Assembly: GCA_015178975.1 (NCBI GenBank)
Contig: WHVD01000052.1
Span: 62,001-126,000, forward strand
Reading direction: 5' to 3'
Source: Hysterangium stoloniferum
Taxonomy: Eukaryota > Basidiomycota > Agaricomycetes > Hysterangiales > Hysterangiaceae
Length of the DNA: 64,000 bases
Each line of letters begins with the position of its first letter. Position 1 is the stretch's first letter. Shown here one piece after another: positions 1 through 64,000 of the stretch. The position numbers and the translations under genes were made by a program. Under the pieces are notes generated by a model. That model was not told the origin of the DNA. It saw only the letters and a list, made by a program, of their open reading frames with translations, and did no database searches.

Positions 1-117
1 CCAACTGACCTATTTGAGATAGGCGACCCCTTCTCCCAGCTCATGGCCAGCCTGAGACGACAACAAGCCCTTCTTCTTAAACACAAAGCTCAAGCCGATC
101 AACACACCTTCAAGTGA
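1..117 (+). pseudogene. C-terminal end of an unidentified ORF, cut by the window edge
   Basis: Frame 1 is open from the first base to a TGA at 115-117 (38 residues), with a basic, Gln/His-rich, helix-prone composition. It has no recognisable domain. Downstream (118-430) stays relatively CpG-rich compared with the rest of the window. It may be the tail of a host gene or of a transposon ORF; I cannot tell which. Confidence 0.25.
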
Positions 118-1116
118 TATGATATTAGGCGCCAAATCACCCAGCCTAGAAAACCCCCAATATCCACTTGAAATAATGGCCAATAAACCACCAACGACCT
201 GAATGTCTCAGTTAGAGAGAGCAACACCTAGTTTTACTGCGGAAAGCACTTCGAGTGGCACTGGCTGCTGAAGAGGTCGCCGAGGACATAGTGTAGTAAA
301 TACCAGCCCTGCCGTCGCCATCGTTGTCGTTGTCGTTGTCGTTGTCGAAAAAGGTAGGTCGAATATTGAGGGATGGCTGTTGACAGTTGGCATTTGGTCC
401 TGGGCTTATCTAAGCAAATGATGGGAGTGCCGCGCACATGTTTCTTTTTTTCAAAATCAGTAGATACTTCATCAATTTTGTATTAAAAATTACTAAAATA
501 GATTATATTTGACATTATATCATCAAAACATGAGAACTGTTACATCTCGTGTACATGTCTACAGTGACAAGAGATAGGAAATAGTGAAGCATTGGAACTT
601 ATGTATCTCAGGAATCCCAGGTATTGGGGATAATGCACGTAACAGCACTAGTATATGAAGATATGTCTGAAACTGTCTGAGTCTTCTCTTCAAGGTATTG
701 TGATATGGTGCATTTTTGTATTTGGACTGAGGATCCTTGTAAACCATCATGCTCGTATGTACAGTAGATAGCATTGCCATTATGGAATCTTGATGTAAAG
801 TGTTGAACAGATGGTGAATATATGGCTTTGCCTAAATGGTTGTAGTGGAGACCTTCAAGATAGTTTGAATTTTGAAATAATTTGAGCTTTTTAGGCAGAC
901 ACCATGTCTCTGTCAAGCCCTCATAATACAGGGACAAAGCAAGCATGATGGGAATGTGTATCCAGATTTCCATTATAGAGGGTGTCCTCTTGGATATCTG
1001 CTCACCTTGATATGATTTCCAACAAGCATCTATATGATCTGCACTTGGAAGAACCTGTGAGTATAACTGTGATTGCAAATTGCCATTTGCCATCTGGTCT
1101 ATATCATGTTCTGTAC
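118..1116. other. No recognised gene; one 161-codon minus-strand ORF of unknown nature
   Basis: Apart from the microsatellite, the only notable item is an uninterrupted minus-strand ORF at 1093-608 (161 codons). Its product has no motif I recognise (Cys, Trp and Tyr scattered, no zinc knuckle, no catalytic triad). It abuts the MITE M fragment and may be a piece of a transposon ORF. Confidence 0.3.
321..347. repeat. Hexanucleotide microsatellite (GTTGTC)n
   Basis: About four and a half tandem copies of a GTTGTC unit. Short ORFs across it on both strands encode only Thr- or Gln/Arg-rich strings and are not credible genes. Confidence 0.85.
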
Positions 1117-1252
1117 ATAATATGGAGAGCTATTTCTGATGGTTGTTTTTTGATGATATAATTGTTTCAGAATAGATATCACTATTTAAAGATGGAGTTT
1201 TGTAAAAATAAGACTTTTATTAGTAAATATTTGAGATTATAGTAATTATAAA
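1117..1252 (+). mobile_element. Terminal fragment of MITE family M
   Basis: This stretch is nearly identical to 31,580-31,715 and to the reverse complement of 59,018-59,150. It carries the family's TAAACA-type end at 1245-1252. The other end of the element is missing, so this is a truncated copy. Confidence 0.8.
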
Positions 1253-1580
1253 CACCCCCTCCCTATACTACAAGGCTGTGACCCATGGGAGGCAAGCCCC
1301 CACCATGCTACCAGCCCACAACTTTACTTGGTCATTTGTGACCTGGTGGATCAATGATAATGTCTTCAAATACTTGATCACATAAATTTTGTATATTACC
1401 TTCTGTGACCATATTATATTGAATGTTTCTGTACATTTCAGTTTCCCATTTATTCTCATTCAGTGACTTGTTCTAAAGTGATTAAATCTTACATTATTCA
1501 GAATTATATATATGACATACTTTTGTAAATTCACTGAATCTGAAAAATATAAGTCAGTCTCATTTTAGAACCCTGCTGAA

Positions 1581-2195
1581 TACTTATTCATGGATCAAGA
1601 GACATCAGAAGTACACTCTGGAGGACTGGAAGAGAGTTGTATTCTCTTATGAGACCAAAATCAATCATCTTGGGTCAGATGGAAGGAAGTGGGTGTAGAA
1701 AAGGTGGTGGGAGGGGTTGGCTGACAGGCAGGTGGAGGGAACATTGAAGTTTGGTGGTGGTAGTGTGATGATGTGGGGCTGCATACTTTGGGAAGGCATT
1801 GGATATGCCACTAGAATTGAAGGGAAGATGGATTCACAGCTTTACTGCTCCATCTTGGAGGATGAACTTCAGCAATCCCTTGAGTTTTACACTCCATCTG
1901 ATATCATCTTCTAGCAGGATAATGATCCAAAGCATACTAGCAAACTAGCTCAAAAGTGGTTTGATGACCATGGCTACACTGTTATGAAATAGCCAGCACA
2001 GTCTCCAGATCTAAACCCTCGAAAAGGAGGCTAGCTGACTATGAAACACCACCTAGTGAAGTGGAGGAGCTTTGGGAGCACTGTCAAGTGGAATGGGAAA
2101 AGATTTCAAATGAGGTGAGTCAGAACTTGATAGAGAGTATGCATAGAAGAGTAGAAGTTGTAATTAAGGCCAAGGGAGGGTATACCAAGTACTAG
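1581..2195 (+). pseudogene. Tc1-family transposase pseudogene
   Basis: Conceptual translation gives the core of a Tc1-type DDE transposase: W-K-R-V-V-F-S-x-E-T near 1630, a GGGSVMMWGC block near 1755, the second catalytic Asp in QDNDPKHTSK near 1915, and PAQSPDLNP near 1995. Several in-frame stops (about 1697, 1912, 1990) and a deletion just after the PDLNP motif remove the third catalytic acid. The N-terminal helix-turn-helix part is absent. Homologous in architecture to the better preserved copy at 62,182-63,196, though too diverged to be the same family. Not functional. Confidence 0.8.
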
Positions 2196-2432
2196 TTTAG
2201 TATATAGGGTTTATAAAATACAGGCAACAAAACCGTTCGGATGTACAAGCTTCATTAATCCTATTATTACATCACCATAAATGGACATATGTCATCATGG
2301 TTATGTAATCAACATTCAGTGATATTGGAGCATCTATCATAATTTATTCAGAATGTTTAGAATTTAATTCGGGCTAATGCTAAAGGATCATTTCAAAACA
2401 AAGAAACATCTGAACAGTTTTGTTGCCTACTG
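1581..2432 (+). mobile_element. Truncated Tc1-type DNA transposon with intact 3' terminus
   Basis: The decayed transposase is followed by a terminal region (2196-2432) containing two inverted copies of a sequence starting CAGTAGGCAACAAAAC when read from the right end. The right terminus ends ...CTACTG at 2432 and is followed by TA (2433-2434), the target dinucleotide of Tc1/mariner elements. The matching left terminus is not found upstream, so the copy is 5'-truncated. Confidence 0.7.
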
Positions 2433-2500
2433 TACATCCTCCACTCAGTCGAAACCAAGTGAACCTACCAAACATAAATTGAGTTGTACCTGACCACACA

Positions 2501-2822
2501 ATGCCCCCCTCTCCCCATTGTCATCCCAAGAGGCACACATGGGAGCATCATTTACCTAAGTCATTCATTATCTCACCTGCATCTCCAAAATCTCTACACC
2601 TGAAGGTCAAGATTCAGACCACAGATACAAGGCTCCACCTATCCACTTGGGCACTTGTAGATTGCAGTGCAAATGACCTGTTCATCAATCAGGACTATGC
2701 ACCCATCGAATCTCCACTTGTATGTTCACCTACCCAATTTGCATCTATAATGTTGATGGGACACCCAACAAGGCTGGTTCAATCACCAAAATGGCCAAGC
2801 TAGTCCTACATTACAAGGATCA
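2501..2822 (+). pseudogene. Gypsy aspartic protease, N-terminal part
   Basis: Translation contains LVDCSANDLFI, the decayed D-S-G active-site region of a retroelement protease (Gly replaced), followed in another frame by NVDGTPNKAGSI, a block typical of agaricomycete chromoviral proteases. At least one frameshift separates the two blocks. The reading is interrupted at 2822 by the copia insertion and resumes at 4270 after the duplicated target GATCA. Confidence 0.7.
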
Positions 2823-2942
2823 TGTTAGCTTATGTTGTATTGCAAGCTGTTGATGCATTTCAATGCTCGGCTATTTCGTACTTTACAGTAGCTTAGTCAT
2901 TGTAAATAAACCTTGTCCATTTTCGTTACACCTCATCGAACA
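2823..2942 (+). repeat. 5' LTR of the gag-only copia element
   Basis: 120 bp, TGTTAGC...CGAACA, about 92% identical by eye to the 3' copy at 4150-4269. Preceded by target duplication GATCA. Confidence 0.9.
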
Positions 2943-2954
2943 GGTTATGGGCCC
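2943..2954 (+). other. Primer-binding site for a half-tRNA (initiator tRNA-Met) primer
   Basis: GGTTATGGGCCC starts immediately after the 5' LTR. It is complementary, with one mismatch, to the anticodon stem-loop of eukaryotic initiator tRNA-Met (GGGCUCAUAACC), not to a tRNA 3' end. Copia of Drosophila and Ty5 are known to prime from such internal tRNA sites. Assignment rests on my knowledge of the tRNA sequence. Confidence 0.65.
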
Positions 2955-3000
2955 CACCCCGTTGCTTTAAAAAGTCACACTAATACTGTCTCATCATCTT

Positions 3001-3814
3001 ATGTCTAATATCAATGCCTTACTTGCAAGTATCCCAAAACTCTCAGGTGATAACTACCATGAATGGAAAATTTCACTGTCAATGGTTTTGCGGTGTGCTG
3101 GATCATGGAGTGTTGTTAATGGTGGAACAAAGGCACCTAAGGATGAGAATAGCAAGGAGTATTTGGATTGGGAAAAGCATTTGGAGGATGGTTACACGGC
3201 AATTGGATTGACGATTGCGTCAAGCCAACAATCGTATATTGGGGATTGCACCACTGGACCAGAGGCATGGAAAGCACTTGCGAAAATCTATCAGGCAAAT
3301 AATCAGGCCAATCAGATTTCGTCGAAATGCCAGCTCTATATTTATCAGCATGATGTCAAAAAGCCAGTGATGGAATATGTCCATGGCATTTTGACTCTGG
3401 CTTTGCAGCTTTGCAGCTTTGCAGCTTCGAGCGATTGGAGTTTAGTTACGTGATGAGGATGTGCTGGATGTCCTCATCTATTGTTTGGCTCCGGAATTTG
3501 GTGTGGTAGCAACTGCTCTTATGCAGCATGTGGGATCACTTACAGTCGAAGAAATTTCCGCGGTGCTGGTAGAAGAAGAAAGCCATCTAAAAGGGCGGAA
3601 AGAAAATGAGGGTCAGATTGCCATGAAAATGAAAATCGACTCACCAAATATGCGACAGCCGAAGAATTGCTATAGATGCAACGGCGAAGGTCACATTGCG
3701 CATTTTTGTCCCATGCCAAGGCCGGTTGTTTTGTCTTCAAATGGATTACCTACTGAAAACCAGGAGATCCCCACTGATAGCACAGGGATGAGTGCTTATA
3801 TTTTGCGCACTTGA
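3001..3814 (+). pseudogene. gag: Copia-type gag polyprotein with zinc knuckle (one frameshift)
   Basis: ATG at 3001 opens a 150-codon frame with the copia gag N-terminal pattern (L-S-G-x-N-Y-x-x-W near residue 15, W-x-A-L near residue 90), ending at 3453 through a frameshift/stop. The frame 3461-3814 continues the same protein with an A-x-x-x-x-V-x-S-L-T-V-E-E block and a CCHC zinc knuckle C-x2-C-x4-H-x4-C (near 3667-3710). Total about 270 residues, the size of a copia capsid-nucleocapsid. The stop at 3451-3453 makes this copy defective unless it is a recent error. Confidence 0.85.
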
Positions 3815-4149
3815 AATCATCGCGTGGACTAGGAGTTGCGAGTAGGACTCCAAGGTCCGGCATTTGTTTGTCATCTGGGAGGTTGGGGGAACGTGTTCTA
3901 AGAGCGAGGATGCTCTGAGGTTTGGTTCGACGCCAAATGTACCAGATGAATATTGCGTCTAGTGGGCGCAGAGAGTTTCTCAAAGTTTTCAAGTAGTTCT
4001 GGATCTAGTGGGTGCAGCGGGTTTTTGTGTCAACTTCAGGATGGATTTTGCATTGTGGGCACAATATTTTTGTGTGTTAAAAATGGTTTATTTCTCATGT
4101 TTCGTGTGTATGGACTTACTACACATCTCAATGACTTGCAAAGTGGGCG
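3815..4149 (+). other. Non-coding 3' interior of the gag-only copia element
   Basis: About 335 bp between gag and the 3' LTR. Short ORFs here have no recognisable domain. The last bases (AAAGTGGGCG at 4140-4149) are the candidate polypurine tract. Part may derive from remnants of pol, but I see no motif. Confidence 0.5.
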
Positions 4150-4269
4150 TGTTAGCTTATGTTGTATTGCAAGCCGTTGACACATTTCAATGCTCGGCTA
4201 TTTCATATTTTACAGTAGCTTAGTCATTGTAAATAAACCTTGTCCGTTTTCGTTACACCTCATCGAACA
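4150..4269 (+). repeat. 3' LTR of the gag-only copia element
   Basis: 120 bp, same ends as the 5' LTR; followed by target duplication GATCA at 4270-4274. Confidence 0.9.
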
Positions 4270-4620
4270 GATCACTCGGAGAGGGCTCTGTTCAGGGTTA
4301 CCCAACTGGGGAAGGAGTCCATTCTGGCTCTATGATCACAACCCCGAGATAGACTGGCAGACCCAGGAAATGCTTGACAGCAGGCAGAGATATGGGCAAA
4401 TCAAGTATCTCATCAAGTGGTGAGGGTTCAGCACAGAACACAATAGCTGGGAACCAGCCACCAACATCTTTGCTCCCAAATTGGTCAGTCAATTTCACCT
4501 CCGCAACCCTGAAGCTATTGCCCCCACTGACCTGGCAGCACAATACTGCTATTTGATCAATATCTGCCCTCCCGATGTGACTGCTTCAACCGGGACTTTA
4601 TGGCCCCTCATGGTGTGTCA
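4270..4620 (+). pseudogene. Deletion fusion: Gypsy protease C-terminus joined directly to a chromodomain
   Basis: After the copia insertion the translation reads the end of a chromoviral protease (ALFRVTQLGK..., then YDHNPEIDWQT, equivalent to the usual W-L-x-x-H-N-P-x-V-D-W). It then passes, with no RT, RNase H or integrase between, into a chromodomain (RYGQIKYLIKWxGFS and HNSWEP, near 4380-4460; QFHLRNP near 4500). The aromatic-cage residues Y, W and the HNSWEP acidic region are visible. One stop (TGA at about 4424) lies inside the chromodomain. Roughly 3 kb of pol must have been deleted. Confidence 0.75.
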
Positions 4621-4647
4621 AGATGTCATGCCTTAGAAGGGGGGTAA

Positions 4648-5017
4648 TGTAAGGGGATGTTGTCATTTTCTTTTATTTCTGACTCATCTCTGACCATCAT
4701 GCAATTGTCAGGTCTCATCTGTGACTTGTCGAACTTTGTTCAACTTCGTCCATTCTATTTTGGGAGCACATCAGGCATTGTAGGCCACAGATGACTCAGG
4801 CTGTGTCTGGTCAGTCTCCTCTGACTGGTGATATGTATTGTGTTTTGTATTCTATTTAAGCCTGTAACTAGTAGAGGGCTCCCTAGATCTTTTATCTTCG
4901 GATTCCCTCTACTATGGTACGGTTTTGGCACACAATACATTTATCTTTGGATTCCCTCTACTAGTGTCCCACTCAGCTGATTGTGTGAGTCATGTGAGCT
5001 AGAGAGTTGCCCTTACA
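4648..5017 (+). repeat. 3' LTR of the old Gypsy element
   Basis: 370 bp with 8-bp inverted ends TGTAAGGG...CCCTTACA, directly preceded by a G-rich polypurine tract (AGAAGGGGGG, 4636-4645). No second LTR of this family is present in the window. Confidence 0.75.
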
Positions 5018-5034
5018 AAAAGGGAATCATTATA

Positions 5035-5390
5035 TAAGTAAATACACAACTCACTTCAAAATGCCCTGGATATTGTAAGGATGTTGTGAAATGAAATGGT
5101 TACCAAAGGAATAAGAAGTATTCCTGAATAACATTAAAAAAAAAAAAAACATAAAACAATCCAAAACTCACCTAAAACTGTCCTGGATGTTGTGAAGACG
5201 CTTTGAGATGAAGTAAGAACCAAAGGATCAGAAGTTCTTCTAAAAAAACATTAAAAAAACATTAAAAATGCAAAATTTAAATAGAGAAAAATGCCAAAGC
5301 AAAAACATGAGCAAAACAATCCAAAACTTACCTGAAACTGTCCTGGATGTTGTAAAGATGCCTTGAGATGAAATTAGAACCTTACCACTC
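5035..5390. repeat. Three diverged tandem units of about 120-165 bp
   Basis: Units starting near 5046, 5163 and 5326 share an AACTCACCT / CCTGGATGTTGT / GAGATGAA core, with A-rich spacers (poly-A 5137-5149). Function unknown; possibly the 3' side of an old element. Confidence 0.6.
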
Positions 5391-5469
5391 TGATCTTATT
5401 CAACCAAACTACCAAAAAAGACGATCCTTCTCCGGAGAACTGGTGTTGAAATACCCCATTGAAGGGTAT

Positions 5470-5935
5470 GTGAAATTCTTCTGGAAAGGTCATGGGAAAT
5501 GCGTGTATGAGGGGTGTGGGAAATTCATCCAGCAGAGCCATGGGAACAGTGTCTATGAGGGGTGTGGGAAATTCACCTGGCAGAGTTGTGGGAGACAGGT
5601 GCAGGAAATTCATCTCACAGAGCCATGGGAAATGTGATCTTGAGGAGTGTGGGAAATGCTACCACATGTGCAACAAATACTCCCATGGCATCACAAAATA
5701 CTCCTGTGTATTGCCAAAAATGCTCCTGCACCTGTAACAATACTCCTGTGGCATGAAAAAATATCTCTGGGCATATGACACAATACTCCTGTGCATGCAA
5801 AAATACCTCCACACATTACAAAATACTTCTGAGCATGACAGAATACTTCCATTCCTGTTACAAAATACTCCTGTGGTGCCAAAATACTCCTGCAAATGCA
5901 GAAATACTCCCATAAATTCAAAAAAGTCTCCAGAT
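5470..5935. repeat. Minisatellite block: 48-bp units then 22-24-bp units
   Basis: From 5480 to 5650 a roughly 48-bp unit (core GGGTGTGGGAAATTC) repeats three to four times. From 5650 to 5935 a 22-24-bp unit with core AAAATACTCCTG repeats about a dozen times with drift. Open frames on both strands are by-products of the periodicity. Related imperfect arrays occur at 18,120-18,255 and 38,330-38,400. Confidence 0.75.
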
Positions 5936-6790
5936 TTGCTTCTACACTGAGTAATAAGAGACTTTGGGTGTCAGCTTAGTCACATCCAACACTGAAGGAT
6001 TCAGGTGCTCTGCACCATCACACAGCATCTAAAAATACCCACCACCCACCATGCTCCTTTCACTTATTTGATATTTGGTAATTTTTTAAGAATTATCTGA
6101 TGTCTGATATTTTTATTGTGAATCAATCTTCCCAAAGTGACAAAACATTGGAATGATTTTTTAAGCTGCTGCATTTCTTGTATTCTCATTCTTAGATTTT
6201 GTGTACCCTTTCAGGAGCTCCCCTGACTGGCCTGTTCCCGAAGGACTAATTAGTAGTATTTCTTGTCATTTTCTCATATTTTTCAAATAGCAATTTACCC
6301 AAGTATTCTAAGGTAGAGTAAACAGTTAGTGTCCCTCTAGGATAAGCTATCATTCTAATTTTAGAGACCCCATATTTCAAAGTACCTAGCAGAGGCCCCC
6401 CCCCCCCCCCCTTATTCTTTTCTCATTGGATATCCCTCTGCTAGTCTGGTGTGAGTACCACAGGCACTGTTGAGGTAGCTCTCCATTGACTGTCTGGATT
6501 ATCTGTTAAGTGCAGGAATCTACCCAGGTTTTCTAATGGATATTCCAAGTGGGTTTCTGGAAAATGGTCTGAGGATTTTCCAGGAGATACTCAAGGGAAT
6601 AGCCCACAGAGTTTCCAGAAATGATCTGGGGAGATATCAGAATATTGCCAGGGTACAAGAAGGACTTGGCTTCAGCTTATGTACTGCACCCTCATGCACA
6701 CATTTGGGTATCCTTATTTTAAGCCAATGGATGATCACATTAGAGTTGTAGATATGCTGAGTTCTGTGGAGTTCCAGATATTGAGAAAAA
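5936..6790. other. No recognised gene; 16-nt poly-C tract at 6396-6411
   Basis: Unassigned, AT-rich sequence. The only distinctive item is the homopolymer of 16 C residues. A 71-codon ORF at 6536-6751 (+) has no recognisable features. Confidence 0.4.
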
Positions 6791-6799
6791 GCAAGGGAG

Positions 6800-7442
6800 G
6801 TTGTCCATAATCATTATAATATCAGATGTTTACTGATAAAATTTATATTTCTACAAAACTCCATCTTTAAATAGTGATGTATCCTCTGAGACTATTATAT
6901 TGTTAACCACCAACCATAAGAAACAATTCTCCATATTACATCCTAAACAATTCAGAGTCAGTTAATAGAACCTATTGTATATGGTTTTCCAAGTTATGTA
7001 AATACTTGCTAATACTTTTGTTGTTAATTTGTTTTTTAAAAGCTAAACTGTAGTTATTTCCTAGTAAAATATGTGATATATAATTGGAAATTTTTTGTCC
7101 TGTGGCTTTCTTAGTTGGGTGAAATCACCTATATATTCTGAGTATGTTGAATCAAGTAGAAATCTGTTCATATTGACAGATCCATTCCAAAGTAATACAT
7201 ATATATGCATGGAATGGACTATCTAAAGGTATCTATTTTTTAAAAGTATTAGTGCTTCAAACTACAAATTTTTTTTATTGTCTACTCGTGTCTGGAAAGA
7301 TTCTTTAGTTTGTAATGTATGGGAGAGTTTGAAACTTTTTGAAAGTTTTAAAACCAAATTATGTTTGAATCACATCCCAGATGTTTAAATGACCTTAGAG
7401 TATATTAGAATTTGGTATACTTAATAGTTTTCAGATATCCTC
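6800..7442 (+). mobile_element. Full-length MITE, family M, with 8-bp target duplication
   Basis: A 643-bp non-coding element, starting GTTGTCCATAAT and ending CAGATATCCTC, flanked by perfect 8-bp duplications CAAGGGAG (6792-6799 and 7443-7450). Copies or fragments recur at 1117-1252, 8797-8945, 9660-9865, 30,582-31,715 (-) and 59,018-60,506. No terminal inverted repeat is evident. An 8-bp duplication points to a hAT-type transposase, but that is inference. Confidence 0.8.
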
Positions 7443-7454
7443 CAAGGGAGTAGA

Positions 7455-7938
7455 TGTTATGATTGGAAAACCTGCTGGGACCCAGACCCAATTCTATACA
7501 TACTGGCTCTCTGTATTGTATGAATGATGCACTGGACCCTGCCTGGATATTCCAGACCCCCTTGTTCTCAATCTGTCTTTGCCCATTTGTCATCTGGTTT
7601 AGTTTACTGCCATGTTTCCCTATTTGTTTGACATCTGGTTTATTGTCTTATTGTACTCTTGATATGTCTTTTTGTATGTCTAAGTTAGTAGTACAATAAT
7701 CTACTAGCCTATATAGTCCAGTAGTTATTTGTACATACAATCCAATGAGAAAATCAACTTAGTTTCTACTTGTCTCTTGTACTTTGCATATTCTCGGAAC
7801 CCACAGGTTTCCCATCTGCTCCTGTTTGAAATTGGACAATGTGATCTGCAAAGGTGCAGCACATAAGCTGAAGCCATGTCCTTCCCCGAACTTCTGTGGG
7901 TTTCCCTGGAGACCTACCTGTGAGCCCCACACTTAACA
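7455..7938 (+). repeat. 5' LTR of the A-like Gypsy copy
   Basis: 484 bp, TGTTATGATT...CACTTAACA. It contains the family TATA box (CTATATAG near 7712), the conserved two-stem hairpin (GGACA at 7834-7838 with TGTCC at 7877-7881), and a block near 7748 that is a degenerate match to the leader after the LTR. Confidence 0.85.
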
Positions 7939-7972
7939 GTATTTTCTGATGAAATCTCACAGATTGTTGACC

Positions 7973-8796
7973 ATGCCTCCAAGAAAGAAACCATCTGAAC
8001 AACTGGAGCCTGCTACACTCCAGTCACCACTCATTTTGTATACCAGCCAGTCATGCAGTCACAACCCCGACACCATGGACAAATCCTTCTTCAAAAAAAT
8101 ACTGGAGAATCTGGATGCCTCTGAGCACAAGGAAGAGTCTGTGGCCCCCAACAAGGGTAAAGGTGTTGAAAACCCCCCAACTACAGAATGACCACATGCT
8201 GAGGGCCCCAGTTCTGAAGTCAGCAGGTACTATAGATAAATTTATGACTCACCTCTTTGAAGAATGCAAGAAAATGGAACAGGAACCTCTGTGGTCAAAG
8301 GTCAATGCCCCAGAATCCTTCACAGGTTCGAACCCCAACAAACTGTCCACCTTCCTCATGCAATCTCACTTCCATTTCCACGATTGACCTGCCACATTCT
8401 TCATGGACTCCCAAAAAGTCAACTATGCACTCTCTTACCTCTTGGGATCTGCATTGAAATGGTTCAAACTGGCTTTGAGTGGATTTACTGAGGAAGAGCC
8501 AATTTGGCTTAATGATTGGAGTGTGTTTGTTGAATAATTGGAAATAAATTTTGGCCCATATGAGCTGACCGGAGAAGCCGAGAATAGCCTCACCAACCTT
8601 CACATGAAGGACAACCAGCCCATCACAGACTATATTGTCCAATTCAATAATCTTGCAGCACATTGTTAATGGGGCAATTCCACACTCTGCCATCAGTTCT
8701 ACTCAAATTTGCCTTCCTGCCTCAAAGACAAAGTCTCGAAGGGTGAGGATGGAAAACCCAAGACACTTTCCAGGATGCACCTCAAAGCTCAAAATG
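7973..8796 (+). pseudogene. gag: Gypsy gag (family A-like), truncated
   Basis: Starts MPPRKK at 7973, as does the gag of A1 at 39,601. Two or more frames are needed: the N-terminal frame stops at 8189, then 8115-8796 carries the capsid region with FTGSNPNKL, YALSYLLGSALKWF and NFGPYELTGEAENS blocks. Stops at about 8385, 8535 and 8667. The reading ends at 8796, just before the zinc-knuckle region, where MITE M sequence takes over. Confidence 0.8.
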
Positions 8797-8945
8797 CAGA
8801 TGTAAGATATAACATGGAGAACTGTTTCTTATAGTTGATATTTAACAATATAATGGTCTCAGAAGATATATAACTATTTAAATATGGAGTTTTGTAGAAA
8901 TATAAATTTTACCAGTAAACATCTAATATTATAGTAATTATGGAC
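8797..8945 (+). mobile_element. MITE M fragment
   Basis: Matches the end of the family seen at 31,590-31,715. Together with the fragment at 9660-9865 it flanks an LTR-A fragment, but the two pieces are in inverted order relative to an intact element, so a rearrangement or two separate insertions occurred. Confidence 0.7.
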
Positions 8946-9214
8946 AGCCCTAAGATTATTAGAATAATAAAGGGAGGGGGGATCGGGGCACAAACTAGTG
9001 ACCCTAGTGGACAACTAGACCACCACTCAGACACAGATGCAGACTGGTCACCAGAAGTGACCAAACTTAGAACCAAAGCCATGGATAAGGACTACTATTG
9101 ATACTGGATACAGGTGGGTACTTAAGGTTTTGAACCACATATTCCAACAAAGAGGCCGCGGACGTGCTTGTGCTGCCAACTAGTGCACTAAATGCAAGTT
9201 TGGCATGGGATTGG
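8946..9214. other. No recognised feature
   Basis: Short unassigned stretch between MITE M and LTR fragments. Nothing recognisable on either strand. Confidence 0.4.
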
Positions 9215-9659
9215 AGAACACCAAGACCTAGTTTGGTGTTTACCTGTCTCATTTCATGATTGCTTGTTTTGATCTTCATTATTACCAGATTTGGTACTGC
9301 ATACATTCAACAGTCTATATAATATAGCTAATGTTATACATACAATCTGGTCAGAAAATCAACTAAGTTTTCAACTAAGTTCTCCCACAGTTTCTTAACA
9401 TATATCCCACTCCATCCCCCTCTCTCATCTCACAATGCTATCAACCTGTCAGACCTACAGGCTTTCTGACTGGTCTTTCAACCTATTGACCTTTGACCCA
9501 TCAACTACACCCAGACTCCCTGGGTTTCCTGTCCATCTGTCTGAAATTGGACACCACAATCTCACAAGGGTGCAGCCTATACATTGAAGCCAAGTCCCAC
9601 TGGATTATCCACAGGTTTCTCTGGAAACCCTCCACTAAGCTCTGCACATCATTTAACAA
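9215..9659 (+). repeat. Fragment of a family A LTR
   Basis: Matches 56,256 onward in the A1 3' LTR, including the TATA region (9312-9320), the self-priming block (decayed) near 9355 and the hairpin region near 9545-9600. Both ends are lost. Confidence 0.75.
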
Positions 9660-9865
9660 CATCTTTGAATACATATGTATTACATTGGAATGGGTTTGTC
9701 AATCTGAACAGATTTCTACTTGATTCAACATATCAAGAATATATAGGTGGTTTCACTTAATAAAGAAAGCCATAGGATGAAAAATCTCCAATGATATCTC
9801 ACATGTTTTACTGGGAAATAACTACAGTTTAGCTTTTAAACAACAAAGAATCACCTGAAGAGGAT
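9660..9865 (-). mobile_element. MITE M fragment
   Basis: Reverse complement of 7000-7210: includes the blocks around ACTTGATTCAA and the AAATAACTACA core. Confidence 0.75.
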
Positions 9866-10679
9866 GTTGGAAGGGTATGAGAATTGTAAATCTGAGACAA
9901 GTTGGAAGTTGGGTTAGAAATTAAGTTGAAGAATTGTCAGAACTGACCATTGTATTTTTATGACAGTTGTGACAAGTTTGAAGAGGCATGCTTTATGAGC
10001 TCTTGGAGAATTCAGGGACTCCTCCCCAAGTGTCATGTATTTTTAATGTTTTTTTCTACTCCCCCCAACCCCCCCCCAAAACGAAATTGCCAACAAAGGG
10101 TCCTTAAACGCACCCACACCATTATGATAAAACCGCACCACATTCTCTTGATTTATCTTGAAATTATGCAATTTATTTTGTATTTTTAACTTATAAACTG
10201 AGCAAGCTATGGAAACTCTACCTTTTATTCTTTTTTAACTATAAATATTCAAACTGACCACCTTAGCACCTATTACATGATGCATGGGAATATTCTTCAC
10301 AACAAGTGACCATTGTGTATGTTCAAGTTATTTGGAGGGGCAAGACAAATCTACCAAAAATTTATTCTGAACATTGAAAGCTTAATCTCTGTGATCACAT
10401 CCCCTTTCTGCTGAGTCATCAACGAGCAAATAGAAATCCACCATGGTACCCATTGGTGCAGATGGTCCACTACATGTTCACACACTTCCTTGGAGTAATG
10501 GTTGCTACATAGCCAATGCTAATCATGTCACTACTCTCCTGGCAGTGAATTGTATAGAAGGGTAGTTGACAGCAATCTCCATCCCAGAGGCAGGCTGACA
10601 TGCATGGTGCATTGACTTCTTGAGGATTTGAGAGTGTGAATGAAGGAGGTGACTTAGGTAAAGGGTTGTTTTGTTGAAC
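9866..10679. other. No recognised gene
   Basis: Unassigned sequence with a C-rich stretch near 10,060-10,080. No ORF above 80 codons and no repeat relationship to the rest of the window that I can see. Confidence 0.4.
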
Positions 10680-12290
10680 ATCTCACACAGGGCCTTTAAT
10701 CATAAACCTCACTTCTTGATTGGTAGCCCTTTGTTTTCCTTTAGAGTTCTCATTTTTCCAGGCTGTGTTAGCTTCCATGTCAGCACTGGGTGAGTCAATG
10801 TGCACTGGTTTGGGAAAGGTAGAGGGGATAGGACTTCCCAAGGCCATGCAGGGGAGAAGGGAGGTCTGGGTGATCAAGTCAGGTGTGGTAGTGAGGGCCT
10901 AGGCACCAGGATACTTTCTTAGGGCAATGACAGGCATTTGCAGAAGAACAATACAGGGGTTAGAACAGGGTGGTTCAGTATGAGGGAAGATGGAGGCACA
11001 GAGGAACACAATGAGGAAGTAGATAGAAGGGCAGTTGGTTTAAGTGGTAATGAGGGTTGGTTGACAACCTCTCCAGACCTGACAGAAGGCTGCAACTTTC
11101 TTTGTTGGTAGGGCTCACTTGGAAAGAAGTGAATCTGTGTTTAGAGCAGGAACCCTTCATAACAGTCCTCCCCCAAGTATTTAAGCTCATGCATGGTCTT
11201 TCCTTGTTACTCTCATCTCAGTCAGATGAAGAATATGCTGACCCCACGTGATATGTCTTTCTCCAGGGCCATGCCTATGGATAGGTCATGGAGGCAATTA
11301 ATTTCTGTCCCCTCACATTAGATTGATCTCTGCTAGTTTAATTTCTCCTACAAAGTTCCAAATTGAGGAAGGCAGTTCCCTCTTTTTTTTTCTTGTTCTT
11401 GCTACTGACCACTCTGTGTGAGAGGGATGGTGAAATATATTCCGAAATATAGTCTGGACGAGCCCATACTATATTTCATTATTATTTCTATTTTCTCTCT
11501 ATTTTATTATACGCATATATTTAGTTCAATGACCTATGCATTTGGTACATGGACTCTTGTGGTCACATACATGCCAGACCTATGTATTCTAGCGCTGGTA
11601 GTTAGAACTCAGACACTTTTTACCCTGTAACCACGACTTACCCAGACACCCACTTAGTGTCCTGTAAGTTGTGATTGGGGTATCGTCTCGACCGTCACAG
11701 ATGAGCTTTAGCTACCAGTTCAATCATAGTTTTGAACTATACTAGTCAAAACTCGAACCGTTATCTCAATCCACCTGGACTATATCCATGCTACTCTGTT
11801 TATTCGACTCTCTTGTTATTTCCTTAAACACTTGAGTAGTCACTCATAATTGAACTCCAAAGTCAATTTTCTTTATTTCATCTTAGCTATCTATTCTACT
11901 TAGGATAGCTAATCCTCTTAACCGTATTGAACTACATAGTCAATACATCATTGTGTCGTACCTAAACGGTCGATATTCTTCATATATAGAATGGTTAGAA
12001 CTTCCACCACTCTTCACACTCTGATACATGGAATCCCATTGTCACTAGAATCAGTCTCCATGAAGTCAATCCACTTCCCTCCCTCTGGTGGAGTGATGGG
12101 GGTGGGATTTGTTGTCCCCTCCTTCTTCCTAATTGACCTTCTCTCCTCCTTAGACAATACCCCGTCCTTAGAACCCAACCTGCTTTGTCCTTCATATTTT
12201 GATTTTCTCCTTTTCTTTATCACCTTTGCTTCCTTCACTGAGTGGCTTCCTCTTAGGTATGAGAGTAGGGAAGGGAAGTTCTGTTAGAGT
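10680..12290 (-). pseudogene. Gag-like retroelement remnant, split by a solo LTR
   Basis: Minus-strand frames at 12,290-12,019 (Lys/Arg-rich, then TPPEGGKWIDFMETD) and at 11,190-10,680 (including M-E-A-N-T...K-G-K-Q-R-A-T-N-Q) look like the low-complexity N-terminal part of a retroelement gag. The KGKxRAxNQ block also appears in element E near 31,785. No zinc knuckle or catalytic domain is visible, and frames are broken. Function is an inference from that one shared block. Confidence 0.35.
11417..12018 (+). repeat. Solo LTR, family E, with TSD
   Basis: 602 bp, TGTGAGAGG...CTCTTCACA, flanked by perfect CTCTG duplications (11,412-11,416 and 12,019-12,023). Matches the LTRs of element E (29,539-30,282 and 32,682-33,276). 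Contains the family hairpin at 11,630-11,680 and a TATATAGA block 35 bp from the end. Confidence 0.9.
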
Positions 12291-13835
12291 ATGATATTAC
12301 AGCTTTATGATGTTCTATGTTACTCCCTATACTTTTCTGATATTGGTAGTATTTTTCCTAGCACAGTAGGTGCAGTAGGGAGTGAATAACCTATTTAGGC
12401 AACTCTGTAAGTTCCTGGGAACCAAGGCACTTGGAATGAGTGCCCAGTGCATCATCACACCTGTGGGGCTGTGGGAAAGTGACCTTAGAGCTTGCTTTCA
12501 TGTCATCCCTCACAGTGTTCTGGGTGATCTTGTTAAAAGTGCAGAAAATGAAGACTGGGAATTAAAAGGGCTTCTGCATATATAGCAAGGGTGTTACCAC
12601 TAAACCACCTGACCCTGGATGCTAGCATTACACACATCAGCTACATATTGAGCTGTTTCAACAAATTCTTGGGGAGATCCTAGTTACCCTTGATACCACC
12701 CTATTGTCCTGTTGATGTTGGCTGTGCTGTCAGTTGAGAAGGTCCAGAGTTTGATTAGTAGTTCTCAATGTTTTCTGTATGAGACAAGGTGGCCCAACTA
12801 ACCAGAGTGCTGCTATCTCAGGGACAGTTGGATATCAAACTAGATGGTCTTGGGACATGGCCATGATTTGGTCTTCCTTGGATCAATGAGCAGAAAGAGT
12901 TTTACCTGTTGATGACAGGGTCAGTGTATATTAGTTCTACCTAAATACATTCACTGAAGCATGACTTGTCAATGCTGAAAAATCAAATTAGAATAATACT
13001 AGCCCACAGGGCATAAGTTAACTCCTAGACCACTCAACTGATTGAACTTCGAGTTTGACTCAGGCTGGTCCACATGAGTGTTTCTTGATATATTGGCCTT
13101 GATTTGGGAAGAGTCTTTGGGTATTGATAGATCTTCCTCTTGGGTTAGAGACCGGATTTTTGAGGCATCTTCATACCTGTTGTCATTGTAATTACTTAAA
13201 GACTTAAACAAAAGAAGTTTTTATTCATAGGGAGAGAGTGGTCCAGCCCAGACCACCACTATGAAGAGTCACATAAATTACCCCTCTATGTATGAAGAGT
13301 ATTGACTATTTAAGTACAATACTGACTATAGAGAGAAAAGAGGGATTGAGGTGAGTTATAGTGAGCTGCAGTAAAGAGCAACTGTATAGTTACTTGAAGA
13401 TTAAGCTCATAGGAAATCATGCTAGGGAATTGACTTTAATAGTTTAATCCCTAGCAGATCAAACTTAGAAATTAAGGAGGTTTGCTAACAGTAGAAAATG
13501 CCTAAGAGAAGTGTGAAGAGATGTTGGAGTTGATGAGTGGGTTTGATTTAAGAAAAGTCGAGCTTCAATTATTGAAGTATGAAGATAGAGAGTATTTTAA
13601 AGTGAGATCACACATTAAGTTTCCCTAAGCAGCTGGGATGATCCCTGAACCTCAACTTGCACTGCTTTGGAAATTGGGGTTAAGGGGTAAAAGTCACTGC
13701 TATAGTGCCTAGTGTACCCACAAGTATACATGGCACTTCAAACTAGCTATAGAGTAAGTTATTGAAATAAGTATATCAAATATCCCCAGGAAAAGAGGTG
13801 TGAAGAATAGGAAAGTGTAAACCTACTCCCTCACA
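12291..13835. other. No recognised gene
   Basis: About 1.5 kb with no ORF above 70 codons on either strand, no repeats shared with the rest of the window, and no structural RNA I can recognise. Probably heavily decayed transposon sequence. Confidence 0.4.
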
Positions 13836-15165
13836 CTGAGGAACTTGCTTCCTACAAGGCCATGGGAATATACAAGTTGATTCTCACTCATGTGGTTGTA
13901 AAATATGCAAGGGTCAACCTGTCTTTTTTATTAAATGGGATAAATGAGGCAAGGCAACCTGCTAGAAACACACATGGAGCTTGGAGAATATTGGTACATA
14001 TTGCTACAGCACTGGGATGGGAGGTACAGAAAGTCAACATTGAGACAGCAATTCTTTATTAGTATACTTCCCAAAGGTGAGACACAATACATGAACAACC
14101 AGCTGGTTTTGAAGAGCCTGGCAAGGTGGATTGGATATGTATATTGTTGTGCAGTATATATAGGATGGAACAGTGTGGAAATATCTGGAAGAACCCAATG
14201 AATGAAGAAAAGAGATCTTGGAGCTTTACAAGACTTGGTTGTGAATGCTGCATCTATTATTGCAAAACTTCCACTTGGACTGTAAAGTGGCCATGCATGT
14301 CAATGACATCCTCTCCATTAATGTTCCCCCACAGGTAATAAGGACTTTAAGAAGCATACACACAAGGTCGGCACTATGTCTGATCTCAGGATGGTCCATT
14401 GTATAGTCAGTATTGTGTGGGACTGCCCCAATAAATCTGCCTATTTGTCCCAGATTGCCTGTATCAATGAAATAATTGCCAATTTGGTCAGACAAATTCT
14501 TCTAGCATATCTACACCCTCAGACCAAAGCTTTAAGCTTCAATGCAGCAATAACACAACATTTTCCAAACTTGAGCTGGATACATTATTGGCACTCCACT
14601 ACAGGTCTTTGGTGGGTTGTCTACTTTATCCCCCAATCTCAACTTGTCCCAATATTTCCTATTCCATTCAACAACATTGAATATATTGATGACTATTCCA
14701 CATCCCATTGGTATGCTGTGATTTGTGTCATTTGTTATCTGAAGGGCACTCAAGAATTCTGCTTGCACCAAGGTAGTACCAATGCTATAAACTTACTAGG
14801 GTACACTGACTCTGGCTGGGCCAATTGTCATGGCACTTGTCCCAGTATTGACAGTAATGCCTCCACCCTGGGCTTCAGCATTATCTCTTGGACATCTAAA
14901 GAACAAAAATGGTTGCAACATCTTCTTGTGAGGCTAAATACATAGCGGCATTCAAAGCCACCAAGGAGCTTTGCATGCCATTTATAGGCATCCAGTTCCT
15001 TCCCTTGGCCAACATATGACTCCTCTTTGTGAGAACAATGCAACCATTGATCTCTCCAAACAATCCCTCTTACACTCCCAAGTGAAGCATATTGACATCA
15101 AATACTATTTCCTCTGGAGGTGTGTCTTGGCAAGTGACTTTACCTTTTTCAAGAATCTAAGATTG
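13836..15165 (+). pseudogene. pol: Ty1/copia reverse transcriptase-RNase H pseudogene
   Basis: Translation starts EELASYKAMGIYKLI (13,836), the entry to the copia RT, and runs in shifting frames. Visible blocks: ALGWEVQKVNIETAIL (first RT Asp region), PGKVDWICILLCSIY, a decayed HVDD motif near 14,295, YRSLVG-like and P-D-I region near 14,600, WYAVICVICYLKGT near 14,710, then RNase H blocks LLGYTDSGWANC near 14,795 and SWTSKEQK near 14,890, and VKHIDIKY near 15,085. At least five frameshifts or stops. Integrase and gag are absent upstream. Dead copy. Confidence 0.8.
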
Positions 15166-15166
15166 A

Positions 15167-15900
15167 GGGACCATCAACATGCCTAGAATACTTAGGCATC
15201 CAACTTGATTCCATGGCCATGGAAGCTTTTCTACCTGCAGGTAAACTGGTGTGTATCTGTCAAACCTTCTCATCAAATGGCAGCCAAGGCACATTGCACC
15301 CTCCACGAGTTGCAAGAATTAACCAGTTTCCTTCAATTCCGCTCACAGATCATCCCTTTCTCCAAAGCCTTCATGTACTCACTGTTTGATTCTCCACATC
15401 ATTTACTTCCCCCTTTTGCTTGCCACTGTCTTACTCACCCTGCATGTCGGGACATTACATGGTGGGCTACTTATGTCCCCAGTTGGAATGGAATCCATTT
15501 CAACTCCCCTTCCTGACCTACCTTGCACACCTTCACTGATGCAAGTGGTAAAAATGGTGCGGGTAGAGTCTTTGGCAATCAATGGTGTTCTTGTCAGATT
15601 CCTCATCATTATTCAGGAGCTGACATTTTCAAGTTAAAGAGTTATATACCATCATTCATGCTATTTTATGCTGGGGTCCTCATTTCCGGGGCCATTGTGC
15701 AATCTTTTATACTGACAGTCAAAATGTACATTCTGTTTCCATTGCTGATGCCGCCTCTCACTTTCAATTCACTCTTATGTTCTCCATCGCCCCCAATCTT
15801 AACCTCAAGGCTTCCCCCAAGGTTCTTTCACTCAAGTCAACCTGCAGTTCTAGTGAGGTTCACCCCATTGTTTCTGTTGTCTCATAACAGCATCGGGTCC
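15167..15900 (+). pseudogene. DIRS-type (tyrosine-recombinase retroelement) RT thumb and RNase H remnant
   Basis: Begins abruptly with CLEYLGIQLDSMAMEA (15,180), then a CTLHELQELTSFLQF block and RDITWWATYVPSWNGIH near 15,450, followed in the next frame by TDASGKNGAG (15,536) and KELYTIIHAILCWG (15,640), with YTDSQNVHS near 15,710. This order matches the RT C-terminus and RNase H of fungal DIRS-like elements as I know them. Frameshifts at about 15,515 and 15,635. No tyrosine recombinase is recognisable downstream. Confidence 0.55.
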
Positions 15901-15990
15901 TGATGGCCACATTCACAGACCGCTTCTCCCAGTCCTCCAGCCATTCTAAGCTCAGCCCTGCTTGCCCCACACCTGCTGATGCCTGTCTAT

Positions 15991-16540
15991 CACCTGTGGT
16001 CACAGTCAGTTTCTGCTTTAGACCACAACATGATGTTGTTCACCAGACCAGAGTGAGATAAAGATAGATCTGACAAATCCATTTGTCCAAGTGCTCTAGT
16101 GATCATGTTGAAATCTGCTAGCCTGGGAATCACAGTATGAGGACTCTCTACTATTGGAGCATAGCCACTTAAGAGTAGAGCGGGTAGATACTAAGCCAGT
16201 GATATTGCTAGGCTTTCAGATGAGGGATCTACTCCTCATCTGAACTATCTATATACTAGTATACATGGTCTATGCACTGGTCTGTGCACAATGGCATGCT
16301 ATGGATCTAGTGAACTCTAACTAAATATATCAATCACATGTGTGAACCGGCTGGAACCTATACAGTCACAAGACGAGATATGAGATTACGATTAATCACG
16401 TTATCATATTCTAACAGATCATAGGTCTCCCTCAATGTCACTTTTGTGTGACCATCTCCCATTATTGTTCTCTGGTCACCTGTGGTCGCAGCCAGCACTT
16501 TAGACCACAACATGATGTTATTCACCAGAGTGAGATAAAG
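15991..16540. repeat. Pair of direct repeats (15,991-16,065 and 16,476-16,540)
   Basis: Both copies read CACCTGTGGTC..., then TTTAGACCACAACATGATGTT and GAGTGAGATAAAG. They flank the solo LTR at 16,106-16,416. They could be ends of a further element whose borders I cannot fix. Confidence 0.55.
16106..16416 (+). repeat. Solo LTR (copia-like) with TSD
   Basis: 311 bp, TGTTGAAAT...TTCTAACA, flanked by perfect GATCA duplications (16,101-16,105 and 16,417-16,421). No internal region of this family is present in the window. Confidence 0.75.
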
Positions 16541-17603
16541 AATTGATATTGAGACTGAGGTGAGTTGGCCTAATTAAAGCAACACTAATATGCATTTACT
16601 GTATACCAGTTATACATTTAGGTACATTAAATATATAGTCTATTATATTGATATCTTGTCTGAGTTATACTTTTAGCAACATTTCTAACAATATGGGCCC
16701 TTGCTACGTGTCTGGTTGGGCATATTAGTACAAACACCTGGGAAGGTTTTCTACAACTATCCAGAAAAGGAAAGGTATAGATTAATTCATGCGGTCACAG
16801 AAAGTACAAGCCATCACCATCAACATAGAAACTGACGCTTGATCTGGACATAAACCAAACTTGGCCTGACTTGCAGGTCTTCCAAGGCAGTACTGTGATG
16901 ATTCGCAGTGATAAAATTATTGCAACCACGTTGATGAGTTCCTTGTATTTATAAGTGCTGATTTGGACTCCAAGTTCGTTACCATTGAGTTGTCTACTTG
17001 CATGGCCAAGTAGTAGAAGAGTAGGTTACTGTACCCCCCGGGTTCTTTGGCTGTGAAAGCCTATGCCTACAGAGAGTAGTAGTGTTCACGGTCCAAAAAT
17101 AAAGCAGAGTTTGTATATAAGTTGGTTCACTTGACTCTAATTATCCTTAATACACTGACCAATTGCCTTAGACCCAAAAATCACAACAGCTCCAACAATG
17201 CAAATGATTGTAAATATGCGCAGGATCTCCGGGATTATCAGTGATAAAATGATCATCCTATCCTGTGAATTTTGAGAAATTGGATTCGATATAGAGCAGT
17301 GCAGATGTCACACGATCTAAGACTAAGCACACTGCAATTTGCAACCAAGTAGAATGACACGGGCACGATGAGGGGTAAAACTTGAAACCACTTGAATTAT
17401 TCACCTGGGCGGCGCATGGACAATTACAAGATAGAGGGTAGTAGCAGACTATCTCATGATCACCAAGTTAACAATACGATTGCCTAAAATATGACTGAAA
17501 ATGTTTGAGACTTACATGCTCTAGTGATCACATTGTTAGAGGTGTCAGACACATGAGGGGTGGAACCCACACTAACAATGAAGCCAAACCCGAAGGTGAG
17601 GAG
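16541..17603. other. No recognised gene; possible copia primer-binding site at 16,693
   Basis: A run ending CTAACA (16,687-16,692) is followed by ATATGGGCCC, resembling the half-tRNA primer site at 2943. This may be an LTR/leader junction, but I cannot find the LTR start or a gag. The rest (to 17,603) is unusually CpG-containing for this window and has no ORF of note. Confidence 0.3.
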
Positions 17604-17735
17604 TGTTGGAATATTGCAAGCCATTGAGAGTGCTCATAGTCTGACCACACTCAGCTATTTAGTACTGTACAGTAGCTTAGTCATCACATGTATTTTGATA
17701 GGGACTTTGTCATCCCCTCACCCACATGAAATCCT
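17604..17735 (+). repeat. Diverged relative of the 120-bp copia LTR
   Basis: Shares TATTGCAAGCC, CTCAGCTATTT and TACAGTAGCTTAGTCAT in order with the LTR at 2823-2942. The 3' end is unclear. Confidence 0.5.
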
Positions 17736-18486
17736 GTTGCATATTCTTACAAGGAGTACTTTGGAGAAAAACATCCTTGAGAGGTGGAGTTGGAGAGGAT
17801 ATCATCTGAGGGTTGGTTTATACTCTAGGTGCAGAAGGAGTCCTCCTTATATATACAAAAATAGCATATAAAAGGGGTAATTCCTGTCTTATGATAGTAG
17901 GTGTGGGCATTGTGATTGAAATGAAGATCACATGGTTGGTGTAAGGTACAAGGCACCCAGGCACCACTACCTTTTACCTTTACTCGTAAGTCCGATAATT
18001 TACCATTCAGGTAAAGTATCGGAGTTCTCATCAACTCCATGTGCTACAATCAGGTTTCACCTCAAACACTTCCTCCATATAAGTAAAGTAGCAGTAGGCA
18101 TTTTTGGTAGCTTTAGAGCCAAAAGGGTTCTTCATCAGCACTTCCCATGCTCTAAGGGCAGAGGCATTTTTGGCAGTGTGGGGGGATTTTTGGTGATGCA
18201 GGAGCATTTTTGTGGGCACAGGAGCAATTTGGGCAACACAGGAGCCTTTTTTACATGAAGTTCCCCAGAAATTACAACAAGGTGTGTTGGAATTAGGCTT
18301 ATGTGTACCCATGAAAAGGGTTACAGAGCCCCATTTCCATTATTGTGTGTCCCTATTGGGAGATCTGGTCTATTGTTCTCTTTGTTCTCGTCATGTTCCA
18401 TCACACGGTATTGTATAACCACATAACCCATGTTTGTTACTTTTGTTCTCCCCAACTTACAGCTGTTCCGAGTACATAGTGTGGAG
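17736..18486. other. No recognised gene; short imperfect repeats at 18,120-18,255
   Basis: Repeated GGAGCATTTTTG-type units resemble, in reverse complement, the AAAATACTCCTG minisatellite at 5650-5935. ORFs here follow the repeat periodicity. Confidence 0.45.
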
Positions 18487-19041
18487 TTCAAAAATCAATT
18501 TGGATCCCAAAAAATAAATTGCCATATAACTCCATAACACTGGAGAGACCCCAAGTTTTTTGGAGTTGAAAAACCTTCTGAAAAGCCTACTATTAGAAAA
18601 TCTGAGAAAACATTATCAGTCAGAGTTTCTTGATATGAATTTTCAAGGTTTTCAGATATGATTTCCCACTTTGGAAAATCCTACTAAAACTTAAATTTTT
18701 TAAACAATTTCTCTGTTTAAAGAATTCTTAGAACAGTTGGCCAAATATTAGGATTTTTGGAAGGTTTTCAAATTCCCAAAACATTGGGGTGCCTTGAGTG
18801 TAACAGGGTGGAAGTAATATATGATAATTTGTAATTGCCATATATATATAGGGCAAGTTATTCCCATACTCAGAATTTCTTATTTCCTGCTATTTAACAT
18901 TTGGACCTCCATGAAAGAATTGAATCAGCTCCCCTGCCACAACTGGACATTTTTTTGGTTTGAAACTCAGGGAGAATAATATGATATATGATATGTAAAA
19001 TTATAAACAAGAATAAATGCTTATACAGCACAGAATGTAGG

Positions 19042-19838
19042 TGTTAGGATACATACAGGGTGGGTCTCCAGAGAAACCTGCAGAATATCCGGTAGGACTT
19101 GGCTTCAGCTTATAGGCTGCACCCTCGCTAGATCGTGTTGTCCAATTTCAGACAGGTGGATGGGAATCCCAGGGAGTCTGGGTGGGGGTCGTGGTCGAGA
19201 GGTCATAGGTCAGAGGTCGTGGGTCGTGAGTTGAGATTAGTGAGAGAGATAGATGCGCCGGAGCCCATGGGCTCCGACTAGTGCGAGCGGTGTAATTCAA
19301 GTAGGGTTTTAGAGTGGAAAATATATTAGATTACTGGGGGGAATCTAAGCTGATTTTCTGACTGGATTGTATGTACAACATCTGCCAGTTTAAATAGACC
19401 GTGGAGTAAATGTCATACCCAATCCAGTAATAATGAAATGAAATGAGCAAAACATAAAACAGGAATAGTAAACACCAAATTGGTTTTAGGAACGGGACAG
19501 AACAGAGCAAGTCCAAATAGTGACAAATCATAAACCATAACAGGAAATGGAGCGGGAGGGGAGTCCAAATCGTGACAGGTCATTTGACTAAAATGGGAAT
19601 GGGGCTCTGTTAGAGAGGTGGTGGGTTTTACTGAGCAGGGTCCAGTGACTGACATGCGGGACGAGGTTGGAGATAGACAGAGACGGAGTCCAGTGGGTTT
19701 TCCGGTGACTGAAACACAATGTAACGAAGACGAATGTAGACAAGGCTGACGTAAGGAGTCCGGTGGGAATTCTGGTCAACTGATGATGGGTGCGTATAAG
19801 TTAGTCCCCAGAGTCCGGTGGAATTTCCGGTCGTAACA
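19042..19838 (-). repeat. Solo LTR, family A, with TSD
   Basis: 797 bp in minus orientation (TGTTAGG...CGTAACA as read on +). Perfect GTAGG duplications at 19,037-19,041 and 19,839-19,843. Retains the TATA and self-priming blocks near 19,360-19,400 and the two-stem hairpin near 19,090-19,145. Confidence 0.92.
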
Positions 19839-19855
19839 GTAGGGAACAGCCACAC

Positions 19856-20597
19856 TGTTACAACCGTGTCACAACCCAACGGTCCCTGAGGTTATTGCTG
19901 CCTGTCGACATTTCAAGTTATCAATCAAGTCATCGCATTGGAAACCATCAGTTGCCTGATGCTGACATATGCTTTCATGGCGATCAAACACCGTTTACAC
20001 CCCCATCAAAACATACTCGTACTATCTGGTTATACTCTGATACATCCCTTTTTATTATGATGATCCATTCTACTCTATGTGTCACGTATGCCCATATATA
20101 CTTGTAACCCTTGGACTATTTCCTTTTCTCGTAATTCTGCTCTCAGTTAATCATGGCCTCCAAACTTATTGTAACCTTCCCGTTCCTAGTCAAATTTATT
20201 TGTCAAATAATGTTTCCACTCTTCCCTTAGTTCATATATTCTAGATGCCAATAACTTGTATATGAACCCACTGTAGTTGTAGTTACTAGGCAATCAGAAT
20301 ATCAACTCAGAACATCCACTTACATCTCCATTAAATTTACATTAAGTATCCCACTCTCTGCCTTTGCATGCACTCGCCCACTCTCAGACCCTGACCCCCT
20401 TGACCCAACACTCGACTTATCCTTTGGTCCTGATCAGCAACTCACCGTGAGGAACTCATTAGGACTAGTCTTTGCCCATCTGAAATTTAAGGACACCTGA
20501 CGGTTATTCATGAGGGTGCAGCACATAAGCTGAAGCCAAGTCCTTCCGATTGGTCCCCATCGGCCTACTGACATTAGTCAGTTTTCAGTTCTTAACA
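19856..20597 (+). repeat. Solo LTR, family B, with TSD
   Basis: 742 bp, TGTTACAACC...GTTCTTAACA. Perfect CACAC duplications at 19,851-19,855 and 20,598-20,602. Second copy at 50,039-50,762 (-). Hairpin stem AAGGAC (20,489-20,494) with GTCCTT (20,540-20,545). Confidence 0.92.
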
Positions 20598-20924
20598 CAC
20601 ACCTTCATTAATGCAGCATACAAGTGTGGCCATTCCCTACATTCAATGCTGTATAAGCATCCAGTCTTGTTTAGGCTTTGATATATTATATATCATATTA
20701 TTCTCCATGAGTTTCAAACCAAAAAAGTGTGCAATTGTGGTGAGGGAGCTGATTCTTCCACAGAGGTCCAAATGTTAAATAACAGGAAATAAGAAATTCT
20801 GAGTATAGGAATAACTTGTCCCATATACCATATATGGTGAATCATATCTTGCTTCCTCCCCATCATGGAGTTACATGGCAATTTAGTTTTGGGACCCAAA
20901 ATGGAATTTTTATTGATTTTTGAA

Positions 20925-23094
20925 CCAGGCAGAGATGTATCATGTGGAATATTTAAATTGTCCCAATTTTGATGGAATTTCACCAAGTTGACTTGAGATG
21001 AAGAGAGGGGTACCTTTCTTTGATGCTACTGTGGAACATAGATCCACAGAGGGGACTTTTCAATGGGACAAGATTGTAACTGATAAAAATGGAAAATAAT
21101 TTACTTCAAGTGTGGATCCTAAATGGGCCATGTATTGGGCAACTAGCATTTATTTCAAGGATCAAAACCATTACAAATGATAATCCTTACTGATATGTTT
21201 GGCCCGATTGTTCAAAATTTCTTCATGTATTATTTCCTCCATGGATGGTAGATTGGGCTGCCATGAATTCTCTCTGTCAGGCCTTTAGGGTTCTGACAAT
21301 GAGGCATTCAACCAATCTCCTTTTTTGAGAAAGTCATGATCCAATATCAATATATATACATCTGCTACTTCCTTTGCATTTGAACTAAGTCCTGTCTTTA
21401 TGGTGACATTGTCTTCTAATTGAGAGATGTAGGTGGGAATGAAAATCAATTCATTATCAATGTTATTTACTTGTCCTTGTAGGTGTAATCCATCAACCAC
21501 TTCATACAACCTCTGGTCTTCAGCTTCCTCTACAGGATTCTGTGCAGAACATTTGTTGATTGAGATGTAATGAGACATCTTGCCTGCATGAGGACAATCA
21601 ATCTTCAAATGTTCCAGACTTCCACAAATCCAGCACTCTTTAGAAGGTTTAATGATGCTCCTCTTGTCACTTCTCTGGAAGAATAATGTCCCATGTTGTA
21701 AAGTGGTTTAGCTGCTGGAGCTGCCAGCCATGATCTGGTTTGCTCCCATCCCTTTTTTTTGGCTATAGAGGATAAGTGCTAGCTACCAGAGGCTCTGAGA
21801 GTGATGAGCTGCCAGCCATGATCTGGTGTGCTCCCATCCCCTTTTTTTGGCTGTAAAGGATTGGCACTAGCTCCCAGAGGCTCTGAGAGTGCTAGTACAG
21901 TGTAGAATATAAATTATACCTTGTGTAGGTAGTAGTAGGAGCATGATATTAACAAGGTATTCAAGTTACAATAACTTCTTTTTTGGAATTTCAAAGTGCA
22001 AAACATTAATAATACACACTACTCAACATTGGAAATACATGAGGAAAATGGAACACCACATCCCAATTGTCTCTAGCAATGGGAGAAAGTATCTAGGATA
22101 GAGGGCCTAGCAAGAGTACATACATTCACATACATTAGATACAGCTGGCTAGAACCCTGAGCCACTATATCATTGAAAAATATTGAGAAATAATGTGACA
22201 AAAATGCATCAGTCACAGTAGCACACTGGTCATGGTTCAAACATTCCATGACATACTACAGCAGTGTAGCCTTGCTTAATTTCCCTTCATGCTCTCATCA
22301 TCTTCCTCTTTGTGATCTTGCCCATTCCCTACCTACACCTCCAGCACTATCCACACTTGCATCCTGGACCTTCACCTCTACACACTTGTCTCCAACTTGG
22401 TCTCTACACATCTCTGCCTTTACCTCTAACACCTTGTATTTGCCTTGGCCCTCACCCTCACACTTGTCCTTACTTCTGCTGGAATGTACTGTTTTCCTTT
22501 TTTCTTTCCTGTTTTTTTTTTTTGGCCCATCACAGTATTGTCCCTGTTGTCTTTCTCACTGGGCTATATTTGATATAACAACAAGCTCTACATGTCTTCC
22601 CAGCAGCCAGCTATACTGGTTATTTTGTTGCTTGTAGTGTGAATGTCTTTTATGGTTTGTTTTTATGCCTGATTAAAGGCTTGAATCTGAGGGGGCAGTG
22701 GTGGGGACTTGGATGTGGTGAGTCAATGATTTTTGACAATTGGTGAGCTAAAAATATTTCATAATGTAGCAATAGTACACTAGTAGTGGGACTAATGCTT
22801 GATAATAATAATAATCACATTCTGGATCACACTTACTTTTCTAAATGACTATTTATCAAAAATATTATAAATACAGCTAGAGCAGCTAACATAATGGGCG
22901 TAATGAGAGCAGTGGGAGAAAAATATTCACAAAAGATGTTGTGAGCATTCACTATATCTATAGTGCATTAGGAGCATTTGAAACTGGGTGATGTTCTCTG
23001 AATTCTCTGGTGCCACTCTGGAGGCTCCAGAGCACATGTTCATTTTACTGATGCTGTAGCCCCTGAAACACCTCCTCCGGTCAGACACCCAACC
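20925..23094. other. Unassigned; contains one zinc-knuckle-like minus-strand ORF and a tandem duplication
   Basis: On the minus strand, 21,655-21,285 reads C-W-I-C-G-S-L-E-H-L-K-I-D-C, a CCHC zinc knuckle, and stays open for about 120 codons. It may be retroelement gag but the class is not recognisable. At 22,248-22,637 a plus-strand ORF is Leu/Ser/Pro-rich low-complexity sequence and is not credible as a gene. Confidence 0.35.
21718..21891. repeat. Tandem duplication of an 85-88-bp unit
   Basis: Two adjacent copies beginning GAGCTGCCAGCCATGATCTGG and ending in a block with AGAGGCTCTGAGAGTG, about 88% identical by eye; each contains a poly-T run. Confidence 0.75.
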
Positions 23095-23520
23095 AATGAA
23101 GAAATTCTACAACCACATTACCTGGGAAAGATGAATGTAGAATGTGTACTGTGTAATGCACTACATTGGATGGCAGTGTCTTACTCTGGGAAAATGAAAT
23201 TACCTGTACTTCAAAATGGCCCTCAGCCATTGCATCATCTACTGGAAAGTCCTGCTGATCAAGATGCAAGATGCTAAAGAGTTTCATAAGAATATCAGGG
23301 CATAAAGTTCCACTGTAGTATGTGCTTTCTGGGTGCTATGATGGACAGGTCATTGCTTGATGCAGAATGTGGTCCTTATTGTTTTTAAGCTCCATGGGGA
23401 ACTTAGACATATGTAATCATGGTGCCCTAATTCCTAATGAGTGTAAGGGTACATCTAACTGCCATACCAGATTCTAACCTTAACCATACTACATACCAGT
23501 TATGGACCATATGCATACCT
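23095..23520 (+). pseudogene. Helitron Rep/helicase protein, N-terminal helitron-like domain remnant
   Basis: Translation reads HYLGKMNVECVLCNALHWM (23,118), then LPVLQNGPQPLHHLL, then D-R-S-L-L near 23,348 and GPYCF near 23,370 with scattered stops. This order (MNxxCxxCxALHW, then LPxLxxPPxxLxxLL, then GPYxFxxHG) is the N-terminal helitron-like domain of fungal Helitron proteins as I know it. The Rep HUH motif and helicase are not present. Family assignment rests on that motif order. Confidence 0.6.
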
Positions 23521-24132
23521 CTATTTAGTATTCCTCTCACTTTTTGATATGAATCAGTCATGTGATAACTTCCATAGGTTAGGTTTATCTGATTTGGACA
23601 AAAATAATTTGTCCACGTTCTCTGAAGGAGGCACGTGATATGGACAACAATGCCCGATCACTTTTTATGCCACTCATCGTTCTTTTGTTCCCTTTTCTCT
23701 TTGTTCTCTCTCATTGTTCTTTATCCTATATATCCCGCATTCCTAGTTCCACACTCCCCATCTCGTCTCGTCTCAATTCCGCACTCGATAGTCTTCAAAG
23801 ACTTCGAGTTCTGCTTATATTTTTGCCTTGATTCTTAAAATAGTTGATAGCTATATATAGAATACCCTATGCCCTTACAGCTATATAAAGGTAGCTAGTG
23901 GTTGTACATACTTTAGCTTTGTTATCAACTTGGTTATACTTCTCACAGACTTTGGTTGATCCCTAACAATGAGGTCAGACTCCTCCCTATGCCCAGCTTT
24001 ATTTTTTGAAGCAGATGTTGCATGTGAGCATAGAGATTTATGCACATAACCAGGACAAAAGAATCAAGGCTACACCGTTCTGGGTTACAGGCAATGATGT
24101 TAGAATTTAATTCTTTTGATCATGTCTATAAG
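23521..24132. other. LTR-like non-coding stretch with TATA boxes, family unknown
   Basis: 23,624-23,969 starts TGAAGGAGG, ends CCTAACA and contains CTATATATCCCGC and TATATAAAGG, consistent with an LTR, but no target duplication is seen. 23,970-24,132 is unassigned. Confidence 0.3.
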
Positions 24133-24304
24133 CAGGCCATGAGGTGTCTCTGAGACCAGCTTATTTCTGATCTACTCAATGCTCTGCAGAATGCCTAGAT
24201 CTACACCAAGATAGACGTCAGGCCATGAGGTGTCTCTGAGACCAGCTTATTTCTGATCTACTCAATGCTCTGCAGAATGCCTAGATCTACACCAAGATAG
24301 ACGT
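24133..24304. repeat. Perfect 86-bp tandem duplication inside reverse transcriptase
   Basis: 24,133-24,218 and 24,219-24,304 are identical, both starting CAGGCCATGAGG and ending ATAGACGT. The unit spans the RT block coding DLLNA...IYTKID, so the duplication post-dates the element and is recent. Confidence 0.95.
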
Positions 24305-25283
24305 CAAACATGCCTACCACTTGGTCTGTATTTTTGAGGAGATGAGTGGAAAACCACATTCCAGACCCACTACAGAGCTTTTGAATGGTTGGTAATGCCC
24401 TTCAGGCTCACCAATGCTCTGTTTATTTTTCAATGTTTTATTAATGATATTTTGTCTGACATGCTTAATGTATGCATCATTGTTCATTTGGGTGACATTC
24501 TCATCTACTCTGAGGATCCCATGTCACATGACAAATAGGTCCATAAGGTTCTCTGGAGACTCCAGCAACACACACTTTTTGCAAACAGTAAAAAATGTAC
24601 TTTTGACATGGACTCTGTGGAATATTTAGGTTTCATTATGGGACCGAATGGACTCCAAATGGATGAAGCCAAAGTACAAGTCATCAAAGATTGGCTGGAA
24701 CCCCAAAAGGTTAAAGACATACATACAATCTTTCCTTGTCTTTGCCAATTTTTACCAATGAATATTCTGAAATCATGATTCCCCTTACTTGTCTCACTCA
24801 TAAGGATGCTCTGTGGAATTTCAATTATTAGTGTCATGCAGCTTTCAATCTTTGAAAGGATTCTTTTTTCTTCAGCTCCCATCCTTTCACATTGGAAATC
24901 TGGCATCCTGCTCATTGTTGAAACAGATGCCTCAGACTATGCATTGGGAGCCATTTTGTCTATCCAGGACTCTGATGGAGAAATTCACCCAGTCACTTTT
25001 CTCTCCTGGACTTTTACCAGACTGGAGCTCAACTACAATGTCCAGGACAAGGAACGTCTTGGAGGTTTTGAAGACTTCAAAGTGTGGAGACACTATTTGG
25101 AGGACACAGGAATTCTGGTTGACATTGTTACAGATCACAAGAACCTGAAATATTTTCAACCATGAAACTTTTGACCTTTCAGCAAGCCCAGTGGTATGAA
25201 TATCTATCTACCTTTAATATGATCATCCATTTTTGACTTGGCCACCTTAGTGGAAAACCCAATGCTTTGACTGGATGATGGGA
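24150..25283 (+). pseudogene. pol: Gypsy reverse transcriptase and RNase H (A2)
   Basis: RT blocks IYTKID...AYHLV, a decayed FGLTNA region near 24,405, the YLDD position decayed near 24,490, SVEYLGFIMGP near 24,620. RNase H is open for 119 codons at 24,806-25,165 with ETDASDYALGAIL, D-K-E-R-L, and VTDHKNLKYF, retaining the first catalytic Asp. TRRW of the A1 copy appears as a TGA stop near 25,275. Frame breaks throughout. Confidence 0.85.
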
Positions 25284-26071
25284 TGTTAAGATCTAAGCAA
25301 GGGGGGCAAAAAGGGATTATTTTGGAGGTCCAAAAGTAGTGAATGGTACTAATTGGGAGGTTCCAAAAATAGGGAATGGTACTAATCAGGAGGTCCAATT
25401 CTATTAGGCAAAGTGGAGCTTGGCTTCAACATATGTGTTGGACCCTCACATGAACTGTTAGAGTGCTCTGGTATTTCAAACAGAGTGGATAGTACAATGA
25501 AAGCTAAAGACAACACTTAGCTCAATTGACTGGAGGGCTGAAAATACTAAGAGTTCTAGAGTGAAGAGTATTGAGAGGAATCTAAGAGGTCTTAAACAAA
25601 AGGGGGTTAATCTACGTCAAGTTTCAGACTAAAGAACTGTAGCATACATGGTAGGAACTGTTATAGAAAGGTATAATGGAGAGTCAGAGGTCTGATTAAG
25701 GAAGTGGAAGTAGTGATGGGTCAAAAATAAGTAGGTGGAGGAATGGGATCCAAATGAGACTAATACAACATAGGAAAGTATTCTGAAAAGGTGTGAGGTG
25801 GCAAATAATGTTTACATGTAGACCAGATGAGCTACAATGAAACAGGTTTCAGGATGCCAAGGTGGTGGTACTGTGTTCTGGGGGCTCCGATGTCAGGGTG
25901 CCGGAGGGTTACAAGGGTATGAACAACTGTAATATGAGGACAACAACATAAACCAAGTATTGGGGTCCTGACACAGTGGCTCCAGATCCTGAGGTACTGA
26001 TGTTGGGGGCCCAGAAAGGTTATCAAGGTAAGACTAAGTTGTGGGGGCCTGAAAGGGTGAGGATCCAAACA
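25284..26071 (-). repeat. Solo LTR, family H, with TSD
   Basis: 788 bp read as TGTTAAG...CCAAACA on +. Perfect TGGGA duplications at 25,279-25,283 and 26,072-26,076. The minus strand carries the shared hairpin with compensatory changes (25,416-25,468), which sets the orientation. Confidence 0.88.
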
Positions 26072-26778
26072 TGGGATGTCTATCCCAGGAGGGGAGTAAC
26101 AACTATGGCACAGTTAACCCATACAACTTGAAACCCATATTCACAAATTCACAACATACCACATCAGTCTGTGCTACTTATCTCAGTCATCCAGTCATGT
26201 GTGGAATTATCATTATGGATGTCAAGAAATTACATCAAGATATTGTATTCTATTGGCAATTCCATTAGACCAGTTAACCAGGGCACATCTCAATAGCCCC
26301 ATGGACCCTGGTCAACCTCAGCAGTCTCAATATCAGCATGGCTACATTAGACTTGATGATCACATATACTGTATGTACCAGACACCGATGACCTCAGAAT
26401 CACCCAGTACAAACATGACCCACTCTCAGGACATTTTGGGCTCAATAAGAAGACTCTATCAACTCTGAGACTTCATCAAGCACTATTGTAAATCTTGCAT
26501 TACTTGTTTACACTCTAAATCACAGCATCACAAGCCATATGGCCTTCTGAAGCAACTCCCGTATGGAACCAGAATACCTGTAAAATTCCATCTCCATGGA
26601 TTTCATTGAACACCTACTGGACTCTGAAGGTTTTTCCACAATCCTAGTCATTGTTGACAGATTCTCCAAGCAAGTTATTTTCATCCCCACACATGATACC
26701 ATTATTTCTGTGCAGTTAGTGGAAGGAACCTTTCATTCTCTACATATTTTCCAAACACAGAGTCCCATCCCACATAAC
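26072..26778 (+). pseudogene. pol: Gypsy RNase H-integrase linker and integrase N-terminus (A2)
   Basis: Continues the A2 pol after the H insertion: VYPRRG..., then the zinc-binding region near 26,400-26,510 (H...H...C-x2-C, here CITCLHS) and the integrase start SMDFIEHLLDSEGFSTILVIVDRFSKQ (26,594-26,670) with first catalytic Asp in MDF and partner blocks intact. Cut at 26,778 by solo LTR A. Confidence 0.85.
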
Positions 26779-27608
26779 TGTTAGGATACACACACAGGGC
26801 AGGTTTCCGGAGAAACCTGCGGGATATCCGGTAGGACTTGGCTTCAGTTTATAGGCTGCGCCCTCACTAGATCATGTTGTCCAATTTCGAACAGGCAGAC
26901 GGGGATCCCGGGGAGTCCGGGCAGGGTTCGTGGGTCGTAAGTCATAAGTCGGAGGTCGTGGGTCGTGAGTCGAGATAGTCGAGAGGGATAGATGTGCCGG
27001 AGCCCGTGGGCTCCGACTAGTGAGAGCGATGTGAATCAAGCAAGGTTTTAGAGCGGAAAATGTTATTAGATTACTGGGGGGAATCTAAGCTAATTTTCTG
27101 ACTGGATTGTATGTACAACATCTGCCAGTTTATATAGACCATGGAGTGAATGACATACCCAATCCAGTAATAACGAAACAAAACTAACAAAACATAAAAT
27201 GGGAATAGTAAACACCAAATTGGTGTTAGGAACAGGACAGAACAGAGCGGAGTCCGAATCGTGACAAAGCATAACCCATAACGGGAAACGGAGCGGGAGC
27301 GGAGCGGGAGCGGAGTCCTAAATCGTGACAGGTCATTTGACTAAAACGGGAATGGGGCTTGATTAGAGCGGTGATGGGATTCTGAGTGGAGTCCGGTGAC
27401 TGATGCGTGAGACGAAGACAGACATAGACAGAGACGGAGTCCGGGGGAAGTCCAGTGGCTGATATGTGTCGTAATGAGGTCAAACATAACAAGTCTTGAC
27501 GTAACGGAGTCCGGGCGGGAAATCCTATAAACAGACAATTGGTGCTTGTAGCGTGTGGGGGCGTACAGGTTAGTGCCCGGAGTCCGGCGGGATTGTCCGG
27601 TCGTAACA
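26779..27608 (-). repeat. Solo LTR, family A, with TSD
   Basis: 830 bp in minus orientation. Perfect ATAAC duplications at 26,774-26,778 and 27,609-27,613; removing the LTR restores the expected integrase codons across the site. CpG content is higher than in the host element, so it is younger. Confidence 0.95.
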
Positions 27609-27613
27609 ATAAC

Positions 27614-28508
27614 TTCCAATTGAGGTTCCAAGTTTGTATCTCACTTCTTTAGATCCTTCAGGAAATCCTTGGACATGAAGTCACACTTGATGTCTGGGTA
27701 CCACCCAGAAGGTGACAGACAAACTGAGTGTGTCAATCAAACACTGGAACTATATCTCTGTGTATATTGCAACTATCAACAGGACAATTGGAAATCCCTG
27801 TTACCTCTTGCAGACTTTGCATACAACAATGCACCACCATGCACCACTACTGGCATATCCCCCTTCTTTGCAAACAAACGTCATAATCCTAATGTTATAG
27901 TACATCCAGATTGAACCTTCCATCAGCCCATGCTCAAGAGTTTGTCATGGACCTTGATGAACTCCATCAAGAACTCAAACAAGCAATATCATCTGCCCAA
28001 GAACAATATCAACATTCAGCACACTTGTTAAAGTTCAATTCTCCTGGACTATCTGTCCATCTAAAATATTCACTGACAAGTATTTAGGACTGTTTGAAAT
28101 TATAGAACAAGCTGGACTTTGTGGCTTCTGGAAAGTATGCACATGGTACACCCAGTATTTCATGTTTCTATGTTAGAACTGTGTACTGCTAACACTATCC
28201 CAGACTGCATGCAACCTCCACCCCCTCTGGTCATTATTTATGGAGAACCTGAATTTGAAATCTCACAAATTTTGGAGTCAAAAATAGATAATTGTCAATG
28301 CACTTGTAAACTGCTCTACTTGGTCAAGTGGGCAGGTTATGAGGGCACAGATGAAGAAACATCTTGGATTGTGGTGATGGAACTTGGCAATGCCATGGAG
28401 ATCGTAACTGACTTTCATACAGCATACCTACTGTGGACTCTGTGTACATGTTGGATTCATCTCACTATTCCTTATCAACCCTATGTCTCTCTTACTTTAC
28501 AGATTTGA
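27614..28508 (+). pseudogene. pol: Gypsy integrase core, C-terminus and chromodomain (A2)
   Basis: Integrase blocks SGYHPEGDRQTECVNQTLE (27,685-27,745), FAYNNAPP near 27,815 and the GPF-like region near 28,060. The chromodomain frame runs 28,119-28,440: VHPVFHVSMLE, then FEISQILESKID and LLYLVKWAGYEGTDEETSW near 28,310-28,370. That segment is the canonical Y...W...W chromo fold. Several internal stops and a deletion after AHSLLKF (28,025). Confidence 0.85.
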
Positions 28509-28954
28509 CTTGTTTTATATTCATCTCAAGTGGACATTACATGGGTTTTCTCATTTGTCACACTTTCTTGTTAAAAAAGAAAAAGAAACTTATTATTTTT
28601 GATGATCTATTATAATAATGGGTCCTTCTTCTCCTGCCTCTACAAATTCCATGTGCAGCTCTTTTATGTATGTATTTCTTCTTTTCTCACAGACTTGTCC
28701 CCCTCCTCAGACTCCTCAGGGCTCCCGTGCTTGGACTCCCATAGTCCCGATCCCATACTGTAGTTCTTCAGGAACTCACAGAATACCCTGCAGGACTCCT
28801 GAAGACCTCCTGCCATTGTCTTCTGAACATTGTTGCTTTCCTCTAGCAACAGGTTCTGGGCCTCAATGCCCCCCACCATCTGCCCCAATACATCATTTAA
28901 GGCCTCTGGCCTTTCTGTGTTCCATCCAGTTTCCCAGGACCCAGACCCCATGGT

Positions 28955-29492
28955 GTTAGGGCAACACTACCAAGGCTACCAAACCACAAAGAAGGAAAGG
29001 GAGATAAGACAAGGATAAGGAGTAGAGGGATAGAAGTTCTAATGGCTTGAGAAGATCACACTGGCATTTAGTGGAAATCCTAAGAGATTAAAACTGGGAT
29101 CTAACTATGTACATCCTAGGATATTTATACAAAAAGGAAAACTAAAATAAAGTTTTTAAAGAACACTAAAATAAGGTTTAAACCTTATATCATTGTCACG
29201 TGTGTGTCATGTGTCCTTTGACATGTGACTGTGAATGATCATTCACATGATGCTGTGTGCAGGCATTTGCCATGCATGAACATTCATGTAACATTGTCAC
29301 AAATGTACATTCATAGATGTCATCACAGATGACAGCACACACCATCAACATCACAGACCAGCAATGTCACACACAGATGATGTCACATGTAGTAATCACA
29401 TACCATTGTGAACAGGTGATGTTTGTGCAATGTTAAATTATATAAAATGAATCAAAAAATAAAACTAAATATTAATAGATAGTGCCCTGACA
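28955..29492 (+). repeat. Solo LTR-like element, family G
   Basis: 538 bp with 10-bp near-inverted ends TGTTAGGGCA...TGCCCTGACA. It interrupts the antisense exon 3. The flanks (CATGG left, CAATT right) do not form a clean duplication. A fragment of its start recurs at 49,640. Orientation uncertain. Confidence 0.6.
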
Positions 29493-29538
29493 CAATTTCC
29501 TGTACCAAAGAGCACTGAGCCTTCAAGTGCACACAGGG

Positions 29539-30282
29539 TGTGAGAGATATCCTGAAATATATTCATACTTTCTTATTTTTAGCACTACATTTCACATTCA
29601 GTAATATTTAAATTAGTTCAAAATTCCATGTATGCCTGTGGGTACATAGACACTTGTGGGCACACACACAATAGTCTCATGTAGATTAGCATGCATAGTT
29701 GAAACTCAGACACTTTTTACCCTGCAACCACAACTTACCCAGACACCTTTTCTAGTGTCCTGTAAGTTGTGACTGGGGTATCGTCTCAGCCATCTTGAAT
29801 GGCTTCCAACTTGAACTACCAACTGCTTTTAAAGCTTCATACTGAATAGTCAAAGCCCGAACCACAATCAGTTTCAACTTGCAACTCACATTACTTCTTT
29901 AACTTTCTTCCCCTTCAGTTTTTTACTCCATTACCTCACTCCTTAGAATCACACTGTAAAAGTCGATTCTATTCTCTTTTAGTTGTCTCAGTTGTCTAAC
30001 ACCTACTAGGTCGACTAAAACTAGTTTATGTTAGGAATGGGAAAATACAGTATCTATATGTGACAGACTGTTATTAGACCCAGGTTTGCCATCAGTTATA
30101 TAAACTGTTATAAGAGCACAAGTTGGCATCATAAGTCCGTATATATATATAATCCATCATATACTAGATCCCAGGCTGGGTCAATTCTTTTCTATGCCTT
30201 TAACAGTCTATTATCTATATTGTACTTCAATAGTTAATATTCTTCATATATAGAGTGGTCAGAACTTCCACAACTCTTCACA
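29539..30282 (+). repeat. 5' LTR of element E
   Basis: 744 bp, TGTGAGAGA...CTCTTCACA. Longer than the 3' LTR by a 177-bp insertion at 30,029-30,205. Contains the family hairpin at 29,727-29,780. Confidence 0.9.
30029..30205 (+). mobile_element. Small solo LTR inside the 5' LTR of E
   Basis: 177 bp, TGTTAGGAAT...CTTTAACA, absent from the 3' LTR, flanked by GTTTA and GTCTA (one mismatch). The size fits a TRIM-class or short copia LTR. Confidence 0.6.
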
Positions 30283-30283
30283 G

Positions 30284-30298
30284 TGGTGATCTGAGCCA
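30284..30298 (+). other. Candidate tRNA primer-binding site of element E
   Basis: TGGTGATCTGAGCCA begins one base after the 5' LTR. Its complement ends in CCA, as a mature tRNA 3' end does. Which tRNA matches cannot be told without a host tRNA set. Confidence 0.55.
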
Positions 30299-30581
30299 GA
30301 CTGTGCTTTTCCTATGGAGAAAACATTTTGTTTTTTTAAAAAAAGGCTACATTTAGCTATGTACTATGACTACAGGCAAGGAAGAAGCAGTGAAAGCTTC
30401 AGTGGGACGAGTACTCCCCTCCCATGATGATGACCTGCTAGTCTCAAACCACCCAGAAATGTTACAATGAGAAAACCCTCACTGACCTCCCAAAAGCAAG
30501 CCTCCATTGGAGATTCCCCCCAAATCGACATTGGACCATTGACAGTTGCTTCACCCAGTCAGGCAGGATCTCACTCATGTG

Positions 30582-31715
30582 GAGGATATCTGAAAACTAT
30601 TACAGCGCTTTGCATTATGTAAGGCACGCGCTAGATTTGCATGGAAATATTGCTGAAAGTTGCGAACCTTGTAGCTTGCTCAATAATTGACCAATTGTCT
30701 TGTAACTTAATATACATATTTTAATACTATATATCTAGTATATTATGATGTTATAACTCCAAAATGTTACCTACAGCATGTTTCCCAAAATTGCAGTCCA
30801 TTTGAGCTTGCAAACCAATTCATGAGCCAACAGATGTGTCACTCCCAATGAGCTTGTAATATGTTGTTTTACATGTATCTAGGTAGTAAAAAATGACAGC
30901 ACCTGGCTTTTGCAGTCAGAGCTAATGTGAGTGAGGTTGCCGAGTAAATGCATACTGTACAACCACCCTCATACAAGTTTGCAGCTGGTATTTAGACAGC
31001 AAAAGCCAGGCGCTGTCATTTTTTACTACCTAGATACATATAAAACAACATATTACAAGCTCATTGGGAGTGACACATTTGTTGACTCATGAATTGGTCC
31101 ACAAGCTCAAATGGACTGCAATTTTGGGAAACATGCTGTAGGTCAAATTTTGGAGTTATGACATCATAATATACTAGATATATAGTAATAAAATACGTAT
31201 ATTAAGTTACAAGACAATTGGTCAATTATTGAGCAAGCTACGAGGTTCACAACTTTCAGCAATATTTCCATGCAAATCTAGCGCATGCCTTATGTAATGC
31301 AAAGCGCTGTAAGTATACCAAATTCTAATATACTCTAAAGGTCATTTAAACATCTCTACTTGATTCAAGATACCCAGAATATATAGGGGGTTTTATTTAA
31401 TAAAGACAGCTGTAGTATGAAAAATTTCCAATAATATTTTACATATTTTACATGGAAATAACTACATTACAACTTTTAAAAAACAAAGTACTAATAAAAG
31501 TATTAGTAGGCATCTGTAACAGGCAGGAAATTATATACAATGGAATTTGTTAAATAACTATGGGTTGTATAAGATGTAATATGAAGAACTATTTCTGATG
31601 GTTGTTTTTTGATGATATAATTGTTTCAGAATAGATATCACTATTTAAAGATGGAGTTTTGTAAAAATAAGACTTTTATTAGTAAATATTTGAGATTATA
31701 GTAATTATAAACAAC
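30582..31715 (-). mobile_element. MITE M copy holding a foldback element
   Basis: Minus-strand copy (GAGGATATCTG at the left, TAAACAAC at the right). The part equivalent to the family's 7,170-7,380 is deleted after position 31,355. The foldback element at 30,603-31,309 sits 21 bp from its end. The expected 8-bp target duplication is not convincing here. Confidence 0.8.
30603..31309. mobile_element. Foldback element with 311-bp arms and TA target duplication
   Basis: Left arm 30,603-30,914 and right arm 30,999-31,309 are near-perfect inverted repeats separated by an 84-bp unique spacer. Ends are CAGCGC...GCGCTG, flanked by TA (30,601-30,602 and 31,310-31,311). Comparison with the empty MITE M sequence at 7420 shows TA duplicated exactly, the hallmark of Tc1/mariner-type transposition. 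No coding capacity. Arms differ at only a few sites. Confidence 0.9.
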
Positions 31716-32681
31716 CACCATGGAAGTTAACACACCAATCATGGAACCATCCAAGGAGCCCCTTCAAATGAGCAAGAAGGTGAAAGGAAAAATGAGAGCC
31801 TTGAACCAAGACATGGAGTCCCTTGTCATTGATCCCTCTCCCATTGACACCCTATCTGCAACCCCACAATGGAGCCATTCCCTCCACAGGCACCTTCTCC
31901 TGCCAACTTCATGGCCATGAGCGACCACCTCCCTCCAACTGATTGGATGCACATGTCGATCAACTACCCTACCACACAATTTACAATCAGGAAGGTACTA
32001 GTGTGGCTGGGACCAGTGCTACAACAACCAATGCTCAAGGGACACATACAGGGTTATAGTGGGACATTGGTATTGACTGATCACATGGATGAGTTCTACT
32101 TGCATGTCAATGACTCCATGGAGAGGAAGCAACTAGCAGACAGCATTGAAAAAGTCCAACTTTCCATGTTTCGATCACTATCAGTGGATCTCTGCCATAC
32201 CCCCTCCCTGAATGTGCAGCTCTATCTGCCATCATGGACCTAGTTGACCTACTAGAAAGGCTATTGTCAGAGTCAGAAGCCCCAGAGTCCCTCCCCTCAA
32301 ACCCTGACACCAGCCTGCTACAACCACCCACTGACAGTCCCCAGCCACTAATTCCCTCACCCTCCTCATCAATGCTACCAAACCCTTGACCCCCCCTCAT
32401 TGCCCAGCTCACAACAGCCCCAATCAACAATATGAAACCTATCATTCAAACTCATCAAAAGGCTTATGGGCGGTGGGTATCTTTCATTCAAAAACTCCAG
32501 GGATCAGTGTACACCAATGATGATGCAAGATGGGACAACATCATTGAGTCATTTCAGACTAAATGGGTCAGTTGGGCCCAAGCTATCTTGCAGCTAGGGG
32601 GATCTACTCAAGATGGATGGGGAGGAGTTCCTGACATCCTTCAGCCTCTCCATTGACATAGCTCTTCGAACTGGGGGGCAC

Positions 32682-33276
32682 TGTGAGAGGTATCCTGAAC
32701 TATACCCATACTTCCTTATTTTTACCACTACATCTCACATCCAGTATTATTTACATTAGTTTGAAGTTCCATGTACACCTATGGGTACGTAGACACTTGT
32801 GGGCATGCACACCATAGTTTCATGTACATTAGTGCACGTATGTAGTTGAAACTCAGACACTTTTCACCCCACAACCACAACTTACCCAGACACCTTTTCT
32901 AGTGTCCTGTAAGATGTGACTGGGGTATCATCTCAGCTGTCTTGAATGGCTTCCAACTTGAACTACCAACCACTTTTAAAGCTTTGTACTGAATAGTCGA
33001 AGCCCAAACCACAATTAGTTTCAACTTTCAACTCACATTACTCATTTAACCTTCTTCCCCTTCAGTTCATTACACCGTTAACTCACTCCTTAGAATCATA
33101 GTGTAAAAGTCGATTCTATTCTCTTTTAGTTGTCTCAGTTGTCTAACAACTACTAAGTTGACTAAAACTAGTTTATTATCTCTATTGTACTTTGATAGTT
33201 AATATACTTGTTGTGTCGTACCTAAATGGTCAATATTCTTTGTATATAGTGGTCAGAACGTCCACAACTCTTCACA
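32682..33276 (+). repeat. 3' LTR of element E
   Basis: 595 bp, TGTGAGAGG...CTTCACA; hairpin at 32,876-32,925; followed by CAGGG. Confidence 0.9.
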
Positions 33277-33920
33277 CAGGGCCAACAACCCAGGCCCTGA
33301 TTGGACTTCTGGAAGCAGTCCACATTCCAGTCATTACAACCAGAACACCATGGGTCATTTTTCAACTCCAGCCAGGTTGGAGGGAACCTCCACACCTTCT
33401 GTCATTTTTTAATCAGTATATCAATCCCCATGGACAACCTACTTACCTTTTGTTGAGGAGTCTCCAGCTCCCCCTTGGACTCAGACTTCACTTCTGCTTC
33501 TTTGCACTAATAGGAGACTGTCGGGAAGGCCTCTAAAAGAATAAATGTGTACCTACTTTACCCATGGCAATCACAGACTCCTTGTCACATTCCATGGCAA
33601 CTCAGATGGCCTCCTCTTCCCTTTTCCTCTTCTCCTGTCTGTAGCCAAAGCCACCCAGTACTACATTTCCAGCTCCTCCTCCCTGGCCCTCTTTTCCTCC
33701 TCCTCACATCACCACTGCTGTTCTTCATGCAGTATGTGTTGCCTGTGGAGGGCCTGGTTGGGGTGTGGTTTTCAAGGTGTGGGTTTTGGTCTCATTTGTG
33801 TCATTGATGGGGTATGAAAGAAGAAGAAATTTTATTATTTTCAATTTTTATATAGGCTCCCCATGTTTGACCCTTACCTTCCAGATCACTTGACATCTTG
33901 ACATATTTGTGTAACTGATG

Positions 33921-34356
33921 AACCTTAACAAGTTCTAGGGAGTGACTGGTTGGAGTCCAGTGACTGGTTTGTACAATATAGAGAGTCAGGTGCATATAGA
34001 ATAGGTTCCAGGTCCTGGTGGCCATATGATGATCTACTGCTCGACACAATAGAATGCATGATGTCACACAAATTGATGACAAGATCACAGTGTAGGGAGT
34101 CTCACTCCCTTATAGTAATCCTTTTGTTATTGCGACTCTATTAATTTCCTTATTCGGTCATGTGTGGAGTTTCTACAGTGTTATCTAACAGGGTGTAATA
34201 TTATTCATGAATATGGGTAAAATTCAATATTATTGCGTATGTGGTTGGTGCACAAGAACGAAAATCACTGAGAGGCGGTCATAGTAAACTAGTTAAGTAC
34301 ATGTGCAGTTCCGCACGGATAGAGAAAATCAAGATGCAGAAAAATAATGTCCAAGG
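33921..34356. other. Junction between transposon and host-gene island, no gene recognised
   Basis: Unassigned sequence, possibly containing an LTR remnant ending TCTAACA at 34,190. From about 34,200 the CpG content rises sharply, marking the edge of the host-gene island. Confidence 0.4.
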
Positions 34357-34877
34357 TCAAAGAGAAGAAGTTGGTTCTTCAACCTTTGAAGGCTCGTCGA
34401 CTGCATTGTTAGGCTGTTGTGCACGAAGTTCAGCAAGTCTCTGCCCTTTTCATTAAATAAAGAAGAAATATATCATAACAAATTCAAACCTTTTTCACAA
34501 CATTGATAGTAACTAGCATGCCATCTAACGCTGCTTCTGATATATCAACGGCCTGAGGAGGGTGATGTGAAACTGTTATGAGAAGGAACGAAGGCGACAA
34601 TAATACCCACTGTGTCTGAAGCCTTTGCTCCAAGATGAGAAATGTGCGCGCGCCCCTCTAACCATCGTTGTTTATCTTCATCTGACATTCTGATTGAGGT
34701 GTGTGCTGATGGAGTCGGACACCCGAAGAAGGGATGATCTTTGTCCTTTCCCTTAATCCAGAGAGTGGCAGCTACCCCTCCAAGGAAAAACCATACGAGT
34801 CGTCGTGGTCCTCTATTGTAGTACATGGGGTGTGAATGAGGGGCAGTTGTGTGCTGGTGATAACGGTGAGGGAACAT
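34357..34877 (-). CDS. Small single-pass membrane protein, unknown function (3 exons)
   Basis: Predicted exons on the minus strand: 34,877-34,611, 34,552-34,490 and 34,440-34,357, joined by introns of 58 nt (GTGGGT...CTCAG) and 49 nt (GTTTGA...GGCAG). The product is 137 residues. A His/Tyr-rich N-terminus precedes one hydrophobic helix at about residues 26-42 (RRLVWFFLGGVAATLWIK), then a soluble region with SDEDKQRWLEGR and an Ala/Glu-rich C-terminus. No domain recognised. Frame stays open across all exons, CpG is not depleted, and stops occur only inside introns, so it reads as a real host gene. Divergently transcribed from the gene at 36,179. The donor GTGGGT is less usual than GTATTA four bases downstream, which would give an implausible 34-nt intron. 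Confidence 0.7.
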
Positions 34878-36003
34878 ACGCTAGAGAGCATCTGAAAGAT
34901 AGCTTATATAGACAAGAATACTACGTTGCCGGTCAGACGCGTCAGACATACCCGCGCAGAAAAATGAAGACAAACATATTACAGACCGCGGCGGTCTGGC
35001 TGCCGTTCGGCCGAAGCATGAAGCGTTCGGTCACGTTACACACCCGTGTCACGTGCTAAGTTGACACTGTTATGACTGACTTGTTTCAGAGATCATAGAT
35101 GGATTATGCAACTTAGTCTACATCTGTGTCGGTAGCGTAGTTTAACATCAATTCTATAATCTTAATATTTTTTCTAAGATTCTTTACAATTTTCCACAAT
35201 TTTTGAGACTATTTTTAGCATACCTCTCCAAACCCATAACCCCTCATAACCCATACCCTGGGCCGTCTACCGAGGGGTATGAGGGGTTCGACTGTATGTC
35301 AATCATTCTATCGGGAAAATTTTCTTTTGTCCTTCCTAGCCTATTGTAGCTGCAGCCATGTGACGTCACTGACGCGTTCTTTCAACTTTTGAATTTTGAT
35401 AGAGTTGTTGGTTACATGAGCTATTTTTGGTTAGTATCGAGTGCCGCACGATCCCTGAGTGCCGGGAGTAGTTCGGCACTCAACGTCCAGCCGAGCGTAT
35501 GAAGGAGTCGTACGCCTTTTGTTTCCTACGACATCTCTGTCAGTACAGTATCTGAAAATTTCGCATCCTTTCACGAATCATCATTCATTAATTCTTTCTT
35601 TTATTTCTCCCACCCACCCTTCCCCCATATTGAGGATTTGGGTTAATCAATGAATCAAGTTTAATAATTATTGAATGTTTAATCTATTGTTAAGTGAGAG
35701 TGAGAGTTGTACTGCGAGAGAGGACCCGCCCTCCCGAGCGGCGAGTCTTCCCACGCATACGCGGAGAGCTAAGCTCTCCCCTACCCAACCATACAGCTCT
35801 CTGCTCTCATCACGATACATAGATGAAGCTGGAAAGCTGTACGCAGTAAATACAGAGCAACTGTACAGCTGCATATCGCTTACGGACATCCTATATTAAT
35901 CGGATACTGATCGCGTAGCCTCTCCGTGAAGACTCACTGAGAGTTATATTTAGAACTGCGCAAATAACTTCAACGGCATTGCTAGAACAAGAAAAACAAA
36001 ATT
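34878..36003. promoter_or_regulatory. Divergent intergenic region of the host genes
   Basis: About 1.3 kb between two divergent genes, CpG-rich. It contains TCACGTG (an E-box-type site) near 35,048, an inverted CCGCGGCGG motif near 34,987, and two GAGTGCCG-type repeats near 35,440-35,475. Open frames on both strands at 35,668-35,899 overlap one another and have no recognisable product. Nothing else supported. Confidence 0.4.
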
Positions 36004-36152
36004 TCTTGTTCGGTTTTTCATCGGGATTTCGCTCTAGGATATGATATGCGTCTATACTTCTGATATTTCATAATTCCTTTCCTAAGTAATTATGAAATAT
36101 CAGAAGTATAGACGCATATCCTAAAGCGAAATCCCGATGAAAAACGAACAAG
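36004..36152. repeat. Strong inverted repeat (hairpin) just upstream of a host start codon
   Basis: Left arm 36,004-36,074 (CTTGTTCGG..., ATTTCATAATT) and right arm 36,088-36,152 (AATTATGAAATATCAG..., CGAACAAG) are nearly perfect inverted repeats with a 13-nt loop; the left arm has a few extra bases near 36,044. It ends 26 bp before the ATG at 36,179. Likely a small foldback MITE or a transcribed 5'UTR hairpin. Confidence 0.9.
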
Positions 36153-36178
36153 AAAATAATTTGAAGCTCCGACACAAC

Positions 36179-37071
36179 ATGCCTTTTGAACTCAACCATG
36201 AAGACTATCCCATTCGCCGAAGACCTTCCAAGATAGTATCACTTGCATTGGTACGTCATTTCATTTGTTTTCAATACTATTCTCATTATAACAGATAGTC
36301 CTGGGCGGTGCAGCTTTGGTTGTTCCCCTTATTCTCTCACGTCGTGTACAATCTGGAAAATTGAGCCAGAATGCGAAAAGTCTAGGAAACACGCCGCCTC
36401 CACCCATACGTCGAAGTTCATTCCAATATAAAACTTCTGAATCTTTGCGAAGAATGGAGTGGTCTATAATGTCTTCACGCAATCCAGGAAGTAGCGCTGT
36501 TGCCCACAAGGTGACGGACGTCCAAGCACCTTCGTTGAAGGACCAAACGACCCAAAATTCGCTGGAAAAGAATGATCCTTTCTACGCCTTGAAGGCGTTC
36601 GGTATTGCCACCTGTATTGTTGGGGTGACTGCTGCAGCAGGTGTCTGGGCGGTACGTCGGTCGATGAACGTACAAACAGTATGTGGTTATTGGAGATTTT
36701 GAAAAATAACCAATTATTATATCATTCAGACTGAGCAATTTGCTGAAAAAATCCGAGCTAAGCTGCAGTATGCTGCGCCGGTGCTCTCCACGCGGATTTT
36801 TCGATCTCTCGCTCTATCAGACTCTTCTCCGATCTCGCTTTTTGGGTCGGTGACCAACGATGACAATAGCCACACGGCTCCTCTTTCGGATGAACAGGAC
36901 GATGAGGCATTGAATTGGGACGATACCTCGGAACGTCTTTCACAAGCATTTGAAGATGGTGGTTTGGCAAAGTGGTGTGAAGTTGCGTGGCGTGAAATGG
37001 AGCGCGAGGCCCATATCGAACGGAAACGGAGAGTTCAAGGGTCAAGTACCGAACCGGACCGTGAATCATAA
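36179..37071 (+). CDS. Two-helix membrane protein resembling TMEM242/AIM11 family (3 exons)
   Basis: Exons 36,179-36,250, 36,295-36,678 and 36,730-37,071, both introns phase 0 with GT-AG ends (GTACGT...ACAG, 44 nt; GTATGT...TCAG, 51 nt), give 265 residues. Hydrophobic helices lie at about residues 19-38 (first one directly after a basic stretch) and 122-144 (ALKAFGIATCIVGVTAAAGVWAV), the latter followed by a V-Q-T-T-E-Q-F-A-E-K-I-R segment. The pattern of a long loop, an A-L-x-A helix, and a V-x-S/T-x-x-E-F-x-x-x-M/I-R tail matches what I know of TMEM242/Aim11-type mitochondrial inner-membrane proteins; TMEM242 is linked to ATP synthase assembly in mammals. The acidic C-terminal exon is extra. 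Family assignment is moderate; gene reality is strong. Confidence 0.8.
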
Positions 37072-37451
37072 TTCAAAGCTAATATATCCTAGCTGATAGC
37101 GTAAGTTCTATCTAGTTTTCTCGTTCAGTTTTTTCACGACTGAATTTTTATGCTATAAAGCTAATAATGCTGTGAATATGCATTTTAACTCAATGAAGCT
37201 GAGACGGGGTACATTGATACGTCGTGTCGTGGATTAAGATGAGAACGACAGGATTAAGCAAAACCTAAAAAATAAACATTATCCTTGGATGACTCGTGGC
37301 GAACCAGTTCTACCACCGACTCCTTGTGACAAACTCGCGCAGCCACATGCAAAGCCAAAAACCATATCTAAGGTAGTCCATTGTTGAATATTTTAGGAGT
37401 CTTAATGTATAAGGGCAAAGCACATTCTTATATCACTGGGATAACCCCCCT
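37072..37451. other. 3' flank of the host gene, no further gene recognised
   Basis: CpG content falls again from about 37,350, marking the return to transposon-derived sequence. Confidence 0.4.
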
Positions 37452-37725
37452 CTCCAAAAAATTTTAGCATCCTTAGTAGAGCTGTATGTTATATAAACTC
37501 CAATAGTCATCCATTGAATCCTTATAAGAGTTAAAATTGATTAGGGATCTTTTGAGGATCCTAAAGTTTATTGGATTCTAAACCCTGCAATCACATGTTA
37601 GATCCTTAACCTGCCAATCACATGTTGGATCCTTAACCGACTTTAAATCAGTTAATGATCTGATGAGTGATTGGCAGAGTTTACATAAAATAACCCTCTA
37701 CTGAGGATCCAAAAAATTTTTGGAG
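37452..37725. mobile_element. MITE with about 55-bp terminal inverted repeats
   Basis: CTCCAAAAAATTTT at the left is mirrored by AAAATTTTTTGGAG-type sequence at the right; homology continues through GTAGAG and TTATATAAACTCC (left) against its complement (right). 274 bp, non-coding, with a 28-bp internal direct repeat (AATCACATGTTxGATCCTTAACC, 37,589-37,640). No clear target duplication. Confidence 0.7.
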
Positions 37726-39065
37726 CACAGGCTTTTCTATTAAAAATAGTATGAGTTGACTTACATATTGTAATACACAATCTACAAGGGGGTAATAGAC
37801 TTGTAATAATAGTACTTGTTTGTCAATCAATGGGTCAGTTAGGTTTGGTACTAGTTTACATGTACACTGGTTCTGGCATGCATTAACCTCAGAATGCATG
37901 CATGGTCCACAATTAGCATCTTCATATGAAAAAGTGAAGAAATGGATGAGCTGCCCCTAGGAAAAGGGTGCTTTCATCACCAATTCTAACATTTTCCCAG
38001 TGTATAACACTCACTACATGACCTTTATATACCCAAATACCTAATTCAATCTCAGAATCAAACATCTGAGACAACACTGGAGTCTTGCTGCTACTATGGC
38101 TCACAGACTCCCAACATCCATCCCTGATATGTACATCATTGTTGTACATAAATTTCTCTGATGAGCCCATTCGAGAATTCTCCAGACCTTTCCCAGATAA
38201 ATTTCATCATGAACCAGACTTACTGCTTCATGAGTAGAGTCTCATTCCACTGATCATTTAAATCTTCATTTATGCCAAGATGGGAGCCTTGAGGCTTGAC
38301 AGTGGGCTTCCAGTATTTCTGCACTGGAAAATCAAAAGTGCTCCCACACATCACAAATGTTCCTGTGTCACAAATGCTTTCATGTGTCACAATGGTAGGT
38401 AAGGAAAAACATTGATTTGATTTTGCTGCAATTGATTGAACCATGAGTCAATGAGTAGGGATGGATTGACCATTGAGTGAGTATGGATTGGACATTGAGT
38501 GAGAATTGATTGACAATTAAGCATTGCAAGGGTTTTGTATGCCACATTTTGGCCATGGGATGTGTTTGGGATATGGTTGGATCTGCAAACAGAGGTCCAA
38601 GTTAGGTTGTATCCATTCCTCTTGGAATTGTTGGGGTGAAATACAACCCAAGCAAGCCAACACTACTCAGTGATTATAGTCATACGTACATACATGTATG
38701 TTAAGCAAGATAAATATACTTGAAAGGCCAGCATGCTTAAACAATTGGTGGGAAAATTGTAATTCTGGCTACTGTGTAAATATGATTGGCATGAATATCA
38801 TAGTATGATCACTACATATGTAGATGCATATCCCAACCATCACACCATACAGATATACTTATCTCCCCCCCCTCTTCCCTGGCCTTTCTCCCACAAAGTT
38901 AACATCTGCAATTATTCCTCAAAATATTAGATCTTTATTAAGGCCAGTTGAGGACTGTATTTAATCCTGTTTAATTTGGCTTTGTTAATAGATAATTGTT
39001 TATTATCATGTTATTATGGAGACAGAATCTGCCTCCCTTCTGGCATTCTACTCCTATATTGGAGG
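37726..39065. other. No recognised gene
   Basis: Unassigned AT-rich sequence with short repeats: GTGTCACAAATG-type units at 38,335-38,395 and three TGGATTGACATTGAGTGAG-type units at 38,460-38,520. No credible ORF. Confidence 0.45.
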
Positions 39066-39566
39066 TGTATTATGACCGGAATTCCCACTGGACTCTGGGC
39101 ACTAACTTATATGCACCTGCACCCTATATGCACCAATTGTCAGTTTACTGGAATTCCCACTGGACTCCATATATCAGACTTGTCCATGTTCGACTTTATT
39201 ACATCGTATATCAGTCACCAGAATACCTGCCGGACTCCGTTCCTGTCTATGTCTGACCTCATCCCATGCATCAGTCACTGGACACCACTCAGGTCTCGTT
39301 TTAGTCAAATGACCTGTCATGATTTGGACCTCTCAACCCACAACCTCTCAACCCACAACCTCTCAACCCACAACCTCTCAACCCACAACCTCTCAACCCA
39401 CGACCCCTTGACCCATGAACTCCACCCAGGCTCCCTGGGATTCCCATCTCCCCATTTGAAATTGGACAACACGATCTCGTGAGGGTGCAGCTTATAAGCT
39501 GAAGCCAAGTCCTACCGGATCTCCTGCAGGTTTCTCCGGAAACCTTCCATGTATGCACCCTTAACA
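39066..39566 (+). repeat. 5' LTR of A1, internally deleted
   Basis: About 500 bp, start TGTATTATGACC (one base off the usual TGTTATGACC), end CCCTTAACA. It lacks the segment equivalent to 56,185-56,530 of the 3' LTR, including the TATA box and priming block, so this copy has no promoter. Carries the 15-bp minisatellite in about five copies (39,329-39,405). Confidence 0.85.
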
Positions 39567-39568
39567 GT

Positions 39569-39579
39569 ATTTTCTGACT
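39569..39579 (+). other. Self-priming primer-binding site of family A
   Basis: ATTTTCTGACT, two bases after the LTR, is the exact complement of AGTCAGAAAAT in the family A LTR (56,392-56,402), which lies about 33 bp downstream of the TATATA box. No tRNA-like TGG primer site is present. Known for Tf1 of Schizosaccharomyces; here inferred. Confidence 0.75.
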
Positions 39580-39600
39580 AAGACTCACAGATTGTTCAAT

Positions 39601-40874
39601 ATGCCACCAAGAAGAAAAGCACATGCACAGGCATCATTACCTGGACCATTGACTCTTCATTCCCCTTTAACTTTGTATACCAGCCAGACACTCGCAAACC
39701 AGCTGGAAGCCATGGAAGAAGCCCATATCGAAGAAGTCCCAGAAAACCAGGATGAATCTGAGCACGAGGACGAGTCCATGCCCCCGACATGGGCAAGGGT
39801 GTTGAAAATCCTCCATCTAATGATTGACCACCACTTTCGGATCCCACCTCTGAGTATTTAGCAATAACTTTAGAAAGGTTGAAGAATCATATGCTTGGAG
39901 AAGGCAAAAAGAAAGATCCGGAACCTCCACAGTCAAAAGTCAATGCTCCAGAACCCTTCACAGGTTCCAACCCAAACAAACACTCTACTTTCCTCATGCA
40001 ATGTCACTTCAATTTCCACAATTGATCCACTGCATTCTCCACGGACTCCTGTAAAGTCAACTATGCACTTTCATACTTGTCGGGATCTGCATTGAAATGG
40101 TTCAAACCAGCTTTTAGTGGACTTTCCGAGGAAGAGCCGCTCTGGCTCAAAGATTGGGATGTTATGTTGAGGAGCTTGAGACCAACTTTGGCCCATATGA
40201 CCTGACTGGAGAAGCCGAGAACAGTCTCACAAATCTTTGTATGAAGGACATGCAGTGCATCATGGACTATATCATCCAATTCAATAATCTTGGAGCTCGT
40301 TGTCAGTGGGGTGATCCCGCTCTCTGCCACCAATTCTATGCCAGTCTGCCATTCCCACCTTAAAGACAAAGTCTTGAAAGGAGAAGATGGCAAGCCAAAA
40401 ACCCTCTCCTGTATGCACCTTAAAGCTCAAAACACGGACGCACACTATTGGGAATGTCACACAGAAGTTGTCTGCGAGACATCCGCAGACAAAGTGAACA
40501 AGTCCATGGCCAATAAAACCAACAACAACAACAACTCATCAACCAGCAACCAGAACTCCATGCAATCCGACAAGAAGAACAATAAAAAGTCTTTTAACAA
40601 CAACAACAACAACAACAACAACAAAGGTCAACAGTCCGGCAAGGAAACTGGAAAACCCGACCTCACAGGCAAGCTCGGACCCAATGGCAAATTGACCCCA
40701 CAAGAAAGACAACATCATATGGACAATAACCTCTGTCTCTTGTGCAGAAAACCCGGTCATTGAGTCCTGGAATGTCCGCTGGCAAAAGCAAACTCTGCAA
40801 AGGGTCGAACAGCCAAGGCCTCCACGGAAACTCCATTGAAGGACAAACCAGCTTCTGACTTGAAAAAAGAGTGA
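39601..40874 (+). pseudogene. gag: Gypsy gag polyprotein, family A (frameshifted)
   Basis: Starts MPPRRK at 39,601. Capsid region in shifting frames: FTGSNPNK (39,955), NYALSYLSGSALKWF (40,055), ETNFGPYDLTGEAENS (40,185), and CHQFYASL (40,325). It continues into an Asn-rich linker (40,515-40,625) and a CCHC zinc knuckle C-x2-C-x4-H-x4-C (40,739-40,780), ending at TGA 40,872-40,874. At least four frame breaks (near 39,860, 40,025, 40,165, 40,360) and a TGA at 40,761 within the knuckle. About 420 codons in total. Confidence 0.85.
40598..40626. repeat. (AAC)n trinucleotide repeat in gag
   Basis: Nine CAA/AAC units coding poly-Asn; a shorter run lies at 40,520-40,540. Frame is preserved across it. 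Confidence 0.9.
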
Positions 40875-40949
40875 GCAACCCTGCGGACTCCATGTGGGTT
40901 GGGGGTTGCATTGCCTCTCCACGCATTCAAGAGTTTACCTGTCTCAATG

Positions 40950-43739
40950 CATCCGCTCTTTCACATTCTGATTCATTTTTTATTAAACTTACTGTATGTC
41001 TAATATGATCCCAAAATTCGTCTTTTCAGCTCTTATAGATTCCGGCTCAACTCATTGTTTTTTAGATACAAAATTCACGCAAAAAAATCTGTTGTCAACT
41101 TATCCAATAAATCCTGTCAGCCTCCACCTTTTTGATGGCAAAGTAATTTGGTTGTCACCCAAGCTTGTGATTTATCCATCTGTTTCCTGTGTGGAACATC
41201 TCAGTTGGTCACTTTCTATGTGATCCAGTTAGACTCAAGTTGCTCAGTGGTCCTAGGACACAACTGGCTTACCCACTACAATCGATTGATTGACTGGATA
41301 GCTAACAGTATAACTTTCTGGACACCCGCAGCAGCCGAGGAAACTGTACCCGACATGGCCTCCATGGCACCCATGGCCTTCCTGGCACCTGCAGTCTCGA
41401 GAACTCCTGTGATCCCGATGGCACCCATGGCTTCCCTGGAACCCATGGCACCTCCATCTATTTCTCTGATTAATGCTACAGCTTTTATTAGGGCTACAAA
41501 AATGGATGGGTCCCAGGCATTCACTATCAATTTAAAAATTGATGAAGCAACTGGTTGTTTTTCAACCCCAGTATCCAAATCTGAGCAAGCTGCTGACCTA
41601 GAAGGTGTCCCAGAGAAATATCATGACTCCACAGATGTTTTTAGTAAGCAGAAAGCTGACCAGCTTCTGCCCCACAGAGAGTATGACTTAAAAATTGACC
41701 TTGAAGAAGGTGCCCAGCCACCCCTAGGACATATTTACCCGCTCTCGTCCATGGAACCTTCCACAATCCACGATTTCCTGGATGACCATTTGTCCATATG
41801 TTTTATCAGAGCCTCAAAGTCTCCTTTTAAAGCACCTGTTCTGTTTGTTAGAAAAAAAGATGGATCCCTTAAACTATGTGTTGATTTCAGAGGACTCAAT
41901 GCTGTCACAAAAAAGGATAAGTATCCACTTCCACTTATATCTGATCTGCTCGATGCTCCACGGAAGGCCCGGATTTACACCAAAATAGACCTCACACAGG
42001 CCTATCATTTGGTCCAGATCTCCACAGGTGACAAATGGAAAACCACTTTTAGAACCTGCTATGGGACCTTTGAGTGGTTGGTGATGCCCTTTGGACTCAC
42101 CAATGCTCCATCTGTTTTTCAGCATTTTATCAATGACATTTTCCCCAACATACTCGATGTATGTGTCATTTTTACTTGGATGACATTCTTATCTACTCCG
42201 AGAATCCTGTGGAACATGACAAACAAGTTTGTGAAGTTCTCCAGAGACTCAGACAACATGGTTTATTCATGAATGGTAAAAAATGTACTTTTGACACGGA
42301 CTCTGTGGAATACCTGGGTTTCATAATGGGACCTGACAGACTCCACATGGATGAAACTAAAGTACAAGTCATCAAATATTGGCCAGAACCCCGAAAAGCT
42401 AAAGATATACAATCCTTCCTCGGCTTTGCCAATTTTTACTGACGGTTTATCTGTGGATATTCCGACATCATGGTTCCCCTTACCCATCTTATGCATAAGG
42501 ATACCCTGTGGAATTTCAATGAAAGTGTCAAAAAGCTTTCAATCTTCTAAAAAATTCTTTTTCTTCAGCTCCTATTCTGTCACATTGGAAACCAGACTTC
42601 CCGCTCATTGTTGAAATGGACACCTCGGACTATACACTTGGAGCCATTCTGTCTATCCGGGACTCTCATGGAGAAGTCCACCCTGTGGCTTTTCTGTCCC
42701 AGACTTTCACCAGAGCAGAGCTCAATTACGACGTTCATGATAAGGAACTCCTGGCAATTCTTTCAGCTTTCAAAACATGGCGACACTATTTGGAAGGCTG
42801 GGGAACTCCAATTGATGTTGTAACAAATCACAAAAACCTGGAATACTTTTCTACTACAAAACCTTTGACCCACTGGCAGGCCTGCAGTTCTGAATACCTG
42901 TCAGCTTTCAATATGACTATCCACTTTCAACCCGGCCATCTTGGTGGCAAACCCGACACTTTAACTAGACGATGGGACATCTATCCTAAAGAGGGGAGCA
43001 ATGACTATGCCACAGTAAACCCACACAACCTGAAACCCATTTCCATGAATCAACAACTTACCGCATCAGTCTGTGCAACTTTCCTCATCCATCCCATTGT
43101 CTGTGGAATTATTATTATGGATATTGAGAAGTTACATCAAGATATTCTAGTGGCAATTCCACTAGACCCGATAACTAAGCACACTTTGACAATCCTGTGG
43201 ACCCCAATCAACCCCAGTGGTCTCTTGATCAGCATGGTTTCATTAGACTTGATGATCACATCTATGTACTGGACTCCGACGGCCTCCACCTCAGGATCCG
43301 TCAGTACAAACATGACCATCCACTCTCTGGACATTTTGGGTACAACAAAACTCTATTATTAATAAGAAGAGAATATGCTTGGCCTGGACTCCATGGATTC
43401 GTTAAGCACTATTGTAAATCTTGCACTACTTGTCCATGCTCAAAATCTCAGTGACACAAGCCATATGGCCTTTGAAACAACTCCCGGTACTGGAACACCC
43501 ATGGAATTCCATCTCTATGGATTTCATTGAACACCTACTGGATTCCGAAGGCTTTTCCACCATTGTAGTCATTGTTGACAGATTCTCAAAACAAGGTATA
43601 TTCATCCCTACATATTATACAATTACATCCGTGCAGTTAGTGGAACGTTTTATGATCCATGTATTTTCCAAGCATGGAGTTCCATCCCATGTAACTTCCG
43701 ATTGAGGATCAGAGTTCACATCTCACTTCTTTAGATCCC
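40950..43739 (+). pseudogene. pol: Gypsy pol of A1: protease, RT, RNase H, integrase N-terminal half
   Basis: Protease active site [13 protein letters not shown] (41,028-41,066), frameshift near 41,150, then a 374-codon frame (41,148-42,272) with protease end [10 protein letters not shown], spacer, and [50 protein letters not shown] frameshift near 42,165 falls just before [11 protein letters not shown], which is intact in the next frame (YLDD at 42,173). RNase H in 42,616-43,362 with DTSDYTLGAIL and VTNHKNLEYF. Integrase zinc finger H...H-x-C-K-S-C-T-T-C near 43,400-43,435, core start SMDFIEHLLDSEGFST near 43,513. Stops at 43,453 and 43,704 (SDRGSEF read as SD-stop-GSEF). Cut at 43,739 by element C. 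Confidence 0.9.
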
Positions 43740-44283
43740 TGTTACGACCCGTTCCTGGATGTTTCAATATCCGACTTCTGACCTCCGACTACAGAACATC
43801 ATAGTTACTGTATCTTCCGCATTCTTCCCTTGTTCTGCATTTGGTAATTTGTCTGTTGACAAGTATTCACTCGTTTGTTTATTATATTCCCATTTCGGAA
43901 TATTGTCTCCCCAATTTGTCTTGTTGTATTCCCATTTCAGAATACTTCCATTTCCATCTTATTGTGGTCTTATTTTATAGTACAATAACAAGAAGACTTA
44001 TATTAGTTTCCACGAATTTGTACTTTACTTTAGATCTGATATTGACTTAGTTTCTTATTCCCTCTTCCATCTTTCTGTATGCTCAATATTCGGAACTCTT
44101 CAGAACTCTGAATATCCATATCTTCCATCATAAGTCTCACCTTTGAAATTAAGGACTTTTGAGCGTTTGCATAGAGGTGCAGCACATAAGGTGAAGCCAA
44201 CATCCTGACCCTATCTAATAGTTCCTGACTTTCTGGTGACTTTCCAATAGTTCTGGAATAAGTTCCTGACATGGCACTTAACA
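43740..44283 (+). repeat. 5' LTR of C
   Basis: 544 bp, TGTTACGACC...CACTTAACA. TATA-like CTTATATTAG at 43,997-44,006, priming block AGATCTGATAT at 44,032-44,042, hairpin stem AAGGAC/(C)ATCCT partly decayed near 44,150-44,207. Confidence 0.92.
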
Positions 44284-44289
44284 GTAAGT

Positions 44290-44300
44290 ATATCAGATCT
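44290..44300 (+). other. Self-priming primer-binding site of family C
   Basis: ATATCAGATCT, six bases after the LTR, is the exact complement of AGATCTGATAT at 44,032-44,042 in the LTR, about 30 bp after a TATA-like box. Same design as family A with an unrelated sequence. Confidence 0.75.
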
Positions 44301-44321
44301 CAATTCTGCGACTCACTCATC

Positions 44322-45475
44322 ATGGGTCCCAAATGCAAAGCTGCCAAAGGACCATCTCAACTTCAATCCCCATTGCAACTTTATACCACCCAACCCGAAA
44401 CCCCAAATCAGCCGACAACATCAGCTTCCATCAAAACACTTCCAACAACGAAGCAGAAGAACACCCAGTGACATCAAAAAAGAAATCTTCCAATGAACCA
44501 ACTGAACTGTTGTTTGTCAACTCCATTGTGAAATTTGCTGACTATTTGAAATCCGCTGAGGAAAGCAAAGAATCATCCCACACCGGAGTCAAAGAACCCA
44601 AACCATTTACTGGCAGGGATCTGAAAAAATTGAAGAATTTCCTTCTCCAATGCCATTTCAGTTTCCATGATCAACCCACTGTATTTAAGTCCGACAGTCG
44701 AAAAGTCAATTTCATGCTCTCTTATCTCAAGGATACTGCTCAGGATTGGTTCAAACCCAGACTATCGGGAATATCTGACGAGACACCTGTATGGCTCAAC
44801 AACTGGGACGCATTTGTGGAAGAACTGGAAACTAATTTTGGACCTTACTATCAATCCGGTGAAGTGGAAAATGAATTAATGACACTCGAGATGAAGGACA
44901 ATCAATGAGTCTCCGATTATCTCATCAAGTTCAATACCCTCACCACATGATGTGGATGGGACGATTCTGCCCTCAGGCACCATTTCTATATGGGACTTCT
45001 GTCATGCCTCAAAGACAAGATCTGCAAAGATGGGAAGCTGAAAACTCTCCAACTCATGTGGATTAAAGCTCAGACATCCAATGCCTGTTATTGGGAATGG
45101 AAAGCCGAGGTCTCCTGAGAGAATCTGATGGAATGTTCTCAGAACAACAAGGCAGTGACTAGCAAGTCTTCTGGCAACAACTCAGGCAACAACACCGGCA
45201 ACTCTGGCACTAATACTGGCAAATCAAACTCCAATCAGAAAAAAGACAAGAAATCCAACAAGGATAAACAGTCAACTTCTGACAAACCCATCATTTCCCA
45301 TTTGTTGGGCACTGACAGTAAACTCACCCCAAAGGAAAAACAATGGCATATGGATAATGACCTCTGCCTTTTCTGCGGGAAAGGCAGACACAAGGTTTCT
45401 GACTGTACCATTAAGTCTAACTCTTCCAAGGCCCGTGTGGCAACTTCCACTATGACTACAACGTCTAAGGAATAA
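44322..45475 (+). pseudogene. gag: Gypsy gag polyprotein, family C
   Basis: Starts MGPKCKAAKGP at 44,322; frameshift near 44,465, then one long frame to 45,475. Blocks: KPFTGRDLKKLKNFLLQCHF, NFMLSYLKDTAQDWFKP, WDAFVEELETNFGPY, a Ser/Asn/Lys-rich linker (45,150-45,290) and zinc knuckle C-x2-C-x4-H-x4-C (45,371-45,412). Four in-frame TGA stops (44,907, 44,948, 45,118 and at the end); the first three lie where Arg CGA is expected. About 380 codons. Confidence 0.85.
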
Positions 45476-45559
45476 CCTGCCATGGAGTCGAAAAAAGAGT
45501 AAGCAACCCTCCAGAATCTGCACAGACAGAGGGTTGCATTGACTCTCTCTGTGTTTCCG

Positions 45560-48500
45560 AGATTATCCATCTCAACATGTCTGTTATTTCTAATCCTGAC
45601 TCATTATTTGTAAAACTTGTCTCTGACCTTCTTGGAAATTTAGTGTTCCAAGCTCTGATAGATTCTGGCTCCACACACTGTTTTGTAGATACCACCTTTG
45701 CCACGAAACATAATCTGAAACTCCATTCTGTTCCCACAATTTCTTTGCATCTGTTTGACAGCACTAGTAATACGGCAATTACCCAAGCCTGTGATATGTC
45801 TATCCAGTTCCTGTGTGGAACATCCCAGACAGTTACTTTTTTCGTAACACAGTTGGACTCTAGCTGTTCAGCAGTTCTTGGATACAACTGGCTCACCCGA
45901 TATAATCTGTTGATTGACTGGGTATTGGGCAGTATTAATTTCTGAATTCCCGACACTTCCGTTCCTCCTGCAGCGTCTTTTCTGGCCAGAGCCTTTTCGG
46001 CCTCGACAGGACCTCTGGCTTCTACTAAAACCTCCAAGCCTCCAAAAATCTCTCTCATCAACACTTCAGCATTTGTTAGGGCAAGTAAACTGGACGGATC
46101 ACAGTGTTTTTCAATCAGCTTAAAAGTTGATGAAGCATCTGGACATTTTGTGACTCCAGAATTATCTGAGCTAAAAGCCAACCTGGAAGGAGTTCCCTGT
46201 TACGACCTGTTCCCGGATGTTTCAATATCCGACTTCCGATCTCCCACTTCCGACTTCCGATCTCCCACTTTCGATATCCGATATCCGACTACGGAACATC
46301 ATAGTTACCGTATCATCCGCGTTCTTCGTTTGTTCCGCATTTGGTAATTTGTCCGTTGACAAGTATTCACTCGTTTGTTGTTGTATTCCCATCTCGGAAT
46401 ATTGTCTTCCTAATATGTCTTATTGTATTTCCGTTTTAAGAATACTTCCGTTTCCGTCTTATTATGGTCTTAGTTTGTAGTACAATAACGAGTAGACTTA
46501 TATTAGTTTCCGCGAATTTGTACTTTACCTTAGATCTGATATCAACTTAGTTTCTTATTCCTCCTCCCGTCTTTCTGTACGCTCGATATTCGGAACTCTT
46601 CGGAACTCTGAATATCCATATCTTCCGTCGTTAGTTCACTTCCGAAATTAAGGACATTGAGCGTTTGCATAGAGGCGCAGCACATAAGCTGAAGCCGACG
46701 TCCTGACCCTATCCACGAGTTTCCGACTTCCCGGTGACTTCCCGATAGTTCCAGAATAAGTCCCCGACACGGCACTTAACATTCCCAAAAAATACCATGA
46801 TTTTGCAGATATTTTCAGTAAGCAAAAAGCTGACCGGCTTGCACCACATAGGCCCTATGACTTAAAAATTGATATTGAGCCCAGTTCAAACCCTCCGTTA
46901 GGACCTATTTACCCATTATCCCAATCTGAACTTTCATCCATTTGGGAGTTCCTGGATGAACATCTGTTGATAGGGTTTATCCATCCCTCAAAGTCTCTGT
47001 ATGGAGCACCTGGCCTTTTCGTCAGAAAGAAGGATGGCTCCCTTTGACTCTGTGTCGATTTCAGAGGATTAAATTCCATCACATGGAAAGATAAGTACCC
47101 ACTTCCACTCGTTACTGACTTACTCAATGCCCCACAGAAAGCTCAGATCTACACCAAAATATACCTTAAACACGCCTATCATTTGGTCTGAATTGCTGAG
47201 GTGACGAATGGAAAACTGCTTTTTGGGCTCGCTATGGATCCTTTGAATGGTTGGATATGCTGTTCGGCCTTATCAATGCCCCTTCCGCTTTTCAATGTTT
47301 TGTTAACGATATATTTTCTGACATGCTTGACGTATGTGTTATAGTCTATTTGGATGACATTTTGTTATTTTCCGAGGATCCCACTCTTCACGACAAACAA
47401 GTCTGTGAAGTCTTCCAAAGACTCCAAAAAAATGGTCTTTTCACCCACAGTAAAAAATGCTACTTTGACATGGATTCTATTGAATACTTAGGGTTCATTA
47501 TCAGACCCGAGGGTCTCCATATGGACAAAACTAAGGTTCAAGTTGTCTGTGATTGGCCCGAACCATGGAAAGTCAAAGATATTCAGTCATTTTTAGGTTT
47601 CGCAAACTTTTACCATCATTTCATTTGGAATTACTTGGATATTACAATACTGCTTACTCATCTTACCCATAAAACTCAACCATCGATCTTTGATGACAAA
47701 TGCCACTCTGCTTTCCAGACTTTGAAAAATGCTTTTACTTCTGCCCCAATTCTTTCTCATTGGAAACCTGACATTCTGATTATTGTGGAAACCGATGCTT
47801 CTGATTATGCAATTGCCGTGATTCTTTCCATTCAAGATTCCAATGGTGAAATTCATCCAGTCACATTCCTTTCTTGGACACTGAAAGTGTCTGAAGTCAA
47901 TTATGACATTCATGATAAGGAACTTTTGGCAATTTTTGAAGCTTTCAAACATTGGCATCATTACCTTGAAGGTTCCACAACTCCCATTGACATTGTTACC
48001 GATCACAAAAATCTTGAATATTTTTCTACCACTAAACTTTTGACCCACCAGCAAGCCTGCTGGTCTGAATTCCTTTCCGCTTTCAACATGATTATCTGTT
48101 TTTGACCTGGACGTCTTGGTGGAAAACCAGATGCTATGACTTGATGATGGGATGTCTATCCTAAAGAGGGGGAAAGTAACTACGCAATTGTTAATCCGCA
48201 TAACTTGAAACTGGTTTTTACAACACAGCAACTTTCTGCATCTATTCGAGTGACTTCCTTCTACTATCCAATTATGCATAGCATTATGATTATGGACATT
48301 GAGCAATTACATCAAGATATCCTTTCTGCACTCACTTCTGACCCAGCTCTCAAGCCACACCTAGAAGTTCCCAATAATCCTGACCAACCTCGATGGTCAC
48401 AAGACTCTCAAGGTTTTATCCTCTCAATGGACGTATCTACATTCCAGATTCCAATAATCTCCAACTCCGCATACTTCAGTACAAACATGATCATCCAATC

Positions 48501-48585
48501 TCTGGACATTACAGCATTAACAATACTCTTGGTCTAACCTGTAGAGAATATACTTGGCCCAACCTCCAACATTTTATTCATACTT
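45560..48585 (+). pseudogene. pol: Gypsy pol of C: protease, RT, RNase H, integrase zinc region
   Basis: Protease frame 45,577-45,945 with [13 protein letters not shown] and [10 protein letters not shown]. After the solo LTR C: HDFADIFSKQKADRL (46,797), VRKKDGSL, stop for Arg at 47,045, [14 protein letters not shown] near 47,153. A frameshift near 47,200 precedes a 284-codon open frame (47,251-48,105) with VYLDDILLFSED (YLDD, 47,347), SFLGFANFY, and RNase H ETDASDYAIAVIL, D-K-E-L-L, VTDHKNLEYF. It ends at stops replacing Arg (ICF-stop-PGRLGGKPD; T-stop-stop-W for TRRW near 48,140). The zinc region HPISGHYSINNTLGLTCREYTWPN lies near 48,490-48,570. Confidence 0.9.
46198..46781 (+). repeat. Solo LTR, family C, young, with TSD
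   Basis: 584 bp; perfect TTCCC duplications at 46,193-46,197 and 46,782-46,786. Rich in CpG (many CCGA/TCCG sites) where the flanking LTRs of C have TG or CA, so it is a later insertion. Priming block AGATCTGATAT at 46,532-46,542 and TATA at 46,496-46,506 are intact, as is the hairpin (AGGAC 46,651-46,655 with GTCCT 46,700-46,704). Confidence 0.95.
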
Positions 48586-48899
48586 TTCTATCCTTTATAT
48601 TCTTCAAATATTGCACCATTTCATTAGTTTGAAGCTCTGTGTATACTTGTGGGTGCACTCAGCACCAAACAAACAGACACACTTTTACCCAAGCACCACC
48701 ACTCGTAAGACACAACTAGGTCTACAGCCAGCAGTGATCAGGGTAATGTGTCAGCTACCACATAGGTAGCATTATCTGAGCTAACAAACACTTCTGGCCT
48801 TGAACTATAACAGTCGGGGCCTCCACTCAAATCATTATTCCTCCCCTTCTATTCATTTCTTCGTATATAGAATGGTCAGAACTTCCACCACTCTTCACA
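48586..48899 (+). repeat. Family E-like LTR fragment
   Basis: Starts inside the LTR (about 25 bp missing) and ends ...CCACTCTTCACA. Diverged from the other E LTRs; the family hairpin region has decayed. Confidence 0.65.
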
Positions 48900-49641
48900 C
48901 TTACCATTCAAGAACTCTTTTGACCTCTGAAATTAATTACAAATGTACTTATGACAAAGAATTATTAGTAATATTTGAATCCTTCAAAATTTGGTGACAT
49001 TATTTTGAAGGAACAAAAGAACCAATTGAAGTTTTAATGGATCACAAGAATCTTGTGACAACTTGAGTTCTGTCTTGATGACAAGCTCAATGGACAGAAT
49101 ATTTATTTGACTTTCAATTTAATTATTCAATTCAGACCAGGAAAACTAAATTTGAAAACAGATATTCTTTCAAGAAGAAATGATGTCTATCCTAATGAAT
49201 CCAACCAATCTTTAACCTGTGTTTACAAATGAACAAATAAATGCTTCCCTGTGTGCAACATATCATCTTCCAATAGTGAGAAAAGCTCTTTGATTATGGA
49301 CACTGATCAATTATTAAAAGATATATTGAAAGCTCAAAAAGAAGATAAATTCACTCTCAACAAAATTCAACAGATTTCTGACAATATTGAAGAAGATTGG
49401 TGATGAAATGAACAAGATTTTTTATGTTTTCAAATAGGATTTACATTCCTAATTATCAAAATATTTGACTTTGAATTCTTCAATCAAGACATGATCATAT
49501 TACCACAGGTCATTTTGGACAAATGAAAACTTATCAAATGATGTATCAAGATTTCTTTTCTCCATGACTTTGACAATACATATATTCAAGATTTTATTCA
49601 ATCATGTGTAACCTGTACAAAATCAAAAGCTCCATGACTGT
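48900..49641 (+). pseudogene. AT-rich Gypsy RNase H-integrase fragment of a third lineage (F)
   Basis: Translation in drifting frames gives SRTLLTSEINYKCTYDKELL, IKFRPGKLNLKTDILSRR-like text near 49,130-49,180, and a zinc region ITTGHFGQMKTY...SCVTCTKSK near 49,500-49,625. Much more AT-rich than A or C, with Lys/Asn/Ile codons ending in A/T. It lies exactly where the C integrase zinc region is broken, so insertion or recombination between homologous domains is possible. Confidence 0.65.
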
Positions 49642-49921
49642 TAGGGCAACACTAATGTTATGACCGGAAAACCCACTGGCCTCCAGGCACCAGTTTACAG
49701 CTGTGAGGTATCACCATTATCTCATAAAGTTCTCTTAATTTTCTTTGAATTATTTAATATTTTCTCCAATTTATTGTATTTTTATTATATTCTATTGTGA
49801 AATATAAGGCCTAGTTCCTTTTAACTTCACATAATAATAGCATATATGAGCTCATATTATGCTATTATATCTTAGTTAATTTATTATAATTTTGAACTAA
49901 TTATTTATATTTTATTTACTT
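49642..49921. other. AT-rich junk with LTR G and LTR A start fragments
   Basis: TGTTAGGGCAACACTA (49,640) matches the start of LTR G; TGTTATGACCGGAAAACCC (49,672) matches the start of family A LTRs; the remainder is AT-rich and unassigned. Confidence 0.45.
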
Positions 49922-51486
49922 AGTTCTGTAAGTCATGCACCACCTGCTTACACTCTAAAACCCAGAGACATAAGCTGTACGGCCTTCTCAAGCAACTTCC
50001 GATACCGGAAAAACCCTGGAACTCAATTTCCATGGATTTGTTAAGAACTGAAAACTGACTAATGTTGGTGGCTGACAGAGACCGATCGGAAGGACTTGGC
50101 TTCAGCTTATGTGCTGCGCCCTCGCAAGTATCCATAGGGTGTCCTTAGATTTCGGACGGGCGAAGACTAATCCTAAAGAGTTCCTTTCGGCGAGATACCG
50201 ATCAGGACTGAAGGACAAGTCGAGTGTCGGGCCAAGGGGTCGGGGCTGGGAGTGGGTGAGTGCACGCAAAGGCGGATGGGGGGATTCTTAGTATGAGACT
50301 GCTACAGACATATGAGGGTATTCTGAGTCGATATTCTGATTGCCTAGTAACTACAACTACAGCAGGTTCATATACAAGTAGCAGGCATCTAGGAAATACT
50401 AACGGGGAGAAGGGCGGAAAATGGTATTAACAATAAGCTTGACTAGGAACAGGAAGTTTATGATTAGTTCGGAGGCCGATGATAACCGAGAGCGGAATTA
50501 CGATAAAAGGAAATAGTTCAAGGACTACAAATATAGATAGACATATGTGAAACATAGGATAGAACGGATCAACATAATGAAAGGGACGTATCAAAAGTTT
50601 AACCAGACAATACGAGTATTTCGACATGGGTGTAAACGGAGTTTGATCATTGCGAAAGCATACGTCAGCTTTGGGGGCTGATGGTTTCCGAAGTGGTGAC
50701 TTGAAAACGTTGATAAGTGGCAGTAACCTCGGGACCGATAGGGTTGCGACACGGTCATAACAGGATTTTATCAAACAACTTCTGACTTCCGAAGGCTTTA
50801 CATCCATTCTAGTTGTGGATCGATTCTCGAAACAAGGCATTTTCATACCCACTCACGATACAATCACGTCCTTACAGTTAGCAGAACTTTTCATTATTCA
50901 CGTATTTTCCAATCATGGTGTTTCATCTCACGTAACTTCTGATCGAGGCTCCAAGTTCATCTCCCATTTCTTCCAGGCCCTCAGAAAAGCCCTCAACATG
51001 AAACTACACTTCACCTCAGGATATCACCCAGAAGGTGATGGACAAATGGAATGTGTTAATTAAACATTGGAACAATATCTCCACATCTATTGCAACTATC
51101 AACAGGACAACTGGAAATCCCTTCTTCCGATTGTGGAATTCGCCTACAATAACTCTCCGAATGCAACTACCGGCATCTCTCCCTTTTTCACCAACAAAGG
51201 CTATAATCTGAATCTCACAGTACATTCCAAATGAGATTTGGCTTCTATCTGTGCTCAAGAATTTATTACTGACCTCGATGAGTTACATCAAGAACTTCAG
51301 AAAGCTGTTTCTTCTTCCCATCAACATTCTGTGGACAAACACAGGATCCCACCTCCTAATTTTAAAATTGGTGATCAGGTTTTTGTAAAAGCTCAATTCT
51401 TCCGTACCACCCAACCTTCTAAAAAACTTGCTGAGAAATTCTTAGGCCCTTTGGAAATTATAGCACAAGCCAGTTCACTTTCATGG
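49922..51486 (+). pseudogene. pol: Gypsy integrase of C, interrupted by solo LTR B
   Basis: Resumes in the zinc finger (C-x2-C then HSKTQ-like, near 49,935) and runs to MDL at 50,038. After LTR B: LVVDRFSKQGIFIPTHDTI (50,800), SDRGSKFISHFF (50,940; CGA preserved here), SGYHPEGDGQMECVN (51,015), NWKSLLP, FAYNNSPNATTGISPFF (51,140-51,195), and the C-terminal GDQVFVKA / AEKFLGP region near 51,370-51,460. A TAA at 51,061 and a TGA at 51,233 break it. Confidence 0.88.
50039..50762 (-). repeat. Solo LTR, family B, with TSD
   Basis: 724 bp in minus orientation; perfect GGATT duplications at 50,034-50,038 and 50,763-50,767. CpG-rich and close to the copy at 19,856, so relatively young. Confidence 0.93.
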
Positions 51487-51507
51487 ACTCTCTGACTTCC
51501 CTATAGT

Positions 51508-51831
51508 ATGCGAGCAGTCCACCCTGTTTTCCACATTTCCATGTTAGAACCTTGTGTTCCTAACAATATCCCGGAACATATTCAACCTCTGCCCCCTCTG
51601 GTCATCATTGATGGAGAACCCGAATTTGAAGTTTCTGAGATCTTGGATTCAAAAATTGACAATAGCCGACGTACTTGTAAATTGCTCTATTTAGTCAAAT
51701 GGGCGGGTTATGAAGGTACCAACAAGGAAACTTCTTGGATATTGGCCATGGAACTTGGACACGCTATGGAAATTGTTACCCACTTTCACACAGCTTATCT
51801 GAGCAAACCCGGACCTTTATCATCACTCTGA
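51508..51831 (+). pseudogene. Chromodomain of Gypsy C
   Basis: An open frame of 107 codons: VHPVFHISMLEPC, then EFEVSEILDSKID, LLYLVKWAGYEG and ETSWI, ending at LSSL-stop. The chromo fold is intact (aromatic Y, W, W positions present). Chromodomains in chromoviral integrases bind methylated histone H3 and steer insertion to heterochromatin, which fits the nested pattern here. The domain is separated from the integrase by a stop at 51,495. Confidence 0.85.
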
Positions 51832-51936
51832 CCTTTTTGTGTTTTCTTTCTGTTCAGTTTCCATTACTTCCATACTTCTGTTATCACACTCATTTTGAAA
51901 TCATACAAGTCAAAAAAAAAATCTATATATTTCCAA

Positions 51937-53035
51937 CTACTTCAAAGTCTCTGATATCCCAAATCCTCCTTCCACCTCTATTCTCGTATCATCTGCAACC
52001 TCTGCACTTTCCACCATATCCTGCACTTCATCATCCTCACTTTCTGGCCCCTTTCCTGTCTCCCACCTTTTCTCGACATATTCCACCAATGGATCATTTG
52101 GCTGTTCCCTTGCCTTATCGGAAAACCTCTTGGAAACTGTGATAACACCGATGCTAACCATTACCTTCTCCAGAAATTCCGGGTCAACCAATGGAAACCT
52201 TTTTCCTGGATATCATTATGGCACTCCAGTGCATCCTGCATTTTCATAAGTTCCATCCCGATAAAAACTAATGCATTGACGGTGTCCTTGAGGAGCTTGA
52301 TGCCAGTACTATCCGTATTCAGCACTTCAGTTTCCACAATCCTGGCCGTTCCTGAATTTTCCACGTTGTCAGTTTTCTGAGCCTTCTCACCTTTCGGAAC
52401 CCTCTTCATGGCACGAGTGCATGGAAGTTTGAGAACCACACAGGGATAGCAAGTTCTGCCCCATTTTACCTTCTGTTTCCAACACATCATATTCTCTGAA
52501 TCGAGCATCGATAATATGGACTGTCATGGATGACTTCCATCCATTCCAGAGCTTTGACCTTTTGTTTCTGTTTCGGAAGTTAATCAACTTCCAACCTTTT
52601 GGACTTGAAGGCCCAGCCTCTCCCTCTACCTCCACCTCCACAGCTTTTCACTGTATCCAATAGTATCGGATGAAAATACAGAAACTTATGGTTTAAACTT
52701 GCCTTTCCCTCCCTTATCTCCTTTCTCTTTTCCACCACCTCAGACTCCCACTGCTTTCTTTCCACCTCTTCCTTCTTCCTCTGAACCTCCGCTGTCTTCC
52801 GCATCCACACCTCCTTTTCCGCCTTCACCTGCTCCGACTCCTGCTTTTCTGCCTCTTCAGCCTCCTTCAACTCCCAGATCAACGTCTTTTCCTCCTCCTC
52901 TTGTCATCACTTCATCTCCTCCATCCTCTGTCATTTTTGTTGAAGTTCTTCGACCTTTGACATTCTTTGAAGTACAGTAATTTCGGCATCTGAATCTTCT
53001 GGGGTAGTGGTGAACAATGGCTGATGAATTGACAT
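51937..53035 (-). pseudogene. Antisense coiled-coil/Cys-cluster gene of Gypsy C
   Basis: On the strand opposite to pol. ATG at 53,035 (MSIHQPLFTTTP). Exon 1 is a long Glu/Lys/Arg coiled coil down to 52,703, broken by TGA codons near 52,930. An intron 52,702-52,651 (GCAAGT...ACAG, 52 nt, GC donor) leads to a short acidic exon (VEVEVEGEAGPSSPK). Then a cysteine region: C-x10-C-x2-C-x6-C near 52,490-52,430, the second half of a Zn2Cys6-type spacing, with a further Cys upstream. The C-terminal acidic part is open at 52,191-51,937. TATA box AGTATAAAAACC on the minus strand at 53,082-53,094, about 50 bp before the ATG. Second intron not clear. Confidence 0.65.
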
Positions 53036-53219
53036 GCAAGTTGTGGATAAAGAAACAAAATTGTTAATTTGAATATTTGGAGGTTTTTATACTCAGACCA
53101 GCAGCCAAAACTCTCACCTCCAGAATTGTGTAAATTTCATGACACATAACAATCAGCCATCACTTCAATCACTCAGTACCTAATTGCCTCTATGGGACTT
53201 CAGCCTAACAGGGGGGTAC

Positions 53220-53736
53220 TGTTACAACCCATTCCTGGATGTTTCAATATCCAACTTCTGACCTGCAACTTCCGACTTCTGACTACGGAACATCATAGTT
53301 ACCGTATCTTCCACATTCTTCCCTTGTTCCACATTTGATAATTTGTCTGTTGACAAGTATTCACTCGTTTGTTTATTATATTCCCATTTCGGAATATTGT
53401 CTCCCCAATTTGTCTTGTTGTATTCCTGTTTCAGAATACTTCCATTTCCATCTGATTGTGGTCTTAGTTTGTAGTACAATAATGAGAAGACTTGTATTAG
53501 TTTCTGCAAATTTGTACTTTACTTTAGATCTGATATTGACTTAGTTTCTTATTCCCTCTTCCATATTTCTGTATGCTCAATATTTGGAACTCTTCAGAAC
53601 TCTGAATATCCATATCTTCCATCATAAGTCTCACCTTTGAAATTAAGGACTTTTGAGCATTTGCATAGAGGCACAGCACATAAGCTGAAGCCAACATCCT
53701 GACCCTATCCGATAGTTCCCAACACAGCACTTAACA
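53220..53736 (+). repeat. 3' LTR of C
   Basis: 517 bp; preceded by GGGGGGTAC; followed by ATCCC. Differs from the 5' LTR mainly at CpG sites and lacks part of the end equivalent to 44,222-44,260. Confidence 0.92.
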
Positions 53737-53741
53737 ATCCC

Positions 53742-54575
53742 TCGGGAAATCCTTGGACATGAAACTACATTTCACATCCAGACATCACCTTCCAGGTGAT
53801 GGAGAAACTGAACACATCAATCAGACATTGGAACAATACCTCCATGTATATTGCAATTATTAACAGGACAATTGGAAATCCTTATTACCACTTGCAGAAT
53901 TTGCTTACAACAATGCACCCTCGGCCACATAAAGGAGATAATCCAAATATTACAGTACATCCAGAATGAAATCTCGCCTCCACCCATGCTCAAGAGTTCA
54001 CCACAGACCTCCATGAGCTCCACAAGGAACTCCGGACTGCAATAAAGTCCGCCAAAGAGCAATATCAACATTCAGCAGACAAACATCAGATTCCACCACC
54101 CAACTTCAAGATTGGCAATCATGTTTTTGTCAAAGCTCATTTCTTTTGGACTACCCGTCCATCAAAAAAGCTTGCTGAAAAATATTTAGGTCTGTTTGAA
54201 ATAATTGCACAAGTAGGTTCAGTTTCTTGGACCCTACAGCTTCCAGATAGTATGCACGTGGTACACCCGGTATTTCATGTTTCTATGTTAGAACCTTGTA
54301 CTGCTAACACTATCCCAGATCATGTGCAATCTCCGCCTCCTCCGGTCATTATTGACAGAGAACCTGAGTTTGAAATCTCACAAATTTTAGATTTGAAAAT
54401 CGACAAGAATCAATGCACTTGTAAACTGCTTTACTTAGTCAAGTGGGTGGGTTACGAGGGCACTGATGAAGAAACTTCATAGATTTTGGCCACAGAACTT
54501 CATAATGCCATGGAAATCATTACTGACTTTCACACAGCTTACCTGCTCAAACCCGGACCACTATCTTCTCTCTGA
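53742..54575 (+). pseudogene. pol: Gypsy A1 integrase end and chromodomain
   Basis: Continues A1 pol after element C: LDMKLHFTS...GDGETEHINQTLEQYL (53,750-53,845), NWKSLLPLAEFAYNNAPS (53,870-53,925), a deletion, then VHPVFHVSMLEPC (54,258) and chromodomain EFEISQILDLKID, LLYLVKWVGYEGTDEETS, stop TAG at 54,480 in place of Trp TGG. End TGA at 54,573-54,575. Confidence 0.88.
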
Positions 54576-54769
54576 CCGCACTCCACGGACCCCACATTAC
54601 ATTTGGACTCATTCTCATTATTCCCTGTCACCCTATGTCTCTCTTTGCTTTTGCAGGTTCTGACATGTTTTCAAGTCCTTAGGCAGATTTTCCATGGACT
54701 TTGATTCTTATGTTTTTTCACATTTTACTTTTATTTTCAAAAAGAATTATTAAACTTTTATTATATTCT

Positions 54770-55706
54770 TCAATCTACATTTGTGGGGCTATGCTTCTGC
54801 CCAACTTCAGCCATCTCCTGAGGGAGCTCTGCTCCCTCTGCAGGCACCCCATCCTCATCCGAACTGGCATCCTCGGAACTCCTGACCTGCAGCTCTTCAT
54901 AAATGTAGCTGCTGAACTCCGCCAGGAACTTCCAAAACTCTGAGCAGCACCCATGGAGTTCATTCACCACTACTATTTGTACCTTGTTGCTCTTCCTAAG
55001 CAACTCATTTTGGGCCTCTATGCCCTCAGCAATCCATCCCAAAATATCATCCAAACCCGAAAACCCATCCGACCCACTCATTTCCCATGCCACGGACCCT
55101 GTGGGCTGCTCATGCACAAGTGAGCACCTCACTTTGAGTTTCACGCACTGAAAGCACCCCAGTCCCTGCCCTGACTTTCGATTGCAATCTGTGTTCCGGT
55201 CATTACAACCGGAACACCACAGGTCATTCCATGTTGGTAGGCAGACTGGTGCCACTTTCCTTGCCTTCTGTTGATGTGGTTAGTTCCCGAGAATGCCCAT
55301 GGACCTGAGACTTACCTTTTGGGGGTTCTCCAGCTCCCCCTTGGACTCAGACTCAACCTCTGTCACCTTGTACTGAAAATGACAAGTCAGTTAAGTCATC
55401 ATGTTGTAACTACAGGAGTTACTTTGCCCATGGCAACTGCAGCCCTATCCGCAGCCACCCTGGATTTCTCTGCAGCAACCTGCGCAGCCTCCTCCTCATC
55501 CTTCTTCCTCTGCTCCTCAGCCGCTTTCTCTGCCGCCAATGCCGCCTGGTATTCTTTGTCCAAGGCCTCCTCTCTGCCTCCTCTTGCTGTTGATGCTGTT
55601 CCTCCCACTGCACTAAGATTTGGGCAGCAGTGAGAGGTGCCCAGTATTGGTTGCCCATGAGGGCCGAGCAGTTGGCATTGGTTTTCAGTGTTGGCTTTGG
55701 TCCCAT
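54770..55706 (-). CDS. Antisense Zn(II)2Cys6-type/coiled-coil protein carried by Gypsy A1
   Basis: Transcribed against pol, between the chromodomain and the 3' LTR. Exon 1 runs 55,706-55,423 (MGPKP..., a PLTAAQ block, then an Ala/Glu/Lys coiled coil; one frameshift near 55,580 in this copy). Intron 50 nt (55,422-55,373, GTAACT...TCAG), exon 2 55,372-55,316 (19 codons, acidic), intron 48 nt (55,315-55,268, GTAAGT...ACAG), exon 3 55,267-54,770 (165 codons plus stop). Exon 3 has W-C-S-G-C and overall spacing C-x2-C-x6-C-x9-C-x2-C-x6-C, that of fungal binuclear zinc-cluster DNA-binding domains, followed by a region with G-I-E-A-Q-N and an acidic tail. Minus-strand TATA box TATATAAAAAA at 55,752-55,764. 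Role unknown; a DNA-binding regulator or targeting factor of the element is one possibility. Confidence 0.75.
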
Positions 55707-55751
55707 ATTGATGATGGGGGTAATAAAAAAGAAGAAAATTCATTTTTTCAA

Positions 55752-55764
55752 TTTTTTATATAGG
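55752..55764 (-). promoter_or_regulatory. TATA box of the antisense gene (A1)
   Basis: CCTATATAAAAA-type sequence on the minus strand, about 50 bp before the antisense ATG. Conserved at 33,845-33,856 (A2) and 57,030-57,043 (A3), with an equivalent at 53,082-53,094 in family C. Confidence 0.65.
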
Positions 55765-56356
55765 CTTGTCGCATTTGAACCTTACCTTCCAGATCATGTG
55801 ACTTTATGACACATACGTATAACCGACATGACTTTTGACACATGCGCATAGCCGACAAAAACCTTATCAAGGTCTAGAGCCTCTTTGTGACTTCGGCATA
55901 AAGGGAGGGTACTGTTATGACCAGAATTCCCACCGGACTCCAGGCACTAACTTATACGCACCCACACCCTATCACACCAATTGTCAGTTTACCAGAATTC
56001 CCACCAGACTCTGTACATCAGACTTGTCCACATTCAACTTCATTACGTTGTGTATCAGTCACCAGAATACCCGCCGGGTTCCATCCCTGTCTATGTCCAA
56101 CCTCAGTCACCAGACCCCACTCAGAAAACCTGTCATCCCTCTAACTGAGCCCCATTCCCGTTTTAGTCAAATGACCTGTCATGATTCAGACTCTGCTCCC
56201 ACTCTGTTCCCATTATGGTTTATGACCTGTCACAATTCGGACTCTGCTCCATTCTGTTCTGTTCCTAACACCAAGTTTGGTGTTTACTTATCTCATTTTA
56301 TGTTTGCTAGTTTCATTTTCATTATTACTGGATTTGGTATGTTATTCATTCCACAG

Positions 56357-56402
56357 TCTATATAGTCTGGCAGATGTTGTACATACAATCCAGTCAGAAA
56401 AT
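56357..56402 (+). promoter_or_regulatory. LTR promoter: TATA box and inferred transcription start (family A)
   Basis: CTATATAG at 56,358-56,365 lies about 33 bp before AGTCAGAAAAT (56,392), whose complement follows the 5' LTR. If the element self-primes, transcription should start at or close to 56,392. Confidence 0.65.
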
Positions 56403-56541
56403 CAGCTTAGATTCTCCCCAGTAATCTAGTACATTTTCCGCTCTAAACTCCTCTTTGAATTACACTGCTTTCACTAGTCGGAGCCCATAGGCTCCAATGC
56501 ATCTAACTCTCAACCTCTGACTTATTTATCTCGACTCCCTG

Positions 56542-56760
56542 ACCTCTCAACCCACAACCTCTCAACCCACAACCTCTCAACCCACAACCTCTCAACCCAC
56601 AACCTCTCAACCCACAACCTCTCAACCCACAACCTCTCACAACCTCTCAACCCACAACCTCTCAACCCACAACCTCTCAACCCACAACCTCTCAACCCAC
56701 AACCTCTCAACCCACAACCTCTCAACCCACAACCTCTCAACCCACAACCTCTCAACCCAT
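56542..56760. repeat. 15-bp minisatellite in the LTR (about 14 copies)
   Basis: Unit CCTCTCAACCCACAA. The 5' LTR has about five copies at 39,329-39,405; other family A LTRs have one or two degenerate units. Long minus-strand ORFs across it (Gly-Leu-Arg-Gly-Cys repeats) are artefacts of the 15-bp period. Confidence 0.95.
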
Positions 56761-56837
56761 GACCCCTTGACCCACGACCCCTTGACCCATGAACTCTGCC
56801 CAGACTCCCCGGGATTCCCATCTGCCCATTTGAAATT

Positions 56838-56886
56838 GGACAACACGATCTCGTGAGGGTGCAGCCTATAAGCTGAAGCCAAGTCC
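56838..56886 (+). ncRNA. Conserved two-stem RNA hairpin in the LTR (shared by families A, B, C, H and the 7455 copy)
   Basis: Outer stem GGAC/GTCC and inner stem CAGC/GCTG around a 6-nt loop (CTATAA), with AAGCC between stems on the 3' side. Equivalent positions: 7834-7881, 20,489-20,545, 46,650-46,704, 25,416-25,468 (minus). In family H the outer stem is GAGC/GCTC and the inner CAAC/GTTG, preserving pairing and loop length. Lies downstream of the inferred start, so it is in the RNA. A cis-acting RNA element of the retrotransposon; role unknown. Confidence 0.65.
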
Positions 56887-57134
56887 TACTGGATCTCCTG
56901 CGGGTTTTTCTGGAAACCTTCCATGTATGCACCCTTAACAGTATTTTCTGAGGCCTTAGAAGCTTTGTTGGTTACATGTATGTGTCAAGATGTCAGGTGA
57001 TCTGGAAGGAAAGGTTCAAATGTGAGAAGCCTATATAAAAAATTCAAAATAAAAATCTTTTTCTTCTTTCATATCCCCACCTTATCACTTTGTGACCAAA
57101 ACTGACATGATGAAAACCAACCACCAGCTCATCC

Positions 57135-58080
57135 ATGGGTTCTCCATATCAGGCACCTCTCACAGCTGCTCAATTGCTCAAGCAGCATGAAGAGCAACAT
57201 TTCCAGTGTAAAGAGGCCAAGAAGAAGGCCAGGGAAGAAGAGGCTGAGTTGGAGAGGGAGTACTAGGTGGCAGTGGCTGCTGAGAAAGAGGCAGAGGAGA
57301 AAAGGAAGAGAGATGAGGAGGTGGTGGCCAAAAAGGCAGAGGTGGAAAAGGAGCTTGAGTTGCAGCAGAGTGTGCCAATGCATCCACAGTGGCTGCAGGC
57401 AAAGTAAGTTATTTTATTTTACATTTGAAGTTTTATGTTGACCATCCCAATAGTGCAAAGTGGCTGAAGTTGAGTCAGAGTCTGATGGAGAACTGGGAAG
57501 CCCCTAAAAGGTACAGTAAGTGAGAAACCTGTGGAAAATCCTTTGACTAACTTATGTTTGACAGAAGACTCAGAGGAATGGTCCAGCCTGCCTGGAGACC
57601 AAGAACAACCTGTGGTGCTCTGGTTCTAATGACTGGAACACTGAATGTTACAGAAAGTCCGGTCAGGGCCTGGGATGCTGGCCTTACACACACTAGAAGG
57701 CCAAGTGTTCCCTTGTGGAAGATGCATCAGGGTGGTCTGGGTCATGGGAATCAGGAAGTCACATGGAGAAACCAGGAACCTTTGAGGAGGTACTGGGACA
57801 GATTGCCACAGGCATTGAGGCCCATAATGTCTTGTTGCAGGAGGACAACAATGTCAGAAAGACATTGGTGGGTGGTTTTCAAGAGTTCTGTGGACTCTTC
57901 CAGGAGTTCATGGAGAACTACAAGGGTTATGAATGGCCCGATGCCATGGATGGTGGTAGTTCCAAGGAGACTGAGGGGACTGAGGATACCGTGAGGTCCA
58001 CAGAGCTTGAAGAGCTTCGTGAAGAGTTTTTTGAGGCAGGGAAAAAGAAACCTAGCCTGCCAATTGAAATAGAAGAATAG
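57135..58080 (+). pseudogene. Antisense Zn2Cys6/coiled-coil gene of A3
   Basis: Opposite to the A3 pol. Exon 1 57,135-57,403 (MGSPYQAPLTAAQLLKQHEE..., coiled coil, one TAG at 57,264), intron 57,404-57,453 (GTAAGT...AATAG, 50 nt), exon 2 57,454-57,510 (57 nt, same length as in A1), intron 57,511-57,564 (GTACAG...GACAG), exon 3 57,565-58,080. The cluster reads W-C-S-G-S...C...C-W-P-Y...C: two of six cysteines are replaced and a stop follows H, so this copy is decayed. The C-terminal 122 codons are open, with LGQIATGIEAHNVLLQEDNN, alignable with A1 and A2. TATA box at 57,030-57,043. Confidence 0.75.
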
Positions 58081-59017
58081 AAATAATATTTTTCTTTTTA
58101 ATACTTTAATGAAAAGTGTGAAAAATTAGGAATATCTATGGGACATCCTCCCAAGTCAAAATGAGACAAGTCAAAAATCAGTAAAAGCAAGAGAGACATA
58201 GGGTGACAAGGAAACATGATATGAATCCGAGATATGTACCAGGTCCACAGATAATGCATTCAGAGAGATGATAATGGTCCTGGCTTGACTGGGTAAGCTG
58301 TATGAAACTCGGTAACAATCTCTGTGGCATTCCTGAGTTCTGTGGCCAAAATACAAGAAGTTTCTTTATCTGTACCCTCATAACCCACCCACTTGACCAA
58401 GTAGAGCAGTTTACAAGTGTGTCAATGATTATCTATTTTTGAGTCTAGAATTTGTGAAATTTTAAACTCGGGTTCTCTATCTATAATGACCAGAGGGGGC
58501 GGAGGTTGTATGCAGTCTGGGATAGTGTTAGCAGTACATAGTTCTAACATAGAGACATGAAATCCCAGATGTACCACACAGATACTATCCAGAAGCTGCA
58601 AGGTCCATGATACAGAGCTGGCTTGTCCTATAATTTCAAATGGTCCTAAATACTTTTCAGCAGGTTTTTTAGAGGGACAGGTAGTCCAGAATAATTGAGC
58701 TTTAACAAAACATGGTCACCAATATTAAAGTTCAGTGGCAGAATCCAGTTTCTGTCTGCTGAATGTTGATATTGTTCTTGGGTAAATGTTATCACATTCT
58801 GGAGTTCTTGATGGAGTTCATCAAGGTCTGTGACAAACTCTTGAGCACAGGTGGAGGCCAAGTTCCATTCCAGGTGTACCATGATATTGGGATTATAACC
58901 ATATGTGCAAAGAAGGGGGATACACCAGTAGTGTCCAAGGGTGCATTGTTGTCTACAAATTCTGCAAGGGGTAACAGGGATTTCCAGTTGTCCTGTTAAT
59001 AGTTGCAATATATGGAG
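58081..59017 (-). pseudogene. pol: Gypsy A3 integrase C-terminus and chromodomain
   Basis: Read on the minus strand: NWKSLLPL-type (decayed) near 58,980, YGYNPNIMVHLEWNLAS near 58,890, HQELQNVITFTQEQYQHSADRNWILP near 58,780, GPF region near 58,640, then chromodomain near 58,510-58,350 (FEISQI..., YLVKWVGYEGTDKETS) and HTAYPVKPGPLSSL-like end near 58,260. Many frame breaks. Confidence 0.82.
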
Positions 59018-60506
59018 GTGTTTATAATTACTATAATCTCAAATATTTACTAATAAAAGTTTTATTTTTACAAAACTCCATCTTTAAATAGTGATATCTA
59101 TTCTGAAGCAATTATATCATCAAAAAACAACCATCAGAAATAGTTCTCCATATTACATCTTATACAACCCATAGTTATTTAACAAATTCCATTGTATATA
59201 ATTTCCTTCCTTTTACAGATGCCTACTAATACTTTTATTAGTACTTTGTTTTTTAAAAGTTGTAATGTAGTTATTTCCATGTAAAATGTTAAGAGTCGTG
59301 CACAGAGCTTATTGGAGGGTTTCCAGAGAAACCTGCAGGAAAGCTTGTAGGACTTGGCTTCAGCGTATAGGCTGCACCCTCGCAAGATCGTCTTGTCCAA
59401 TTTCAAATGGGCAGACAGGAATCCTGGGGAGTCTGGGAGGGGTTCGTGGGTTGAGAGGTTGAGGAGTCGAGATAAATAGGTCAGAGAATGAGTGATAGAT
59501 GGGTCAGAGCCCACAGGCTCTGACGAGGTCAAGCGGTGTGTTTCAAAGAGGAGATTAGAGCAGAAAATATACTTGAGATTACTGGGGGGAGGCTAAGCTG
59601 ATTTTCTGACTGGATTGTATGTACAACATCTGCCAGACTATATAGACTGTGGAATGAATAACATACCAAATCCAGTAATAATGAAAACTAAACTAGCAAA
59701 CATGAAACAAGATAAATAAACACCAAACTTGGTGTTAGGAATGGAATGGAGTGGAGCGGAGTCCAAATTGTGACAGGTTGTAAAACCATAATGGGAATGG
59801 GGTGGGAGTGGAGTCCGAATCATGACAGGTCATTTGACCATAACAGGAACAGGGCTCAGTTAGAGAGCTGTCGGGTTTTCTGAGTGGGGTCTGGTGACTG
59901 GTGCATGGGACAGGGTTGGAGATAGACAGGAGCGGAGTCCGGTGGTATTCTGGTGACTGATACATGAAGTAATGAAGGTTGAGCATGGACAGATCTGACA
60001 TATGGAGTCTGGCAGGTATTCTGGTAAATGGATAATTGGTGCATGTAGGGTGCAGGTGCAAAGTTAGTACCCGGAGTCCAGTGGGATTTCCAGTTGTAAC
60101 ATAAAATATGTAAAATATTATTGGAAACTTTTCATACCACAGCTGTCTTTATTAAGTAAAACCCCCTATATATTCTGGGTATCTTAAATCAAGTAGAAAT
60201 CTGTTTCGATTGACAGATCCATTCTGAAGTAATACATATGTATTTAGAGGTGCCAATGATGTACATATGCATTGAATGGACTATCTAAAGGTATCTATTT
60301 TTTGAAAGTATTAGTGTTTCAAACTACTAATTCTTTTTATTGTCTACTCGTATCCAGAAAGATTCTTTAGTTTGTAATGTACAAGAGAGTTTAAAACTTT
60401 TTGAAAGCTTTAAAAACCAAATTATGTTTGAATCACATCCCAAATGTTTAAATGACCTTTAGAGTATATTATAATTTAGTATACTTAATAGTTTTCAGAT
60501 ATTCTC
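59018..60506 (+). mobile_element. MITE M, full length, containing a solo LTR
   Basis: Outer pieces 59,018-59,286 and 60,107-60,506 match 6800-7442 end to end. Flanks ATATGGAG (59,010-59,017) and CTATGCAG (60,507-60,514) are a degenerate 8-bp duplication within the A3 integrase. Confidence 0.85.
59287..60101 (-). repeat. Solo LTR, family A, with TSD
   Basis: 815 bp, minus orientation; perfect TAAAA duplications at 59,282-59,286 and 60,102-60,106. TATA, priming block (near 59,595-59,615) and hairpin (near 59,346-59,395) are intact. Confidence 0.93.
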
Positions 60507-60514
60507 CTATGCAG

Positions 60515-61833
60515 AGGTATTGTTCCAGTGTCTGGTTGACACACTTGGTTTGTCCGACACCTTCTGGGTGGTACCCAGCTGTGAAGTATAACTTTATGTC
60601 CAAGGATTTTGCAAGGGATCTAAAGAAGTGAGATACAAATTCTGATCCTCAATTGGAAGTTATGTGGGATGGGACTACATGCTTGGAAAATATGTGGATA
60701 ATGAAAGGTTCCACTAACTGCATGGACATGATGGTATCATGTGTGGGTATGAAAATACCTTGCTTGAAGAATCTCTCAACAATGACTAGAATGGTGGAAA
60801 AGCCTTCAGAGTCTGGTAGGTGTGCAATGAAATCCATAGAGATGGAATTGCATGGGTGTTCCAATACTGGGAGTTGTTTCAGAAGCCCATATGACTTGTG
60901 ATGCTGTGATTTGGAGTGTAAACAAGTAATGCAAGATGTACAATGGTGCTTAATGAAATATCAGAGTCTGGGCCAAGTATATTCTCTTCTTATCACTGAT
61001 AGAGTCCTGTTAGCCTGAAATGTCCTGAGAGTGGGTGATTGTGTTTGTACTGGGTGATTCTGAGATGGAGGCCACCAGAGTCTGGTAGATATGTAGATAT
61101 GATCCTCAAGTCTAATGAAACCATGCTTGTCTAGAGACTACTGGGGTTGACTGGGGTCTATGGGGTTGTTGAGATGTGCCTTGGTTACCGGGTCTAGCAG
61201 AGTTGCTGATAGAATATCTTGATGTAATTTCTCGATATCCATAATGATAATTCCATGTATAACTGGATGAATGAGGTAAGTAGTGTGGACTGATGTGGTA
61301 AGTTGTGAATTCCTGAATATTGGTTTTAAGTTATGTGGGTTTATCATGGCATAGTTGTTACTCCCCTCTTTGGGATAGATATCCCATTGTCTACTCAAAG
61401 CATTGGGTTTTCCACCAAGGTGGCCAGGTCAAAAGCAGATGATCATATTAAAGGCTGATAGATATTTAGACCAATGGGCCCACTGGCAGGACAAAAGCTT
61501 CATGGTTGAAAAATATTGCAGGTTTTGTGATCTGTTACAATGTTGACCAGAAATTCCACACCCTCCAACTAGTGTCTCCATACTTTGAAGGCTTCAAAAA
61601 TTGCGAGAAGTACTTTGTCATAGACATCGTAATTGAGCTCCAGTCTGGTAATGGTCCAGGAGAGAAAAGCAACTGGGTGAATTTCTCTGTCAGAGTCCTG
61701 GATTGACAAAATGGCTCCTAATGCATAGTCTAAGGCATCCATTTCAACAATGAGTGGGAGGCCTGGCTTCAAGTGTGAAAGAATGGGAGCTGAATAAAAA
61801 GACACTTTTAAAAGATTAAAGCAGCACAACACT
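60515..61833 (-). pseudogene. pol: Gypsy A3 RNase H and integrase N-terminal half
   Basis: Minus strand: SAPILSHLKPGLPLIVEMDALDYALGAIL (61,790-61,700; the RNase H Asp-Ala-Ser is DAL here), VTDHKNL region near 61,540, the 61,398-61,138 linker (WDIYPKEGSNNYAMINPHNLKP), zinc region near 60,960-60,900, SMDFIAHLPDSEGFSTILVIVERFFKQ (60,845-60,770) and SGYHPEGVGQTKCVNQ-like text near 60,570. The catalytic VD is VE in this copy. Confidence 0.85.
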
Positions 61834-61835
61834 TA

Positions 61836-63434
61836 CAGTGGCTTCCAAAACTGTCCCAATGTTTTGGTAATTCTCAATAAATGCTTTATAACCCGCCAAA
61901 TAAATTTTTTAAAATAGTGAAATTATTCTCACATTTACCTTAGCATACTAGCTTTGATATACCCAAATATTACATAATATAGATCGATATTGGTGTCACA
62001 GTGAATATTTAAAAATGACCAATCATTGGGACAGTTTTGCAACCTCTCTTTTCACACATTTCATTATATCATATTATATTCTGGAGGGCCAGGAAAATTA
62101 CAAAAAAGTTTACATGACATCTATTTGATGTTCTAATTAATATGTGACATGAAACATCACATTTTAACTATCATTCTTATCATGAAAGCTATTTCCCCTC
62201 TCAAAAGAGAACAAGCCATCTCCCTCCTACAAAATGGACTCTCCAATAGGAATGTAGCCTCTACAACAGGTCTTAGCAAATCTACTATCAGTAGAATTGC
62301 TCAGGAGATAGAGATAGACAAAGAAAACCTGAAAGGAGGATGTCCATCCAAGCTTTCTCCTACTGACCAAAGGAGGATCATATATCAAATCACCTCTGGC
62401 AAACTAGATAATGCTATCCAGGCCACACACTACATTAATTCCATCAATAAATATCATGTCTCACCCAAAATAGTCAGAAGGACCTTGAAACAGCATGGTT
62501 TCAAAGCTGTAGTCAATGCAAAAGACCTTTGCTCAAGGCTCAACATAGAAAGCCCAGGTTACGCTTTGCCCTCAAGTACCAAAACTGGACTGTGGATGAT
62601 CAGAAAAGGGTCTTGTGGTCTGATGAGACCAATAGCAATAGGATTGGGTCAGATGGACATCAATATGTGTTGAAGAAAGCTGGAGAACCACTTTCTGATA
62701 GGACAACCCAACTTACAGTCAAGTATGGAGGTGGAGATATCATGGTGTAGGGCTGTATTGGTTGGAATGGAGTGGGAATGCTTGCAGAGATTGGAGGAAG
62801 GATGGATTCTGCACAATATGTGGAGATCCTGGCTCAGCATTTGTCCCAGAGCATTGAAGATTTGGATATTCCAACAGATGAGGCCATTTTCCAGCAGGAT
62901 AATAACCTAAACACATATCCAAGATGGCACAAAAATGGTTTTTTGAAAATCATATTCAGGTGTTAGACTGGACAGCACAGTCTCCTGACCTGAATCCCAT
63001 AGAACATCTTTGATTCCACCTGAAGAAACAGCTCCAGAAATATCCTTCACCATTAAAGGGAGTTTAGGGGTTATAGGAGAGGGTGGAAGTGGAATGGGCA
63101 AATATTGAGCCTCATAAGTGTCAGAAACTGATTGGAAATATGCCCAGAAGACTTGATGCTGTAATAAAGCCTCAGGGAGGCCATACAAAGTACTAGAATA
63201 ACAAGATATGTGATTCAAAAAGGGTGGTTGCAAAACTGTCCCAATGATTGGTCATTTTAAAATATTCACTGTGACACCAATATCCATCTATATTATGTAT
63301 TATTTGGGTATAACAAAGCTAGTATGCTAAGGTATGTGTGAGAATAATTTCACTATTTTAGAAAATTTATCTGGTGGGTTATAAAGCATTTATTGAGAAT
63401 TACCAAAACATTGGGATGGTTTTGGAAGCCACTG
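61836..63434 (+). mobile_element. Tc1-type DNA transposon with 209-bp terminal inverted repeats
   Basis: Ends CAGTGGCTTCC...GGAAGCCACTG flanked by TA (61,834-61,835 and 63,435-63,436). TIRs 61,836-62,044 and 63,226-63,434 are about 93% identical by eye. 1,599 bp in all, with one transposase gene. Inserted in the A3 RNase H region. Confidence 0.93.
62182..63196 (+). pseudogene. Tc1-family DD34E transposase, lightly damaged
   Basis: N-terminal helix-turn-helix (LKREQAISLLQNGLSNRNVASTTG, residues about 5-28, then KSTISRIA), a second HTH near residue 80-115, then the DDE domain: first Asp in RVLWSDET (62,615), GGG...GC block near 62,735, second Asp in FQQDNNLNTYP (62,890; DP-K-H decayed), third acid Glu in SPDLNPIEHL (62,985-63,015). 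One frameshift near 62,520, another near 62,925, and stops at 62,748, 63,012 and twice near 63,065. About 338 codons, the normal family length. The intact TIRs and few lesions indicate relatively recent activity. Confidence 0.88.
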
Positions 63435-63436
63435 TA

Positions 63437-64000
63437 TCATTGAAATTCCACAGAGTGTCCTTATGGGTGAGATGAGCAAGGGGGACTGTGATCTTAAAAT
63501 ATTTGTGGATAAACTGCCAGTAAAAATTGGCAAATCCAAGGAAAGATTGGATGTCTTTCACTTTTCAGGGTTCTGGCCAATCTTTGATGACTTGTAATTT
63601 GGCTTCATCCATCTGGAGTCCATCGGGACCCATTATGAAACGTATTCCATGGAGTCCATGTCAAAAGTACATTTTTTCCCATTTGTGAATAGACCATGTT
63701 GTCAGAGTCTCCAGAGAACCTTGTGGACCTGTTCATTATGTGCCATGGGATCCTTGGAGTAGAAAAGAATGTCATTCAAATAAACAATGATGCACACATC
63801 AAGCATGTCAGAGAAAATATCATTAATAACATGTTGAAAAACAGACAGAGCATTGGTTAGCCCAAAGGGCATCACCAACCATTCAAAAGCTCCATAACAG
63901 GTCCGGAAAATGGTTTTTCCACTCATCTCCATTGGAAATACAGACCAAGTGGTAGGCATGTTTGAGGTCTATCTTGGTATAGATCCAGGCATTCTGCAGA
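63437..64000 (-). pseudogene. pol: Gypsy A3 reverse transcriptase, cut by window end
   Basis: Minus strand: IYTKID...MPTTWSVFP near 63,990-63,945, then an 85-codon open frame (63,959-63,702) with [23 protein letters not shown] and [14 protein letters not shown]: the catalytic YLDD is YLND. MDSMEYVS...GPDGLQMDEAKLQVIKDW region near 63,640-63,580, [16 protein letters not shown] near 63,545-63,500. Confidence 0.88.

Follow-up and report, generated by a model that had tools for sequence, protein, structure and literature searches.

The locus analyzed here raises the question of what a gene lying on the strand opposite to pol does in a retrotransposon of Hysterangium stoloniferum, an agaricomycete termed ectomycorrhizal in PMC7550596. 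In reviews, as far as their available text goes, the role of the antisense accessory genes of LTR elements is described as not known. This one genome offers many open and decayed variants of such a gene, with a protein under selection and with conserved splice and promoter signals, and the pattern of divergence among these variants suggests testable reasons for keeping an antisense accessory gene.

Anatomy of the antisense gene and its host element

The analyzed window comprises 64,000 bases (positions 62001-126000 of contig C464) of a genome of 111.1 Mb in 554 contigs, and it contains a chromodomain Ty3/Gypsy element with a three-exon gene on the minus strand at 54770-55706, between pol and the 3' LTR, as the first-pass annotation of this DNA had proposed. 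A TATA-type box (TATATAAA, 55755-55762, minus strand) lies 56 nt upstream of the antisense ATG at 55706. Exon 1 (55423-55706, 284 nt) encodes a charged, Ala/Glu/Arg/Lys-rich segment of helix type, for which the earlier term coiled coil was judged from composition alone. It is followed on the same strand by intron 1 (55373-55422, 50 nt), which runs from GT to CAG with a branch-site-like ACTGAC, by exon 2 (55316-55372, 57 nt, 19 codons), by intron 2 (55268-55315, 48 nt, again GT to CAG), and by exon 3 (54770-55267, 165 codons), which closes with a stop codon at 54772-54770. An AATAAA at 54757-54762 (minus strand), 3' of the stop, is the putative polyadenylation signal. Exon 3 encodes a Lys/Arg patch, a six-cysteine motif, a helix-type segment and an acidic tail, and the spacing of its cysteines is exactly the C-x2-C-x6-C-x9-C-x2-C-x6-C first reported. 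The window copy is damaged: the length of exon 1 is not divisible by three and the frame changes near 55570, so this copy is incapable of encoding the whole protein.

On the plus strand, the C-terminal part of the host pol (53970-54482) comprises an SH3_Tf2-1 domain and a partial chromodomain, in which positions 1-28 of the 53 in the Chromo profile are matched before an early stop at 54480-54482; the domain check in the window covered this C-terminus adjoining the gene. A polypurine tract (55899-55912, plus strand) precedes the 3' LTR (55913-56940, plus strand), which runs from TGTTATGACC to TTAACA. The window LTRs at 39070 and 55915 were considered as one pair, which their non-CpG divergence of 0.25 rules out. 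LTRs in the window contain 15-nt tandem repeats (ACCTCTCAACCCACA) at 39298-39455 and 56497-56829, with differing unit numbers. The bases that follow the 3' LTR at 56941-56951 are those found after 5' LTRs (GTATTTTCTGA), and beyond them lies an inverted copy of the promoter side of the antisense gene, which indicates that another element has been joined or rearranged at this point.

The same gene recurs within the window in an inverted element (copy A3, 57117-58074, plus strand), where exon 1 extends to 57403, intron 1 spans 57404-57453, exon 2 57454-57510 and intron 2 57511-57564, and exon 3 begins at 57565. Stops interrupt its exons, and its exon 3 has 39% identity to that of an intact copy, L067. 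The lengths first given for A1 and A3, 57 nt for exon 2 and 50 nt for intron 1, both hold. A partial third copy (A4, 33276-33903, minus strand) retains the promoter, exon 2 and the beginning of exon 3, in which the first five of the six cysteines are present; 28679-29535 may be its remainder.

A young, intact counterpart is found elsewhere in the genome. The LTRs of this element (L067+L068) are identical over 821 of 821 bp and a 5-bp target duplication, CAGCT, lies on both sides. Its full domain set consists of gag, with a sub-threshold match to a CCHC knuckle, and a pol with protease, reverse transcriptase, RNase H, integrase and chromodomain, which together with the LTRs identifies it as a chromodomain Ty3/Gypsy element; the polypurine tract has the same location as in the window. 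The antisense gene of this very young copy is intact, with 294 codons: an exon 1 of 327 nt, an intron of 49, an exon 2 of 57 nt and a second intron of 49 precede exon 3, both introns are in phase 0, and the gene is bracketed by TATATAAA upstream and AATAAA downstream. Among the best 150 of 1340 candidates that were scored, at least 19 copies including L067 encode an identical exon 3 protein, and exon 3 is stop-free in 110 of the 150. Several of the youngest copies lie less than 2.5 kb from contig ends (C103, C16, C33, C25, C545 and C1), probably because identical repeats break the assembly.

Genome-wide recurrence and purifying selection

Three genome scans yielded 856, 1100 and 1340 first-look candidates, and scoring covered the best 40, 150 and 150 of them, respectively. 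Fifty distinct copies were fetched and 48 could be evaluated for gene structure. The ATG is retained in 46 of these 48, the four splice dinucleotides in 46, 47, 48 and 47, and exon 2 measures 57 nt in 44. The exact eight bases TATATAAA are present in 38 of 48 copies, with a per-base retention of 0.90-1.00 over 45 copies. Since this structure recurs genome-wide, the antisense gene model is not a product of chance. Decay is nevertheless widespread. An open exon 3 of at least 150 codons remains in 24 or more of the 48 copies (the segments of L007 and L023 end before the stop yet are open). Exon 1 is more decayed, with only 10 of 45 copies free of stops, and a script scored the whole gene as intact in only two of the 48 evaluable copies; L007, open for 176 codons, misses intactness solely because its segment ends before the stop. 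Many of the exon 1 stops in copies L001-L066 look CpG-type by eye. Among annotated host gene models, P0001 and P0002 track parts of the antisense gene, and P0002 includes the join of exons 1 and 2.

The gene is a regular companion of pol. When the first 99 of the best 150 pol matches were compared with part of the 150 exon 3 matches and six more, exon 3 was found on the opposite strand, 211-235 bp downstream of pol, in at least 87 of the 99. This fixed distance refutes a recent capture by a few copies, which is also countered by the presence of exon 3 in divergent types near L067, L069 and A3. A candidate for an element without the gene (C116, one of nine pol matches lacking a listed exon 3) carries exon 3 after all, at 98.7% identity over 701 bases and with frameshifts.

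Selection was analyzed in 45 of the 50 distinct copies, a set chosen by likeness to old copies; two partial copies (L053, L057), a near-duplicate (L030) and two copies with large insertions (L046, L047) were dropped. CpG-type transitions were set aside in the rates, since in the C366 copy (L031, L032) 53 of the 87 differences from one LTR to the other are of this kind. The remaining rates at first, second and third codon positions are 0.080, 0.086 and 0.229 in exon 1, 0.039, 0.021 and 0.177 in exon 2, and 0.074, 0.058 and 0.210 in exon 3, so that third positions outpace first and second positions by factors of 2.7 to 8.5 across the three exons. The introns (0.168-0.194) and the 3' UTR evolve about as fast as third positions, and the rate is 0.08 in the 110 bases upstream of the ATG.

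The first-pass annotation had staked the gene on purifying selection and cysteine conservation across copies, and both are found. Without CpG transitions, omega is 0.26 in exon 1, 0.14 in exon 2 and 0.25 in exon 3, and 0.14 in the cysteine region, compared with control values of 1.5 and 1.8 in the shifted frames of exon 3, 0.9 in intron 1 and 1.4 in the 3' UTR. Conservation is 97% for the cysteines and 75% for the other residues, and 40 of the 45 copies have all six in the spacing of the Zn2Cys6 class (PF00172). In 38 copies, omega is 0.255 for the antisense gene and 0.235 for the pol C-terminus, and the antisense gene is therefore as constrained as the end of pol. Furthermore, intron 1 conserves GTAAGT, an ACTGAC branch site and CAG amid otherwise variable sequence, and intron 2 retains GT, an ACTRAC-like site and CAG across the 45 copies. 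The antisense frame is thus under purifying selection, and the gene is real.

A zinc-cluster-like protein and its counterparts

The predicted protein consists, in order, of a charged helix-type segment, a basic patch (KKARK, identified by eye) at the join of exons 2 and 3, the six cysteines, a second helix-type segment and an acidic tail. It had been assigned to the Zn2Cys6 type, and the part of this assignment that stands is the cysteine spacing, which is right and conserved. In a search against Zn2Cys6 profiles, however, every scanned copy scores below the Pfam cut-off of PF00172 (Zn_clus), the best (L012) reaching 20.3 bits against 21. At E<=1, 8 of 15 A1 members match PF00172 (best 6e-4), and no other family matches as many; these matches cover part of the profile where the range is shown, and the profile scan gave no match to PF00172 for L069 and P0001. 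Because the scores stay under the cut-off, we refer to the protein as zinc-cluster-like rather than as a member of the family, and suggest tentatively from its sequence that it may bind zinc and DNA. The protein shares the cysteine spacing and the nearby basic and acidic segments with fungal Zn2Cys6 proteins; it differs from them in its sub-cut-off score and in the unusual placing of its basic residues, which belong to the cluster's second half.

Relatives are scarce. Protein searches, by a method that requires shared exact words, found none outside Hysterangium at E<=1, the hits being three Hysterangium models plus two further proteins with E values of 2.5 and 5.3; repeat proteins are frequently masked from annotation. 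A sequence search of the PDB gave no clear relative (best E 0.49), and the predicted fold, computed from a three-row alignment, is poor, with a mean pLDDT of 43.5. Given that no relative outside the species appears at E<=1, it is from layout that we propose a regulatory role.

A fungal counterpart, which the first-pass annotation had held not to be described, does exist: Boty, a chromodomain element of Botrytis cinerea, carries the antisense gene brtn (Zhao et al. 2011, via PMC7264820, PMC8365987 and PMC4227169). Boty differs in its ascomycete host, and the comparison is one of descriptions, in which, to the extent available, neither introns nor a zinc cluster nor a divergence island is mentioned for brtn; protein searches with the Hysterangium antisense product named no match from Botrytis. 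Among plant elements, Grande of maize carries gene23, an antisense gene between pol and the 3' LTR with its own promoter and a nuclear protein, and RIRE2 and Retand have antisense genes in the same site, the Retand ORFs having TRP28 and the Retand protein being thought to bind DNA. The Hysterangium gene resembles these three in its position and differs from them in its six-cysteine motif, which does not figure in the accessible descriptions of the plant genes; the TRP28 domain of Retand (PF04195) has no match in any scanned copy, which places the protein outside that family. An analogy of working alone is offered by HBZ of HTLV-1, a nuclear protein from an antisense-strand gene; an HTLV antisense promoter is described as located in the 3' LTR. 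HBZ is a spliced bZIP protein of a retrovirus. By analogy, the action of the Hysterangium protein would most likely be comparable to that of the Grande gene23 protein or of spliced, antisense HBZ.

A literature search, with thin coverage of subscription journals, found no antisense or zinc-cluster gene in such elements from fungi, basidiomycetes included, beyond Boty, and no case of hypervariable parts in them. The features that look new are the introns and the six-cysteine domain, and most of all a silent divergence 3.4 times that of pol together with conflicting trees. The first-pass annotation is thus partly supported: it was right on anatomy and claimed too much on novelty, and the pattern of variation adds to the interest of the locus.

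Divergence of the gene from its backbone and possible explanations

Divergence along the element is uneven. In 31 copies, non-CpG divergence stays at 0.03-0.06 through pol and at 0.044 in the bases directly past it, rises to 0.23 in the antisense 3' UTR, measures 0.09-0.17 within the gene, drops to 0.035 in the stretch from promoter to LTR, and is 0.04-0.12 in the LTR itself, delimiting an island (positions 5790-6880 of L067) coextensive with the inferred antisense transcription unit. Median divergence at silent and non-coding sites is 0.065 at pol third positions, 0.069 in the LTR and 0.224 in the antisense gene, the gene/pol ratio is 3.44 (3.10-3.82 when copies are resampled), and in all 461 pairs from the 31 copies with enough sites the gene is more divergent than pol. 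The copies had been picked by similarity of the antisense gene, a choice that should work against an excess of gene divergence. Moreover, in the 29 copies used for tree tests, pol and the antisense gene each reject the topology of the other (AU p = 4.5e-6 and 1.5e-41), most nodes of the pol tree being weakly supported. In the old C366 copy, the divergence between the two LTRs, paired without a target-duplication check, is 0.044, so much of the pol divergence may postdate insertion, and the contrast between gene and pol before insertion would be larger still.

Independently of these loci, at least 26 pol matches share an identical 171-residue C-terminus; 24 of these 26 have a listed exon 3, whose proteins are 87-100% identical to that of L067. 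A second type of module, with a protein about 74% identical, stands beside a pol C-terminus 96% identical to that of L067. Taken together, these sequence comparisons suggest that the gene is a recombining module, with deep lineages placed on a young, shared backbone of pol and LTR.

The explanation that we consider somewhat probable is that the gene serves an active chromodomain Ty3/Gypsy element as an accessory gene, is transcribed, spliced and exchanged as a module, and has a nuclear regulator as its product. A TATA promoter of its own, located just internal to the 3' LTR, would drive transcription towards pol, and the transcript would be spliced twice to encode a protein of about 294 residues. 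Since it runs antisense to the genomic RNA, the gene would keep its introns through to reverse transcription, and new copies would inherit them. The protein would most likely be nuclear and regulate the expression or replication of its own element by binding zinc and nucleic acid, and elements would swap the gene as a module, giving deep gene lineages on a recently shared pol and LTR backbone.

Such deep lineages on a shared backbone fit selection favoring rare variants, which could arise, for example, if a variant that is common, or the double-stranded RNA it may form with genomic RNA, repressed its own kind. We put forward only tentatively, as a possibility on the doubtful side, that the gene is a swappable specificity cassette whose ancient variants are balanced by rarity and shuffled onto one gag-pol-LTR backbone, each repressing or silencing elements with the same variant. 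Were the module reading true, it would amount to an immunity-like or self-recognition-like system among retrotransposons.

The RNA rather than the protein might be the agent, with the antisense transcript pairing with genomic RNA, the duplex being diced, and diverged stretches escaping the small RNAs. The island is consistent with this proposal, in that its edges match the inferred antisense unit (0.044 past pol, 0.23 in the 3' UTR and 0.035 before the LTR) and variation is highest in third positions, introns and 3' UTR. The genome furthermore contains matches to the Piwi and Dicer_dimer families, as well as to DNA_methylase in two weak, partial places. However, deep lineages swapped whole would yield the same profile, and the strong constraint on the protein (omega 0.25, cysteines 97% kept) requires a protein function too; we regard this account as rather unlikely.

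We consider it similarly unlikely that the protein is a replication or import factor, such as a nucleic-acid chaperone or a particle or import helper, with a cysteine fold resembling a zinc knuckle. Conserved cysteines with a weak Zn_clus score, the basic patch at the exon 2-3 join and an exchange between elements like that of a structural accessory gene would all suit such a factor, but the gag of L067 already provides a possible CCHC knuckle, and the gene's own promoter and the acidic tail would better fit the nuclear regulator that we favor.

Less likely again is a mutation-rate effect or an alignment artefact, instead of module exchange, as the source of the island. In favor of such an effect, the gene of the youngest pair (L065/L067) shows more change (16 of 427 sites) than pol third positions (9 of 415) or the LTR (0.010). 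The BLAST projection may lose diverged parts of the LTR, and re-alignment of 12 copies with MAFFT, noisy in the outer parts, raises outer pol mostly to 0.06-0.17 and the LTR to 0.07-0.30. The contrast is also smaller, about two to three, when C366 and L067 are compared over the whole element, with third-position divergences of 0.12 in gag, 0.13 in pol (a figure that includes a misaligned-looking block at 0.24-0.40) and 0.29 in the gene, and 0.09 in the LTR. The MAFFT alignment nevertheless preserves the dips on both sides of the gene, at 0.040-0.045 and 0.042-0.047 against 0.085-0.181 within it, and the mutual rejection of the two topologies also argues against a rate effect. In addition, the ratio of gene to pol is not constant: L006/L018 and L018/L056 have similar pol divergence (9 of 244 and 14 of 409) and differ fivefold in the gene (19 of 406 and 100 of 405; Fisher p = 8.6e-17), which a plain rate difference does not fit.

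It is highly improbable that a sense-strand gene, or composition, gave rise to the antisense frame as a by-product. Of the three sense frames of exon 3 (omega 1.15, 0.36 and 2.43), the mirror frame scores low, at 0.36, and shares third positions with the antisense frame; the sense frames of exon 1 are stop-free in 31, 19 and 4 of 45 copies against 10 for the antisense frame. Sense-strand coding is ruled out mainly by third positions alone, which favor antisense over mirror sense in exon 3 (0.38 against 0.70) and exon 1 (0.34 against 0.97), and by the stop counts of exon 3, where 28 of 45 copies are stop-free in the antisense frame and 3, 1 and 0 in the three sense frames. The splice and branch signals that are conserved, examined on the antisense strand, likewise belong to the antisense model.
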